A stretch of 64,000 nt of DNA, from contig NZ_FOVO01000009.1 of assembly GCF_900115195.1 (NCBI RefSeq), positions 1 to 64,000 on the forward strand, given 5' to 3'. Made by a program: the position numbers and the translations under genes. The stretch comes from Xenorhabdus japonica. Lineage in GTDB: Bacteria > Pseudomonadota > Gammaproteobacteria > Enterobacterales > Enterobacteriaceae. Numbering within the stretch: position 1 is the first letter of the stretch; each line of letters opens with the position of its first letter. Under the pieces are notes generated by a model, which was given only the letters and a program-made list of their open reading frames with translations, had not been told where the DNA came from and did no database searches. This document shows positions 1-64,000 of the stretch, piece by piece.

Positions 1-79
1 ACGAGATTACAAAACACCGAATGAGTTATTTAAAGGAATACCCACTCATTTACTTCGTTCATTACGGTGTTGCGCTTAA
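1..79 (+). mobile_element. IS30-like transposase, C-terminal end (partial)
   Basis: A reading frame open from the window edge (codons from base 2) ends at TAA 77-79 and encodes about 25 residues. It contains RDYKTPNELF followed by a short basic tail. The YKTPNE(L/V)F string resembles the C-terminal end of the DDE integrase core in IS30-family transposases. Only the last residues are in the window, so neither completeness nor the terminal inverted repeat can be judged. Family assignment rests on this motif alone. Confidence 0.5.
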
Positions 80-321
80 TATGTGAATCCAAGCAGTTAA
101 TAATTAAATTAATAGCATTCTTTTTATTACTATTGTTTTTTTAAATGATCGTGTTATTAATAGAACGCCTGATGATTAAAAAATGTAAGACTGATAAAGT
201 TGGTGAAATAATTTGGTGAAATAATATAGTAAGAATGCATGTTTTTTACATTTTGAGGTAACTTAAATACCTAAATAAGATATTGTTATAAATGTGTGAT
301 TATTGGAGTTGAAAGGGATAT

Positions 322-352
322 TTCAGGAGATAGTATTATTCAGGAGATAGTA
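322..352 (+). repeat. 17-nt direct duplication carrying two Shine-Dalgarno copies
   Basis: The 14-mer TTCAGGAGATAGTA occurs at 322-335 and again at 339-352, a period of 17 nt. Each copy holds a GGAG element; the second lies at normal spacing from the ATG at 355. The rest of 80-321 is AT-rich and shows no gene. Confidence 0.75.
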
Positions 353-354
353 AG

Positions 355-951
355 ATGAAACAGGAAAGGTTTTCTGTTCAAAGTGAATACGGATATTATA
401 CTGAAAATAATAAAATAATTTTGTTACCTGATTCGATAAATTTTAGTTACTTAAAATATTCTGGGAAAAAAGAGATGAGTACAACATTGGAGCAAAGAGT
501 TGGAAATCTGGAGTCAGATGTTGCACAATTAAAAACAGATATTGCCGTTATAAAATCAAATTATGCGACAAAGGCGGACGTTGAGAGTATTAATTTATTG
601 ATTTATAAGGAGATGGCATCCGTTCGCAGTGATATGTCGTTACTGAGTAGTGAAATGGTATCTATGAGCAAGGATATCTCATCATTGAGTAGTGAAATGG
701 TATCTATGCGTAAGGATATCTCATCATTGAATAGTGAAATGTTATCTGTACACGAGAATATAGCTTCAATGGAGAAAGATATCGCTTCAATAAAGAAAGA
801 TATTTTATCTATACATCAGAGAATATCATCTATACATGAAAGCATGTCTGATAAGATATTTTCCCAAACAAAATGGATGATAACAATAATGTTTGGTTTT
901 TCTGGTATAATCATTGCCGCAATGAGGTTTATGTTATTGAATACTCACTAA
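355..951 (+). CDS. Coiled-coil protein with C-terminal membrane anchor
   Basis: The 198-residue product has three parts. The first 40 residues show nothing recognisable. Residues about 41-165 are a long heptad-rich coiled coil starting [19 protein letters not shown], with repeated units of the [13 protein letters not shown] type. A hydrophobic segment follows at about 173-192. The build resembles small XhlA/DUF1640-like coiled-coil proteins with a membrane tail, but no function can be assigned. The ATG at 355 has a strong GGAG site. An internal ATG at 475 matches where such proteins usually begin and could be the true start (158 residues). Coding DNA 645-728 is a near-perfect 42-nt tandem duplication. 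It lies beside an IS30-like remnant and has no operon partner. Confidence 0.7.
645..728 (+). repeat. 42-nt tandem duplication within coiled-coil gene
   Basis: Bases 645-686 and 687-728 are almost identical, differing mainly at an AGC/CGT codon. A third, degenerate copy begins at 729. Each unit encodes 14 residues, two heptads, so copy-number change keeps frame and coiled-coil register. Confidence 0.8.
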
Positions 952-1130
952 TGTAGAAAAACCTAACCTTTGCAGATATGTTTTTAGAATATATTTTTTC
1001 TATTAATTGAATAAAATTGTTTATGGATTTGCTGAAGAACAACGTTGTGTAATGAAACAGTTGTTCACTGTATCCACTATGTCTGAATAAGATAATGAGC
1101 TTGAGCATGGTTCTAGTTTTTGAGAATAAA

Positions 1131-1192
1131 GATCTTGGAGTTTACACCAGATATGACTTTTTCTATACCTGCATACCTGGTGTAAAAAGATC
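1131..1192. terminator. Long interrupted palindrome, probable mnmC terminator
   Basis: Outer arms GATCTT (1131-1136) and AAGATC (1187-1192) enclose inner arms TTTACACCAG (1141-1150) and CTGGTGTAAA (1177-1186), with a 26-nt AT-rich loop. It lies 8 nt past the mnmC stop on the minus strand. Read on that strand, no strong U-run follows, so efficiency is unclear. Confidence 0.5.
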
Positions 1193-1199
1193 AACTTCT

Positions 1200-3248
1200 T
1201 TAAGGTTTTTCTGTTTTAACGGCTTTGCCGCGTAATAGCTTTCTAACCCAAAAGCGGTTTGGGTGTAACGCTGCTAATGTCTCATCATCAAGTGGCAGGG
1301 CTTCTCCAAAAATCTGGCTAGCCAGTAATTCTGCGCTTAAAGGAGTAGAACATAATCCACGCGAACCTAACGCACCAAGAACAAATAAATTTGGGTAACA
1401 AGGAGACTCTTCAATGACCTTATCGGCATTTACTTGCTGAGATAAATTTGCATATTTATCCATAAGTTCACTTAAAACAGGAACATTTCCAATCATCGGC
1501 ATATGATCCCGAATGACACACCGTATACCCTGGCGGGATTTCTCTTCTGAAATATCAATTTCTTGCGGCCAGTCAACATCAGGAAAACATTTTAATAAAC
1601 GTTCACGGTTTTCTTGTTGTTCGACAGAAGAATATTGTGTATCCAATTGCTTGCGCTGATAACTGGCACCGATACAGTGATATTGATTATTAGGATTAAC
1701 GGGTGTCATGTAACCATCGTAACACAGTACACTTTTTAATTGGCGCAGGTTATTTGTAGTTGGGATATGGCTAACTTGCCCACGAACAGCGGTTACAGGA
1801 AGTTTTTTAGTTTGTTCAAATTGTGGCAGACAGTGACCATTAGCAATAATGACAACATTGTGATTTTTGTATTGCAGGTTTTCCTTATGTTCAATTTGTA
1901 ACTGCCAGCCGTTCTCACTTTGAATAAGCTGCGTTACTTTATGATTAAAATAAATCTGCATTCCACGCTGTTCAGCAAGTTTAATTACCGCTTGGGTGAG
2001 TTGTGCTGGGTATAACCATCCTCCTCGTGGATAGTAAATACCATCATAATTCACATCCAATCCACTTACATGGCTTAATTGTTTGCGGTTCATGCCAAGC
2101 GCGATTTCTTCTGGCCATACTGTTCGTAGCATTTTGCCAATTTTATTCGCACTTTTTTCATCATAAGCTAATTGGCTGACACCACACCATTGATGATCAA
2201 ACAATACATTTTCGTCAATTAATTGATCATATTGACGGCGGGCAAAAGTAAATGCTGATGTAAAGAAGCGTTCTAATGGATCGTCATTACCATTCAATAA
2301 GGGATAAATGGCCCCTTGTTGATTGCCTGATGCATTCTGAGAAGGCTGATTATCCTGACAATATAGTGTGACTTTAGCGCCACGACGTAATAGAGCAAGT
2401 GCGGTCAGTGCGCTGGCAATACCGCCACCGATAATTGCAATATCATCGGCATGAAGAGCGGCTTTGCGAGAAAACCATGGTGTGTCGGGTAAGGGAGTTG
2501 GGTCATTTAATGGAGATAAGATACCGATCAGCATCTCCCTTTTACGCCCAAAACCTTTAAGTTTATTGACATTAAAGCCGGCTTCTTGTAATCCTTGGCG
2601 GACGATACCAGCAGATGTAAATGTTGCAAATGTACCTTCAGGGCGGCAAAATTTTGCCATTGCAGCGAACAACTGTTCACTCCACATCTGTGGATTTTTG
2701 GAGGGTGCAAAACCATCTAAAAACCAGGCATCAACTTTGCCTGTCAGGTTTGAACTTATCTTCGGTAATAAATCATTTACATCTCCAAACCAAAGATCCA
2801 GAGTGATAGCTCCATTAGCCAGAATCAATCTATGGCAACCCGCCAATGCTAAGGGCCATTGTTGGCATAATTGGACAGAAAACTCGTTAAGTTCAGGCCA
2901 GCGTTGGTGTGTTGTTTTCAGGTCATCTGGTTTTAATGGATATTTTTCAAAACTGATATAATGGAGTCGTTTTAATGCAGCTTCAGGGTGTTGTTGCCGA
3001 AAATGGGAAAAAGATCGCCAAAGTGTCAAAAAATTCAACCCAGTACCGAATCCTGTTTCTGCAATAACACACTCTGGGCGAGAGTGTGTATTAAAGCGTT
3101 GAGGAAAATGATTACCCTTCAAAAATACATATAAAGTTTCTTCTAAGCCATCTTGATTTGAAAAATAAACATCATCAAACTGCTCTGAAATGGGAGTGCC
3201 CTGCTCATTCCAGCTTAGAGTTGCGCTGTTGATAGTACGGTTTTTCAC
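1200..3248 (-). CDS. mnmC: Bifunctional tRNA mnm5s2U34 biosynthesis protein MnmC
   Basis: MnmC performs the last two steps of 5-methylaminomethyl-2-thiouridine formation at tRNA wobble position 34. Its FAD-dependent C-terminal domain removes carboxymethyl from cmnm5s2U, and its SAM-dependent N-terminal domain methylates the resulting amine. The 682-residue product fits both. Residues 1 to about 260 hold the methyltransferase, with the glycine-rich [11 protein letters not shown] motif near 64-74. From about 267 an FAD Rossmann motif ([17 protein letters not shown]) opens the oxidoreductase domain. It is divergent from fabB, the same arrangement as in E. coli. The ATG at 3248 is kept because the protein begins at the conserved start of the domain. 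Confidence 0.95.
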
Positions 3249-3366
3249 AATAATGCCTGTACTGTTGATAACAATAATATGGGGATTTTAATGGTCTTCA
3301 TTTGTTTGCACCACCTATGATAGAGCTTTAGAGTTGAGTCCAGATCAATTTTTTCGTGAATTTTTA

Positions 3367-3383
3367 ACCTGATCGGACTTGTT
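3367..3383 (+). promoter_or_regulatory. Probable FadR operator upstream of fabB
   Basis: ACCTGATCGGACTTGTT closely matches the FadR 17-mer consensus (CTGGTCnGACnnGTT core). In E. coli, FadR activates fabB from this place, just upstream of the FabR palindrome. The same tandem arrangement is visible here. Confidence 0.75.
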
Positions 3384-3407
3384 CAGCGTACAAGTGTACG
3401 CTAAAGT
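3379..3407 (+). promoter_or_regulatory. fabB promoter with FabR palindrome
   Basis: TTGTTC (3379-3384) and TAAAGT (3402-3407) are separated by 17 nt and form the likely -35/-10 pair. The spacer is filled by the perfect 18-nt palindrome AGCGTACAAGTGTACGCT (3385-3402), which matches the FabR repressor site that controls unsaturated fatty acid genes fabA/fabB. Repressor and polymerase would compete for the same DNA. Confidence 0.8.
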
Positions 3408-3452
3408 GCGAGTGAATAAATCCCGCAGGTAAACATATTGATGAGGTAAGTA

Positions 3453-4667
3453 ATGAAACGTGCAGTAATCACTGGTCTGGGTATTGTTTCCAGTATTGGT
3501 AATAACCAGAAAGAGGTGCTGGAATCTCTGAAAGAGGGCCGTTCCGGGATAACTTTCTCAGAAAAATTTAAAGAAATAGGAATGCGCAGCCATGTTTGGG
3601 GTAATGTAAAGCTGGATACTTCTGGTTTGATTGACCGCAAAACCCTACGTTTTATGAGTGACGCATCTATTTATGCTTATCTGGCAATGGATGAGGCGAT
3701 TAAAGATTCAGGCCTATCTGATGAACAAGTTTCTGATTTCCGTACTGGTTTAGTCGTTGGTTCAGGAGGCGGCTCTCCCTATAACCAAGTGGCTGGTTCA
3801 GATGGTATGCGTGCCCGTGGTTTGCGTGGTGTTGGGCCTTATATGGTCACGCGTGCAATGGCTTCTGGCGTATCAGCTTGTTTAGCTACACCATTTAAAA
3901 TCAAGGGAGTCAACTACTCCATCAGTTCTGCCTGCTCAACTTCTGCACACTGTATCGGGCATGCCGTTGAATTAATTCAACTCGGGAAGCAAGATGTTAT
4001 TTTTGCCGGGGGTGGTGAAGAATTAAGCTGGGAAATGGCTTGTGAATTTGATGCAATGGGAGCACTTTCTACTAAATATAATGAAACACCGGAACAAGCT
4101 TCCCGCACTTATGATCAGAGTCGTGACGGTTTCGTGATTGCTGGCGGTGGCGGTATTGTTGTTGTTGAAGAATTAGAACACGCATTGGCACGTGGTGCGC
4201 ATATTTACGCTGAGATTGTTGGCTATGGGGCAAATTCAGATGGAGCGGATATGGTCGCTCCTTCTGGGGAAGGTGCTGTGCGTTGTATGAAGATGGCATT
4301 AGATGGTGTTGAAGGTGGAGTCGATTACATCAATACCCACGGAACTTCGACGCCCATTGGTGATTTAAAAGAGCTGGAAGCCATTAGAGAGGTTTTTGGC
4401 GACAATACACCTGCCATTTCTGCCACTAAGGCGATGACAGGGCACTCATTGGGTGCAGCAGGTGCCCATGAAGCGATTTACAGCTTATTGATGTTGGAGC
4501 ATGGAATTATTGCACCAAGCATCAATATTGAAAACCTGGATGAAAAAGCACAGGGCATGAATATTATTACTGAACCAACCGAACGCGAGCTAAGAACAGT
4601 AATGTCCAATAGCTTCGGGTTTGGCGGTACAAATGCATCCCTGGTGATGCGCAAATATTCAAACTGA
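3453..4667 (+). CDS. fabB: 3-oxoacyl-[acyl-carrier-protein] synthase I (FabB)
   Basis: FabB condenses malonyl-ACP with acyl-ACP in type II fatty acid synthesis and is needed to elongate unsaturated intermediates. The 404-residue length matches the family. The thiolase-fold catalytic triad is visible as C161 (SSACSTSAH), H296 (NTHGTSTP) and H331 ([10 protein letters not shown]). The start [10 protein letters not shown] is the standard N-terminus. FadR and FabR operators upstream indicate control by acyl-CoA and unsaturated acyl status. It converges on tctA across a shared hairpin. Confidence 0.97.
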
Positions 4668-4705
4668 TTTTTAAGCACTGAAAAATTTATCAGCGCAATA
4701 AATGA

Positions 4706-4736
4706 TAACCAATCCATTGATTAGGTGGATTGGTTA
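4706..4736. terminator. Bidirectional hairpin between fabB and tctA
   Basis: TAACCAATCCA (4706-4716) pairs perfectly with TGGATTGGTTA (4726-4736) around a 9-nt loop. It lies between the convergent fabB and tctA stops and is followed on the plus strand by CTTTAATT. A shared terminator is the simplest reading. Confidence 0.75.
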
Positions 4737-4766
4737 CTTTAATTAGGGTGCTATGATTTTACTGCG

Positions 4767-6263
4767 TTATTGATTGCGGCGTTTATTAATGATGCGTAAA
4801 ACGGGTGGGACAACAATTACCATTACCGCCAGAACCAGTAAAACTTGAGCAATCGTACTACTCCACAGAATCTCAAAATTCCCGTTGCTGATTGATAGTG
4901 CCCGTCGTAAGTTTTGTTCTAGCATGTCCCCTAAGACGAAGCCCAATATCAGTGGTGACATTGGGAAATTCATTTTTCGGAGTATGTAACCGAAAACACC
5001 TAACCCGACCATTAACATAAGATCAAACGTGGTACTGTGGACGGCATATACTCCGACTGCGGAAATAATGGCTATTGAAGGAACCAGAAACCACGTTGGA
5101 ATACTCAACATACGGGTAAATATCCCAATCATCGGGATATTCATGATCAACAATAACACATTGGCAATCAACAAAGCTGCAACGAGCCCCCAAACGATAT
5201 CAGGCTGTTCTGTGAACATGGTAGGGCCGGGCGTAATATTATAAAGTGTCAAAGCCCCTATCATCACAGCTGTTGTACCTGAGCCGGGTACACCGAGAGT
5301 CAGCATGGGAATGAATGAACCACAAGCTGACGCGTTATTAGCGGCTTCTGGTGCAGCCACACCACGAATATCACCTTTGCCAAATGAATCACTGTTACCA
5401 CTGAGTCGTTTTTCTGTCATGTATGTAATTGCACTGGCGATTGTAGCTCCTGCACCGGGTAATATCCCCACGAAAAAACCAATGGCTGAAGAACGTAAAG
5501 TTGGCCCCACGCAAGTTGCCGCTTCTTTTCTATTGAATAGTAAGCGTCCCGTTTTTTTTATTACTTTTTGACCTGTCGAAGTACTTTCCAGCATCAATAA
5601 TATTTCACTGACTGAAAACAGCCCGATAACAACAACGATAAATTGAATACCATCGGAGAGGTGCACGTTATTAAAAGTGAAACGATAAACACCAGTATTG
5701 GAGTCTACACCTACAGTTGCCAAGCCTAGACCCATTAAGGCTGCAAATAATGATTTTACGGGATTTTGACTCATCATGCTGCCGAGACAGGCAATAGCAA
5801 AAACCATTAATGCAAAATACTCTGCCGGCCCAAATGCCAAAGACCATTCTGCAAGAAGGGGGGCAAACAAAATAATTCCAATGATGGCCAAAAGTGAACC
5901 ACAAAATGAACTAACGGCCGAAATAGAGAGAGCTACGCCTGCCCGCCCCTGTTTTGCCATTGGGTAACCATCAAGGGTTGTCATGATCGCTGCCGCATCT
6001 CCCGGTACATTCAGTAAGATCGAAGATATACGGCCGCCATATTCGCAACCAATGTAAACGGTTGCCAGTAGAATTAAGGCAGATTCGGCAGGCAATTTCA
6101 GTGCAAAAGCCAGTGGTAGCAAGATCGCTACCCCATTTATGGGGCCAAGGCCGGGCAATAATCCAACAACAGTACCAATAAAACAACCAATTAGTGCAAT
6201 GAGCAAGTTTTTGGGTACTAATGCGACTTCAAAACCTTGGCTCAGATATACCCAAGTATCCAT
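4767..6263 (-). CDS. tctA: Tripartite tricarboxylate transporter, large membrane subunit TctA
   Basis: TctA is the roughly 12-helix permease subunit of the TTT family, which takes up citrate-type tricarboxylates with a periplasmic binding protein. The 498-residue product is hydrophobic throughout and carries TctA signatures, including GTVVGLLPGLGPINGVA near the N-terminus and a second GILPGAGATIASAI segment. I start it at ATG 6263 (MDTWVYLSQ), which has AAGGAG at good spacing and lies 10 nt past the tctB stop. An upstream in-frame start at 6308 would overlap tctB and is less likely. It is the last gene of tctCBA, whose expression the divergent TctDE pair probably controls. Confidence 0.9.
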   Translation of the reverse strand: MDTWVYLSQGFEVALVPKNLLIALIGCFIGTVVGLLPGLGPINGVAILLPLAFALKLPAESALILLATVYIGCEYGGRISSILLNVPGDAAAIMTTLDGYPMAKQGRAGVALSISAVSSFCGSLLAIIGIILFAPLLAEWSLAFGPAEYFALMVFAIACLGSMMSQNPVKSLFAALMGLGLATVGVDSNTGVYRFTFNNVHLSDGIQFIVVVIGLFSVSEILLMLESTSTGQKVIKKTGRLLFNRKEAATCVGPTLRSSAIGFFVGILPGAGATIASAITYMTEKRLSGNSDSFGKGDIRGVAAPEAANNASACGSFIPMLTLGVPGSGTTAVMIGALTLYNITPGPTMFTEQPDIVWGLVAALLIANVLLLIMNIPMIGIFTRMLSIPTWFLVPSIAIISAVGVYAVHSTTFDLMLMVGLGVFGYILRKMNFPMSPLILGFVLGDMLEQNLRRALSISNGNFEILWSSTIAQVLLVLAVMVIVVPPVLRIINKRRNQ

Positions 6264-6273
6264 CGTTATCTCC

Positions 6274-6705
6274 TTAACTGAGCCAACTGCCAATTGGCAA
6301 AGTGACATCTAACAGACGATCAAAAGCAAAAAAGAGTGAACTACCGAGAAATACACCAGAAATAATCGCAGTAAGGAGTGTGGCGTTAAAAAGTAATGCC
6401 ACACAGATAGTCAATAATGTGGTTGCTAATGGAAAACCCAGCCACTCAAATGACCATGCATACATGGCTAGCGAGACAATCAACAAAACTAAGCGACGTA
6501 ATACTTGTGGTGTCGGCCAATGGACGGTATCAGGTTTTTTCAATAGCAACAGTGAAGCACAGAGCACCATTAATGAAATAATAGCGATTGGGAATGGGCG
6601 GGGGCCCAGAGGCTCATAGCTGTATTCGCTATGGATTCCCCATCCAATGACCAGCCCTATTCCACATAGCACTAGCCATACAGTAGCAAAGATACGATCG
6701 CTCAT
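6274..6705 (-). CDS. tctB: Tripartite tricarboxylate transporter, small membrane subunit TctB
   Basis: This 143-residue protein has four hydrophobic segments, as expected for the small TTT membrane subunit, a poorly conserved partner of TctA. Assignment rests on size, topology and position: 13 nt after tctC and 10 nt before tctA on the same strand. An AGAGGTGG ribosome site precedes ATG 6705. Uptake needs TctC to deliver substrate to the TctAB membrane complex. Confidence 0.85.
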   Translation of the reverse strand: MSDRIFATVWLVLCGIGLVIGWGIHSEYSYEPLGPRPFPIAIISLMVLCASLLLLKKPDTVHWPTPQVLRRLVLLIVSLAMYAWSFEWLGFPLATTLLTICVALLFNATLLTAIISGVFLGSSLFFAFDRLLDVTLPIGSWLS

Positions 6706-6718
6706 GATGCCACCTCTG

Positions 6719-7693
6719 TTATTTTGCTAAACCAAAGGATTTTGCCATCTCATGGTATTGAATAACTTGTTTTTTCACATAGTCATCCAACTCTTTGCCA
6801 GTCATGTTGAATTCAAATAATCCGCGTAGTTCACGTTGTTTTTTAAATTCATCAGATTGTTGGAGTTTTTTAAAAGTATCCACCCACCATTGATATTGTT
6901 CATCAGAAACTTTTGGCCCCATATAAAAACCACGAATGACTGGCCAGACGAGGTTATAGCCCTGTTCTTTTGCTGTTGGAATATTTGCCAGATCACCGTC
7001 TAGGCGTTTATCTGCATAAACAGCGAGTATGCGGATTTTATCACCATTGATATAAGGCAAAGTTTCACTCAAATCACCGGATACAACTTGAATATGATTA
7101 CCCAATAGCGCAGTAATAGGTTCGCCACCACCTTCAAAAGCGACATAGCGCATTTTGCGGGGATCAATACCAACCTCTTTTGCCAGTAATGCTGTTTTCA
7201 TCCAGTCTTGACTACCGATGGAAGCACCTGCACCAAACACAATGCTATCGGGAACTTTTTTAAAAGCATCCATCAAATCTGTCAGGGTTTTGTAAGGGGA
7301 ATCATGGCGCACAGCAATCATGCCGTAGTCTGTACCGGCACTAGCCAGCCAGCGCACATCATTTACGTTGTAGCGACCAAATTTTCCTTGTGCAAGATTT
7401 AATAAAGAACCTCCGGAAAAGGCGACGACAGTACCGGGCTCAGCAGGTCGTTGGGCAATGATGGCATTGTAAGCAACTGCACCGACACCTCCGGGCATAA
7501 ATGTCACCCGCATGGGAGAGTCTATAGTTTTAGTTTCCAATAGTGAAATCTGGACGAGTTTGCAGGTTAAATCGAAACCACCACCGGGTTTGGCAGGAGC
7601 AATACATTCAGTTCTATTAGGAGCAGAAGTTGCAAAAGCGCAGGTACAAATAAGCAGGCTTGCAGCAGTTAATAATGTTTTGAAAGTTTTCAT
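6719..7693 (-). CDS. tctC: Periplasmic tricarboxylate-binding protein TctC
   Basis: TctC is the extracytoplasmic solute receptor of the TTT system, with citrate-type tricarboxylates as known substrates. The 324-residue product opens with a Sec signal peptide (KTFKTLLTAASLLICTCAFA, cleavage near residue 22). It continues with ECIAPAKPGGGFDLTCKL, typical of this family's ligand-binding N-terminus. A GAGGAA ribosome site lies upstream of ATG 7693. It is first in tctCBA and divergent from tctDE, as in Salmonella. The exact ligand cannot be read from sequence, because the wider family also binds other carboxylates and aromatics. Confidence 0.9.
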   Translation of the reverse strand: MKTFKTLLTAASLLICTCAFATSAPNRTECIAPAKPGGGFDLTCKLVQISLLETKTIDSPMRVTFMPGGVGAVAYNAIIAQRPAEPGTVVAFSGGSLLNLAQGKFGRYNVNDVRWLASAGTDYGMIAVRHDSPYKTLTDLMDAFKKVPDSIVFGAGASIGSQDWMKTALLAKEVGIDPRKMRYVAFEGGGEPITALLGNHIQVVSGDLSETLPYINGDKIRILAVYADKRLDGDLANIPTAKEQGYNLVWPVIRGFYMGPKVSDEQYQWWVDTFKKLQQSDEFKKQRELRGLFEFNMTGKELDDYVKKQVIQYHEMAKSFGLAK

Positions 7694-7973
7694 GTTGATT
7701 CCTCACATAGCACCAGTAAAGGATATGAACGACAAATTTCTGGCGCATGTTTATTTATATAAGTGAAACCTTTCAATTACCTTTCATTAACAAAAAAATC
7801 ATCTGGATGTGACTTTAATCGCTTAATTTGCGCAGAATTTCACAAAATTATGTTAACAAATTGTTTCTAATTATATTTTTGTTAACTCGTGAGCAATTGC
7901 TAAATCTTAATATTGAAATTGTGCAATATCTCCGCTTTATTTCTCTGGTTTATTTTAACAAGAGGTATTATTC

Positions 7974-8651
7974 ATGCGTCTCTTATTGGTTGAAGATCAT
8001 CCAGAGTTATCACATTGGTTACAGAAGGCATTGAATAATTCTGGGTTTGTGGTTGATCTGGCTGAAGATGGTATTGTGGCAGATCAGCTTTTGCAGACTG
8101 AAAATTATGCTTTATTGGTTTTGGATGTTGCTTTACCCAGATTGGATGGATTGTCTCTGTTATCCCGCTTACGTAAACGTGATCAAAACTTACCCGTATT
8201 GTTATTGACCGCCAAAACAGACGTTGCGGATCGTGTGAGGGGGTTGAATTCTGGTGCTGATGATTACCTGACTAAGCCTTTTGATTTTCAGGAGCTGGAA
8301 GCCCGTATTCGCGCATTATTGCGTCGTGGTACAGCGATACCGCAAGAAACACAGAAATTCGGATCATTGACTTATGAAGGCGAAGGGTATTTTGTATTAA
8401 ATAATGTACCGTTGGTTCTGACGCCCAGAGAATTATCTGTTTTAACAGCATTATTTCATCGCCGAGGGCGTCAGGTCTCTAAACAACAACTGTTTGAGCA
8501 GGTATTTTCTCTATCAGATGAAGCAAATCCACAAAGCATAGAGCTGTATGTTCATCGATTGCGGAAAAAATTACTTAATAGTGATGTAGGGATCAAAACA
8601 TTGCGGGGGTTAGGGTATCGACTGGAGCAGCTGATGCAATTAACTATTTGA
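7974..8651 (+). CDS. tctD: Two-component response regulator TctD
   Basis: TctD is an OmpR/PhoB-type regulator that activates tricarboxylate uptake genes. The 225-residue product has a receiver domain (about 1-115; phosphoacceptor D51 in VLDVALPRLDG, acidic pair E7-D8, conserved K near 101 in LTKPFDFQEL). A winged-helix DNA-binding domain follows (about 130-220; ending KTLRGLGYRLE). AGAGG precedes ATG 7974. It is divergent from tctC across 280 nt, where its operators should lie, though I could not define a binding motif by eye. The last codons fall in a 17-nt tandem repeat that runs into tctE. Confidence 0.92.
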   Translation: MRLLLVEDHPELSHWLQKALNNSGFVVDLAEDGIVADQLLQTENYALLVLDVALPRLDGLSLLSRLRKRDQNLPVLLLTAKTDVADRVRGLNSGADDYLTKPFDFQELEARIRALLRRGTAIPQETQKFGSLTYEGEGYFVLNNVPLVLTPRELSVLTALFHRRGRQVSKQQLFEQVFSLSDEANPQSIELYVHRLRKKLLNSDVGIKTLRGLGYRLEQLMQLTI

Positions 8652-8745
8652 AAATAAGAACTATTTGAAAATAAGATCTATTTTAAAATAAAAACTGTTT
8701 GAAAATACGAAATGTTTGAAAATACAAAACACTTGAAAATACCGA
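8644..8745 (+). repeat. Six-copy 17-nt tandem repeat across the tctD-tctE junction
   Basis: Units start at 8644, 8661, 8678, 8695, 8712 and 8729, with consensus CTATTTGAAAATAAGAA. The first unit contains the tctD stop (8649-8651). The fifth unit supplies the ATG proposed for tctE (8712), created by CTG/CTA to ATG change at the unit start. Unit length is not a multiple of three, so each copy reads in a different frame. No canonical ribosome site is visible in the array. Confidence 0.9.
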
Positions 8746-10151
8746 GATCATTATTCCATCAATTGTTGTTGTTCTTTGGTTTACCGCTACTGTTACTGGG
8801 TTGTGCTTCTGTTTATAGTCAGTATATCAGTGTGAGCAATGCAGCAATGTTGGCTTATGATAGAACGCTGCTTGCATCAGCAAGAACAGTCGCTGAACGT
8901 CTGACTGTCCGGAATCAGAACTTGATCGTTGATGTACCTTATGTTGTTTTGGACAACTTCGAGCGAAATACGAATGAGCGCTTGTACTACCAAGTTATCT
9001 CCCCGGAAGGAGAGACGATTTCTGGTTATGATGACCTTCCTCGAATACCGCAGAATATCCAGCGTTCATCTTTGTATACGGCATTGGCTTACTTTTATGA
9101 TGCGGAATATCAGGGACATCCTATACGTGTAGTTGGGTTGTATCAGCCTATCAATGAGGATGGCATCATGGGGATGGCATTGATAGTGGTGGCTGAAACG
9201 GTAATTTCCCGTCAATATATGGCTCGCCAATTACTGCTCTCTTCGTTGGTTAATCAGGGGACTGTCGTATTACTGACATTGCTCCTTGCTTATATCCTGC
9301 TCAAGCTATTACTTAAACCGCTGCAAAAACTTTCAGGCATTATGGTTCTCCGTTCTGCTAATGATTTAACACCATTGCCAAATATTTTACCGTGGTCTGA
9401 ACTTTCCCCGTTACTTCAATCAATTAACCGATATATCGAAAGGTTGAAATTAATGGTTGGACGCCAAGAGCGGTTCAGTGCGGACGCTTCTCATCAATTG
9501 AGAACACCTTTAGCTGTATTGAAAATGCAGGTTGCTGTAGCACGTGGTGATCAAGAGCAGAGGGATAGCATACTGACGGCGATTGATAAGAGCTTGGATA
9601 ACATGATCTTATTGACTAATCGCTTATTACGGCTTTCACAGCTTAAAGTGCATGAAAAAGAAGCAATACAAAACTATCAGACAGTCAATATCGTGGCGCT
9701 ATTGCAACAAGCCTGCTTTTCCCGTTTACAGCAAGCAGAGAGCAAAAATATTGACTTAGGTTACGAAGGGGAAGATGCCTTATGGATCAGGGGAGATCCC
9801 CTATTGTTAGCCGAAATGTGCGCCAATTTACTGGACAATGCCATCAAATATACCCCGCAAATGGGAGTGGTGACGGGAAGAGTGGGCATAATGCCAGATA
9901 AAAAACAGGCTTGCTTTGAGATCGATGATTCAGGACCGGGTATCGCCCAAGAAGATATCCATCAATCGCTTATGGCGTTTAACCGTTTGGATAATGCAGC
10001 AGGGCTGGAGGGGGCAGGATTAGGGCTGACGATTGTTAAAGAAATCAGCCTCTATCACGATGCCACTCTCCAGCTTTTACCCAGTGAGGTGTTAGGTGGG
10101 TTACTGGTAAGAATTGTATTCAGGCTTCCCGCGAGTAAGTGGGATGCGTAA
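8712..10151 (+). CDS. tctE: Two-component sensor histidine kinase TctE
   Basis: TctE is the inner-membrane kinase partner of TctD. Its 479 residues show TM1 (about 17-36), a periplasmic sensor region (about 40-165), TM2 (about 178-200), a HAMP-like linker, an H-box with H261 (SADASHQLRTPLAV), an N-box (EMCANLLDNAIKYTP), and G-boxes DDSGPGI and GAGLGLTIVKE. The start is uncertain: ATG 8712 lies inside a 17-nt repeat and lacks a clear ribosome site. A TTG at 8733, or coupling to tctD translation, is possible. Its 3' end overlaps the opposite-strand remnant of an EamA transporter. Confidence 0.9.
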   Translation: MFENTKHLKIPRSLFHQLLLFFGLPLLLLGCASVYSQYISVSNAAMLAYDRTLLASARTVAERLTVRNQNLIVDVPYVVLDNFERNTNERLYYQVISPEGETISGYDDLPRIPQNIQRSSLYTALAYFYDAEYQGHPIRVVGLYQPINEDGIMGMALIVVAETVISRQYMARQLLLSSLVNQGTVVLLTLLLAYILLKLLLKPLQKLSGIMVLRSANDLTPLPNILPWSELSPLLQSINRYIERLKLMVGRQERFSADASHQLRTPLAVLKMQVAVARGDQEQRDSILTAIDKSLDNMILLTNRLLRLSQLKVHEKEAIQNYQTVNIVALLQQACFSRLQQAESKNIDLGYEGEDALWIRGDPLLLAEMCANLLDNAIKYTPQMGVVTGRVGIMPDKKQACFEIDDSGPGIAQEDIHQSLMAFNRLDNAAGLEGAGLGLTIVKEISLYHDATLQLLPSEVLGGLLVRIVFRLPASKWDA

Positions 10152-10286
10152 CTGTTGTGCGAGTATCACACCAGCCAGAACAATGCTGCCTCCGATCACG
10201 TGATAACTGTGCATTTCTTCATGGAGAACCAAGATAGCAATGATGGCAGTAAATATGGGAGCCAGATTCATAAAGATAGAAGGCAT
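10101..10286 (-). pseudogene. C-terminal remnant of an EamA/DMT-family transporter
   Basis: About 60 residues read like the last two helices of an EamA-type drug/metabolite permease: SIFMNLAPIFTAIIAILVL, then HVIGGSIVLAGVILAQQ. The frame upstream (10287-10345) loses similarity, and the N-terminal eight helices are absent because pdxB begins there on the other strand. This is a truncated remnant and should not be functional. It overlaps the last codons of tctE. Confidence 0.7.
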
Positions 10287-10353
10287 ATAGGTTTTATGCG
10301 GATAAAGTGGCAGAATAGCAAATTACGCCCATTTAAGCCGTTGGATGAGAAAA

Positions 10354-11481
10354 GTGAAAATTCTGGTTGATGAAAATATGCCTTATGCTGAACAACTCTT
10401 TCAGCAATTGGGCGAAGTACAGGCAATCCCCGGTCGTCCAGTACCCGAGGGAGTTTTGGACGATGCCGATGCCTTTATGGTTAGATCTGTCACTAAAGTC
10501 AATGAATCCTTGTTGCAAGGCAGTTCGGTGAAATTTGTGGGAACTGCCACTGCGGGAATGGATCATGTTGATCAGCAGTGGTTGTCTCAGGCAGGGATTG
10601 GTTTTTCCGCCGCCCCTGGATGTAACGCCATTGCTGTGGTTGAGTATGTATTCTCGGCATTGATGCTATTGGCAGAGCAAGATCAATTTCAGCTTAAAGA
10701 TAAAACTGTCGGTATTGTCGGTGTTGGTAATGTCGGCGGACGCTTGGCTGTCAGACTGGCAGCTTTGGGCGTGAAGACGTTATTGTGCGATCCTCCCCGT
10801 GCAGATCGTGGTGATGAGGGGGAGTTTTGGCCTTTAGAAAAATTAGTGAAAGAAGCGGATATTCTGACTTTTCATACACCTCTTAATCAATCTGGCCCAT
10901 ATCAGACCTATCATTTGGCCGATGCAGAATTACTTTCTGCACTACCGGATAACCGAATTTTAATTAATGCCAGCCGCGGTGAAGTGGTTGACAATCAAGC
11001 ATTACTTTCCGTACTGCAAAATGGGAAAAAATTACGTGTAGTGCTTGATGTTTGGGAACCAGAGCCTAACCTTTCTCTACCCCTGTTGGCTTTAGTTGAT
11101 ATTGGTACTCCTCATATTGCTGGTTATACTCTGGAAGGCAAAGCTCGTGGTACAACTCAGGTTTTTGAGGCTTATTGTGAGTTCTTGGAACAACCTCGCA
11201 AGACGGAGTTAGCAGATCTGTTGCCAACACCTGATTTTAGTCAGGTTACGGTGCAGGGAGAAGTGACACAAAGCGTCCTCAAGCGTTTGATGCATTTAGT
11301 GTATGATGTGCGCCGTGATGATGCACCCTTACGTCAGGTTGCGGCTCAGGAGGGCGCTTTTGATCAGTTACGCAAGCACTATCCAGAACGTCGGGAATGG
11401 TCTTCCCTGACCGTGCATTGTGATTCAGAAGAAAGCGCTCAATTACTGTCCAGAATTGGATTTAATGCAAAAGTAATTTAA
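10354..11481 (+). CDS. pdxB: Erythronate-4-phosphate dehydrogenase PdxB
   Basis: PdxB oxidises 4-phosphoerythronate, the second step of DXP-dependent pyridoxal phosphate synthesis. The product has a D-isomer 2-hydroxyacid dehydrogenase core with the NAD motif [13 protein letters not shown] and the catalytic-region strings [11 protein letters not shown] and [24 protein letters not shown], plus the PdxB-specific C-terminal dimerisation domain. I choose GTG 10354 (reads [14 protein letters not shown]), as in E. coli, giving 375 residues. An ATG at 10345 would add three residues. It heads the conserved block with usg and truA. Confidence 0.95.
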
Positions 11482-11482
11482 T

Positions 11483-11502
11483 ACAGGCAGGTTCCTGCCT
11501 GT
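11483..11502 (+). terminator. Hairpin between pdxB and usg
   Basis: ACAGGCAG (11483-11490) and CTGCCTGT (11495-11502) form a perfect 8-bp stem with a GTTC loop, one base after the pdxB stop. No U-run follows, so it may stabilise or attenuate the transcript more than terminate it. Confidence 0.5.
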
Positions 11503-11533
11503 CAGCAAAATAAGAGATGTGGAGAAAACCAAC

Positions 11534-12544
11534 ATGTCAGAAGGTTGGAATATTGCGCTTTTGGGTGCAACAGGCGCAGTAGGTGAAGCGATATTGGCGT
11601 TATTACAGGAACGCCAATTTCCGGTTGGTGAACTGCATCTTCTTGCCAGTGAACAAAGTGTCGGAAAGATTCAGCGTTTTAATGGAAAAAACATTACTGT
11701 TCGTGATGCGGAAGAATTTGACTGGTCACAAGTACAACTCGCTTTTTTTGCCGCGACGATGGAAGTAACAGCACAGCATATTGAAAAAGCAACAGAATCT
11801 GGCTGTCTGGTGATCGATAGCAGTGGCTTATTTGCGGCAGAGCCGGATGTGCCTTTGGTTGTTCCTGGCGTTAACCCATACGCATTGGCTGAATATCGTA
11901 ACCGTAACATCATTGCTGTGGCAGATAGTTCAACAAGTCAGGTTCTGACTGCCATTAAGCCATTGATCGATGCGGCTGGAATTGCCCGTTTACATCTGAC
12001 TAATATATTGCCAGTTTCCGTTCATGGCAAAGCAGCCATTGATGAACTGGCAGGGCAGAGTGCTCGTTTATTAAATGGCATTCCTCCGGATGAAGGGTTT
12101 TTCAACAAACAATTGGCTTTCAATCTACTACCTTTATTGCCCGATGCAGAAGGTACGGTGCGTGAAGAACGTCGTATCGTCGATCAAGTTCGCAGGATAT
12201 TGCAGGATGAAGGGATATCGGTTTCCGTAAGCTGTGTCCAGTCTTCTGTTTTCTATGGTATTGGACAGATGGTGAGTGTAGAAACACTGCGTCCGGTTGG
12301 CATAGAAGAAGCTCGCGGTGAATTTGAACGTCTTGAAGAAATTCAGGTCTCAGAAGAGGGTGATTATCCGACTCAAGTAACTGATGCTTCAGGTAGTGAT
12401 GTTTTAAGCATAGGTTGTCTGCGCAATGATTACGGTATGCCAGAAATGCTGCAATTTTGGTCGGTTGCCGATAATATCCGTTTTGGTGGCGCATTAATGG
12501 CGATTGAAATCGCAGAAAAACTGATGCAGGAGCAATTTTACTGA
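11534..12544 (+). CDS. usg: Usg protein, aspartate-semialdehyde dehydrogenase family
   Basis: Usg is a paralogue of aspartate-semialdehyde dehydrogenase found upstream of truA; its own role is unknown. The 336-residue product keeps the NAD(P)-binding start ([17 protein letters not shown]) and the ASADH fold. In the region of the catalytic cysteine it reads [13 protein letters not shown], where true Asd enzymes have N-C-T, so ordinary ASADH activity is doubtful; the E. coli protein has the same change. Start ATG 11534 has GGAG upstream; an in-frame GTG at 11519 is possible. Its TGA overlaps the truA ATG (TGATG), implying translational coupling. Confidence 0.92.
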
Positions 12545-13383
12545 TGTCTGATACAGAGCTGAGTCAGTCTGTGCCAGAGGCAAAGAAAGTGAAAATTGCA
12601 CTGGGGATTGAATATGACGGCAGTCGATATTATGGTTGGCAGCGTCAGCAAGAAGTGAAAAGCGTACAGGAATGTTTGGAAAAAGCGCTGTCGAAAGTAG
12701 CTAATGAGCCAATTTCAGTTTTCTGTGCGGGTAGAACGGATGCAGGTGTACACGCGACTGGGCAGGTAGTCCATTTTGAAACTTCGGTACAACGTAAAGA
12801 TGCCGCATGGACAATGGGAGTAAATACTTATTTACCTCCAGCTATTGCGGTACGTTGGGTCAAAACGGTGGATGATGAATTTCATGCTCGTTTCAGTGCA
12901 ACGGCTCGCCGTTATCGTTATGTGATTTTCAATCATCGCTATCGTCCAGCGGTATTGGCACAGGGTGTCACGCATTTTCATTATCCATTGGATGAGCAAA
13001 AAATGCATGAAGCGGCGCAAAGCTTATTGGGGGAAAATGATTTTACTTCCTTCAGAGCAGTGCAGTGCCAGTCCAATTCACCGTGGCGCAATATGATGCA
13101 TATTAATGTTAGTCGGCACGGGCATTATATTGTCGTTGACATTAAGGCGAATGCCTTCGTCCATCACATGGTACGTAATATTGTTGGCAGTCTGCTGGAG
13201 ATTGGCTGCGGTAATCAGGGCATTGGTTGGATGGCTGAATTATTAGCACTGAAAGACAGGACAAAAGCGGCAGCAACAGCTAAAGCCGAGGGCTTATATT
13301 TAGTTGCTGTAGATTATCCTGCGTGTTTTGGTTTACCTGAACCCATTATGGGGCCACTATTTCTGGGAAATGATTTAATCTGA
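12544..13383 (+). CDS. truA: tRNA pseudouridine(38-40) synthase TruA
   Basis: TruA isomerises uridines 38, 39 and 40 in the anticodon arm. The 279-residue product has the catalytic aspartate D66 in [14 protein letters not shown], the conserved RYRYVIFN strand, and the C-terminal [19 protein letters not shown] motif. It carries a slightly long N-terminal leader (about 15 residues) before [10 protein letters not shown]. The ATG overlaps the usg stop by one base. Confidence 0.96.
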
Positions 13384-13429
13384 CATTTTCGAATAATGAC
13401 AGGGATGTTTGGTCATAACGAGGAATATT

Positions 13430-14128
13430 ATGGAGTTTTTGACTCATTTTGTTGACTTTGCGAAATTCATTATCGATTTTATTTTACACATTGATGCTCA
13501 CTTAAAGGAATTGGTTAGGGACTATGGTAGTTGGGTATATGGCATTTTATTCCTGATCGTATTTTGCGAGACGGGTTTAGTGGTTACGCCATTTTTACCG
13601 GGAGATTCCTTGTTATTTGTGGCTGGTGCACTATCTGCGTTAGGCTCCAATGATCTTAATGTACATATCATGGCAGCCTTGATGATTACAGCCGCAATTA
13701 TTGGTGATGCTGTAAACTATACCATCGGTAGAATTTTTGGTGAGAAACTATTTACCAATCCAAATTCAAAAATTTTTCGTCGTAGTTATTTAGGTAAGAC
13801 TCATGAGTTTTATGAAAAACATGGCGGGAAAGCAATCATTTTGGCTCGGTTTGTGCCAATTATTAGAACATTTGCACCGTTCGTTGCAGGGATGGGGAAA
13901 ATGTCTTACCGTCACTTTGCTGTTTATAATGTAATCGGTGCATTTATTTGGGTGCTATTATTCACTTATGCGGGTTATTTATTCGGTGATATGCCAATTA
14001 TACAGGATAATCTGAAATTATTGATTGTTGCGATAATCTTTATTTCTATTTTGCCTGGCGTTATAGAAGTTTGGCGTCATCGCCGTGCTACATCAAAAAA
14101 AGCGGCAGGAAGTACAGTAGATAGCTAA
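13430..14128 (+). CDS. dedA: DedA-family inner membrane protein DedA
   Basis: DedA/VTT-superfamily proteins are polytopic inner-membrane proteins linked to lipid-carrier recycling and envelope homeostasis. The 232-residue product carries the family signatures [33 protein letters not shown] and [20 protein letters not shown], with re-entrant and transmembrane segments. It is closest to DedA itself by gene order. Start ATG 13430 follows an AGG ribosome site; an upstream TTG at 13409 is unlikely. The C-terminus is basic ([12 protein letters not shown]). Confidence 0.94.
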
Positions 14129-14164
14129 GTAGATAACCGTAAATAGGTTTGAGCAGTTTTTTAT

Positions 14165-14186
14165 CCACACTGCAATAGCATTGTGG
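14165..14186 (+). terminator. Hairpin between dedA and accD
   Basis: CCACACTGC (14165-14173) pairs with GCATTGTGG (14178-14186) with one mismatch and an AATA loop, followed by TTTAAT. It is a weak terminator or attenuator candidate ahead of accD. Confidence 0.35.
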
Positions 14187-14245
14187 TTTAATGGCACGTA
14201 AAACAAAAGCTGGCAGCAGCCAGGTTCAGACGGAAAGGTTCATTA

Positions 14246-15193
14246 ATGAGCTGGATAGAAAAAATTCTAAATAAAAGCAAAATTATGCAAACTCGTAAGG
14301 CAAGCATACCTGAAGGAGTTTGGACAAAATGCGACAGTTGTGGTCAGGTACTTTATCGTGCTGAATTAGAGCGTAATCTTGAAGTATGTCCGAAATGTGA
14401 CCATCACATGCGTATTTCAGCCCGTAATAGATTGAATTCATTTTTGGATGAAGGCACTGGCACTGAATTAGGCAGTGAGCTGGAACCTAAAGATATCCTG
14501 AAATTCCGTGATACCAAAAAATACAAAGATCGCTTAACTGCTGCTCAGAAGCAGACGCAAGAAAAAGATGCGCTGATCGTGATGAAAGGCAAGCTGCATG
14601 ATATGCCAGTTGTGGCAGGTTCCTTTGAATTTAATTTTATGGGCGGCTCAATGGGTTCTGTTGTTGGTGCCCGTTTTGTCCGTGCTGTTGAACAAGCTCT
14701 GGAAGACAGCTGCCCATTCGTCTGTTTTACTTCCAGTGGCGGAGCGCGTATGCAGGAAGCTCTGATGTCACTGATGCAGATGGCAAAAACCAGTGCTGCG
14801 CTGGCAAAAATGCAAGATCGCGGTTTGCCTTATATCTGCGTTCTGACCAATCCAACAATGGGTGGAGTGACGGCAAGTCTGGGAATGCTTGGTGATATCA
14901 ATATCGCTGAACCTAAGGCATTGATTGGTTTTGCTGGCCCTCGCGTAATCGAACAAACCGTGCGTGAAAAACTGCCGGAAGGTTTCCAGCGCAGTGAATT
15001 CTTATTGACGAAAGGTGCGATTGACATGATTGTACCTCGTACAGAAATACGTGATAAGGTTGCCAGCCTGCTTGCAATGTTGACCCACAAGCCGCAGCTG
15101 GGCACAAAAGCGGAGTCAGTAGAAGAAATCGTTATTGAATCTGTTGATGTCGAAGCTGAGATAAACATCAATCCTAATAAAGAAGATGTCTGA
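14246..15193 (+). CDS. accD: Acetyl-CoA carboxylase, carboxyltransferase beta subunit
   Basis: AccD and AccA together transfer CO2 from carboxybiotin to acetyl-CoA, making malonyl-CoA for fatty acid synthesis. The 315-residue product starts with the AccD zinc ribbon (C29-x2-C32, C48-x2-C51). The crotonase-fold carboxyltransferase domain follows, with [24 protein letters not shown] and the [15 protein letters not shown] oxyanion region. GGAAAGG precedes ATG 14246. Its end overlaps folC by 8 nt, so the two are probably cotranscribed. Confidence 0.97.
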
Positions 15194-16484
15194 TATTTTG
15201 CAAATTCCTCAAGCCACGTCGCCATTGATGACGTGGCTTTCCTACTTAGAAAACTTACATGCCAAAGCCATTGATATGGGGCTTGAGCGTGTAGGGAAAC
15301 TTGGTCGCCAATTAGGTTTATTGAACCCTGCACTAAAAATCATCACAGTGTCAGGCACCAATGGCAAAGGGACTACTTGCCATACTCTTGAGTCTATTTT
15401 TCTGGCTGCAGGGCTTAAGGTCGGTGTGTACAGTTCCCCACATTTGGTTCGCTATACCGAAAGAGTTCGTATTCAGGGTAAAGAACCAACGGAACAAGAT
15501 TTCTGTCGTGTATTCGCAGCGATTGAAACCCAGCGTGGCGATATCTCATTAACCTATTTTGAATACGGAACATTGGCAGCATTACAGCTTTTTAAAGAAG
15601 CTGATCTTGATGTTGTGATTTTAGAAGTCGGATTAGGCGGTCGTTTGGACGCCACCAATATCGTCGATGCTGATATTGCCGCCATCACCAGCATTGCACT
15701 GGATCATACGGATTGGCTGGGAGCCGATCGCGAACATATTGGTCGTGAAAAAGCCGGTATTTTTCGTCGTGGGCATTTTGCGGTGGTGGGGGAGCATGAT
15801 ATGCCCCGCTCAATTGCTGATGTTGCGGATGAACTGGGGGCGAAGCTCTTTCGTTGTGGTGTTGATTGGCATTTTTCACAGAATGAAAATAGCTGGAATT
15901 GGTTAAGCGGCAATCAACAATTCAATGAATTGCCTTTACCTAATCTGCCATTGGCGAATGCAGCGACTGCGATGGGAGTGATCCACTGCTTGTTGCAGCA
16001 GGATGACAAAGTCAGCCGAGCTATTAATGAGCAGGCAATCCATGCAGGATTGAAAAATGCCCAATTACCAGGACGTTTCCAAATTGTCAGGGAAAATCCG
16101 CTAATCATTTTGGATGTGGCCCATAATCCACATGCTGCGGGCTATCTGGTTCAAAAATTGGCAGAACGGCCTCGTTCCCCAGACAGTAAAATTCGTGGTG
16201 TGATTGGCATGTTGGGAGACAAAGATATTGCGGGTACGCTTGCTTGTCTTTCTCAACAGATTGATGAATGGTACTGCGCATCATTGCTTGAACTGAGGGG
16301 AGCAGAAGCTGAAGTATTGTCTGGGCATCTTATGCACGCCCGTACATTCTCCGACGTGGAAACAGCGTGGCAACAGGCAATAGAAGACGCATCAGTGCAA
16401 GATATCATAGTGGTTTGTGGTTCTTTCCATACTGTCGCACATGTTATGGAGACACTGGCGGAGGGCAAGGAAGATGGCAAGTAA
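15186..16484 (+). CDS. folC: Dihydrofolate synthase / folylpolyglutamate synthase
   Basis: FolC adds glutamate to dihydropteroate and then extends the gamma-glutamyl tail of folates. The 432-residue product has the Mur-ligase-like ATP P-loop ([12 protein letters not shown], about 54-65), the [12 protein letters not shown] motif, and the C-terminal domain beginning near [24 protein letters not shown]. The start lies inside the last codons of accD, and the 3' end overlaps dedD by 11 nt, a tightly packed run. Confidence 0.96.
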
Positions 16485-17055
16485 ATTTCAAAATCGCTTG
16501 GTTGGAACCTTCGTTCTTGTCGCATTGAGCGTGGTTGTTCTGCCTATAATTTTTGATGGCGATAAGAAATATAACGAAAGTCAATTTGCTTCAATTCCTT
16601 TGGTGCCAAAATCTGATAATGGTGAGGATATTAGTTCGATCCCACCATTGACACAAAGCGTGCCGCCTACACCGCCTGTAAATGCTGCGGAAGCGATGCA
16701 ATTACAGGAACAAAAGTCAGATACAGACGTATTGCCTGAGCCAACGGTGAAACATGAAGTACCTCCCCAGCGGAAAGTGGAAACTAAATCGAAGTCAGCA
16801 AAACAAGCTCCTCAGGCAACAGCATATGTTGTTCAACTTGGTGCATTAAAAAATGCGGATAAAGTTGATGAGATATTAGCAAAGCTACGTCTTTCGGGGC
16901 ATCAGGTATATACAGTTCCTTCTTCTCCGGTACAGGGACAGTTAACACGGATCTATGTTGGGCCGAATGCGTCAAGGCAAAAACTGGAATCCGTTTTATC
17001 CGAATTAAGGGAAATCACGGGGTTACAAGGACAGATCAAAAACTATAAGCCATAA
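16474..17055 (+). CDS. dedD: Cell division protein DedD (SPOR domain)
   Basis: DedD is a bitopic inner-membrane protein that gathers at the septum and binds denuded glycan through its SPOR domain. From ATG 16474 (AAGGA site, overlapping folC) the 193 residues give a short basic cytoplasmic tail, one TM segment (about 10-27, GTFVLVALSVVVLPIIF), a Pro/Gln-rich periplasmic linker, and a C-terminal SPOR domain starting AYVVQLGALKNADKVDEI. I reject an earlier in-frame start at 16417, which would lie deep inside folC. Confidence 0.93.
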   Translation: MASKFQNRLVGTFVLVALSVVVLPIIFDGDKKYNESQFASIPLVPKSDNGEDISSIPPLTQSVPPTPPVNAAEAMQLQEQKSDTDVLPEPTVKHEVPPQRKVETKSKSAKQAPQATAYVVQLGALKNADKVDEILAKLRLSGHQVYTVPSSPVQGQLTRIYVGPNASRQKLESVLSELREITGLQGQIKNYKP

Positions 17056-17246
17056 CCGGATTGGCGCTTCATGGGGAGCTGAAAGCTTCCTGTGATCATA
17101 CCAAAAGCTCTACCAAGGAGCTTAAAAGGGTTAAGTATGACAGGTGATTTTCCATTATGGAGACAGCAGTTAAAGATTGACCCATCACAGCGAATGCAGT
17201 TTATTTACCTGCCGAAAATTATTTTCAGTAGAGTGATAAATCTACT

Positions 17247-17275
17247 ACGCAAACGTTTTCGTTTTCTGTTAGAAT
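17247..17275 (+). promoter_or_regulatory. PurR operator and promoter of cvpA-purF
   Basis: ACGCAAACGTTTTCGT (17247-17262) is a near-perfect PurR box, the purine repressor site that acts with hypoxanthine or guanine as co-repressor. A -10-like TAGAAT (17270-17275) lies 7 nt downstream, so the operator occupies the -35 area. It sits 56 nt before cvpA. The rest of the dedD-cvpA gap (17056-17246) holds no gene I can support. Confidence 0.88.
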
Positions 17276-17317
17276 GCGCCCGATCTGAATGTTGGGAGCC
17301 TGTTTTTGGATTAAAAT

Positions 17318-17806
17318 ATGGTCTGGATTGATTATACGATTATTGCCATCATTGGTTTCTCGGCACTGGTTAGCTTGATTCGTGGTTTTGTTCGTGAAGC
17401 GCTCTCCCTAATAACATGGGGCTGTGCTTTCTTTGTTGCAAGCCGTTTCTATACTTATCTAGCGGCGTATTTTACCCGCCTTGAAGATGAACTGGTACGT
17501 AATGGAATAGCGATTGCTATCTTATTCATTGCAACATTGATTGTTGGCGCGATAGTAAACTATGTCATTGGTTCACTTGTTCAGCGAACAGGCCTGTCAG
17601 GTACTGATCGGGTTCTGGGGATCTGTTTTGGGGCCTTGCGCGGTGTTTTGATTGTCTCTGCTATTCTGTTTGTTGCGGACTCTTTCACACCACTTCCCAA
17701 AAGTCAGGATTGGCAACAATCACAACTGATCCCACAATTCAGTCAAATCATCAGGTGGTTTTTTGACTACCTACAAAGTGCGTCGAGTTTCCTGCCGGAG
17801 AGATAA
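17318..17806 (+). CDS. cvpA: Colicin V production family membrane protein CvpA
   Basis: CvpA is a four-helix inner-membrane protein first found through colicin V export and later linked to bile/envelope stress tolerance. The 162-residue product has TM segments near 5-25, 30-50, 62-85 and 100-120, with the conserved stretch RGFVREALSLITWGCAFFVA and family motif RGVLIVSAI. It is the first gene behind the PurR box, and purF follows 32 nt after its stop. Confidence 0.94.
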   Translation: MVWIDYTIIAIIGFSALVSLIRGFVREALSLITWGCAFFVASRFYTYLAAYFTRLEDELVRNGIAIAILFIATLIVGAIVNYVIGSLVQRTGLSGTDRVLGICFGALRGVLIVSAILFVADSFTPLPKSQDWQQSQLIPQFSQIIRWFFDYLQSASSFLPER

Positions 17807-17838
17807 CGCTCTCCGCTTAGCTGATGAGGAAAGGCTAC

Positions 17839-19356
17839 ATGTGCGGTATTGTCGGTATCGTCGGTTTTACACCGGTTAACCAATCGATTTATGATGCATT
17901 AACGGTGCTTCAGCACCGTGGACAAGATGCAGCAGGTATTGCAACTATTGATGGTAACAATGGGTTTCGCTTACGTAAGGCTAATGGTTTGGTCAAAGAT
18001 GTGTTTGAAACACGGCACATGTTACGTTTACAGGGAACCATCGGGATTGGGCATGTTCGTTATCCTACGGCGGGTAGCTCCAGTGCATCCGAAGCGCAAC
18101 CCTTTTATGTAAATTCTCCTTTTGGTATCACATTGGCACATAACGGCAATCTGACAAACGCACATGAATTAAAAAAAATGCTGTTTGAAAATGCCCGCCG
18201 TCATGTCAACACAACCTCAGATTCTGAAATCCTACTGAATATTTTTGCTAATGAATTAACTCAATTTCCACATTTTCCATTAGCGCCTGATGATATTTTC
18301 TCAGCAGTTTCAAAAATGCACAAAAGAATTCGTGGCGCTTATGCTTGTGTTGCCATGATTATTGGGCATGGATTGGTTGCTTTTCGTGATCCACATGGCA
18401 TTCGTCCTCTGGTTTTGGGCAAGAAAACACTGGAAGATGGTCGTCATGAATACATGGTGGCATCAGAAAGTGTGGCGCTGGACACATTGGGTTATGAGTT
18501 CTTACGTGATGTGGCTTCTGGTGAGGCAATTTATATCACTGAAAACGGGCAATTGTTTACTCGCCAGTGTGCAGAAACTCCGTCATTGACCCCTTGTTTG
18601 TTCGAATTTGTTTATCTTGCTCGTCCGGATTCCTTTATTGACAAGGTTTCGGTATATAACGCACGCTTGCGGATGGGAAGGAAATTGGGGGAAAAAATTG
18701 CCCGTGAATGGGAAGACTTACATATTGATGTCGTCATTCCTGTACCGGAAACATCTTGTGACATCGCACTGGAAATCGCCCACATTCTGGATAAACCCTA
18801 TCGTCAGGGATTTGTCAAAAATCGTTATGTCGGACGTACTTTTATTATGCCGGGTCAGCAGGAACGACGTAAATCGGTTCGTCGCAAACTGAATGCCAAT
18901 CGTGCTGAATTCAGAGGTAAAAATGTCTTACTGGTGGATGATTCTATTGTGCGTGGAACCACTTCTGAACAAATTGTTGAATTGGCACGTGAAGCGGGAG
19001 CCAAGAAAGTCTATTTTGCTTCGGCAGCACCGGAAGTTCGCTTCCCGAATGTTTATGGTATTGATATGCCGAATGCCAATGAGCTGATTGCCCACGGCCG
19101 AGAAGTCGATGAAATTCGCCAGATCATTGGTGCTGATGCTTTGATATATCAAAACCTCCAAGATCTTGTTCAGGCTGTACGGGAAGAAAACCCTGATATT
19201 GAAAAATTCGAATGTTCTGTATTCGATGGTATCTATGTTACGAAAGACATTGACCAGATTTACCTCGACTATCTGGAAAACTTGCGTAAAGACGATGCCA
19301 TGAAAGTGCTTGGGAAGGGCGAAATAGAGAATCTGGAAATATATAATGAAGGATAA
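17839..19356 (+). CDS. purF: Amidophosphoribosyltransferase PurF
   Basis: PurF commits PRPP to purine synthesis, replacing pyrophosphate with ammonia from glutamine. I start at ATG 17839 because the class II glutaminase nucleophile must become residue 1: [10 protein letters not shown] places it as C2, exposed after Met removal. An upstream start at 17824 would bury it. The 505 residues match E. coli. The glutaminase domain (to about 230) includes [10 protein letters not shown]; the phosphoribosyltransferase domain has the PRPP loop [14 protein letters not shown] near 360-372. It is transcribed with cvpA under PurR. A weak AT-rich hairpin covers its stop. Confidence 0.97.
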
Positions 19357-19401
19357 TATTGTTATTATCATTCAGTTATAGCCAGAAACTCAGAGGAAAA
19401 C

Positions 19402-19992
19402 ATGAAAAAATTGATTGTCGGGTTGACCGGAGCAAGTGGTGCGATTTATGGTGTCAGGTTACTGCAAGTTTTGCAGCCAGTAGAAGGCATTGAAACGCAT
19501 TTGGTGATCAGCCAATCAGCCCGGCAGACTCTGGCATTGGAGACGGACTATACCCTGCGAGATGTACAGGCGTTGGCTGATGTTGTACATGATAATCGTG
19601 ATATTGCTGCATCTATTTCCTCTGGGTCCTTTAAAACATTGGGCATGGTAATTTTGCCTTGTTCGATAAAAACCCTATCAGGTATTGTGCATAGTTACAC
19701 TGATGGCTTAATTACCCGTGCCGCCGATGTTGTTCTGAAAGAGAATCGTAAGTTAGTGCTGGGGGTGAGAGAAACCCCCTTGCACTTGGGGCACTTGAGA
19801 TTAATGACTCAGGCCGCAGAAATCGGGGCGGTGATAATGCCGCCTGTTCCCGCATTTTATCATCGTCCTGAACATATTCAGGATATCATCGACCAGACGG
19901 TTAATCGTGTGTTGGATCAGTTCGATATTGACTTGCCAGAAGATCTATTTAGCCGTTGGCAGGGTGCTAAACCCATTGGGTATAGCACTTAG
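19402..19992 (+). CDS. ubiX: Flavin prenyltransferase UbiX
   Basis: UbiX attaches a dimethylallyl group to FMN to make the prenyl-FMN cofactor used by the UbiD decarboxylase in ubiquinone synthesis. The 196-residue product has the N-terminal flavin motif LTGASGAIYGVRLL, the SSGSFKTLGMVILPCS stretch and the conserved C-terminal PPVPAFYHRPEHIQDIIDQTVNRVLDQF. It closes the conserved block; the next gene is on the opposite strand 28 nt away. Confidence 0.96.
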   Translation: MKKLIVGLTGASGAIYGVRLLQVLQPVEGIETHLVISQSARQTLALETDYTLRDVQALADVVHDNRDIAASISSGSFKTLGMVILPCSIKTLSGIVHSYTDGLITRAADVVLKENRKLVLGVRETPLHLGHLRLMTQAAEIGAVIMPPVPAFYHRPEHIQDIIDQTVNRVLDQFDIDLPEDLFSRWQGAKPIGYST

Positions 19993-20019
19993 CCTTAGCA
20001 ATCTTAGCTGAAAGAACAT

Positions 20020-20688
20020 TTAATCCATTAGCGTAATTTCTATTCTATTAATTCCTTTTCCTTTGTTTTTTCTTGAAAGTTTAACTTTTCCGATTTCTTT
20101 AGTATTGGATACATGGGTGCCGCAACATAACATTTTTATGTCACGGCATTGCCAATACCTTAGCCCATCTTCTGTCATGAAGATGATTTCATTTTCTTGG
20201 GAAATGAAGTTATTAACTTGCTCTTCAAGGGAAGCGAGTAATTCAGCAGTAATACTTTCTGACATTTTATAATCAGTTCTATCTTTCTCTATGTTAACAA
20301 AAGAGCCTTCTACTGATAAAAAACTGCTCATTTGCCTTATAAAATATTCAACAACATGGCTTGCAGAGTGTAAGCGCATAGTTCTGAGCCGATTTTCTTC
20401 ATTAATGGAGGCTATAACCTGTTGTCCTACTTCGAACCCGGAAGTATCGACATAGTGCTTTATCGGAGAAGTAAAAGACAGTTTGTTACTTTCATTTTGT
20501 TCCTCTTCAACACTAACAGAAGTCACCGCTATGCCATTGATCTCGCCCGTATCGTAATTTTGGTTTCCTGATAATGGATAAAATAACGTTTTATCTAAAA
20601 CAATATAATCTTCACCAACCTCGATAACATTAGCATTAAACGTACAGTCATAAGGAGCATCATCAAAAAGTCTTTTTGTCTGCAACAT
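20020..20688 (-). CDS. AlaX-like free-standing alanyl-tRNA editing protein
   Basis: AlaX proteins are stand-alone relatives of the AlaRS editing domain that hydrolyse mischarged aminoacyl-tRNA, typically Ser- or Gly-tRNA(Ala). The 222-residue product has the metal motifs of the family: HxxxH in LHSASH (about 107-111) and CxxxH in CCGTHV (about 188-192), where most members read CGGTH. The N-terminal beta-barrel (about 1-95) fits the AlaX-M type. GGAGG precedes two adjacent ATGs; I prefer the second (20688) on spacing. It is last in a minus-strand run with LysO-like and LysA-like genes, which suggests it protects translation from a noncanonical amino acid (inference). Confidence 0.75.
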   Translation of the reverse strand: MLQTKRLFDDAPYDCTFNANVIEVGEDYIVLDKTLFYPLSGNQNYDTGEINGIAVTSVSVEEEQNESNKLSFTSPIKHYVDTSGFEVGQQVIASINEENRLRTMRLHSASHVVEYFIRQMSSFLSVEGSFVNIEKDRTDYKMSESITAELLASLEEQVNNFISQENEIIFMTEDGLRYWQCRDIKMLCCGTHVSNTKEIGKVKLSRKNKGKGINRIEITLMD

Positions 20689-20715
20689 CATAGCCTCCGA
20701 AAATTAAAGCGATTA

Positions 20716-21651
20716 TTAAAGCGAATAGAAAAAAGGAATAAGAAATGGCACAAGAATAGTGATGATACCGCCAGAGAGTAATGCAACGGGAACATAAGAA
20801 ATACCACAGTGTTTTTCTATAATAGGAAGGGTAACATCCATTGCGGTTGCCCCGGCGACACCAATTGCAATATTGCCATTCCCTATACGCGAAAGTGTCG
20901 GTATCAGAAGTAGTGCAATGACTTCACGAAATAAATCACACAGGAAAGCAACAGAGCCTAGCAATGGATCATTCATTTTGGTGAAGAGAATACCTGACAG
21001 GGTATACCAACCAAAACCTGAACTTACAGCTAAACTTTGAGTAAGAGATAATGGAATAAAAAAAGAAATTAGTGCTGCGCCTATATAAGATGCTGCAATA
21101 GTAAAAAATGTCATTACGATATTGTAACGATTGAAAAATATTTCTTTCAAACTCAATCCCGATAAAGAGAGCTTCATAGCAATAACAAATATCAGAAGAT
21201 ATAACAACAAAGATATGACTATATCATAATCTATCACCGGTGTTATTTTATAGTAACCAAGAAAGAAACCTATTATTACCAGACTTGCAAGTAATATAGG
21301 GTCCTTAATATACCCCATGATATCAAAATCATCTTTTTGATTATTACTGGTTGTTACTTTATTTTTTTCATTACCGGCTGTTTTGATGTGAAAAAACTTT
21401 AAAACAATCACTATAGATAAGGATGAAGCGAAAGCTATACTTATAGCATTAATACCAACATCAGTTAGCTTGCTTATAATTCCAGGTATTGTGCCAATCG
21501 TTATCCCCATTAGAATTAATAGTGAGTAAAGGCACAGGTTAGAGACAAGATCAATTAACCTTATGTTTTTATGCTTAAAAAACTTATTAAAATTGAATCC
21601 GACAACAAATGCTATCAGTATTGGTAACAGATTAGAGATGGCAATATTCAT
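20716..21651 (-). CDS. LysO-family lysine exporter-like membrane protein
   Basis: LysO (YbjE) of E. coli exports lysine and gives resistance to its toxic analogue thialysine. This 311-residue protein has about eight to nine hydrophobic helices. Its C-terminal half carries LysO-like strings: SSGFGWYTLSGILFTK, LLGSVAFLCDLFREVIALLLIP and a GATAMDVTLPIIEKHCG motif. It starts 3 nt after the stop of the LysA-like gene, so coupled expression is likely. The substrate here could be lysine or an analogue made by the neighbouring enzymes. Confidence 0.8.
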   Translation of the reverse strand: MNIAISNLLPILIAFVVGFNFNKFFKHKNIRLIDLVSNLCLYSLLILMGITIGTIPGIISKLTDVGINAISIAFASSLSIVIVLKFFHIKTAGNEKNKVTTSNNQKDDFDIMGYIKDPILLASLVIIGFFLGYYKITPVIDYDIVISLLLYLLIFVIAMKLSLSGLSLKEIFFNRYNIVMTFFTIAASYIGAALISFFIPLSLTQSLAVSSGFGWYTLSGILFTKMNDPLLGSVAFLCDLFREVIALLLIPTLSRIGNGNIAIGVAGATAMDVTLPIIEKHCGISYVPVALLSGGIITILVPFLIPFFYSL

Positions 21652-21654
21652 TAC

Positions 21655-22866
21655 TTAATCCAAAAAACTAGTTGAGAAAAGATCTTCAAAATTTTCAGCT
21701 CTACGAATTTGTATAATAGAGCCACTTTTGTCCTGAATATATTCAGCAGGGCGTCGACGAAGATTGAAGTTTGAACTCATGGAGTAACCATAAGCACCAA
21801 CATCATTAATGCAAATAAGATCTCCTTTTTTTGTTTTTGGTAAAGGCCTTTCACGAGTAAATACATCTCCTGATTGGCACAGGTTTCCTACAACATCGTA
21901 TTTTTCTATATCATATTGTTCTATATGCTTTTCTTTGGCGCTAATGTTTTCAATGTGATGCCATGCATTATAGTAGAAACACCGAGGAAAATGGTTATAC
22001 CCAGTGTTTAATCCCATAAAATTTCGATTTCCGAAACTTTTCAGGGAGCATACTTTAGCAACCAGCTTACCTGCATTTGCAACAAAGAATCTGCCCGGTT
22101 CAATAATGAATTTTGTTTTATCGGATATATTAAAATTTTTTCTAAGCAAATCCAAAGAACTTCTTATTGAACGGAGATCATATTGTTCATAAGATTTATA
22201 ATCATAACCGAAACCACCGCCAAAGTTCAGATGAGAAAGGGAATCAAGTTGTATAGATAACTCCATTAAAAACTCAGCATTCTCAATATACATTTTTGTA
22301 GACATCTCACCTGATCCAGTATGAGAATGCAAGCCGCTAATTTTTATTTTCTTGGCGTTACAAATTTTCTGGGCATGGGTGATTTCTGAAGGTGATATGC
22401 CAAATTTAGACATCTCACCATTAGTAATAACTTTACTTGAATGGCCTGCACCAATCCCGGTATTTACCCGCAAAGTAATCGATTTTTCTAATGAAGATGT
22501 CTCTATATCATCTAGTGCATCAAGAGAACCAATAGACACATTTACATTTTTCTTAAAAGCAAACTCAATTTCATTTTTTGTCAGGCAATCCGCATTGTAA
22601 TGTATTTTATGGGAGGGAATATTACACCTTAATGCAAGTTCTATTTCTTCTATAGAACATGCATCAACACCAATGCCATATGAATAAATCAGTTTTACAA
22701 TGTAAGGATTAGAGTTTGCTTTCATTGCATAAAGAATTTTATAATTGGAAGAGTTGAATTCATTTTTTAATTCATTGATATTTTTGATTATTTTATCTTC
22801 ACTGTATAGATAGAACGGCGTGCCATTATCTCTGGCTATTTTTTCTTCAATGTTTATTTTTTTCAT
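21655..22866 (-). CDS. LysA-like PLP-dependent decarboxylase
   Basis: This is a fold-III PLP enzyme of the diaminopimelate decarboxylase family. The 403-residue product shows the PLP lysine (YAMKANSNP), the LysA-type GHSSKVITNGEMSKFGI region, GLHSHTGSGEM, glycine loop NFGGGFGYD, EPGRFFVANAG, the active-site cysteine region LCQSGDVFTRE and the GAYGYSMSSNFNLR signature. It could decarboxylate meso-DAP or a DAP-like compound such as lanthionine; sequence alone does not decide. It need not be the housekeeping lysA, which usually sits by lysR. ATG 22866 overlaps the preceding gene by 20 nt. The DNA is clearly more AT-rich than flanking housekeeping genes. Confidence 0.82.
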   Translation of the reverse strand: MKKINIEEKIARDNGTPFYLYSEDKIIKNINELKNEFNSSNYKILYAMKANSNPYIVKLIYSYGIGVDACSIEEIELALRCNIPSHKIHYNADCLTKNEIEFAFKKNVNVSIGSLDALDDIETSSLEKSITLRVNTGIGAGHSSKVITNGEMSKFGISPSEITHAQKICNAKKIKISGLHSHTGSGEMSTKMYIENAEFLMELSIQLDSLSHLNFGGGFGYDYKSYEQYDLRSIRSSLDLLRKNFNISDKTKFIIEPGRFFVANAGKLVAKVCSLKSFGNRNFMGLNTGYNHFPRCFYYNAWHHIENISAKEKHIEQYDIEKYDVVGNLCQSGDVFTRERPLPKTKKGDLICINDVGAYGYSMSSNFNLRRRPAEYIQDKSGSIIQIRRAENFEDLFSTSFLD

Positions 22867-23347
22867 TTTTAATATCCTGTTGTTGAAATTTAGATATATA
22901 GCGTTCACCTGAGTCTGGAGAAATACACATTATTTTACACTTGGGGTTTTTATGTATTTCTTTTATAGCAGCGGCCACAACAGCCCCACTAGACAAACCT
23001 ATATCAATAGAATCATGATATCTTGTGAAGCGACAGGCAGAGAATGCTTCTTCGTCAGAAATTGCATATATATCATCAACAGCATCTTTTTTTATTATTC
23101 CTGGAATAAAGTTAGAACCAATGCCTTCGATACTCCAAGGCACGGGATGATATTCTACACCTGAAAAATATTGTTGATATATAGAACCAATGGGGTCGGC
23201 AACAATAAATCGTGCTTGGCTTCCTTTTTCACGAAAGTATTTATGTATTCCCATTTCGGGATATACAGACGTGAGAATGTTAACTACTGGGGTGGTTCCG
23301 ATTAAATTTAATACCCCAATATTATTTTTCTTGCAAGTAATATTCAT
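22847..23347 (-). CDS. Cysteine-synthase-family protein with large internal deletion
   Basis: The 166-residue product begins like an O-acetylserine sulfhydrylase/cystathionine synthase (VLNLIGTTPVVNI). It then jumps at about residue 25 to what normally lies beyond residue 180: GIHKYFREKGSQARFIVADP, SIEGIGSNFIP, DEEAFSACRF, IGLSSGAVVAAA and SPDSGERYISKF. Roughly 150 residues are missing, including the PLP lysine and substrate loop, yet the frame is intact. Catalysis by the usual mechanism is impossible. I start at ATG 23347. It is the first gene of the four-gene minus-strand cluster and may be a decayed biosynthetic enzyme. Confidence 0.7.
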   Translation of the reverse strand: MNITCKKNNIGVLNLIGTTPVVNILTSVYPEMGIHKYFREKGSQARFIVADPIGSIYQQYFSGVEYHPVPWSIEGIGSNFIPGIIKKDAVDDIYAISDEEAFSACRFTRYHDSIDIGLSSGAVVAAAIKEIHKNPKCKIMCISPDSGERYISKFQQQDIKNEKNKH

Positions 23348-23716
23348 ATTAACTCTTTTGGAGAGCAGGTTTCTTTTTACAATGATAATATATAAATAAC
23401 TTTTAGTTATAAAGACATGATTTTTGTTTACTCGCGGTATTGTTATCATTAATTAGTTATAATAACCACGTTTCTTATGTAATGTATGATTTTTAATTGT
23501 GCTTATTTATTTTTTTCTTTCTTTATTCTGTTTTTTTGTCTTTTTTCTGATTTTATAAAATTACTTATAATTCTGATAAAATAGGTAGGGAAGCTTATTT
23601 AATTAGTTTCTTAACGATAAAGTTAAATAATTAAACTAAGTACAAGGCTGAATGGTTTAATAATAAAAATCGTCAGATATATAGTTTTGTTGGTCTATTA
23701 AGAAATAGCAAGAGGA
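23348..23716. other. AT-rich spacer, no gene
   Basis: This stretch separates the start of the deleted synthase gene from the end of yfcH. It is strongly AT-rich and should hold the promoter of the four-gene cluster, but no convincing operator, terminator or reading frame is visible. Confidence 0.5.
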
Positions 23717-24631
23717 TTATAGGACATTATTTTTTGCCTTTATGACATCCTGCAAGGCTTCCTCTAGTTGAAAGTAACGGAAACCAAATCCGGCTTCTTC
23801 CAACCTTTTCGGAATGGCTTGTTGACCACCCAAAACTAATTCCGCTGCTTCCCCCATCATTATTTTTAATACAAATTCAGGAATGCGTATGAAAGCAGGG
23901 CGGTGTAATACACTGGCGAGTGTGGAACTGAACAGTTCATTATGAACAGGGTAAGGAGATGTCATATTAAAGGGGCCATGTAGCTCAGGCGATATCAGTA
24001 GGTAATAGATACCATTAACCATGTCATCAATGTGTATCCACGGCATATATTGCTTGCCATTACTGATTGCTCCGCCTAAACCTAACCGAAACAGTGGCAA
24101 CATTTTTTGCAGTGCACCACCTTTTGGGGCCAGCACAATGCCTGTACGTAACAAGCATACGCGGGTTTTGTCGCTTCTGGCTTGTAACGCAAGCTGCTCC
24201 CAACGTTCACAAAGCTGATGGGCAAACTCATTGTGAGGAGAATCATCTTCGGTAACCACTGATTGCCCCTGATCACCATAATAGCCAACCGCTGAACCGG
24301 AAATAAATACAGATGGAGGAGAGTTACTGGCTTTAATTAGCTTGCTCAACTGTTCAGTGAGTTGCCAGCGGCTTTGACAAAGTATCTCTTTTTGCTTCGG
24401 TGTCCATCGCTTATTGATAATAGGTTCGCCGGCAAGATTGATAACGGCATCAAAGCCGTTTAGATCGCGCAGGTCATTTAGCGTTGTCCAACATTCAACG
24501 CGATCAGAAAACAGAGAATCCACCTTTTGTGGTGAACGACTTAAAATGGTGATGGAGTGGGAGAGCGAGAGCAATTGGTCGGTCAAGCGATGACCAATCA
24601 ATCCTGTTCCTCCCGTAATTAAGATACGCAT
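23717..24631 (-). CDS. yfcH: Epimerase-family protein YfcH
   Basis: YfcH belongs to the TIGR01777/SDR39U1 group of extended short-chain dehydrogenases, of unknown substrate. The 304-residue product has the NAD(P) motif [16 protein letters not shown], the NLAGEP motif, [12 protein letters not shown] around the catalytic tyrosine, and a C-terminal DUF1731-type end ([27 protein letters not shown]). I start at ATG 24631 behind AGGGGG, not at an upstream in-frame start at 24649. Gene order with yfcG and yfcD matches E. coli. Confidence 0.92.
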
Positions 24632-24782
24632 AGCCACCCCCTGCGACAAAAATAGATAAATGCGTATTGACTATAGCAAGGGATGGCTTAAGTGGCAGCG
24701 AAATATGCTGCTATTTGTTACTGGTATCAAGTTTTTTGGTGAAATATTTTTCCATTAACTGAATTTTTTACATATATCGGAG

Positions 24783-25403
24783 TCAGGTATCCTTATAGGC
24801 TGCTTGGGTCGCAGGGCGTTGACTAATCTTATCCAACCATTTTGCAACCGCGGGATAATCCTGCAAATCGACTTTTTGGTGTTCATGGCATTTAGCCCAT
24901 GGATAAGTGGCAATATCCGCGATGCTATATTCGTTTCCTCCGAGATAGGCAGTTTTTTCCAGTTGGGTATTTAGCACTTTGTATAAACGTTTTGATTCTT
25001 CCACATAGCGTTTAATGGCGTAAGGTACAACTTCAGGAGCATAGCGATTGAAGTGGTGATTTTGACCGAGCATTGGGCCAAAGCCAGCAACTTGCCAAAA
25101 CAGCCATTGCAATTGTTCTGTACGTTCACGCAAGTCTTTGCTTAATAGCTGGCCTGTTTTGTTTGCCAGATAAAATAAAATGGCCCCTGATTCGAAGATG
25201 GAGATCGGCTCTTCCCCGTCGGCAGGTTGATGATCGACAATAGTCGGAATCTTGTTATTAGGTGCAATGGCAAGAAATTCAGGTTTGAACTGCTCTCCAG
25301 AATTGATATTGATGGGGTGGATGGTGTAAGGAATACCGGCCTCTTCGAGAAAGAGGGTAATTTTATAGCCATTTGGAGTTGGGGCATAATATAGATCTAT
25401 CAT
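24783..25403 (-). CDS. yfcG: GST-like disulfide-bond oxidoreductase YfcG
   Basis: YfcG is a nu-class glutathione transferase homologue that reduces small disulfides using glutathione. The 206-residue product has the thioredoxin-fold N-domain (MIDLYYAPTPNGYKITLFLEEAG, with the T-P-N active-site region), PNNKIPTIVDH, FESGAILFYLA, and the all-helical C-domain (WLFWQVAGFGPMLGQNHHFN, YSIADIATYPW). The C-terminus is slightly shorter than in E. coli. It is divergent from yfcD across 204 nt of AT-rich DNA. Confidence 0.93.
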   Translation of the reverse strand: MIDLYYAPTPNGYKITLFLEEAGIPYTIHPININSGEQFKPEFLAIAPNNKIPTIVDHQPADGEEPISIFESGAILFYLANKTGQLLSKDLRERTEQLQWLFWQVAGFGPMLGQNHHFNRYAPEVVPYAIKRYVEESKRLYKVLNTQLEKTAYLGGNEYSIADIATYPWAKCHEHQKVDLQDYPAVAKWLDKISQRPATQAAYKDT

Positions 25404-25607
25404 ATAATCTCCAGTAATAATAACTCATTGAAAAATATAGCAGTATTACATTACCATCGTTTGTCTGTAAAATGTCACAAATTTCTTGTGTCAGTATTGG
25501 TGAATTTATTTCAGTCAATTATGGTAACTCTTATCTGTTTTTAGCCTCCTTAATTGGAGCATCACAGCAAAAACTGGCATGCAACTCATTGATAAAAGGT
25601 TTTTAGG

Positions 25608-26132
25608 ATGGTGCAAGAAAAATCAGCAAGCATTGAATGGATTGACATCGTCAATGAAGACAATGAAGTGATTGCGCAGTCGACTCGTCAGCAGATGAGA
25701 GAGCAGAACTTGAGGTATCGGGCTACTTATATTGTAGTGCATGATGGTATGGGAAAAATTCTGGTTCAGCATCGTACAGAAACAAAAGACTTTTATCCGG
25801 GAAAATTGGATGCAACGGCAGGTGGTGTCGTTATGACGGGAGAAACTCTGCTTGATGCGGCTCGCCGGGAAGCCGAAGAGGAACTGGGGATTGCAGGTGT
25901 TCCTTTTGCCGAACATGGTATTTTTTATTATGAAGAGAAGACTTGTCGTATATGGGGTGGCCTGTTCAGTTGTGTGACTCATGGGCCATTTGCATTGCAG
26001 GAAGACGAAGTCACAACAGTTTACTGGTTAACGCCAGAAGAAATCACAGCCCGTTGTGATGAGTTCACTTCGGATTCTTTGAAGGCGCTGTCCCTTTGGT
26101 TAGCGCGTAACAAGCAGACTGAGCTGTCTTAA
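25608..26132 (+). CDS. yfcD: Nudix hydrolase YfcD
   Basis: YfcD is a predicted Nudix enzyme related to isopentenyl-diphosphate isomerase, substrate unknown. The 174-residue product has a complete Nudix box (G73-x5-E79-x7-R87-E88-x2-E91-E92-x-G94), so metal-dependent diphosphate hydrolysis should be intact. ATG 25608 is preceded by an AGGTTTTTAGG ribosome region. A strong terminator hairpin follows 25 nt after the stop. It is the last gene of the E. coli-like order before the pax region. Confidence 0.92.
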
Positions 26133-26157
26133 AATATCGCTTATTGAACGTGGATAT

Positions 26158-26181
26158 AAGCCCCATTAAAGGGGCTTTCTT
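26158..26181 (+). terminator. Rho-independent terminator after yfcD
   Basis: AAGCCCC (26158-26164) pairs with GGGGCTT (26171-26177) around ATTAAA, followed by TCTTATTT. It can serve yfcD and, read in reverse, the convergent crystallin-like gene whose stop is at 26184. Confidence 0.85.
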
Positions 26182-26183
26182 AT

Positions 26184-26810
26184 TTAATGATTGGCAGAAA
26201 AATCTTCCAAAATAAATTTAAAATGATAACTTTCTGCTTTTTCAAACCGCATATAAGGAGGTTTGGTTTCATCATAAGTGATGATATCAAGATCTGTGCC
26301 ATTGTATCTAAAATAGACAGCACCTTGAGTGACAGGGATATTATGCTGATCAAAAATAACAACAGAAGTTACATATTGTTGACCATCTTTGGGAATTAAA
26401 CCAACGACCTCATAGTTTCCACCTGAATAACAATCCACGGGATCAGGGATGGTATAAGTTCTAATATTAGCTCTAAATACCTGATTAACACCTGATTCGT
26501 TAATCAATTTTATCGCCAGTAAGTCACGGTTTTTTGGCGATACAATAAACTTTGATAATCCTCTAATATCATCGATATCGGGTTGGCTTGTATCCCATTC
26601 ACGGTAAATTTGCCCGGGTTGACTATCATTACCATGTCGCCAAGCGAAAACAATAGAATCTGTTCCAATTTCAACAGAAAGAAACTTATCGTTTAATGAT
26701 GTGCCTATTAAATTTACTTCAGTATTATTTTCCGGATATTCATAAGAAGCTCCACTATAATCCTTTTTAGTATAAAATATAGCGCCATTAGCTAATTTAT
26801 CTTTAGACAT
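26184..26810 (-). CDS. Beta/gamma-crystallin-like protein
   Basis: The 208-residue product opens with a Greek-key pattern typical of beta/gamma-crystallins: GAIFYTKKDYSGASYEY at about 9-25, then LNDKFLSVEIG and, in the second half-motif, YREWDTSQPDIDDIRGLSKFIV. Such domains often bind Ca2+ through N/D-N/D-x-x-S/T-S. Here the equivalent strings read NDKFLS and IRGLSK, so binding ability is uncertain. Residues from about 105 form a second part I do not recognise. There is no signal peptide or TM segment. It stands alone, ending at the yfcD terminator, on the same strand as paxC but after the pax terminator. Confidence 0.6.
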   Translation of the reverse strand: MSKDKLANGAIFYTKKDYSGASYEYPENNTEVNLIGTSLNDKFLSVEIGTDSIVFAWRHGNDSQPGQIYREWDTSQPDIDDIRGLSKFIVSPKNRDLLAIKLINESGVNQVFRANIRTYTIPDPVDCYSGGNYEVVGLIPKDGQQYVTSVVIFDQHNIPVTQGAVYFRYNGTDLDIITYDETKPPYMRFEKAESYHFKFILEDFSANH

Positions 26811-27062
26811 AATCAGTGTTTTCCTTTTTTTAGTTAAGAAAATGAATGGTTAGAATAAAGATCTTAATTTATATGTCAATATAATTGGTGGCTCTTATAT
26901 TAAGCCTATTATTTAAAAGTTATTTATCTAATTTTATATTATTTGTGATTAATAAATGATGCCGTTTTAATTTGAATTATCTATTCTAATTGCTTTTTTA
27001 TAGCTGCCTTTAGATTCTGTTAATTAAATAAATAATTGCGTTTGAGTCTTTTTTAGATAATA

Positions 27063-27088
27063 AGAGCACCCGTATAAATGGGTGCTCT
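27063..27088 (-). terminator. Terminator of the pax operon
   Basis: AGAGCACCC (27063-27071) and GGGTGCTCT (27080-27088) form a 9-bp stem with an 8-nt loop, 8 nt past the paxC stop. On the minus strand it is followed by TATTATCT, a modest U-rich tail. The remaining spacer to 26811 is AT-rich and empty. Confidence 0.75.
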
Positions 27089-27096
27089 CAAATGTT

Positions 27097-30000
27097 TTAA
27101 ATGTCTTTTTTGCTTGTTATTTCATCAAGCAATGCTTTGCCGACAGATTGAATGCCGGGTTGTTTCATGATGGCAAGATGAGTACCCGTAACATCAATAG
27201 TGGTTAACTGTGATTGTGGAACGACTTTATCCCAGCCAAGACTAACACTATGTTCAGTATCTGCTTCTTGCTCCGTTGCCCTGAATAGGGTGATGTGAGT
27301 ACCCAGAGGGTATACTGATGGTGCATGATAGTTAGCCGCAACAGAGATATTGTGATACAGCAGCAGATGTTGTCTGATATTTTCAGGAGTAATACCATTC
27401 GGTAGCAGATCGTTCTCTTGTGCCAGTATCAATAACGCATTGAAGTCACGTTTAAGCGCCAGTTCATCGATTTCCTTTTGCAAGTTGTCAGGAAGATTGT
27501 CTGGCATGTTTTCCATGAAAAGGATCGTTTCATCAAAAACAAATCCAGCGTCTTTCTCTTCTTGCGTGTAGGTATTTTCATAGCTGGCATGGGTGTCAAG
27601 AAGCCCGACAAGATAAACGGTTTCACCTTCTGTAATCAATTGACAGGCCATTTCATAGGCAATAGATCCCCCGACAGACCAGCCAGCAAGGCAGTAAGGT
27701 CCTTTAATCTGTGCCTGACGGATGCCTTCAACATACCCTTTAGCCCTGTCTTTCAAGCTGATTAGGGTATTCTCTTCTTCCGGTACAACATTGGCGACGA
27801 GTCCATAAATTGGCATTTCTTTGTCGTCAATATAAGGAGCGAGATCGTAAGCATAATCGATGTTGCCCCCGACAGGATGAACCAGAAACAGCGCAGGTTT
27901 GGCATTGTCTTGATGATTATCTTCGTGATTACCTTTGCGATTGTCTTTGCGAATAGTCACTAAATTCGTCTGTTGGATGAGAGCGTTATCTGACTGAATA
28001 AAGGTGACAAATTCACTGATGGTTGGATATGCAAGAAAATCGCGCATTGCAACATTAATCCCCAAGACTTGGCGCAATCGCACAACCATTTGTAAGGTTA
28101 ACAAAGAGTGACCACCCAACTCAAAGAAGTGATCATGGCGCCCGACCCGCCCTACACCTAGGCACTCTTGCCACACTTCAGCCACGATATTCTCCATTTC
28201 TCCGATTGGAGCCTCATATCCTTGCGTGATGATGGCGGACTCATCCGGTGCAGGCAGAGCTTTGCGATCCAGTTTGCCGTTAGCGGACATCGGAAAGGCA
28301 TCCAATATAACAAACGCGCTGGGGAGCATGTTCTCCATCAGGTGTGTGCTCAGTTGTTCGCGCAGTTGGGAGGGAGTGAGAGTAATGTCTGATTGTGGAA
28401 TGACATAAGCGATCAGACGTTTGTCACCACTCTTTTCTTCTCGGGCGATAACGATCGCATCACTGACTCCTTCACAGGTTGCCAGTTGTGCTTCGATTTC
28501 CCCCAATTCAACGCGGAATCCACGGATCTTAATCTGAAAGTCATTACGTCCCAGATACTCAATCATGCCATTAGGCAGCCAGCGTCCCAGATCCCCCGTT
28601 TTGTACATGCGGGCATCTGGCTGTTTGCTGAATGGATCAGCAACAAATTTTTCTGCCGTCAAATCGGGGCGGTTTAAATAACCGCGGGCAACGCCGGCTC
28701 CACCAATATGGATTTCCCCACCTACACCAAGAGGAACAGGTTGTCCGAGCACATCCAGAATATAAATACGCGTATTGGGTAATGGGCGGCCAATCGGAAT
28801 ATTGTTGGCGATATCCAAAGATGATTTGTTATCCAGCGCCAACGTTGTGACGATAACTGTTGTTTCCGTCGGGCCATAAGAATTAATCCAGCGGCAGGAT
28901 TGTGTTTCCGGCATTGATTGCCAACTCAACAAGTGACGCAATTCTGCTTTCTCACCACCGACGATAACAGTGTGCAGATATTGGCCGAAACCACTGCGCC
29001 CTGCCATCATCTCTTGTACCCATTGATGCCAGAAGGCGGTCGGCATATCCATGATAGTAATTTTCTGCTTATTCAACAGGTTGACAAATTCCTCATCCGG
29101 CACACGGATATGAACAGGGCGAAGAACCAACGTTGCACCAGATGCGAGGGTTGGGAATATGTCCGATACCGAAGTATCAAATGCCACGGTTGCAAATTGC
29201 AGGATGCGATCACCCGCCTGAGGTTCACTGGTCTTGCGTTGAGCATGGATAAAGTTTACTACGTTGCAGTGTTCCAGCATGACGCCTTTCGGTTGTCCTG
29301 TGGAGCCGGAAGTATAAATGATATAAGCCAGATGATGTGGCTGGAGCCCTATTTTACTGGCATCAGGGTTATGTACTGGCTGTTTCGCTACGTTATTCTT
29401 ATGGATTTCATCATCCAATAGCCAGACATTCACATCCTGTATCGGCAAACACGCTTGTAAATGTTGTTGAGTCAGCAGTAACACGGGTTGGCTGTCCGAT
29501 AACTGATAGGCCAATCGATCGACAGGATATTCTGGATCGAGAGGAACATAGCCTGCACCTGCTTTGAGAATACCGTACATGCCAATGACCATGTCCAGAC
29601 TGCGATCGACACAGATAGCAATGCGATCATCCGGACGCACACCCGCAATAATCAGTTGGTGTGCCAATTGGTTGGCATGGCGGTTCAGTTCCGCATAACT
29701 CAATTGTGTATCACCAAATACCAGCGCAGTGGCATCCGGCGTACGTTCCGCTTGTTGTTCGAACAGTTGATGGATCAACATATCCTGCTGATAGTCCATC
29801 GCAGTGTCGTTAAAGTCCTCCAATAATTGGTGGCGTTCTGTCAGTGGCAGGATATCGATTGATTGGATTGATTGCTCAGGAGTATGTTGCAGTGCTGTCA
29901 CAATGCCTTTCAGGGCAGCATTGACATAAGCATTGATGCGCACAGGGTCAACTTTCTGGCTGCATTGTGCTGTGAGTTCGAATCCATCATCAAAATCATC

Positions 30001-33000
30001 CACGTCCAGCGATAACGGATAGTTACTACGCTCCCCACTTTCCAGCTCTTGGATGCCTTCCCAGGCTGGTGAGTCGGATTGCGTTTCATCACGTGGACTA
30101 TGGCGGAAATTGAGTAAGCTGTTAAACAATGGCAATGATGCCTGAACACCACTGCAACGCTGGGCAATTGCCAGTGGTGTCTGTTCATGATCCAGCAATT
30201 CGCTCAGGCTCTGGTAGGTTTCCTGTACTACCTGCCCAACTGTGCGCCCTTGTAATTGAATACGAACTGGCAGGGTATTGATAAACATACCGAGCACTTG
30301 AGAAGCACCCATGCCACCCTGTAAACGCCCCAGCAGAACCGTACCAAAAACAACATCATCACGGCCACAGCATTGTGCCAATACTTGTGCCCAAGCCACA
30401 TGGAACACAACCGCTGAACTGATACCTTGCTGGCGGGCGCAATCACGGATCTGCTGTGCCAGTTCGTCATCCAGCGTAAAGATATTTTCCACTATTTTAT
30501 CATGTTCACTGTATTCATCGCGGTTGTTCCCCTGTACATCAAGTAATTCGAATGGCAGGGTTGGCTCTTCCACGTCGCTCAGTAACTGCTCAAAATAGGC
30601 CTTATGTACTTCAATCGGTACTTTACGAGTTTGGGCAATAAAATTGCGGTAAGGCAGAGGAGCCGGCAGACTCTCTTCTTCGCCCAAGATCAGTGTCTGC
30701 ACTTCGCTGAAAATAATTTCCAGTGACAGATGGTCACAGACTAAATGATGATGCAGTAAGCTCAGCCACCATAGATCAGAGTCAGGATCTTTGGCTATAT
30801 GGGCGGCCAATAGTGGCGCTCTGGTAATATCCAACCGTATTGAATCAGGATCGGTAAGACGTTGTAATTGCGTTTCGGCACTTTCTCCGGCTGATAATGT
30901 GACCTCAGTAATCGGCAGCGGCGCATGACGGTAGACAACTTGCACAGGTGCCGGCAGTTCTTGCCAATGGAAAGCGCTGCGCTGAATATCATGGCGATTA
31001 ATCACCTGTTGCAGCGCCTGCAAGAAACTATCCAGTCGTGTCCGGCTGTCGAAGTTCATCAGAATGTTTTCGAGATAGGTATCGCCTTTTTCTTCCAGTA
31101 AATGATGGTACAGAATACCTTCCTGCAATGGCCCAAGTGGATAAATATCCTGAACATTAGTGACACCACCCGGTACGCGGGCAACAATTTGGTCAATTTG
31201 TGCCTGAGTCAATTCCACCAGTGGCAGCATATCCGGGGTAATGTTCTGGCTGCCTTCGCGGATTAGATTAGGTGGAATGGTCAGTGCATCAGCATCTTGA
31301 TCACTATTCTGATTTAAACGGGCGCTCATGGCCACCAGTGTTGGTGCAGAGAAGACAGCGCTGACATCAATCGATAGCCCTTGCTGGCGCAATTGTTCGA
31401 TCAGGCTGACGACCAGCAGTGAATGGCCACCCAGTTCAAAGAAGTTGTCATGGCGTCCGACCTGTTCCAATTCCAAAATAGATTGCCAGACTGCCGCCAG
31501 TTTTTGTTCGATTTCTCCTTGTGGTGCTTCATATTCACGGCTGACGGTGGCAGTACGATCGGGTACAGGCAATGCCTTACGATCCAGTTTTCCGTTGGTG
31601 GACATCGGGAAGGCATCCAGCATGACAAATGCACTGGGCAGCATGTAATCCATCAGGCTGGAACTGAGTTGTTCGCGCAGGTCTGCCGGTTTCAGAGTGA
31701 TGCCGGTTTGTGGGATCACATAAGCGATTAAACGTTTGTCACCGGCTTTTTCCTCACGGGCAATGACTACAACATCTTTAACGCCTTCACAAGCAGCCAG
31801 TTGCGCTTCGATTTCGCCCAACTCAATGCGGAAGCCGCGTATTTTGACCTGAAAATCATTGCGTCCCAGATATTCGATATTACCATCAGGCAGCCAGCGT
31901 CCCAGATCGCCGCTTTTATACAAGCGGGCATCGGCTTTTTTGCTGAATGGGTCAGGTACAAAACGCTCTGCCGTCAGATCCGGACGATTCAAATAACCGC
32001 GGGCAACACCGTTACCTCCAATATGAATTTCTCCGCTGACGCCAATGGGGGCAAGTTGCCCTGATTTATCCAGAATATAGATTTGAGTATTGGCGTGTGG
32101 ATGACCAATCGGAATGGTGTCGGTGATGGGGTAGGTATTATCACTTAAAATCAGATTCGTGGCCGTAACGGTGGTTTCAGTCGGGCCATAAGAGTTGATC
32201 CAACGGCAGCGCTGTGTCTCTGGCAGAGATTGCCAACTTACTAAATGACGAGATTCTGCTTTCTCACCGCCAACAATGACCGTATTCAGGTAAGGGCTAA
32301 AACCCATGCGATCGGCTTTCATTTCCTGTATCCATTGATGCCAGAAAGCCGTCGGCACATCTATGATGGTGATCTTATGCAGGTTTAGAAAGTCGATAAA
32401 CTCTGCATTTGGTACACGGATATGTGCAGGGCGCAGGACTAAAGTCGCTCCCGAAGCCAGTGTCGGGAAAATATCAGACACTGAAGTATCAAACGCAACG
32501 GTTGCAAATTGCAGGATGCGCTCGCCTAATTTAGGTTCGCTTATCTGGTGCTGGGCATGGATAAAGCTTGCCACATTGCGGTGTTCCAGCATCACGCCCT
32601 TAGGCATTCCGGTAGAGCCGGAAGTATAGATGATATAGGCCAGATGATGCGGTTCAAGTCCCAATTGGTGAATATCCGGATTATGGGCTGGTTGTTTTGC
32701 CACGTTATTCCGGTGATCTTCATCATCCAGTAACCAAATGGATATATTGTGTGTTGGCAAAAGCCCCTGCAAATGTTGCTGAGTGAGCAATAATGCTGGC
32801 TTGCTGTCCGACAGTTGATAGGCCAGACGTTCGGCAGGATATTCTGGATCGAGCGGAACATATCCTGCACCGGCTTTGAGAATACCGTATATACCAATGA
32901 TCATATCCAGACTGCGGTCGACACAAATTGCCACGCGATCATCCGGACGCACGCCGGACGCAATAAGCTGGTGGGCCAGTTGATTGGCGTGGTGGTTCAG

Positions 33001-36000
33001 TTCGGCATAGCTCAGTTCGTTTTCGCCAAATACCAACGCAATAGCATCCGGTGTGCTCTCTGCCTGTTGTTCGAATAGTTGGTGAATTAAGACGTTTTGC
33101 GGATGATCGACGGCGGTATCATTAAACGTTTCCAGCAATTGGGTGCGTTCAGTCAGAGACAAAATGTCGATTGACTCAATGGCCTGTTCAGGTGCATGTT
33201 GCAGGGCAGCGACAATTCCTTCCAGAGCTGTATTCATATAGGCATTGATACGAGCCGGATTAATTTGCTGGCTGCATTGCGCAGTAAGCGAAAATCCGTC
33301 ATCAAAATCGTCCACATCTAGTGCCAAGGGATAGTTACTGCGCTCTTCACTTTCCAGTTCGTCAATGCCTTCCCAGGCAATTGAGGCTGCTTGTTCATCT
33401 TCACGCGGATTATGGCGGAAGTTAAGCAGGCTGTTAAACAGTGGCAATGGTGCCTGAATAGCACTGCAACGTTGAGCAATAGCCAGAGGCGCCTGCTCAT
33501 GTTCAAGAAGTGTACTTAACTGCTGATAAGTTTCCTGTACGGCCTGTTTAACAGTACGTGCCTGTAATTTAACGCGGATAGGCAAGGTATTGATAAACAT
33601 ACCGAGCACTTCGGAAGCGCCAATCCCACCTTGTAGCCGTCCCAACAGAACCGTGCCGAATACGACGTCGTCTCGTCCACTGCATCGCGCCAGTACTTGT
33701 GCCCACGCGACATGGAACAGTACGGCAGAACTCATGCCCAACTGACGGGCGCAATCGCGGAGATTGTGAGCCAGTTTGCTATCCAGCGTGAAAACGTTTT
33801 CCTCTATCTCATTGAGGCTGTTACCTTGTACATTAAGTAACCCGAATGGCAAGGTGGGCTCTTCCATGTCTCCCAATAATTCGCGGAAATAGTTTTGATG
33901 AACCTCCAACGGCACATTGCGGATCTGCGCGATAAAGTTTCGGTAAGGCAGTGGTGTTGGTAGATTATTGCTTTCCCCCAAAAGCAGGGTTTGTATTTCT
34001 CTGAATATCATATCCAGTGATATGTGATCACAAACTAAATGATGATACTGCAAGGAAAGCAGCCACTTGTCAGAAGATGGATCTTTAGCAATATGAGCTG
34101 CTAACAGTGGAGCTTTGGTAATATCCATCCGTATTGAACGGGGATCGGTAAGGCGACGCAACTGTGCTTCCGGGGTTTCTATTGTGGATTCGTCTGTCGA
34201 TTCTGCCGATAAAGTAAGTTCGATAATAGGCAGCGGGGCATGACGAAAGACAACCTGTACGGGTTTAAGAAGTTCTTTCCAATAAACGGCACTGCGCAGG
34301 ATATCGTGTCGGTCGATGACTTGCTGGAGTGCCTGCAAGAAACCATCCAACCGTGTCCGGCTGTCGAAAATCATCAAATGGTTATCCAGATAGAGATCAC
34401 CTTCAGTTTCCAGCAAATGGTGGAACAGGATGCCTTCCTGCAATGGTCCCAATGGATAAATGTCCTGAACGTTGGGAATACCGCCCGTTACATGGGAAAC
34501 AATCTGGTCTATCTGGTTTTGAGCCAATTCCACCAACGGCAACATATCTGGCGTAATAACGGTACTGTCTTCTTTAATCAGGTTAGGTGGGACTTCCTGT
34601 ATGATGGTGGTTTGATCGCTATTATGGCTGATAAGTGCACTCATTGCGGATAATGTTGGTGTAGAGAATACCGCACTGACATCAAGGGACAAATTGTGTT
34701 GGCGTAGTTGCTCAATCAGGTTGACCACTAACAATGAATGTCCGCCCAGCTCAAAGAAATTGTCTTGGCGCCCGACTTGTTCCAAATTCAGCAGAGATTG
34801 CCAGATTTCTGCCAGTATTTGCTCGGTTTCTCCTTGTGGTGCTTCGTACTCGCGGCTGACGATAGCAGAATGATCAGGCGCCGGCAGCGCTTTGCGATCC
34901 AGCTTGCCGTTAGCGGACATCGGGAAGGCATCCAGTATGACAAATGCACTGGGCAGCATATGATCCATCAATCGGGTACTCAGTTGCTTACGTAATTCAG
35001 CAGGGCTGAGTGTAACCCCCGTTTGTGGGATCAGATAAGCGACCAGACGTTTGTCACCTATACCTTCTTCACGGGCGATGACCACGGCATCGCTGACACC
35101 TTCGCAGTCTGCCAGTTGCGTCTCAATTTCTCCCAACTCAATGCGGAAGCCGCGTATCTTGACTTGAAAATCGTTGCGCCCCAGATATTCAATCATGCCA
35201 TTGGGCAGCCAGCGCCCCAGATCGCCGGTTTTGTACATGCGTGCATCTGCTTGTTCGCTGAACAGATGTGTGCTGAATGGATCAGCAACAAATTTCTCTG
35301 CTGTCAAATCGGCGCGGTTCAGATAACCACGGGCAACACCTGCGCCAGCAATATGGATTTCGCCACTGACACCGATAGGAACGGGCTGGCCGTGAGTATC
35401 CAGAATATAAATTCGGGTATTGATCAATGGATAACCAATCGGGATAACACCTTCGAGATGCAGTGGATTTTTGCTATCCAGCTTCAATGTCGTGGCAATA
35501 ACGGTGGTTTCCGTCGGGCCATAAGAGTTAATCCAGCGGCAGGAGTGGGTTTCCGGACTGGACAGCCAGTTCATTAAATGGCGGTATTCCGCTTTTTCGC
35601 CGCCCACAATGATGGTGTGCAGGTAAGGGCTGAAACCACTGCGACCCGCCATCATTTCCTGCACCCAATGGTGCCAGAAGGCGGTTGGCATATCCATGAT
35701 GGTGATTTTCTGCTCACGCAGGAAAGTGACAAAAGTGATATCGGGTATTCTGACGTGAGGTGGACGCAGAACCAGTGTCGCTCCCGATGCAAGGGTAGGG
35801 AAAATATCAGACACTGAGGTATCAAATGCCACGGTTGCAAATTGCAGGATGCGATCACCCAATTTAGGTTCACTGGTTTGGTGCTGGGCGTGAATAAAAT
35901 TCACCACGTTGCGGTGTTCCAGCATCACGCCTTTAGGTTGTCCGGTAGAGCCGGAAGTGTAGATGATATAAGCCAGATGGTGAGGCTCAAGTCCCAATTG

Positions 36001-37941
36001 GTTGGTATCAGGATTATAGGCTGGCTGTTTTGCCACGCTATCCCGATTATTTTGGTCATCCAGCAGCCAGACAGGGGTGTCCTGTATTGGCAGGCGTGCT
36101 TGTAAATGTTGCTGAGTCAGCAATAACACTGGTTTGCTGTCCGACAATTGGTAGGCCAGACGTTCGACAGGGTATTCCGGATCAAGTGGAATATAACCTG
36201 CACCTGCTTTGAGGATGCCGTACATGCCAATAATCATATCCGGGCTGCGATCAGCACAGATTGCAATAGGATCATCAGGGCGCACGCCGGACGCAATTAA
36301 CTGATGAGCCAATTGATTGGCATGCTGGTTCAGTTCCGTATAACTGAGCTGGCTATCGCCAAACACTAACGCGATGGCATCAGGTGTCTGTTCTGCTTGT
36401 TGCTCGAACAGTTGGTGGATCAGCATCTCTTGTGGATAAGCCAGCGCTGTATTGTTGAAATCCACCAATAATTGGTTGCGTTGTTGCGCTTGCAGCAACG
36501 GTAAATCTTCCACTCGCAGAGAATCATCTTCAACCATTGCTGTCAGAAGGGTTTGCAGGTAATTGGCGATGCGTTCAACGCTGGCATGATCAAACAAATC
36601 ACTGGAATATTCCAAGTCGCCCACTATGCCATTTTCAGTATCATTCATGGAGAGAGACAGATCGAAATGCGAACTGTTTTCGATCAGGTTGATTTCACTG
36701 ATAGTGGCATCCGGCAACTCTATACTTTGCTGTCCCGGTGTATTATCCACTGACATCATGACCTGAAAAATCGGGCTATGGCTGAGACTGCGCGGTGGCT
36801 TCAATGCCTCAACCAACTGTTCGAACGGTAAATCTTGATGTTCATAGGCTTTCAGAGCATGGGTTTTAATTCGGGTCAGCAAAGTGCTGACCGTTGGATT
36901 GTCATCTAATTGAACCCGAAGAGCCAGTGTGTTGACAAAAAATCCAATCAACGGCTCCAATTCGCGGTATTGCCGATTGGCTACCGGTGTGCCTATCACC
37001 AAGTCCTTCTGACCGCTGAGGCGGGAAAGCAAGGTGGCCCATCCCGCCATCAGGGTCATAAACAATGTTGTCCCGTGGCGCTGACTGAGGCGTTTTAATC
37101 CGGCACTTAATTCTACTGGCAGGGCGATATCAACATGTCCTCCCGTGTAACTTTGTTTCTCTGGACGTGGCCTGTCAGTCGGCAGTTCCAAAAGTGCGGG
37201 AGCACCCTGTAACGCCTCACGCCAGAAATTCACTTGTTTTTCCAGCGTTTCTCCCTGCAACCACTCTCTTTGCCAGAGAGCATAGTCAGCATACTGGAGC
37301 GTCAGGGCGGGCAGGGGATCATTCTGCCCTGTACTGAATGCATGATAAAGCGTAGAAAGTTCGTGCATCAGGATATTGAGAGACCAACCATCAGAAATAA
37401 TATGATGCTGGGTTAACAGCAGGATATGTTCATTTTTCGCCAGTCGCAGCAGATGGCCCCTGATTAAGGGGCCTCGTGCGAAATTAAATGGCTGACTGGT
37501 TTCGCTCTGAGCTGTTTTTCCAATAATGGTTTGTTGCTCTTCCTCTGGTAAATGGCTGAGATCTTCCACCGCCAAAGAGAAACCGATATTTGGATCGCCA
37601 ATGATTTGCTGCGTTTGGCCTTCTACCATCTGGATGGTAGTACGCAGAATTTCATGACGAGCGACAATGCTGTCCAGCGCGGTTTGGAGTGCGTCCAGAT
37701 TCAGATAGCCTTGCAGGTGCAACCCTCCCGGAATGTGATATGCCGTTTGAGCTGCCGGATCTAACTGCGCCAAGAACCACAAGCGTTGCTGTGCCCAAGA
37801 GAGAGGAAGAATTTGCTGATCAGCGCTTCTCGGCATAATCTGCCTTTTTCCCCCGGCCTGACTATTTTTCATGCGTTCTTTAATTTTTTTCTGGAGTACC
37901 GCTTGTCTTAATTCAAGTAGGCTTAGTTCTTTGTTACTCAT
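27097..37941 (-). CDS. paxC: PAX lipopeptide NRPS PaxC: three modules plus thioesterase
   Basis: The 3614-residue synthetase reads C-A-T, C/E-A-T, C/E-A-T, TE. Approximate limits: C 30-475 (HHIISDG near 178), A 505-1030, T Ser near 1068; dual C/E 1150-1590, A 1618-2130, T near 2172; dual C/E 2255-2690, A 2720-3235, T near 3278; TE 3340-3614 with GWSVGG (Ser near 3421) and His in GTHLAIMKQ. Both dual domains carry HHLLETEGD or HHLLEEKGD and an HHLVCDH core. My manual specificity readings are DTSMIVSVIK, DTSIVVSVTK and DTSMVVSVIK; Lys is inferred from the locus, not from the code. It adds residues 5-7 and releases, probably cyclises, the peptide. ATG 37941 follows the paxB stop by 4 nt, its GGAG lying in the last paxB codons. 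The N-terminus is a charged helical docking region. Confidence 0.9.
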   Translation of the reverse strand: MSNKELSLLELRQAVLQKKIKERMKNSQAGGKRQIMPRSADQQILPLSWAQQRLWFLAQLDPAAQTAYHIPGGLHLQGYLNLDALQTALDSIVARHEILRTTIQMVEGQTQQIIGDPNIGFSLAVEDLSHLPEEEQQTIIGKTAQSETSQPFNFARGPLIRGHLLRLAKNEHILLLTQHHIISDGWSLNILMHELSTLYHAFSTGQNDPLPALTLQYADYALWQREWLQGETLEKQVNFWREALQGAPALLELPTDRPRPEKQSYTGGHVDIALPVELSAGLKRLSQRHGTTLFMTLMAGWATLLSRLSGQKDLVIGTPVANRQYRELEPLIGFFVNTLALRVQLDDNPTVSTLLTRIKTHALKAYEHQDLPFEQLVEALKPPRSLSHSPIFQVMMSVDNTPGQQSIELPDATISEINLIENSSHFDLSLSMNDTENGIVGDLEYSSDLFDHASVERIANYLQTLLTAMVEDDSLRVEDLPLLQAQQRNQLLVDFNNTALAYPQEMLIHQLFEQQAEQTPDAIALVFGDSQLSYTELNQHANQLAHQLIASGVRPDDPIAICADRSPDMIIGMYGILKAGAGYIPLDPEYPVERLAYQLSDSKPVLLLTQQHLQARLPIQDTPVWLLDDQNNRDSVAKQPAYNPDTNQLGLEPHHLAYIIYTSGSTGQPKGVMLEHRNVVNFIHAQHQTSEPKLGDRILQFATVAFDTSVSDIFPTLASGATLVLRPPHVRIPDITFVTFLREQKITIMDMPTAFWHHWVQEMMAGRSGFSPYLHTIIVGGEKAEYRHLMNWLSSPETHSCRWINSYGPTETTVIATTLKLDSKNPLHLEGVIPIGYPLINTRIYILDTHGQPVPIGVSGEIHIAGAGVARGYLNRADLTAEKFVADPFSTHLFSEQADARMYKTGDLGRWLPNGMIEYLGRNDFQVKIRGFRIELGEIETQLADCEGVSDAVVIAREEGIGDKRLVAYLIPQTGVTLSPAELRKQLSTRLMDHMLPSAFVILDAFPMSANGKLDRKALPAPDHSAIVSREYEAPQGETEQILAEIWQSLLNLEQVGRQDNFFELGGHSLLVVNLIEQLRQHNLSLDVSAVFSTPTLSAMSALISHNSDQTTIIQEVPPNLIKEDSTVITPDMLPLVELAQNQIDQIVSHVTGGIPNVQDIYPLGPLQEGILFHHLLETEGDLYLDNHLMIFDSRTRLDGFLQALQQVIDRHDILRSAVYWKELLKPVQVVFRHAPLPIIELTLSAESTDESTIETPEAQLRRLTDPRSIRMDITKAPLLAAHIAKDPSSDKWLLSLQYHHLVCDHISLDMIFREIQTLLLGESNNLPTPLPYRNFIAQIRNVPLEVHQNYFRELLGDMEEPTLPFGLLNVQGNSLNEIEENVFTLDSKLAHNLRDCARQLGMSSAVLFHVAWAQVLARCSGRDDVVFGTVLLGRLQGGIGASEVLGMFINTLPIRVKLQARTVKQAVQETYQQLSTLLEHEQAPLAIAQRCSAIQAPLPLFNSLLNFRHNPREDEQAASIAWEGIDELESEERSNYPLALDVDDFDDGFSLTAQCSQQINPARINAYMNTALEGIVAALQHAPEQAIESIDILSLTERTQLLETFNDTAVDHPQNVLIHQLFEQQAESTPDAIALVFGENELSYAELNHHANQLAHQLIASGVRPDDRVAICVDRSLDMIIGIYGILKAGAGYVPLDPEYPAERLAYQLSDSKPALLLTQQHLQGLLPTHNISIWLLDDEDHRNNVAKQPAHNPDIHQLGLEPHHLAYIIYTSGSTGMPKGVMLEHRNVASFIHAQHQISEPKLGERILQFATVAFDTSVSDIFPTLASGATLVLRPAHIRVPNAEFIDFLNLHKITIIDVPTAFWHQWIQEMKADRMGFSPYLNTVIVGGEKAESRHLVSWQSLPETQRCRWINSYGPTETTVTATNLILSDNTYPITDTIPIGHPHANTQIYILDKSGQLAPIGVSGEIHIGGNGVARGYLNRPDLTAERFVPDPFSKKADARLYKSGDLGRWLPDGNIEYLGRNDFQVKIRGFRIELGEIEAQLAACEGVKDVVVIAREEKAGDKRLIAYVIPQTGITLKPADLREQLSSSLMDYMLPSAFVMLDAFPMSTNGKLDRKALPVPDRTATVSREYEAPQGEIEQKLAAVWQSILELEQVGRHDNFFELGGHSLLVVSLIEQLRQQGLSIDVSAVFSAPTLVAMSARLNQNSDQDADALTIPPNLIREGSQNITPDMLPLVELTQAQIDQIVARVPGGVTNVQDIYPLGPLQEGILYHHLLEEKGDTYLENILMNFDSRTRLDSFLQALQQVINRHDIQRSAFHWQELPAPVQVVYRHAPLPITEVTLSAGESAETQLQRLTDPDSIRLDITRAPLLAAHIAKDPDSDLWWLSLLHHHLVCDHLSLEIIFSEVQTLILGEEESLPAPLPYRNFIAQTRKVPIEVHKAYFEQLLSDVEEPTLPFELLDVQGNNRDEYSEHDKIVENIFTLDDELAQQIRDCARQQGISSAVVFHVAWAQVLAQCCGRDDVVFGTVLLGRLQGGMGASQVLGMFINTLPVRIQLQGRTVGQVVQETYQSLSELLDHEQTPLAIAQRCSGVQASLPLFNSLLNFRHSPRDETQSDSPAWEGIQELESGERSNYPLSLDVDDFDDGFELTAQCSQKVDPVRINAYVNAALKGIVTALQHTPEQSIQSIDILPLTERHQLLEDFNDTAMDYQQDMLIHQLFEQQAERTPDATALVFGDTQLSYAELNRHANQLAHQLIIAGVRPDDRIAICVDRSLDMVIGMYGILKAGAGYVPLDPEYPVDRLAYQLSDSQPVLLLTQQHLQACLPIQDVNVWLLDDEIHKNNVAKQPVHNPDASKIGLQPHHLAYIIYTSGSTGQPKGVMLEHCNVVNFIHAQRKTSEPQAGDRILQFATVAFDTSVSDIFPTLASGATLVLRPVHIRVPDEEFVNLLNKQKITIMDMPTAFWHQWVQEMMAGRSGFGQYLHTVIVGGEKAELRHLLSWQSMPETQSCRWINSYGPTETTVIVTTLALDNKSSLDIANNIPIGRPLPNTRIYILDVLGQPVPLGVGGEIHIGGAGVARGYLNRPDLTAEKFVADPFSKQPDARMYKTGDLGRWLPNGMIEYLGRNDFQIKIRGFRVELGEIEAQLATCEGVSDAIVIAREEKSGDKRLIAYVIPQSDITLTPSQLREQLSTHLMENMLPSAFVILDAFPMSANGKLDRKALPAPDESAIITQGYEAPIGEMENIVAEVWQECLGVGRVGRHDHFFELGGHSLLTLQMVVRLRQVLGINVAMRDFLAYPTISEFVTFIQSDNALIQQTNLVTIRKDNRKGNHEDNHQDNAKPALFLVHPVGGNIDYAYDLAPYIDDKEMPIYGLVANVVPEEENTLISLKDRAKGYVEGIRQAQIKGPYCLAGWSVGGSIAYEMACQLITEGETVYLVGLLDTHASYENTYTQEEKDAGFVFDETILFMENMPDNLPDNLQKEIDELALKRDFNALLILAQENDLLPNGITPENIRQHLLLYHNISVAANYHAPSVYPLGTHITLFRATEQEADTEHSVSLGWDKVVPQSQLTTIDVTGTHLAIMKQPGIQSVGKALLDEITSKKDI

Positions 37942-37945
37942 TTAA

Positions 37946-40900
37946 TTAATTATCTCCATTTAACAGGGCACGCAGTTCATCTTCAGACAAGTTCTCCAAT
38001 TCTTTTTGCAGCGATTCGATATCTTCTTGTGCGAAAAAGGTTTCGATCTGTCTTGACGCGATAAGCTCAGCGAGTTCAGAAAGTTCTGGATGAGCAAATA
38101 TGTCTTGGATGGACACTTCAAGATGGAATTCATCACGCAATCTTGCCATTAACTGAATGATTGATAAGGAGTTTCCACCTAAATCAAAGAAGCTGTCATG
38201 GCGCCCTATTTGTTCTAACCCCAATAAGCCTTGTAGGATGGCGGCGATCTGCTGTTCGATTTCACCTTGAGGTGCTTCGTATTCACGGCTGGCGATGGCT
38301 GAACGATCCGGCGCTGGCAGTGCTTTGCGATCTAATTTGCCACTTCCGGTCAGCGGGAAGGATTCCAGCATGATAAACGCGTTGGGTATCATGTAGCTGG
38401 CCAGATGGGTATTCAGTTGTTCACGCAGGCTATTGGCATCGGGCGTGAAATCGGATTGTGGTATGACATACGCGACCAGACGTTTGTCACCGGTTTCTTC
38501 TTTGCGGGCGATCACCACGGCATCCTTGACGCCCTCACAGGCTGCCAGTTGTGCCTCAATTTCTCCCAACTCAATGCGGAAACCGCGTATCTTGACCTGA
38601 AAATCGTTGCGTCCCAGATATTCAATCATGCCATTTGGTAACCAGCATCCCAGATCCCCCGTTTTATACATACGGGCATCTGTTTGTTCGCTGAATGGGT
38701 CAGAAATAAATTTCTCCGCTGTCATCTCCGGCTTATTCAGATAACCCCGTGCGACGCCCAAACCACTGATGTGAATTTCACCACTGACACCAACGGGGAC
38801 AGGCTGACCGAGGGTATCCAAAATATAGATACGGGTATTGGGCAACGGACGGCCAATCGGAATGTTGTCATTGGCATACGGAACCTGCCTGTCATCTACC
38901 GTCAGTGTGGTGACAATAACCGTTGTTTCCGTTGGGCCATAGGAGTTGACCCAACGGCAGGAGTGGGTTTCCGGGCTGGACAGCCAGCTTAATAAATGGC
39001 GATGCTCCGCTTTCTCACCGCCCACAATAATGGTATGCAGATAGGGGCTGAAACCACTGCGACCTGCCATCATCTCCTGTACCCAGTGGTGCCAGAAGGC
39101 AGTTGGCATATCCATGATGGTGATCTTTTGCTCGCGCAGAAAAGTAACAAAGGTTGCGTCCGGTACTCTGATATGAGGCGGGCGCAGAACCAGTGTGGCT
39201 CCCGATGCAAGGGTAGGGAAAATATCCGATACCGAAGTATCAAATGCCACGGTCGAAAATTGCAGAATGCGATCACCCAATTTAGGCTCACTGGTCTGGT
39301 GCTGGGCATGAATAAAGTTGACTACATTGCGGTGTTCCAGCATCACGCCTTTAGGTTGTCCGGTTGAGCCGGAGGTATAGATGATATAGGCCAGATGGTG
39401 TGGCTGGAGAACCATTTGGCTGGCATCAGGGTTGTGGTCGGGCTGTTTTGCCACATTAATGCGGTGAGTTTCATCATCCAGCAACCAGACGGTCAGGCCT
39501 TGTGTTGGCAAAAGCCGTTGCAAGTGCTTCTGAGTCAGCAATAGTGCAGGCTGGCTATCCGAGAGATGATAAGCCAGTCGTTCGGTGGGGTATTCAGGAT
39601 CGAGCGGAATATAACCCGCACCCGCCTTGAGGATACCGTATATGCCAATGATCATATCCAAACTGCGGTCGACACAAATGGCGACGCGATCATCAGGGCG
39701 TACGCCGGATGCAATAAGCTGATGTGCCAGTTGATTGGCGTGGTGATTCAGTTCGGCATAGCTCAATTGTCTATCACCAAACATCAACGCGATAGCATCC
39801 GGTGTCTGTTCCACTTGCTGTTCAAATAACTGGTGGATTAAGACATCTTGCGGATGTTCGACGGCGGTATCGTTAAATGTTTCCAGTAATTGAAAGCGTT
39901 CTTCTGGAGACAGAATATCGAGCGATTCAATTTTCTGCTCCGGTGCATGTTGCAGGGCTGCGACAATTCCTTTTAAAGCCATATCCATATAGGCATTGAT
40001 ACGCGCTGGATTAATCTGCTGACTGCATTGTGCGGTGAGCGCAAATCCATCGTCAAAATCATCCACATCCAGCGACAGCGGGTAATTACTGCGTTCTTCG
40101 CCACTGAGTATCTGCATGCCTTCCCAAGCCAGCGATTCAGATTGAGACCCATTGTGTGGGCTGTGACGGAAGTTCAGCAGGCTGTTAAACAGCGGTAATG
40201 GTGCCTGAATGCTGCTGCAACGCTGGGCAACAGCCAATGATGCCTGCTCGTGATCGAGTAATTCACTGAGTTGCTGATGGGTTTGTTGTACAGCTTCCTT
40301 GACGGTGCGAGCCTGTAGCCGAACACGGATAGGCAGGGTATTGATAAACATACCGAGCACTTCAGAAGCGCCAACGCCGCCCTGTAAACGTCCCAACAGA
40401 ACCGTACCAAATACGACATCATTTCGTCCGCTGCACCGGGCTAATACTTGTGCCCATGCGACATGGAACAGTACAGCAGAACTCATGCCCAATTGACGGG
40501 CGCAATTACGCAGATTGTGGGCGAGTTCGCTATCCAGTGTGACGGTATTTTCTACTATTGCATGAATATTTGCATTGATGCGGTTTTCATCAAGCTCACT
40601 TTCGTTGAGACTGATTTCATCACGATAGTTGCTTTCATCACGATAATTGCCTTGTACATCAAGTAATCCAAACGGCAGGGTCGGCTCATCAACATCCTCG
40701 AGCTGTTCGCGGAAATAGTCTTGATGAACTTCCAGCGGCACGCTGCGGGTTTGGGCAATGAAGTTACGATAAGGCAGGGGAGCCGGCAGTCTGTCATTTT
40801 CTCCCAATATCAGAACCTGAATTTCATTGAAGATCATCCCCAATGAAATGTGGTCACAAACTAAATGGTGGTGCAGTAAGGAGAGTAACCATTGTCCAGA

Positions 40901-43900
40901 CTCAGGATCTTGAGCAATATGTGCCGTCAGAAGCGGGGCTTTGGTGATATCTATCCGTACCGTGCGAGGATCAGTGAGACGGCGTAATTGTGTTTCTGTG
41001 TTTTCTTGCGCTGGTGCGTTTTCTTGCGTTAATAGCTTGAGTTCAATAATCGGCAACGGCGCGCGACGATGAACAACCTGAACAGGTTCTGGCAGTTCTT
41101 GCCAATACACAGCACTGCGCAGGATATCGTGTCGATCAATCACTTGTTGAAGCACGTTCAAGAACGTATCCAAACGAGTCCGGCTGTCAAATGCCATGAG
41201 CTGACTGTCCAGATAAATATCGCCTTCTGTTTCCAGCAAATGGTGGAACAGGATGCCCGCCTGCAATGGTCCCAGAGGATAGATGTCCTGAATATTGGCA
41301 ACCCCTTCAGGGACAAGGTTTACAATCTGGTCGATCTGGCTTTGTGTTAACTCCACCAGTGGCAGCATGTTTGGTGTAATCGTTTGGCTATCTTCGTGGA
41401 TCAGGTTTGGCGGAACAGTCAGTTCGGTAACGCCTTGAGCCGCATTCTGATTTAAACGCGCGCTCATAGCTGCCAGTGTTGGTGCAGAGAAGACTGTGCT
41501 GACATCAAGGAATAGATTGTGCTGGCGTAGTTCCTCAATCAAATTGACCACCAGCAATGAATGCCCGCCCAGTTCAAAGAAGTTGTCATGGCGCCCGACT
41601 TGTTCCAAATTCAGCAGGGATTGCCAGACTGTAGCCAATTTTTGCTCGGTTTCTCCTTGTGGCGCTTCATATTCGCGGCTGACGATGGCAGAGTGATCCG
41701 GTGCCGGCAGGGCTTTGCGATCCAGTTTGCCGTTGGCGGATAGTGGGAAAGTATCCAGAATCACAAATGCACTGGGCAACATATGTTCCATCAGGCTGGC
41801 GCTTAGTTGTTCACGCAGATGGGCAGGGTTGAGTGTGACACCTGATTGTGGAATGAGGTAAGCGACCAGACGCTTATCACCCATGCCTTCTTCACGGGCA
41901 ATGACGACGGCATCGCTGACACCTTCACATGCCGCCAACTGAGTTTCAATTTCTCCCAACTCAATGCGGAAGCCGCGTATCTTGACCTGAAAATCGTTGC
42001 GTCCCAGATATTCAATGGCACCATTGGGCAGCCAGCGCCCCAGATCCCCCGTTTTATACATACGGGCATTTGTTTGTTCGCTGAACGAATCAGCAACAAA
42101 TTTCTCTGCCGTCAAATCGGGTCGGTTCAGATAACCACGGGCAACACCTGCGCCACCAATATGGATTTCTCCACTCACCCCAACAGGAACAGGCTGACCA
42201 TGTGTATCCAGAATATAAATGCGGGTATTGGGCAGCGGATAACCAATTGGAATGACACCTTCGGGATGCAGTGGATTTTTGTTGTCCAGCTTCAATGTTG
42301 TGGCAATAACGGTGGCTTCCGTCGGGCCATAGGAGTTAATCCAGCGGCAGGATTGGGTTTCCGGACTGGACAGCCAATTCATTAAATGACGGTATTCTGC
42401 TTTCTCACCGCCCACAATGATGGTGTGCAGATAAGGGCTGAAACCACTGCGGCCTGCCATCATTTCCTGTACCCAGTGGTGCCAGAAGGCGGTTGGCATA
42501 TCCATGATGGTGATCTTCTGCTCACGCAGGAAAGTGACGAATGTCATATCTGGAATTCGGACATGAGGCGGACGTAGAACCAGTGTCGCTCCCGATGCAA
42601 GGGTTGGGAAAATATCAGACACTGAGGTATCAAATGCTACAGTTGCAAATTGCAGGATACGGTCACCCGGCTGTGGTTCGCTGGTCTGGTGCTGGGCATG
42701 GATAAAGTTTACTACGTTGCGGTGCTCCAGCATGACCCCTTTAGGTTGTCCGGTGGAGCCGGAAGTATAAATAATATAGGCCAGATGATGTGGCTGTAAC
42801 CCCATCTTGTGGGCATCAGGGTTATGGCTGAGTTGTTGCGCCATGGTGTTACGATGGTTGTCATCGTCCAGCAGCAAAACAGGTATGTCCTGCACTGGCA
42901 AGCGTGCCTGTAAATGATGCTGAGTCAGCAACAATGCAGGCTTGCTGTCTGATAACTGATAGGCCAGTCGTTCTGTGGGGTATTCAGGATCGAGGGGAAT
43001 ATAGCCCGCACCTGCTTTGAGGATGCCATACATGCCAATGATCATATCCAGACTGCGATCGACACAGATAGCGATACGGTCATTAGGGCGAACACCAGAC
43101 GCAATCAGGTGATGTGCCAGTTGGTTGGCATGCTGGTTCAATTCCGTATAACTGAGCTGGCTATCGCCAAACACTAACGCGATAGCATCAGGTGTCTGTT
43201 CTGCTTGTTGCTCGAACAGTTGATGGATCAGCAGCTCTTGCGGATAAGCCAGCGCTGTATCGTTGAAATCCAACAATAATTGGTTGCGCTGTTGCGCTTG
43301 CAGCAATGGTAAATCTTCCACTCGCAGAGAATCATCTTCAACCATTGCTGTCAGTAGAGTTTGCAGATAGCTTGCGAGCCGTTCAATACTGGCACGATCA
43401 AACAGATCACTGGCATATTCCAATTCACCGACCAAACCATTATCGGTATCGTTCATGGAAAGTGACAAATCGAAATGAGTGCTGTTTCGGGCTGATGGCA
43501 GTTCATCCAGCACTAAATCGGATAACTCAAGAGATTGCTGTATCGGCGTGTTATCCAGCGCGAGCATGACCTGAAATATTGGGCTATGGCTCAGGCTGCG
43601 CGGTGGTTGCAGCGCTTCAACCAGTTGTTCGAATGGCAAGTCCTGATGCACATAGGCTTCCAGTGCATGGGCTTTTACTTGTGCCAATAACTCGCTAACG
43701 GTGGGGTTATCTTCCAGTTTAACTCTGAGCGCCAAGGTGTTGGCAAAGAAACCGATCAACGGTTCTAATTCGCTGTGCTGTCGGTTAGCAACAGGTGTCC
43801 CAATGACAATATCTTGTTGACCACTGATGCGGGCAAGCAAGACTGACCAGGCTGCCAGCAATGTCATGAATAATGTGGAACTATGGCGCTGGCTCAACGC

Positions 43901-46900
43901 CTTTAAGCCATCACTTAATTCAGGTGAGAGAGTAAATGCTACTTGATCCCCGCGATAGCTCTGAACCGCAGGACGTGTTCTGTCTGTCGGCAACTCCAGT
44001 AAAGCAGGAGCACCTTGCAGTGCTTCTCGCCAGAAATTGACCTGTTTTTCCAACACTTCACCTTGCAGCCATTGTCGCTGCCAGAGGGCATAGTCAGCAT
44101 ATTGCACGGTCAGCGCAGGCAGCGGATCGTCTTGCCCCTGAATGAAAGCCCGATAGAGGGTTGTCAGCTCATAAATCAAGACGTTTAGTGACCAGCCATC
44201 AGAAATCATGTGGTGCTGAGTCAATAACAGAACATATTCATCTTGGGTGAGTTTCAGTAATTGACCACGAATTAATGGTTCCAGTGCAAAATCAAAGGGA
44301 TGATTAGTTTCAAACTGAGCGGCTTCATCAATGGCAGCCTGTTTTTCTGTCTCAGTTAACAGGCTGAAATCTTTAATGGTTAAATTGAATCCACGATCCG
44401 CATCGGCAATGATTTGCCGGGCTGTACCATCCACTATTTTAATGGTTGTGCGCAGAATCTCATGGCGGGCAACAATTCTATCCAGAGTAGATTGCAGGGC
44501 GTTCAGGTTTAGCTGGCCTTTCAGGCGTAATCCGCCAGATATGTGATACGCCGTCTGGGCGGCAGAATCTAACTGTGCCAGGAACCACAGGCGTTGTTGT
44601 GCCCAAGAGAGCGGAAGCGCTTGTTGTCGGCTGGCAGGTAATATCACCTGTTGTATTAGCTGGTGTGATGATAATGAATGCTGTGTTGATTGGCTGGCTG
44701 TATTTAATGACTGTGCTAAATCTGACAAGATTGGACGAGTGAACAGATCCTGTAAGTCCAATTTGGTATTGAAAACTTGACGTAAACGGGAAGCCATTTG
44801 CACGGTCAGTAAAGAGTGCCCACCCAGCTCAAAGAAATTGTCATGGCGCCCTACTTGCTCCAGCCCAAGCAGGGATTGCCAGACTTCCGCTAGTTTCTGC
44901 TCGATTTCCCCTTGGGGCGCTTCGTATTCACGGCTGGCAATCGCAGTACGATCCGGTGCAGGCAGGGCTTTGCGATCTAACTTACCACTGCCGGTCAGCG
45001 GGAAAGCGTCCAGTATGACAAATGCACTGGGGATCATGTGCTCCATCAGGTGGATGCTCAATTGCTCACGCAGATGGGCAGGGATGAGCGTAACATCCGG
45101 CTGTGGTATCAGGTAGGCCACCAGGCGTTTATCGCCAGTTTCTTCTTCACGGGCAATGACGACAACATCTTTGACGCCGTCGCACATCGCCAGTTGCGCT
45201 TCGATTTCTCCCAATTCAATACGGAAGCCACGTATTTTGACCTGAAAATCATTGCGCCCTAAATATTCAATGTTACCGTCTGGCAGCCAGCGCCCCAGAT
45301 CACCGCTTTTATACATTCGGGCATCGGGTTTTTTACTGAATGGATCGGGCACGAAGCGTTCTGCCGTCAATTCTGGACGGTTTAAGTAACCACAGGCAAC
45401 CCCTGCGCCACCAATATGGATTTCACCGCTGATGCCGATGGGAACAGGATGACCGAGAGGATCGAGAATATAAATATGGGAATTGGCATTGGGACTGCCA
45501 ATCGGAATATTACTGATGATGCTAGAAGAATACCCACCATTCAGTGTCAATGACGTCACAATGACAGTGGTTTCGGTCGGGCCATAGGTATTGATCCAAC
45601 GGCAGAATTGAGTTTCCGGCAGAGACTGCCAATCCACCAGATGGCGGGATTCCGCTTTCTCTCCGCCAACAATAATCGTATTCAGATAAGGGCTAAAACC
45701 TGTACGATCGGCTTTCATTTCCTGTACCCATTGGTGCCAGAAAGCCGTAGGTACATCCATGATAGTGATCTTCTGCTGGTTTAAAAAGTCGATGAATTCT
45801 GCATCTGGTGCGCGGATATGTGCAGGGCGCAGGACCAAAGTTGCTCCCGCAGCCAGTGTCGGGAAAATATCAGACACTGAGGTATCAAATGCCATAGTCG
45901 CAAATTGCAGAATGCGATCCTCCGGCTGAGGTTGGCTGATTTGGTGCTGGGCATGGATAAAGTTGACCACATTGCGGTGTTCCAGCATTACGCCTTTAGG
46001 TAGTCCGGTTGAACCGGAAGTGTAGATGATATAGGCCAGATGGTGTGGCAGAAGACCTAATTGGCTGGCATCAGGATTATGCGTCGGCTGTTGTGCCACG
46101 GTATTCAGATGATTTTCATCATCCAGTAACCAGACCGGAACTTCTGTTACCGGTAAAATTGCCTGTAAATGTTGTTGGGTCAGCAATAACTTTGGTGTGC
46201 TATCTGATAACTGATAAGCCAACCGTTCGGCAGGATATTCTGGATCGAATGGAATGTAACCTGCTCCTGCTTTGAGAATGCCCAACATGCCAATGATCAT
46301 ATCCAGGCTGCGCCCGACACACAGTGCCACACGGTCGTCTGGGTGTATGCCAAAGGCAATCAGGTTGTGTGCCAGTTGGTTGGTACGCTGATTCAACTCC
46401 GCATAGCTCAGTTGAGTATCTTGATACACCAAGGCAATCGCTTCAGGTGTCAATTCTGCCTGCTGTTCAAATAGCTGGTGGATCAGCTTATCCTGCGGGT
46501 AAATGAGTGCGGTGTCGTTAAAATCCACTAACAACTGTTTGCTTTGTTGTGATGTCATCAGCGGCAGTTCAGCCACTCGTTGACTGTCATCCGCTACCAT
46601 CGCTGTCAGCAAGGTGCTCAAGTGGTTGACTATGCGCTCAATGGTCGCGTGATCGAACAGATCACTGGCATATTCCAGATCACCCACTAAACCCTTTTCA
46701 GTTTCATCCAGAGTTAATGTCAGATCAAAGTAAGAACTGTCTCTGATTAATGGTCGTTCATCCAGCACTAATCCGGGTAGCTCGAAATGCCGTTGTCCCG
46801 GCGTATTATTTGTTGCCAGCATAACCTGAAAAATTGGGCTATGGCTCAGGCTGCGCGGAGGTTGCAGGATTTCGACCAATTGTTCGAAAGGCATATTTTG

Positions 46901-48061
46901 ATGAGCGAATGCATTGATTGCTTGTTTTTTCACTTGTGCCAACAGTTCACTGACACTGGGGTTATCATGCAATTGCACCCGTAATGCCAATGTATTGGCA
47001 AAGAAGCCGATTAAAGGGGCTAATTCAGGTTGTTGACGATTAGCGATGGGGGTGCCAATCACAATATCATCCTGACCGCTGATACGGGAAAGCAATGTAG
47101 CCCATCCGGCCAATAAGGTCATAAACAAGGTAGTTCCATGACGCTGGCTGAGATCTTTTAAACCTGCCTGTAATGTTGGTGATAGCGCAATATTAACGCG
47201 CCCACCGATATAGCTTTGCTTCGCTGGGCGTGGCCGATCAGTGGGTAATTCCAGAAGTGTGGGAGCATCTTGCAGAGTGTTGCGCCAGAAATTAACTTGT
47301 TTTTCCAGCACTTCCCCCTGTAACCAATTTTTCTGCCAGAGAACATAATCAGCATATTGAATTGTCAGGGCTGGCATTGGATCTGGCTGCCCTTGACTAA
47401 ATGCGCGATAAAGTGTGGACAGTTCTTGCATAAATATACTGACTGACCAGCCATCAGAGATAATATGATGCTGAGTTAACAGCAGGATATGCTGCTCTTC
47501 TGCCAGTTTGAGCAACCGTCCCCGTGCCAATGGGCCATTAACAAAATCAAAGGGATGATTTGCTTCAAGATAGGCCACTTTTTCAATTGCAGCCTGCTGT
47601 TCTGACAGCTCTGAAGAAGATGGTTCTGAAGAAGATAGCTCTAAAGAAGATAGTTGGCTGAAATCTTCTTGTATCAGAAGAAAACCACAATCTGTATCAC
47701 TAATGATTTGCTGTGCTTCGTCCTCTACCGTCATGATAGTCGTACGCAAAATTTCATGGCGTGCCACAATGCGATCCAAGGCTTTTTGCAAGGCATTCAG
47801 ATTCAGTTTGCCTTGTAGGTTCAGCCCCACTGACATATGGTATGCCGTTTGTGCAGCAGGATCTAATTGAGCCAGGAACCATAAGCGTTGCTGTGTCCAG
47901 GATAATGGCACACCACTGCCATTATTGCTCGATTGCGCGCGCGCTTGGGGCGTGATTTCTGCTTTTTGAGTAGACTGGCGGGTCAGTTTTGCTGATTTGG
48001 CTAACTCAAGTAGTCTTCTGCGTTCAGCTAATGGTAGAGATGAAAGCTCGTTATTATTCAT
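37946..48061 (-). CDS. paxB: PAX lipopeptide NRPS PaxB: three elongation modules
   Basis: The 3371-residue synthetase reads C-A-T, C-A-T, C/E-A-T. Approximate limits: C 45-490 (HHIISDG near 198), A 520-1040, T Ser near 1082; C 1140-1580 (HHMISDG near 1282), A 1615-2130, T near 2167; dual C/E 2250-2700 (HHLLETEGD and HHLVCDH near 2395), A 2740-3250, T near 3297; acidic C-terminal docking segment from about 3340. Manual codes are DTSMIVTVIK, DTSMIVSVIK and DTSMIVSVIK. It adds residues 2-4, with residue 3 predicted D. I start at ATG 48061; a TTG at 48079 is the alternative. Two in-frame microduplications sit inside condensation domains (47608-47652, 40615-40650). PaxA/PaxB and PaxB/PaxC must meet through docking helices, which have been studied in Xenorhabdus PAX synthetases. 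Confidence 0.9.
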   Translation of the reverse strand: MNNNELSSLPLAERRRLLELAKSAKLTRQSTQKAEITPQARAQSSNNGSGVPLSWTQQRLWFLAQLDPAAQTAYHMSVGLNLQGKLNLNALQKALDRIVARHEILRTTIMTVEDEAQQIISDTDCGFLLIQEDFSQLSSLELSSSEPSSSELSEQQAAIEKVAYLEANHPFDFVNGPLARGRLLKLAEEQHILLLTQHHIISDGWSVSIFMQELSTLYRAFSQGQPDPMPALTIQYADYVLWQKNWLQGEVLEKQVNFWRNTLQDAPTLLELPTDRPRPAKQSYIGGRVNIALSPTLQAGLKDLSQRHGTTLFMTLLAGWATLLSRISGQDDIVIGTPIANRQQPELAPLIGFFANTLALRVQLHDNPSVSELLAQVKKQAINAFAHQNMPFEQLVEILQPPRSLSHSPIFQVMLATNNTPGQRHFELPGLVLDERPLIRDSSYFDLTLTLDETEKGLVGDLEYASDLFDHATIERIVNHLSTLLTAMVADDSQRVAELPLMTSQQSKQLLVDFNDTALIYPQDKLIHQLFEQQAELTPEAIALVYQDTQLSYAELNQRTNQLAHNLIAFGIHPDDRVALCVGRSLDMIIGMLGILKAGAGYIPFDPEYPAERLAYQLSDSTPKLLLTQQHLQAILPVTEVPVWLLDDENHLNTVAQQPTHNPDASQLGLLPHHLAYIIYTSGSTGLPKGVMLEHRNVVNFIHAQHQISQPQPEDRILQFATMAFDTSVSDIFPTLAAGATLVLRPAHIRAPDAEFIDFLNQQKITIMDVPTAFWHQWVQEMKADRTGFSPYLNTIIVGGEKAESRHLVDWQSLPETQFCRWINTYGPTETTVIVTSLTLNGGYSSSIISNIPIGSPNANSHIYILDPLGHPVPIGISGEIHIGGAGVACGYLNRPELTAERFVPDPFSKKPDARMYKSGDLGRWLPDGNIEYLGRNDFQVKIRGFRIELGEIEAQLAMCDGVKDVVVIAREEETGDKRLVAYLIPQPDVTLIPAHLREQLSIHLMEHMIPSAFVILDAFPLTGSGKLDRKALPAPDRTAIASREYEAPQGEIEQKLAEVWQSLLGLEQVGRHDNFFELGGHSLLTVQMASRLRQVFNTKLDLQDLFTRPILSDLAQSLNTASQSTQHSLSSHQLIQQVILPASRQQALPLSWAQQRLWFLAQLDSAAQTAYHISGGLRLKGQLNLNALQSTLDRIVARHEILRTTIKIVDGTARQIIADADRGFNLTIKDFSLLTETEKQAAIDEAAQFETNHPFDFALEPLIRGQLLKLTQDEYVLLLTQHHMISDGWSLNVLIYELTTLYRAFIQGQDDPLPALTVQYADYALWQRQWLQGEVLEKQVNFWREALQGAPALLELPTDRTRPAVQSYRGDQVAFTLSPELSDGLKALSQRHSSTLFMTLLAAWSVLLARISGQQDIVIGTPVANRQHSELEPLIGFFANTLALRVKLEDNPTVSELLAQVKAHALEAYVHQDLPFEQLVEALQPPRSLSHSPIFQVMLALDNTPIQQSLELSDLVLDELPSARNSTHFDLSLSMNDTDNGLVGELEYASDLFDRASIERLASYLQTLLTAMVEDDSLRVEDLPLLQAQQRNQLLLDFNDTALAYPQELLIHQLFEQQAEQTPDAIALVFGDSQLSYTELNQHANQLAHHLIASGVRPNDRIAICVDRSLDMIIGMYGILKAGAGYIPLDPEYPTERLAYQLSDSKPALLLTQHHLQARLPVQDIPVLLLDDDNHRNTMAQQLSHNPDAHKMGLQPHHLAYIIYTSGSTGQPKGVMLEHRNVVNFIHAQHQTSEPQPGDRILQFATVAFDTSVSDIFPTLASGATLVLRPPHVRIPDMTFVTFLREQKITIMDMPTAFWHHWVQEMMAGRSGFSPYLHTIIVGGEKAEYRHLMNWLSSPETQSCRWINSYGPTEATVIATTLKLDNKNPLHPEGVIPIGYPLPNTRIYILDTHGQPVPVGVSGEIHIGGAGVARGYLNRPDLTAEKFVADSFSEQTNARMYKTGDLGRWLPNGAIEYLGRNDFQVKIRGFRIELGEIETQLAACEGVSDAVVIAREEGMGDKRLVAYLIPQSGVTLNPAHLREQLSASLMEHMLPSAFVILDTFPLSANGKLDRKALPAPDHSAIVSREYEAPQGETEQKLATVWQSLLNLEQVGRHDNFFELGGHSLLVVNLIEELRQHNLFLDVSTVFSAPTLAAMSARLNQNAAQGVTELTVPPNLIHEDSQTITPNMLPLVELTQSQIDQIVNLVPEGVANIQDIYPLGPLQAGILFHHLLETEGDIYLDSQLMAFDSRTRLDTFLNVLQQVIDRHDILRSAVYWQELPEPVQVVHRRAPLPIIELKLLTQENAPAQENTETQLRRLTDPRTVRIDITKAPLLTAHIAQDPESGQWLLSLLHHHLVCDHISLGMIFNEIQVLILGENDRLPAPLPYRNFIAQTRSVPLEVHQDYFREQLEDVDEPTLPFGLLDVQGNYRDESNYRDEISLNESELDENRINANIHAIVENTVTLDSELAHNLRNCARQLGMSSAVLFHVAWAQVLARCSGRNDVVFGTVLLGRLQGGVGASEVLGMFINTLPIRVRLQARTVKEAVQQTHQQLSELLDHEQASLAVAQRCSSIQAPLPLFNSLLNFRHSPHNGSQSESLAWEGMQILSGEERSNYPLSLDVDDFDDGFALTAQCSQQINPARINAYMDMALKGIVAALQHAPEQKIESLDILSPEERFQLLETFNDTAVEHPQDVLIHQLFEQQVEQTPDAIALMFGDRQLSYAELNHHANQLAHQLIASGVRPDDRVAICVDRSLDMIIGIYGILKAGAGYIPLDPEYPTERLAYHLSDSQPALLLTQKHLQRLLPTQGLTVWLLDDETHRINVAKQPDHNPDASQMVLQPHHLAYIIYTSGSTGQPKGVMLEHRNVVNFIHAQHQTSEPKLGDRILQFSTVAFDTSVSDIFPTLASGATLVLRPPHIRVPDATFVTFLREQKITIMDMPTAFWHHWVQEMMAGRSGFSPYLHTIIVGGEKAEHRHLLSWLSSPETHSCRWVNSYGPTETTVIVTTLTVDDRQVPYANDNIPIGRPLPNTRIYILDTLGQPVPVGVSGEIHISGLGVARGYLNKPEMTAEKFISDPFSEQTDARMYKTGDLGCWLPNGMIEYLGRNDFQVKIRGFRIELGEIEAQLAACEGVKDAVVIARKEETGDKRLVAYVIPQSDFTPDANSLREQLNTHLASYMIPNAFIMLESFPLTGSGKLDRKALPAPDRSAIASREYEAPQGEIEQQIAAILQGLLGLEQIGRHDSFFDLGGNSLSIIQLMARLRDEFHLEVSIQDIFAHPELSELAELIASRQIETFFAQEDIESLQKELENLSEDELRALLNGDN
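40615..40650 (-). repeat. 18-nt tandem duplication in paxB dual C/E domain
   Basis: TTTCATCACGATAGTTGC (40615-40632) is followed by a copy with one mismatch (40633-40650). It encodes the doubled NYRDES/NYRDEI string in a loop of the dual C/E domain. Confidence 0.85.
47608..47652 (-). repeat. 15-nt tandem triplication in paxB first C domain
   Basis: Three 15-nt units start at 47608, 47623 and 47638, with two to three mismatches between copies. They encode the Ser/Glu-rich insert LSSLELSSSEPSSSELSEQ in the first C domain; the other C domains of PaxB and PaxC lack it. Confidence 0.85.
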
Positions 48062-48097
48062 TTGATTATCACCACTCAAAACAATGTAAAGTAAAAT

Positions 48098-51000
48098 CTA
48101 ATCCATTGATTTATAAATATCTTGCAGAGACTCTGAATCGAATTGCAGTAATAGAGAGTCGATAATGCATTCTTCAAGCTGACAGAGGGTTGAATGGGAA
48201 AACAGTTGATGAATGGATAATTCAACATCAAATGTTTTTTTAATTTGCGCCTGTAGCTGTAGCACCAACAGAGAATGACCACCCAATTCGAAGAAATTGT
48301 CATGGCGGCTGACCCGATCCAGTCCCAGTAGTTCTTTCCAAATGGCGGCCAATTGTTCTTCGATTTCGCCTTCTGGCACCACATATTCGTGGGTTGATAC
48401 GGCTGAGTGATCGGGAGCAGGCAGAGACTTGCGATCGAGTTTGCCATTTGGAGAGAGAGGAAAAGCCTCCATCATCACAAATGCGCTCGGTATCATGTAA
48501 TCGGCGAGATTTCTGCTTAATTGCTCACGCAGTTGAGAAATGTTTGGAGTGCAGTCTTTATTCGGGATCAAATAGGCGACCAGACGTTTATCTCCCACGC
48601 CGTTTTCACGGGCGATCACCACGGCTTCACGAATGCCAGAGCATTGGATCAGGCGGGTTTCAATCTCACCCGGTTCAATGCGTAATCCGCGAATTTTGAC
48701 TTGGAAATCGTTGCGTCCCAGATAGGCGATGTTGCCATCCGGTAACCAGCGCCCCAGATCGCCCGTTTTGTACAGACGAGCATTAGGTTCAGTACTGAAT
48801 GGATCGGTAATAAAACGCTCTGCGGTCAATTCAGGTAAATTCAAATAACCGCGTGCCAATCCAATACCACCGATATGAATTTCACCGATTGCCCCAATAG
48901 GAACGGGTTGGTTATGCTTATCAAGCAAATAGATCTGGGTATTGGCTATCGGACGGCCAATCGTTATTTGAGATTGAGTGTGATGATTGTCCTGCTGCTC
49001 CATCAAAAGGTTAGTGGATGCTGTTGACCAGATAGTTGTTTCTGTCGGCCCGTATAGATTCCACAGGCCACTGACTTTTTCTCTTAAGCGCTGTGCCAAT
49101 TCGTGTGGCAATGTTTCTCCGCCGCTTAATGCTTTGATGTTGGCGCCAGTCCAGCCAGAATCGAGCAACATTCGCCAAGAAGTGGGTGTCGCCTGTACAA
49201 TTTTGATGTGATGCGATGCAATCAACTCTTCCAATTGCTTAGGATCTTTAGCTGCCAGCGATGGTGCTAAGACAATGTGGCTGCCGATGAACAAGGGCAA
49301 GTAGAGTTCCAGCTCGGCGATATCAAAGCCAATGGTTGTGGCGGCGAGCATCGTGTCATCGGCAGTAATTTGTAGTATTTCCTGCATTGAGAACAACAGG
49401 TTAACTACCCCAATATGTTCTATCATCACTCCTTTTGGTAAACCCGTAGAGCCAGAAGTGTAGAGCACATAGGCCATATGCCGCGATGTCAGCCCCAAAT
49501 GAGCGGCCTCTATGTTGTCGTCGGATTGGCAAGTGATGTTGGCCTGAATAGTCGGATTATCCAAAAACCAGACAGGAATTTCGGTTGCTGGCAGTTTTTC
49601 TTGCAGGTCCAGATGAGTTAGCAGGATCACAGGCTCACTGTCTGATAAAACATAGGCAAGTCTATCGATAGGATATTCAGGATCGAGTGGCACATAGGCA
49701 GCGCCGGCTTTTAAAATCCCCAGTAGGGAAATGACCATATCCAGGCTGCGTTCCATGCAGATGGCGATGCGATCACCTGGATGAATGCCCGCTTCGACAA
49801 GGGCGTGGGCCAGTTGGTTAGCTCGCTGATTCAATTCCATGTAACTGAGTTGAGTGTTACCGTACAGCAGTGCAATTGCAGCCGGGCTACGTTCCACTTG
49901 CTGTTCAATACATTGATGAATTAAAGCGTGTTGCGGGAAAGGTTTTTCTGTGTCATTAAAATCATGGATGATTTGCTGACGAGTCTGTTCATCCATCAAT
50001 GGCAAACGATTAACTGACAGTTGTTCATCATTCACCATTGTTTCCAGCAGGGTTAAGAGATTCTGCATAAACTGGGAGATGAGTTCGGCATCAAATATCG
50101 CAGTATCATAATGAAAGGCATAACCGATTTGGTCACCGCCTTCTAAGACGTTCATCATTAATGGAACAGGGACATCGGCATATAAAGGATAAGGAAAATG
50201 CCGTAACTCTGCGTTTCCCCACTGTACCGTGACATCGTCATTTTCTGCCACCCAGAGTGTAGTCAAATCGCCAATGTATCTGGCTTTTTGGAATATCATG
50301 ACTGTCTGGAAGACGGGATGAACTTCTGCATGGCGTTGCAATTTCAATTGTTCCAGCACTTTGGGGAAGGGGTATTTCTGGTTTTCAATACCCTGACGGA
50401 TGGTTTTAGTGGCTTGTGTGATATGTTCTTGTACCGTCATATCACCGTCTATCTGGCAGCGTAAGGCAACTGGATTGATAAATTCACCAACCAATTTTCC
50501 CCAACGGGCACGACCTCTTCCCGGCATGATGGAACCGATAATGACGTCATCCACTTCGGTATAACGGCTCAAGAGGATTTGGTAGGCAGCCAGAAAGATA
50601 GCAAACAGGCTGTTGTCATATTTTTGGGCCAGAGCGTGTAGTTTATGTGTCAGTGACTTGCCTATTATTTTATTTAAGGATACTTTTCCTGTGATCGGCA
50701 GGGTGCTGTTTTTAGGCGGCCATTGTGATACGGCTAAATTACCTGACAACGTATTTTGCCAGAATTGTTGTTGTTTTTTGGCACTGGCACTGTTTAACCA
50801 TTTTTGTTGCCATTCAACATAATCATGGAAACTATTTTCGGGGGCGGGTTCCAGAGGTTTTGCACAAAGCAGTGCATCAAGTTCATCTAACAGTACCCAA
50901 TAAGACCAGCCATCAACGGCCAAATGATCAAAGGTCAGCACCATGACGCTTTCTTGTGGATTGCACTGATACCAACTGGCGTAAACCCGAAGCGGGTGTG

Positions 51001-51340
51001 CTAGATCAAACGGGTGCCAGCAATCATCTTGAACACGTTGTTTAAGAGTCTCTTCGCTAAGTTGTTGGGCATCATGTATTGTGAGTGTGATTTCAGAACT
51101 ATCTGCAATGCAATAACCCAATTCGCCGTGGTATAGACCAAAACTTGCTCGCAGCATCGGGTGTCTTTCCACTAATTTATTGAGAGCTTCTTCCAGGCTC
51201 TTAGCCGTTAAGCCTTTAATGCGAGCACAAAAAGCACTATTATTTTGACCTCGTTTGTCAGGATCAATTTGATATTGAAACCAGCGGCTGCTTTGAGCTT
51301 CCGATAAAGGGAATGATTTCAATTTTTCAGGGTAATTCAT
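48098..51340 (-). CDS. paxA: PAX lipopeptide NRPS PaxA: initiation module C-A-T
   Basis: The 1080-residue protein is one module: C domain about 8-440, A about 474-960, T with Ser near 1023 (FFELGGHSLL), and an acidic C-terminal docking tail (ending SESLQDIYKSMD). Because C is the first domain of the line it should be a starter C, acylating the first residue with a fatty acid. Its core reads DHLAVDG near 138-144, keeping the catalytic second His but with Asp for the first. The A domain code reads DILQASLIWK, eight of ten positions as in the Gly signature DILQLGLIWK (from memory), and Gly is residue 1 of PAX. I start at ATG 51340 behind GGGAG. The paxB start lies 36 nt past the stop. Confidence 0.9.
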   Translation of the reverse strand: MNYPEKLKSFPLSEAQSSRWFQYQIDPDKRGQNNSAFCARIKGLTAKSLEEALNKLVERHPMLRASFGLYHGELGYCIADSSEITLTIHDAQQLSEETLKQRVQDDCWHPFDLAHPLRVYASWYQCNPQESVMVLTFDHLAVDGWSYWVLLDELDALLCAKPLEPAPENSFHDYVEWQQKWLNSASAKKQQQFWQNTLSGNLAVSQWPPKNSTLPITGKVSLNKIIGKSLTHKLHALAQKYDNSLFAIFLAAYQILLSRYTEVDDVIIGSIMPGRGRARWGKLVGEFINPVALRCQIDGDMTVQEHITQATKTIRQGIENQKYPFPKVLEQLKLQRHAEVHPVFQTVMIFQKARYIGDLTTLWVAENDDVTVQWGNAELRHFPYPLYADVPVPLMMNVLEGGDQIGYAFHYDTAIFDAELISQFMQNLLTLLETMVNDEQLSVNRLPLMDEQTRQQIIHDFNDTEKPFPQHALIHQCIEQQVERSPAAIALLYGNTQLSYMELNQRANQLAHALVEAGIHPGDRIAICMERSLDMVISLLGILKAGAAYVPLDPEYPIDRLAYVLSDSEPVILLTHLDLQEKLPATEIPVWFLDNPTIQANITCQSDDNIEAAHLGLTSRHMAYVLYTSGSTGLPKGVMIEHIGVVNLLFSMQEILQITADDTMLAATTIGFDIAELELYLPLFIGSHIVLAPSLAAKDPKQLEELIASHHIKIVQATPTSWRMLLDSGWTGANIKALSGGETLPHELAQRLREKVSGLWNLYGPTETTIWSTASTNLLMEQQDNHHTQSQITIGRPIANTQIYLLDKHNQPVPIGAIGEIHIGGIGLARGYLNLPELTAERFITDPFSTEPNARLYKTGDLGRWLPDGNIAYLGRNDFQVKIRGLRIEPGEIETRLIQCSGIREAVVIARENGVGDKRLVAYLIPNKDCTPNISQLREQLSRNLADYMIPSAFVMMEAFPLSPNGKLDRKSLPAPDHSAVSTHEYVVPEGEIEEQLAAIWKELLGLDRVSRHDNFFELGGHSLLVLQLQAQIKKTFDVELSIHQLFSHSTLCQLEECIIDSLLLQFDSESLQDIYKSMD

Positions 51341-51913
51341 TCTATATCTCCCTTTTATGGGTACATTAAAAATAAAAATATGAGAACTGATAAACAAAAA
51401 ATCACACTTGAGTTTAAACTGATAAAAATAGTCCATGAAATAGACGGAAAGTCTATTTATGTTTAAAAAACACTATATTATTACTGTTTGGTATAGATAT
51501 TTATGTATCTAGAACAAGCAGCATAAAAATAGCTGACCATTCTAATAAAAAAGAACAGTCTTATTTTTTTATGTTTGCTTAATTCCATTTAATTTCATTT
51601 CTGAATTAAATTATGTTTCTTGTAATATTAGATAATATTACATTAAATTATTTTATTACACATTTCTAATAGTGTTTTTCTAATAGTATCTTTCTAATGT
51701 GTCTAATTTTATTATAGGTGTTATATGTTAAAGTTTATTATTGGTGGTGATTTTATGTTCATGTCGTCACTCAAATTCTATTGGGTATATAAAGTGGAAT
51801 AAGAGCCTAATAAAATAGGCTCTTTGCTATTGAGCTTTATTTCATTCTATATCCTTCGTCTTTCAAATTGCCTCTTTGTTGGCTGCACTCACTTATCCCG
51901 GTCAATGTGAAAT
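51341..51913 (-). promoter_or_regulatory. AT-rich paxT-paxA spacer with 14-nt repeats
   Basis: This 573-nt gap has no coding capacity I can support and should contain the paxA promoter. Three direct repeats of TTTCTAATAGTRT start at 51663, 51677 and 51691, a strict 14-nt period, with a partial fourth near 51701. Long AT tracts around 51590-51660 would suit H-NS or Lrp-type binding (inference). No confident -35/-10 pair could be picked. Confidence 0.45.
51801..51824 (-). terminator. Hairpin after paxT
   Basis: AAGAGCCTA (51801-51809) pairs perfectly with TAGGCTCTT (51816-51824) across ATAAAA, about 90 nt past the paxT stop. On the minus strand the tail is ATTCCACTTT, so termination may be partial and allow read-through into paxA. 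Confidence 0.6.
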
Positions 51914-53548
51914 TTATGGGGTGTGATGGTTTTTATTACTTATTTCTTTAATATGACCATCTTCTAATTTGATAATACGATCGGCAATATCAAAATAAGC
52001 ATCATCATGGCTGATAATTATGACAGTTTTACCACTAGCTTTTAATTCAGGCAGTAGCTCAGTATAGAATAAGCGTTTAAATACCGGATCTTGGTCGGCC
52101 GCCCACTCATCAAATAGATAAATTGGACGGTCTTCTAAATAGGCTGATACTAATGCCAGTCGTTTCCGTTGACCCGCAGAAAGATTTGTTGTGGAAAATC
52201 CGCCATCAACGATTTTAACTTTGTGTGCCATGTTTAATGCTTCAATATAATGTGTTGCTTTTTCAGTGACATTTGCATCGCTATTGAGTAACTGCTCAAA
52301 CAGATGGTAATCAGAAAAAACCGCAGCAAAATGTTGACGATAATGCTCATTATTTGCTGGTGTTACTTGCATACTATTCAGTGAGATAGTGCCGGATTCT
52401 TGCTCAAATAGGCCAACAAGTAACATGGCAAGCGTTGTTTTCCCACTGCCGTTTCCTCCGACAATAAAAACAATTTCGCCTTGTGATATTTTCAAACTCA
52501 ATGGGCCGAGTGCGAACTGGCGATCTTCTTTATCCGTTGTGTAATGGTGAATAACATCTTTCAGTTCAAGCTCTATTGGTTTTTGGCTGTTGAATGGGCT
52601 AGGGCCTTCAATTTGCACGGACAATACTTCTTCCAGCTGGCTGTCAAGACGACGCATTTTATTCAATGAGACTTCCGCTGCCCTCAGCTCTGGAATTGCA
52701 CCGATAACCTCACTGATCGGGCCTGATAAGAAGAGAACAAGCAGTGATACAGTAACCAGCGTTGATGGTTCTTGAGGGATCCAAATTGGAATGACAAAGA
52801 CGATTAAACCAATAATGACATAGAATGTAACAGCACTGGCGTTAATGACCCAGGCATAGCTGGTGTTCGCTTTAATACAGATCTCTTGGAATACTTTAGC
52901 TGCCGGGGCAATCACTTTATTGATAAAAAGATTGCCTTTTTGTTTATTGAGTTGTAGCTCTTTGCTGCCATCAATCAGACTTTGGAAATTAAGGTATATC
53001 TTATCTACTTGATCACGCATCTGTGCCATTAATTTCAGTGGATGTTTTTCCCATAGATAAAACAGATACATTCCGATAAGACTAAATACAGTCAGAATGA
53101 GAAACAATTGCCAAGACATCCAGGCTAAATAACTAAAACAGGCTATGATTAGGGTGATATTACCAAAAACAGCCGGTGCCAACATAAAGGAATGTACGAA
53201 AACATCGACGTCTTTAGTTAAAACTGCCAATAGACCGTGTCGCCCAAGTTTGTGTAGTTTTTTGAGTGGTGCACGCAAGATTTTGTTACTCAAACTTAGG
53301 CGCAATGAGAAAATCGTGGATTGGGCTAAATGGGATAATGTAATTTCTGATACGGTTTTAGTAATAAAAAAAATAAAACAGATACCAAAAAAGCTCCAAA
53401 GGAATGAGGTCAGGTTGATCTTTTCTGTTACTCCTTGACTAATCATCCCGACTATCGAAGCACCGGCAAACCCACTAATTAATGCGCTTATTGTCGATAC
53501 TAGCAGTAATACCCATGATTGACGATATAAATAAGCTATTAGAGTCAT
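51914..53548 (-). CDS. paxT: Cyclic-peptide ABC exporter PaxT
   Basis: PaxT is an ABC half-transporter of the SyrD/PvdE-like cyclic peptide export group, with membrane and ATPase domains fused. The product (544 residues from ATG 53548) has about six TM helices in residues 5-295. The nucleotide-binding domain follows, with Walker A GGNGSGKTT, signature LSAGQRKRL, Walker B IYLFDEW and H-loop ISHDD. A TTG at 53557 is the alternative start; no strong ribosome site is visible for either. It lies upstream of paxA on the same strand, as expected for export of the PaxABC product from the cytoplasm. Confidence 0.88.
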   Translation of the reverse strand: MTLIAYLYRQSWVLLLVSTISALISGFAGASIVGMISQGVTEKINLTSFLWSFFGICFIFFITKTVSEITLSHLAQSTIFSLRLSLSNKILRAPLKKLHKLGRHGLLAVLTKDVDVFVHSFMLAPAVFGNITLIIACFSYLAWMSWQLFLILTVFSLIGMYLFYLWEKHPLKLMAQMRDQVDKIYLNFQSLIDGSKELQLNKQKGNLFINKVIAPAAKVFQEICIKANTSYAWVINASAVTFYVIIGLIVFVIPIWIPQEPSTLVTVSLLVLFLSGPISEVIGAIPELRAAEVSLNKMRRLDSQLEEVLSVQIEGPSPFNSQKPIELELKDVIHHYTTDKEDRQFALGPLSLKISQGEIVFIVGGNGSGKTTLAMLLVGLFEQESGTISLNSMQVTPANNEHYRQHFAAVFSDYHLFEQLLNSDANVTEKATHYIEALNMAHKVKIVDGGFSTTNLSAGQRKRLALVSAYLEDRPIYLFDEWAADQDPVFKRLFYTELLPELKASGKTVIIISHDDAYFDIADRIIKLEDGHIKEISNKNHHTP

Positions 53549-54488
53549 AAAAAACAAGCCATTGTCGAAGGTTATAATTAATATGAAAATTCATATATCT
53601 GTCTACTCAATCCTCTATGGTTGTTTTTTTCTTGTCAAACTGCAAGCGTGATTTATAGCATGGCAATATTAATAAATATAATTATGATAAAAACCACTTG
53701 CATGTAAATAATAACAGTGTTCAATTACACTGATGAATTATTTGAGTGGTATTTTTAAATAACAAGTAAATTTAGAAAGTAAATATTTCTATTATCTTTA
53801 ATTTTATTATTTTGTTCTGAATATTTGTATGAACAGATGAATTATGTATATGAATCCTCAAAATCGGTGGCATCTCCTAAGGTATAGGAATCGGTCGCGG
53901 TAGGTAATCGAAATCTCGGTATCCGTGTTAACAGGGGAAAGTCTCCTTAATTTTCTTAAAATGTGGCATTTTTAGAGCATCGGTTACATTGTGCTATAAG
54001 GATAAAAATAGGAGCATTGCCATTTAATTATTTGATTTTTAATAATATTATTGATGTTTAGGGTAAAAATTGTTAATTGCAAATACATTTTTTAGATCAT
54101 GGGCATAATTGGTGTCCATGATCTATGAATAATTATTGAGCGATAATACCTCATTTCCTTTATTTTCGATTATATGCCTCTTTTTTATTTATTTTTTTAT
54201 GCATAAATGATGCATAAATCTAAAGTAAATTCATTGTCATAAATTGTGAAAAACATCATAAAAGTAATTTTATTGTAATTTTATTGTGTTGACTTTATTA
54301 ATTCTCAAAGGGATTATGAGGTTAATTACTAATCAAAAGGATAAAAAAGATCTTACGGTAATAATGTTATTGGAAATGTATCGAAAAAATGAATTAATGA
54401 TCTAAATGGAACCATTCATTAAAAATGATATTCAATGATATATAAATTTATTTTTCTTTTTATATCCCAATTATTTGAGGAAAAACGA
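53549..54488. other. 940-nt spacer between paxT and astC
   Basis: This divergent spacer must hold the promoters of paxT (minus) and astC (plus). It is very AT-rich except for a GC-richer block at about 53849-53948 containing AATCGGTGGCATCTCC and AATCTCGGTATCCG. That block has no long frame and may be a mobile-element scar or an untranslated element. No tRNA or complete gene is seen. Confidence 0.5.
54289..54317 (+). promoter_or_regulatory. Possible sigma70 promoter for the ast operon
   Basis: TTGACT (54289-54294) and GATTAT (54312-54317) have a 17-nt spacer, about 170 nt before the astC ATG. Half-sites ATTCATT (54414-54420) and ATTCAAT (54430-54436) resemble ARG-box halves and could be ArgR contacts. 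I did not find a convincing sigma54 -24/-12 element like the one used by E. coli astC. Confidence 0.35.
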
Positions 54489-55700
54489 ATGCCGAACACG
54501 ATTCAAAGAAATTGGTTTGACCAGTATATGGTTCCTTGTTTCTCGCCAGCAAACTTTATTCCAGTCGTTGCTAAAGGTTCACGCGTCTGGGATCAGGACA
54601 GTAAGGAATACATTGATTTCGCTGGTGGAATTGCTGTGAACTCATTAGGACATGCTAATGATGAATTAAAGAATACGTTAAGTTTTCAAATGGAAAACAT
54701 CTGGCATATTGGTAATGGTTATACAAATGAACCTGTTTTAAAACTGGCTAAGTCTCTGGTTGAAAATACATTTGCAGATAAAGTTTTTTTCTGTAATTCC
54801 GGTGCAGAAGCGAATGAAGCCGCATTAAAAATTGCCAGAAAGTATTCTCTTGATAAATATGGAAATTATAAGAACGAAATTATTTCATTTGAAAACTCCT
54901 TCCACGGCAGAACATTATTTACTGTGACTGTAGGTGGACAACCGAAATACTCCCAAGACTTTGCTCCATTACCACAACAAATTACTCACCTGCCATTCAA
55001 CGATATCGACGCTATCAAGGCTCACATATCAGAAAAAACCTGTGCCGTGATTGTGGAGCCGATCATTGGGGAAGGTGGTGTGATCCCTGCTGAGCCTGAA
55101 TTTTTGAAAGCATTGCGGGAGTTATGTGATCAACATCAGGCATTGTTGATTTTTGACGAAATCCAAACTGGCATCGGCCGAACCGGGTATTTATATGCCT
55201 ACGAGGAAATAGGCGTAGAACCCGATATTCTGACCAGTGCCAAGGGGCTTGGTGGAGGGTTCCCAATTGGTGCCATGTTGGTTAGACAACATATCGCAGA
55301 GGTTTTTCAGCCGGGAGTACACGGGACAACATTTGGTGGCAATCCGTTGGCGGCAGCCGTTGCCGATAAAGTCATTGAGCTGGTGAATCAGCCGGCGTTC
55401 CTTGCGGGGGTACAAGAGCGTCACCATGAATTTATGAGACGCATGTCCGAGCTTAATCAACGTTATCAGGTATTCAGTGAATTGCGCGGGAAAGGGTTAT
55501 TGCTGGGGGCTGAATTAGATAAAAAATATCAGGGCAAAGCGAAGACCCTGACCAATATCGCTGCGGAAGAAGGGTTAATTGCCTTAATAGCCGGCCCTAA
55601 TGTGTTGCGTTTTGCTCCTGCGTTAAATATCGAACAGCAGGATATCAACGACGGCTTCATCCGCCTTGAAAATGCCCTCAAGCGATTTGTTCAGGAATAA
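54489..55700 (+). CDS. astC: Succinylornithine transaminase AstC
   Basis: AstC moves the amino group of N2-succinylornithine to 2-oxoglutarate, step three of arginine succinyltransferase catabolism. It is a class III PLP aminotransferase close to ArgD. From ATG 54489 (GAGG site) the 403 residues show the cofactor region [40 protein letters not shown] and PLP lysine K252 in [15 protein letters not shown]. An in-frame start at 54435 would add 18 hydrophobic residues and is unlikely. First gene of astCADBE; position separates it from ArgD. Confidence 0.93.
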
Positions 55701-55720
55701 AGCCGATTTGAGGTGATATC

Positions 55721-56752
55721 ATGATGCTATTTAGATCCGTTCAACATGAAGATCTGGGGGATATCCTCAATCTTTCGTCCCGTGCTGGCGTTGGCCTGAC
55801 GACATTGCCAAATAATCAGGAATATCTGACGGCACGGATTTTACGCAGCATTGATTCTTTCAACGATGCCAGGGGACGAGCACAACAAGGATTTTTATTT
55901 ACCTTGGAAGACACGGAAAAGCATCAGGTTGTTGGTATCAGTGCGCTGGAAGTTGCTGTTGGGCTGGAAGAGCCTTTCTACAATTTCCGCGTACATAGAT
56001 CAGTGCGGGCTTCCCGCGAATTGGGCGTTTATAACTCATTTGAAACGCTGATTGTCGGGCAGGATTATACCGGGTCCAGCGAATTGTGTACGTTGTTCCT
56101 TAACCCTGATTATCAGGGCGGAGGCAATGGCGTTTTTCTTTCCAAAAGCCGATTTCTGTTCATTTCTACATTCAGACATCTTTTCCCAAAATCTATTTTT
56201 GCGGAAATGCGCGGGGTTGTGAATAAACAGGGGGAATCTCCGTTTTGGAATGCGCTGGGACAACACTTTTTTAATGTTTCTTTTGAGCAAGCGGATTATT
56301 TAACGGGGATTGGCACAAAAAATTTTATTGCGGAGTTAATGCCATTTTATCCGATTTATGTCCCCCTATTATCTGAAGACGCCCGTCAGGTCATCGGTCA
56401 GGTGCATGAGAATACCGTACCTGCCCGTGTCATTTTAGAAAAAGAAGGTTTCTCTTATAACGGTGCCGTCGATATTTTTGATGCCGGTGCCATCTTGGAT
56501 GCGGAAATTGACAATGTACGCACAGTCAAAGCCAGTCGGCTTGTACATGTTAAAAAAATTACAGATCTCCACCGTCCGCAGGATGGCATACAGTGCATTG
56601 TATCTAATCTGCATTTTCAGGAATTCAGAGCGTTACTTTTGAATATTTCCCAGCCTGTGGAAGGGGATGAACTAGGTCTGACCTCAGCTGAGATGGATGA
56701 GCTTCATGTGAGTGATGGCGATCCAATCCGCTTTGTTTCTCTTTGCTCTTAA
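55721..56752 (+). CDS. astA: Arginine N-succinyltransferase AstA
   Basis: AstA transfers succinyl from succinyl-CoA to the alpha-amino group of arginine, the entry step of the AST pathway. The 343-residue product has the family strings SSRAGVGLTTLP, ISALEVAVGLEEPFYNFRV, GSSELCTLFLNPDYQGGGNG and IAELMPFYPIYVPLL, in a GNAT-like fold. The doubled Met start matches E. coli AstA, and GAGGTG precedes it. It lies 20 nt after astC. A 77-nt spacer of 16-18-nt repeats separates it from astD. Confidence 0.95.
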   Translation: MMLFRSVQHEDLGDILNLSSRAGVGLTTLPNNQEYLTARILRSIDSFNDARGRAQQGFLFTLEDTEKHQVVGISALEVAVGLEEPFYNFRVHRSVRASRELGVYNSFETLIVGQDYTGSSELCTLFLNPDYQGGGNGVFLSKSRFLFISTFRHLFPKSIFAEMRGVVNKQGESPFWNALGQHFFNVSFEQADYLTGIGTKNFIAELMPFYPIYVPLLSEDARQVIGQVHENTVPARVILEKEGFSYNGAVDIFDAGAILDAEIDNVRTVKASRLVHVKKITDLHRPQDGIQCIVSNLHFQEFRALLLNISQPVEGDELGLTSAEMDELHVSDGDPIRFVSLCS

Positions 56753-56755
56753 ATG

Positions 56756-58308
<1,553 letters not shown>

Positions 58309-58343
58309 TTTTTTCATTAATAAATAGGGTGTTAGAGGTGATT

Positions 58344-59687
58344 ATGTCGGGAATTGAAGCAAATTTTGATGGTCTGGTGGGAATGACCCACCATTACGCC
58401 GGACTATCTATGGGAAATGAGGCTTCCATGAATCATCGGGGACAAGTGTCCAATCCCCGCAAAGCCGCACTTCAGGGATTGATGAAAATGAAGGCATTGT
58501 CTGATATGGGGTTGGTGCAGGGGGTTTTGCCCCCGCAGCAACGCCCTAATCTCCCGGCATTGAGGCAGCTGGGATTTACGGGCAGTGACGAACAGGTACT
58601 CAATAAAGCAGCGCAATATTCCCCATTATTGCTGTCCAATCTCAGTTCTGCTTCTTCCATGTGGACTGCAAATGCAGCAACGGTTTCTCCTTCAGCAGAT
58701 AGTGCGGATCAGCGTGTCCATTTTACGGTGGCAAATTTAAATAATAAGTTACATCGTTCTCTGGAAAGCATCACTACTTCACGTGCCCTGAAAGCAACTT
58801 TTCCTGATCAAAATTATTTCACCCATCATGATCCTCTGCCACAACATGCGGATTGGGGAGATGAAGGGGCAGCGAACCATAATCGTTTTTGCGGCGAATA
58901 TGGCGAAGCAGGCGTACAGTTATTTGTCTATGGACGCAAAGCATTACAGGAAGGTATTGCGCCTGAGCGCTATCCAGCACGGCAGACGCTGGAGGCGAGT
59001 CAGGCTGTTGCCCGCCTGCATCAGCTTGAAAGTTCCAGAACCGTATTTGCCCAACAAAATCCTGTTGCCATTGATAGTGGTGTTTTTCACAACGATGTTA
59101 TCGCAGTCAGCAATCGTAATGTGCTTTTCTACCATCAGCAGGCTTTCTTGAATCAGCGATCAGTATTGAGTGAGTTAGGGGAAAAAATGGCTCAGCTCGG
59201 GCATACCTTGACTGCGATTGAAGTTCCTACTGAGCAAGTCAAAATTCAAGATGTGGTGGAATCTTACTTGTTTAACAGTCAATTATTAAGCCAGCCAGAT
59301 GGCAGCATGATGTTGATTTTACCGGAAGAGTGCCGCCAAAATCACAATGTCTCAGCTTATTTACAAGAGTTGATTGCGCAAGGAAATTCCCCTATCAGTA
59401 AGCTCCATTTCTTTGATTTGCGGGAGAGTATGCGCAATGGCGGTGGGCCAGCTTGTTTGCGGCTCAGGGTTGTTTTGAACGAACAAGAATTGGCGGCAGT
59501 CAATCCTGCTACCTTAATGACACCAGAACTTTATCAACGCCTGACGGTATGGGTTGAGCGCCATTATCGTGATTCTTTGTATGCGGCTGATTTAGTTGAT
59601 CCGCAATTGTTAAGCGAAGTCTATTCTGCCCTTGATGAACTGACGCAGATCCTCAAGCTTGGTTCGATATACGAGTTTCAGCGCTAA
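58344..59687 (+). CDS. astB: N-succinylarginine dihydrolase AstB
   Basis: AstB converts succinylarginine to succinylornithine, CO2 and two ammonia, step two of the pathway. The 447-residue product has the family's opening [22 protein letters not shown], the [11 protein letters not shown] region, [10 protein letters not shown], and [20 protein letters not shown] with the catalytic Cys near the C-terminus. I start at ATG 58344 behind AGAGGTG; an upstream in-frame start at 58329 gives five extra residues without family support. Confidence 0.95.
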
Positions 59688-59699
59688 TCAGGAGATAAA

Positions 59700-60761
59700 A
59701 TGGATTTATTGGCCTTATTACTTGAAAATAAACTGTTTGAAAACAGCTTGTTTGAAAACAAAATCGAAAACAATTTGTGTTTTCCGCCAACAATTAAATC
59801 ATCGTGGTTGGCGGAAGGCGTGTTGCAGCTATTACCACGATCACAAGAATTACCACTGCCACAAGAATTACAACAGTCACAACAATCATCTTCACAAGAG
59901 AAAACAGTGGATACGCTGATTATCTCAGCCGGAATTCATGGTAACGAAACAGCACCTGTGGAAATACTGATCCAGTTATTATCACAACTGGCGCAGGGAC
60001 ACTTACCGTTGAAGCATAATCTTCTGTTGATATTCGGCAACCTACCTGCCATGCGTGAAGGGCGGCGATATATTGATAATGATCTCAACCGCATGTTTGG
60101 CGGCCGTTACCAAAATTTTCCTTTGGGGAATGAATCGAAGCGCGCAATGGAATTGGAGTCTGTTATCCGTCAGTTTTTTAATGAACCAGCGGTTATGGCA
60201 TCAACCAGACACAGACACCTTGATCTTCACACCGCCATTCGAGGTTCCTGCCATGAGCAATTTGCTTTACTTCCCTACCAGCCGCGTGAATATGCCGCTG
60301 ATTTCTTACAATGGTTGGAAGATAGCGATATTGATGCTCTGGTATTTCATAATAAGGTAGGAGGTACGTTCAGTAACTTTACCAGTGAATATTTCAATGC
60401 AGACAGTTGCACGTTGGAAATAGGTAAAGTACTTCCTTTTGGACAAAACGAGTTGGCAAGGTTCAGTAATATTACTGCGGCCTTGCAGGATTTAATCGCT
60501 GGATTGTTTTCAATTAAACGAGAGAAACCAACACTTGAACGCTACCGTGTGGTTGATGCAATTATCAAAAAACACGACAGTTTTCAGCTCAATATTCCGG
60601 AGGATACGAAAAACTTTACTGAATTACCGGAAGGTTTTGAAATTGCCCGCCAGCAAAATCAATCTTGGAAAATCACGTCTCCCGCAAACTTTATTCTGTT
60701 TCCTAATGCTCATGTTGCTATTGGGCTGCGGGCAGGCTTGTTGTTGGCGAAAGTAACATAA
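59700..60761 (+). CDS. astE: Succinylglutamate desuccinylase AstE
   Basis: AstE hydrolyses succinylglutamate to glutamate and succinate, the last AST step. It is a zinc carboxypeptidase-like protein: ISAGIHGNETAPVEI supplies the H-x2-E metal ligands, DLNRMFGGR and HLDLHTAIRGS follow, with catalytic Glu in SCTLEIGKVLPFGQNE. At 353 residues it is about 30 longer than the E. coli enzyme. The excess lies in residues 8-75, where 15-nt repeats encode LFENSLFENKIEN and a Gln/Ser/Leu-Pro-rich run precedes the catalytic core. The core itself looks intact. Confidence 0.92.
   Translation: MDLLALLLENKLFENSLFENKIENNLCFPPTIKSSWLAEGVLQLLPRSQELPLPQELQQSQQSSSQEKTVDTLIISAGIHGNETAPVEILIQLLSQLAQGHLPLKHNLLLIFGNLPAMREGRRYIDNDLNRMFGGRYQNFPLGNESKRAMELESVIRQFFNEPAVMASTRHRHLDLHTAIRGSCHEQFALLPYQPREYAADFLQWLEDSDIDALVFHNKVGGTFSNFTSEYFNADSCTLEIGKVLPFGQNELARFSNITAALQDLIAGLFSIKREKPTLERYRVVDAIIKKHDSFQLNIPEDTKNFTELPEGFEIARQQNQSWKITSPANFILFPNAHVAIGLRAGLLLAKVT
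59721..59765 (+). repeat. 15-nt tandem triplication in astE
   Basis: Units at 59721, 59736 and 59751, consensus TTTGAAAACAGCTTG, encode repeated LFENx. A partial fourth GAAAACAATTTG follows. Further CAAGAATTACCA-like duplications at about 59845-59905 encode the QELPLPQELQQSQQ run. Confidence 0.85.
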
Positions 60762-60796
60762 TCAATTCATAAAAAAACAAGCCGTAGAGGTTATTG

Positions 60797-62221
60797 ATGA
60801 CGAAACCATTAAAAACACCTGTGGAACAATCCACAGGTGCGCAGAAACTTCATCGTGGATTAGGTAAACGTCATATCCAGTTGATCGCAATTGGAGGTGC
60901 TATTGGTACGGGATTGTTTATGGGCACTGGGAAAACTATTGCCGTATCAGGGACTTCAATTATCCTGACTTATCTTTTGATTGGCTTTTTTGCCTTTATG
61001 GTAATGAGGGCAATGGGGGAGTTATTGCTCTCTAAACTGGATTATAGGACGTTTGCCGATTTTGTAGCTGATTATCTTGGGGATAAAGCCAGCTATTTTC
61101 TGGGATGGACCTATTGGATGAGCTGGGTTGTCAGTTGTATTGCTGATGTTGTGGTATGCGGCGGGTATATTCAGTATTGGTTCCCCGATAGTTGGCTCTG
61201 GCTAACGGCACTGTTTACCCTGGGGTTAATGTGCTTATGTAACTTTTTTTCAGTGCGGCTGTTTGGTGAGGCGGAATTCTGGTTTGCCATGATTAAAGTC
61301 GTAGCGATAGTTGCCTTGATTATCGTTGGTATTAGTATGGTTTTTGTGGGATGGACTTCACCGAATGGCGTGACAGCTTCTGTTCGTCATTTGACGGAAC
61401 CTGAAGTATTCCTGCCTAACGGCGTATTCGGATTTCTGGCGGGTTTTCAGATTGCCATTTTCTCTTTTACAGGTATCGAGCTGATTGGCACTGTGACGGC
61501 TGAAACCAAAGAGCCAGAGAAAGTTTTACCGAAAGCGATCAACAGCATTCCTATTAGGGTAATCATTTTTTACGTACTTTCCATCATGTGCATTATTGCT
61601 GTTACTTCGTGGCCACATATTTCACCAGATGTCAGCCCATTTGTGACATTGTTTGCACTGGCCGGATTGCCGGCAGCAGCAGCGGTGATAAATTTTGTTG
61701 CGTTGACTTCGGCTATGTCTTCAGCGAACAGTGGGTTATATGCCTGCACCCGAATGCTTTATGGATTGTCGACAGAAAAATTGGCGCATAGTAAATTTGG
61801 GCAACTTTCTATAAAAAGCGCAGTACCTGTTTTCAGTTTGATGTTCTCGGTTTTTTGCATGGCAAGTGGTGTATTCTTGTTGTTTATCATCCCCAATGTA
61901 ATGAAATTATTTACTATTGTGACTACAGTAGCAGCCATTATGGTTATTTACAGCTGGTGTATGATATTGCTTGCTTATCTGGCTTACCGAAAGAAACGAT
62001 CTGACCTGCATGAAAAATCCATCTATAAAATGCCGATGGGGATTCCCATGACCTGGTGTACTTTGATATTTTTTGTCTTTACGGTGGTTATTATGATCTT
62101 TGATTATGACACCCGTATTGCATTATATGGTACGCCAGTGTGGTTTGTGATATTGGAAATTTTGTGGCGTAAGCGGAAAAATCAGCAACAGAGAAGTACT
62201 CATGATGAAATGGTAAATTAG
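60797..62221 (+). CDS. CycA-like amino acid permease
   Basis: This is a 474-residue, 12-helix AAT-family (APC superfamily) permease. The N-terminal LGKRHIQLIAIGGAIGTGLFMGTGKTI, the VMRAMGELLLS, AIFSFTGIELIGTVTAETKEPEKVLPKAINSIPIR and MSSANSGLYACTRMLYGL strings, and HEKSIYKMPMG near the end, are closest in my memory to the D-Ala/D-Ser/Gly transporter CycA. It lies 35 nt after astE on the same strand, so it is probably expressed with the AST genes and may import a related amino acid. ATG 60797 has AGAGG; an adjacent TTG at 60794 is less likely. Confidence 0.82.
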   Translation: MTKPLKTPVEQSTGAQKLHRGLGKRHIQLIAIGGAIGTGLFMGTGKTIAVSGTSIILTYLLIGFFAFMVMRAMGELLLSKLDYRTFADFVADYLGDKASYFLGWTYWMSWVVSCIADVVVCGGYIQYWFPDSWLWLTALFTLGLMCLCNFFSVRLFGEAEFWFAMIKVVAIVALIIVGISMVFVGWTSPNGVTASVRHLTEPEVFLPNGVFGFLAGFQIAIFSFTGIELIGTVTAETKEPEKVLPKAINSIPIRVIIFYVLSIMCIIAVTSWPHISPDVSPFVTLFALAGLPAAAAVINFVALTSAMSSANSGLYACTRMLYGLSTEKLAHSKFGQLSIKSAVPVFSLMFSVFCMASGVFLLFIIPNVMKLFTIVTTVAAIMVIYSWCMILLAYLAYRKKRSDLHEKSIYKMPMGIPMTWCTLIFFVFTVVIMIFDYDTRIALYGTPVWFVILEILWRKRKNQQQRSTHDEMVN

Positions 62222-62321
62222 TATTATTGAAAACAACAGGGAATAAAATAAGGCCATATTGATTTTTAATGTTATTTTTAAATACTATTTTTTAATACTG
62301 TTTTTCTAATAAAGAGGCATT

Positions 62322-62438
62322 ATGAAAAAAAGTGGAATCACAGCCACAGCTCTCAAAAAAAGCCGTGTTTTGAAATGCCCTGTTACTGACAAAACAGTTT
62401 TGAACGAGCGTTTTTCCCCATACGAACAGCTACCATGA
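62322..62438 (+). CDS. Small hypothetical ORF, 38 residues
   Basis: ATG 62322 is preceded by AAAGAGG at good spacing. The frame encodes a basic 38-residue peptide (starts MKKSGITATALKKS) with no recognisable domain or membrane segment. The ribosome site is the only positive evidence; the frame may be chance. Confidence 0.25.
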   Translation: MKKSGITATALKKSRVLKCPVTDKTVLNERFSPYEQLP

Positions 62439-62544
62439 CAGCAGGAATTAGCAGGATGATAGCCATTATAGTAATGATAAAATTTAACGGTTTTTTGGGC
62501 GATATATGAGCGAATGTATTATCGAGACCGAGGAAGTCAGATAT
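62383..62544 (-). pseudogene. Possible membrane-protein gene fragment
   Basis: The minus-strand frame between stops reads SDFLGLDNTFAHISPKKP, then one strong TM helix (LNFIITIMAIILLIPAVMVAV), a basic end, and TAA at 62383-62385. It has no start codon before the helix and looks like the 3' end of a lost membrane-protein gene near the pta side of the inserted region. I do not recognise the family. Confidence 0.25.
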
Positions 62545-62582
62545 TTAGTTATCAGGAAGATAGGTTGTTCAGGGTACATCAT

Positions 62583-62615
62583 AAAAAAATAGCCCCATGC
62601 TATTGGCGTGGGGCA
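62583..62615 (-). terminator. Rho-independent terminator of pta
   Basis: On the minus strand GCCCCA pairs with TGGGGC around an 11-nt loop and is followed by TATTTTTTTAT, a good U-run. It lies 21 nt past the pta stop. Confidence 0.85.
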
Positions 62616-62635
62616 TATTTTATGCAACCAGAAAA

Positions 62636-64000
62636 TTATGCGTTTTCTTGCTGAGTTGCCTGAATTGCAGTCAGTGCAACGGTATAAACGATATCATCAA
62701 CCAGTGCGCCACGGGACAAATCGTTAACTGGCTTGCGCATACCTTGCAGCATTGGCCCGATGGAGACCAGATCCGCAGAGCGTTGTACCGCTTTATAAGT
62801 GGTGTTACCGGTGTTCAGATCCGGGAAGATAAACACGGTAGCCTGACCGGCAACTGGTGAGTTTGGCGCTTTGGATTTCGCCACGTCGGCCATGATAGCT
62901 GCGTCGTACTGCAATGGGCCGTCGATGATCAGATCTGGACGTTTTTCCTGTGCCAGACGGGTTGCTTCGCGAACTTTCTCAACATCGCTGCCTGCACCAG
63001 AGCTACCGGTGGAGTAGGAGATCATCGCAACGCGAGGTTCGATACCAAATGCTTTCGCAGAATCTGCAGATTGAATAGCGATTTCAGACAGTTGCTCTGC
63101 GGTTGGATCTGGGTTGATCGCACAGTCACCGTAAACCAATACTTGCTCTGGCAGCAACATGAAGAAGACAGAAGAAACCAGTGAGCTGTTTGGCGCAGTT
63201 TTAATTAACTGCAATGGCGGACGAATGGTGTTAGCAGTGGTATGAACCGCACCGGAAACCAGACCGTCAACTTCGTTTTGTTCCAGCATCATTGTGCCCA
63301 GAACCACGTTGTCTTCCAGTTGTTCGCGGGCAACCACTTCGGTCATGCCTTTGTTCTTACGCAGCTCAACCAGACGTGGAACATAACGTTCACGTACTGC
63401 CGCTGGATTAACGATCTCAATCCCTGCTCCCAGCTCAACACCTTGAGCCGCAGCCACACGACGGATTTCTTCTGGATCGCCCAGCAGGACACATTCTGCT
63501 ATGCCACGCTCAGCACAGATAGCTGCTGCTTTTACAGTACGTGGTTCGTCACCTTCTGGCAGGACGACACGCTTGCCTGCCTGGCGAGCCAGCTCGGTCA
63601 GCTGATAGCGGAATGCTGGTGGAGACAGGCGATTTGGGCGCTCTGATGTTGCCGCCAGAGAATCGATCCACTCGTTGCTGATGTGTTGTGCAACGTAGTT
63701 CTGGATTTTTTCGATACGCTCGTGATCATCGGCTGGAACTTCGAGGCTGAAACTTTGCAGGTTCAGGGAAGTTTGCCATGTATTGGTTTTCACAGTGAAA
63801 ACTGGCAAGCCAGTGTTGAACGCGCGTTCGCACAGTTCACGGATAGGCTCATCAATTGAGTAACCACCGGTCAGCAATACAGCACCAACTTCAATGCCGT
63901 TCATGGCAGCCAGACACGCAGTGATTAGTACGTCAGGGCGGTCAGCAGAAGTCACCAGCAGAGAACCCGGACGGAAGTATTCCAGCATGTTAGGAATGCT
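62636..64000 (-). CDS. pta: Phosphate acetyltransferase Pta (5' part outside window)
   Basis: Pta interconverts acetyl-CoA and acetyl phosphate in the Pta-AckA overflow and acetate pathway. About 454 C-terminal residues are present of roughly 714. They contain the DRTGG-type middle domain ([20 protein letters not shown]) and the complete catalytic PTA_PTB domain from about [16 protein letters not shown] to [20 protein letters not shown]. The frame stays open to the window edge, so the ATG at 63988 is internal and not the start. Its DNA is visibly more GC-rich and codon-optimised than neighbouring genes, as expected for a highly expressed gene. Confidence 0.97.

What the first reader, a model, noticed from the sequence alone, without database searches (positions are those of the whole stretch)
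20020..23347. Four-gene cluster that could make, export and guard against an amino-acid antimetabolite
Seen: adjacent or overlapping minus-strand genes for a cysteine-synthase relative, a LysA-family decarboxylase, a LysO-like exporter and an AlaX-like editing protein, in AT-rich DNA between housekeeping blocks. Known: cysteine synthase-family enzymes make beta-substituted alanines; LysA decarboxylates meso-DAP; LysO confers thialysine resistance; AlaX clears mischarged tRNA. Inference: the set would suit a lanthionine-to-thialysine route, or another beta-substituted alanine, with efflux and trans-editing as self-protection. I know of no described system with these four parts.
Basis: partly seen in the sequence, partly recalled or inferred. 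Interest (0 to 1): 0.75.

Follow-up and report, generated by a model that had tools for sequence, protein, structure and literature searches.

The report
Decaying amino-acid antimetabolite gene cluster
Four neighbouring genes in a Xenorhabdus bacterium look like a small kit for making, pumping out and tolerating an unusual lysine-like amino acid, but in this strain the first enzyme has lost half its length, so the kit is probably no longer productive.

Summary
The four minus-strand genes are real: one tightly packed, AT-rich set between ubiX and yfcH. In the window the cysteine-synthase relative is a 166-aa relic; an in-frame 474-bp internal deletion removed its PLP-binding core. Two other Xenorhabdus genomes (matching X. 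yunnanensis and X. anantnagensis) carry the full set with an intact 324-aa enzyme at the same place. Of 30 genus genomes, two more keep relics there, 24 show none, one could not be judged. So the genes travel together, and the set is an old insertion now decaying.

Residue evidence splits the thialysine idea. The exporter keeps both acidic residues that LysO needs for thialysine/lysine export. The decarboxylase has CQSGD where LysA has CESGD; that Glu-to-Gln change cut meso-DAP selectivity in Thermotoga LysA. A normal LysA and a normal LysO lie elsewhere in this genome.

AlaX near an amino-acid exporter recurs in separate AlaX lineages, including coronamic-acid genes and cysteine-synthase/serine-acetyltransferase sets in Xenorhabdus and Salmonella. 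This favours a make, export and de-acylate logic like FthB/FthC. The product is unknown. Best reading: relic of a lysine-like or beta-substituted-alanine antimetabolite operon.

The parts
20020..20691 (-). AlaX-like trans-editing (aminoacyl-tRNA deacylase) protein, 223 aa; motifs HSASH and CCGTH present (zinc-site role recalled), motif FYPLSGNQ in place of the usual ending GGQ
20716..21651 (-). LysO-family exporter paralogue, 311 aa; E243 and D272 align with E. coli LysO E233 and D261
   Evidence: second, ordinary LysO elsewhere in the genome
21655..22866 (-). LysA-like fold-III PLP decarboxylase, 403 aa; Q331 in CQSGD (ordinary LysA: E), R259 and R295 kept; N287 in the window only, where the 7 other rows aligned have D
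22847..23347 (-). Relic of a cysteine synthase / cystathionine beta-synthase-like PALP enzyme, 166 aa; in-frame 474-bp internal deletion removes the PLP-binding core
23348..23716 (.). AT-rich intergenic stretch upstream of the set, presumed promoter region; promoter-like matches in 19900-23800 (16) no more than in shuffles (mean 18.5)
19402..19992 (+). ubiX: one edge of the insertion site
23717..24649 (-). yfcH-like gene: other edge of the insertion site; next to ubiX without the set in 24 of 30 genus genomes

Best explanation
The set is the remains of a four-gene operon for a non-proteinogenic amino acid that acts as an antimetabolite. In the intact versions the PALP enzyme would join serine, O-acetylserine or cysteine with a nucleophile to give a beta-substituted alanine. 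The LysA-like enzyme would remove one carboxyl group from it or from a partner compound. The LysO-like protein would export the cationic, lysine-like product. The AlaX-like protein would hydrolyse tRNA mischarged with it. The operon was inserted between ubiX and yfcH in one part of the genus and is being lost. In the window strain the first enzyme is dead, so the exporter and the editing protein would at most give residual tolerance to a neighbour's product. Shown: gene content, linkage, the deletion, site occupancy, the residue changes. Inferred: co-transcription, enzyme activities, that there is one product, that it is lysine-like, and toxicity.
For: G028 keeps a short piece of PALP joined to the end of alaX, so its ancestor probably carried the whole set; G018 keeps a broken alaX. 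Pairwise dN/dS, window against L034: lysO 0.03, lysA 0.17, alaX 0.17, flanking genes 0.02-0.16, PALP remainder 0.12 (recount): purifying selection over the time since these lines split, strongest on lysO. LysA and LysO are paralogues of ordinary copies elsewhere in the genome. LysO keeps E233/D261, both required for thialysine resistance and lysine export in E. coli (PMC8498466, abstract and passages). An exporter lies within 1.5 kb of 10 of 29 free-standing AlaX loci and of 0 of 15 AlaS loci; 8 of 29 when each locus's own exporter is left out of the queries. These loci fall in separate AlaX lineages and include a coronamic-acid locus; two cysteine-synthase/serine-acetyltransferase sets have an exporter further off. 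FthB (aminoacyl-tRNA deacylase) plus FthC (exporter) protect 4-fluorothreonine producers in this way (PMC7408626 and PMC7162832, passages).
Against: No product is known and no activity was tested. The full set was found in 3 of 30 genus genomes, one of them broken; the AlaX and LysA searches outside the genus found no second case. The exporter count is partly circular: 8 of its 9 exporter queries came from loci in the counted set, three of the ten positives are this cluster, two pairs of positives are the same gene in sister species, and the 29 loci are not all: 13 further free-standing AlaX places had no locus fetched and 9 of 27 plasmid records were looked at. 19 of 29 AlaX loci show no exporter within 1.5 kb. 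The closest LysO relatives on plasmids (47-57% by stretch) sit beside MBL-hydrolase genes in 6 of 6 records looked at, not beside amino-acid enzymes. None of the four genes is a regulator or a serine acetyltransferase.
Confidence: 0.5

Rival explanations
1. One reading: PALP makes lanthionine, the LysA-like enzyme decarboxylates it to thialysine, LysO exports thialysine, AlaX clears thialysyl-tRNA.
For: The intact PALP scores best against cystathionine beta-synthase and cysteine synthase A (275.8 and 273.8 bits, both below cut-off). LysO keeps the residues needed for thialysine export, and E. coli LysO is proposed to export thialysine by preference (PMC8498466). LysA distal-carboxylate arginines are kept.
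Against: Q331 replaces the Glu that reads the distal amino group, which lanthionine and DAP both have. In T. maritima LysA, E315Q lowered meso-DAP activity from 675 to 82 mU/mg and raised 2-aminopimelate activity from 14.7 to 41 (PMC8277567). LysA acts on a D-centre, while PALP enzymes normally give L,L products (recalled). AlaX proteins are known for Ser/Gly-tRNA(Ala).
Confidence: 0.13
2. The genes have no common task: a horizontally acquired, AT-rich block of separate amino-acid genes that is being lost.
For: Full set only in 3 of 30 genus genomes, one of them broken; relics in 2 more. Low GC.
Against: Tight gene spacing, and a 20-bp PALP-lysA overlap also in the two intact relatives. Purifying selection on all four between the window and its relatives. 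The deletion is in frame and keeps the overlap.
Confidence: 0.2
3. Lysine provisioning: a second LysA and a second LysO overproduce and excrete lysine, for example for the nematode partner.
For: LysA score above the family cut-off; LysO family member with the functional acidic pair.
Against: The CQSGD change predicts a poor DAP decarboxylase. PALP and AlaX have no place in it. None of the four genes supplies DAP.
Confidence: 0.07
4. A precursor set for a siderophore-, polyamine- or peptide-type metabolite, in the manner of SbnA/SbnH or BtrK, with LysO and AlaX as bystanders.
For: SbnH, FigC, BtrK and MccE show that this decarboxylase fold is used in specialised metabolism (PMC7857480 passages). 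The PALP also matches the SbnA family model (207.6 bits).
Against: None of the four genes is SbnB-like or a synthetase (an SbnB-like gene elsewhere was not searched for). The SbnA score is far below its cut-off (349.95) and below the CBS and CysK scores. The decarboxylase scores much better against LysA (328.6) than against DokD (138.2), NspC (78.6) or FslC (51.2) models.
Confidence: 0.1

Closest known systems
FthB/FthC of the 4-fluorothreonine producers Streptomyces cattleya and Streptomyces sp. MA37
   Same: A trans-acting aminoacyl-tRNA deacylase and an exporter in the gene cluster of a toxic amino acid; logic of self-protection is the same (PMC7408626, PMC7162832; passages read).
   Different: FthB is related to ProXp-ST1, not AlaX (PMC11295145 passage); the product is a fluorinated threonine; no LysA- or LysO-family protein is named in the passages read.
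Coronamic-acid locus on the Pseudomonas tremae plasmid NZ_CP066271 (cmaA, chlorinating enzyme, cmaC, an alpha/beta hydrolase, then AlaX and LysE)
   Same: AlaX followed directly by an amino-acid exporter, downstream of amino-acid biosynthesis genes.
   Different: Different enzymes, different exporter family, a separate AlaX branch.
Cysteine-synthase / acetyltransferase / exporter / AlaX sets: Xenorhabdus sp. TH1 plasmid, Xenorhabdus G002 and G013, Salmonella enterica serovar India plasmid
   Same: PALP enzyme, amino-acid exporter and AlaX within about 9 kb.
   Different: They add a serine O-acetyltransferase (in G013 a hexapeptide transferase, not typed further; in TH1 also a further valyl-tRNA synthetase), use EamA/DMT or AzlC in place of LysO, and no LysA-like gene was seen in the stretches looked at.
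LysO (YbjE) of Escherichia coli
   Same: Same Pfam family; E233 and D261 conserved.
   Different: Only 31-34% identical; the genome has another LysO whose motifs around these residues are closer to E. coli's (by eye).
LysA, diaminopimelate decarboxylase
   Same: Fold, PLP lysine, both distal-carboxylate arginines, score above family cut-off.
   Different: CQSGD in place of CESGD; 31-34% identity to ordinary LysA. At strict thresholds no relative but itself in 369 Gammaproteobacteria (1e-75) and one at 34% in 398 Pseudomonadota genomes (1e-58).

Membership tests
LysA (diaminopimelate decarboxylase, TIGR01048) | Score above the curated cut-off | tested here: met
   328.6 bits against 297.9
LysA (diaminopimelate decarboxylase, TIGR01048) | Glu in the CESGD loop that reads the distal amino group | tested here: not met
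   Gln in 3 of 3 cluster proteins; Glu in 5 of 5 ordinary LysA rows and in the 5 PDB alignments printed; role of Glu315 from PMC8277567 passages
LysA (diaminopimelate decarboxylase, TIGR01048) | Arginines for the distal carboxylate (R249, R285 of T. maritima) | tested here: met
   R259 and R295 of the window protein align with them
LysA (diaminopimelate decarboxylase, TIGR01048) | Converts meso-DAP to lysine | not testable with these tools
   needs purified enzyme
LysO exporter | Lys_export domain | tested here: met
   189.9 bits against 23.8
LysO exporter | Acidic pair E233/D261 required for thialysine resistance and lysine export | tested here: met
   E243 and D272; 2 of 2 plasmid relatives aligned lack the Glu
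AlaX trans-editing proteins | HxxxH and CxxxH zinc-site motifs | tested here: met
   HSASH, CCGTH; zinc role recalled
AlaX trans-editing proteins | Glycine-rich motif ending GGQ | tested here: not met
   FYPLSGNQ in the window, X. yunnanensis and X. stockiae rows; no other of the 25 rows showed GNQ, three rows gave no motif match. That the motif defines the family is recalled.
AlaX trans-editing proteins (AlaXM, NF040865) | Score above the curated cut-off | tested here: not met
   129.3 bits against 300
Cysteine synthase / CBS-type PALP enzyme | PLP lysine and PLP-binding motifs in the window copy | tested here: not met
   deleted in the window, present in L034 and L035
Editing deacylase plus exporter self-protection pair (FthB/FthC kind) | Deacylase and exporter genes adjacent to enzyme genes for an amino acid | tested here: met
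   that the enzymes make one amino acid is inferred
Editing deacylase plus exporter self-protection pair (FthB/FthC kind) | Deacylase acts on tRNA charged with the cluster's product; exporter carries it | not testable with these tools
   product unknown

The most novel reading that the evidence does not exclude
AlaX proteins have repeatedly been recruited, from several AlaX lineages, together with amino-acid exporters (LysO, LysE, EamA, AzlC) as a mobile self-immunity module that marks undescribed amino-acid antimetabolite pathways in Enterobacterales. The window set is a lysine-analogue type in which a beta-substituted alanine is trimmed by a neofunctionalised LysA and the editing protein protects against a product other than serine or glycine.
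Probability: 0.27. Interest if true: 0.75.

Novelty: new variant of a known kind. Interest (0 to 1): 0.55.

Why it matters
If right, AlaX beside an exporter is a searchable marker for short, easily missed gene sets that make amino-acid antimetabolites, a class with few known bacterial pathways (from general knowledge, not from a call). It would also give a natural setting for LysO, whose proposed natural substrate is thialysine, and a natural LysA with altered distal-site specificity. For this strain it is a clear case of a set caught after losing its first enzyme while its exporter has stayed highly conserved.

Tried and rejected
Looked for the set outside the genus. AlaX in 394 Enterobacterales genomes at E 1e-18: 3 of 394 matched, the own genome and two others at 33% (the draw did not return the other Xenorhabdus carriers). 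The genome-contig scan used two short peptide patterns, so its four loci are not proof of absence. LysA profile in 369 Gammaproteobacteria at 1e-75: 1 of 369, the own genome. LysA protein in 398 Pseudomonadota at 1e-58: 2 of 398, the own genome and one at 34%. Other phyla were not searched; PALP and LysO were not searched genome-wide outside the own genome.

The nearest plasmid LysO relatives were followed in six of 64 records: MBL-hydrolase neighbours in 6 of 6, isochorismatase-family annotated in 4 of 6, Tn3 transposase in 5 of 6; no amino-acid enzymes, so LysO neighbours gave no support. Promoter-like matches were not above shuffles.

Literature: ten searches, several aimed at AlaX with gene clusters, thialysine or oxalysine biosynthesis and Xenorhabdus, listed no description of this set. 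The library is open-access PMC only, and several searches held more papers (up to 345) than the 10-20 listed.

Slips. In one search the row named own2 is an ArtP-like protein picked by mistake for the second LysO; its identities were ignored. In one search the PALP figures (0.19, 0.27) counted overlapping tblastn pieces; one search recounts 165 codons: 0.12 and 0.30. In one search the HxxxH pattern hit a wrong place in some rows; only the window-type rows are used for it. A structure prediction was considered and not run.
Full report
Observation. The window 20020-23347, minus strand, holds four packed ORFs: a 166-aa PALP protein, a 403-aa LysA-like decarboxylase overlapping it by 20 bp, a 311-aa LysO-family exporter 3 bp further on, and a 223-aa AlaX-like protein 24 bp after that. 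The four genes have GC 0.33-0.35 and GC3 0.23-0.30 against 0.43-0.47 and 0.36-0.46 in six flanking genes.

The synthase is broken here. The 166-aa protein matches PALP only in its C-terminal part. Orthologues of 324 aa in G029 (L034) and G001 (L035) align with it over residues 1-31 and from 190 on. The missing 158 residues, an in-frame loss, contain the PLP lysine motif and the glycine-rich PLP-binding motifs (roles recalled), so the window copy should be inactive. The overlap with lysA is kept. I saw no obvious direct repeat at the deletion ends.

Distribution. Among 30 genus genomes, the cluster-type AlaX was found in G000 (window), G029 (96%), G001 (94%), G018 (83%, interrupted), G025 (61%, elsewhere in the genome, without the other three) and G028 (C-terminal relic, in two contigs). 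The LysA-like gene passes 1e-60 only in G000, G029 and G001. The site between ubiX and yfcH was checked from the ubiX side in all 30: three carry the set (one of them, the window, with the broken synthase), two carry relics, 24 have yfcH beside ubiX within about 560 bp and no relic found at blastn E 1e-3, and one (G016) ends at a contig edge and cannot be judged. In G028 a short piece of PALP (73 bases at 85%) is joined to the last part of alaX, as one large internal deletion would leave. A genome-contig scan named the carriers X. yunnanensis XENO-10, X. anantnagensis XENO-2 and X. stockiae (AlaX only), plus a 27% Lachnospiraceae match.

Selection. Pairwise dN/dS, window against L034 and L035: lysO 0.03 and 0.07; lysA 0.17 and 0.15; alaX 0.17 and 0.23; flanking genes 0.02-0.16; PALP remainder, recounted on 165 codons, 0.12 and 0.30. 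On the window branch alone the counts are small: PALP remainder 5 synonymous, 3 non-synonymous codons; lysO 11 and 2; lysA 13 and 7; alaX 7 and 7. These numbers cannot tell whether constraint has ended since the deletion. One lysA change in the window, D287N, hits a column that is Asp in the seven other rows of alignment A5.

The decarboxylase. Besides the window gene, two places in the own genome match the LysA model: an ordinary LysA (405 bits, CESGD) and a weaker match (95 bits, below cut-off) in a 654-aa frame that was not followed. The cluster protein aligns over its length with LysA structures. R259 and R295 match T. maritima R249 and R285, which bind the distal carboxylate; Q331 matches E315, which reads the distal amino group (PMC8277567, passages). 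In that enzyme E315Q took meso-DAP activity from 675 to 82 mU/mg and 2-aminopimelate activity from 14.7 to 41. So Gln relaxes but does not abolish DAP activity. The natural substrate may lack, or carry a changed, distal amino group. Close relatives were not found: at strict thresholds 1 of 369 Gammaproteobacteria (itself) and 2 of 398 Pseudomonadota (itself and one at 34%); on plasmids the 30 records listed of 143 reach 31-33%.

The exporter. The own genome has an ordinary LysO. The cluster protein keeps E243 and D272, which align with E. coli E233 and D261. In E. coli these residues are needed for thialysine resistance and lysine export, and the authors suggest that thialysine is the preferred natural substrate (PMC8498466, abstract and passages). 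Two plasmid relatives (48% and 47% in that alignment) have Gly for the Glu, and the six plasmid loci looked at lie in another setting.

The editing protein. The HxxxH and CxxxH motifs are present. The motif FYPLSGNQ is shared by the window, X. yunnanensis and X. stockiae rows and by no other of 25 rows in the tree, three of which gave no motif match. Known AlaX proteins hydrolyse Ser- and Gly-tRNA(Ala), and short forms lack tRNA specificity (PMC11295145 passage). What the change does is unknown.

A recurring pattern. Neighbours of AlaX homologues include: cysteine synthase, serine O-acetyltransferase, DMT exporter, a serine-dehydratase-type protein and an extra valyl-tRNA synthetase on a Xenorhabdus sp. 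TH1 plasmid; a similar set without the synthetase in G002, with transposase-like ORFs between it and AlaX; part of a PALP at a contig start, a hexapeptide transferase, EamA and AlaX in a row in G013; AzlC, methyltransferase, serine O-acetyltransferase, cysteine synthase and AlaX on a Salmonella enterica serovar India plasmid; coronamic-acid genes, AlaX and LysE in Pseudomonas tremae; LysE and AlaX in Priestia; a PhyH-type protein, AlaX and EamA in G014, with the same arrangement by ORF in G009; AlaX and LysE in G007 and G012; PALP beside AlaX in G219.

How strong is the pattern. A tblastn count gave an exporter within 1.5 kb for 10 of 29 free-standing AlaX loci, 0 of 15 AlaS loci, and 3 of 30 ubiX loci, all three being this cluster. 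With each locus's own exporter left out of the queries it is 8 of 29; P. tremae and G014 then drop out. PALP lies that close in 2 of 29 (Salmonella, G219). The remaining 17 have neither at that distance: Vibrio, three Legionella, Haloterrigena, Lachnospiraceae, G008, G011, G017, G025, G217, G311 (two), G340 and G376, and also TH1 and G002, whose exporters lie further off. Three of the ten positives are this cluster and two pairs are one gene in sister species. Left out of the 29: two relics, one broken copy (G316), 13 free-standing places without a fetched locus, and 18 of 27 plasmid records; some stretches are cut by contig ends. So the count is a lead rather than a test. The tree separates the window type, a clade of five rows of which four sit near PALP genes and one (G008) stands alone, the coronamic-acid row, Priestia, and the G007/G014/G017 rows. 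It has long branches and open forks, but the association has probably arisen more than once.

Reading. A deacylase and an exporter beside amino-acid enzymes is what FthB and FthC do for 4-fluorothreonine producers. I take the set as a lost or failing antimetabolite operon, most likely for a cationic, lysine-like or small beta-substituted amino acid. Thialysine through lanthionine remains possible but is weakened by Q331.

Noticed in passing
L069 (Xenorhabdus sp. TH1 plasmid NZ_CP147736), 34-9059: Cysteine synthase, serine O-acetyltransferase, DMT exporter and a serine-dehydratase-type protein near AlaX and an extra valyl-tRNA synthetase; the spare synthetase could be self-protection against a valine-like product.
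   Followed up: partly
L110 (Salmonella enterica serovar India plasmid NZ_CP022016), 827-4699: AzlC transporter, methyltransferase, serine O-acetyltransferase, cysteine synthase and divergent AlaX beside an integrase-like gene: a second PALP-AlaX set.
   Followed up: partly
L071 (Pseudomonas tremae plasmid NZ_CP066271), 2000-8266: AlaX and LysE downstream of coronamic-acid genes.
   Followed up: partly
L117 (G219), 421-2436: AlaX divergent from a short PALP gene and an ORF that resembles, by eye, the transferase of the G013 set, in another Enterobacterales genus with a 2.5-Mb genome.
   Followed up: partly
L037 (G025, X. stockiae), 8601-10419: The 61% AlaX relative lies beside a protein with an agglutinin C-terminal domain, between genes that look like speA and agmatinase, without the rest of the set.
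   Followed up: partly
L072-L077: LysO relatives on Enterobacterales plasmids lie beside MBL-hydrolase genes in 6 of 6 records (Tn3 transposase near 5 of 6); two of two aligned lack the E233-equivalent.
   Followed up: partly
window 21655-22866 and L034, L035: The lysA-like gene varies by in-frame copies of short repeats (DDI in L035, IEQYD in L034 and the window).
   Followed up: no
window 26184-26810: 208-aa ORF in another AT-rich stretch that is kept beside the same block in L034 and L035; a crystallin-like look is an impression, not tested.
   Followed up: no
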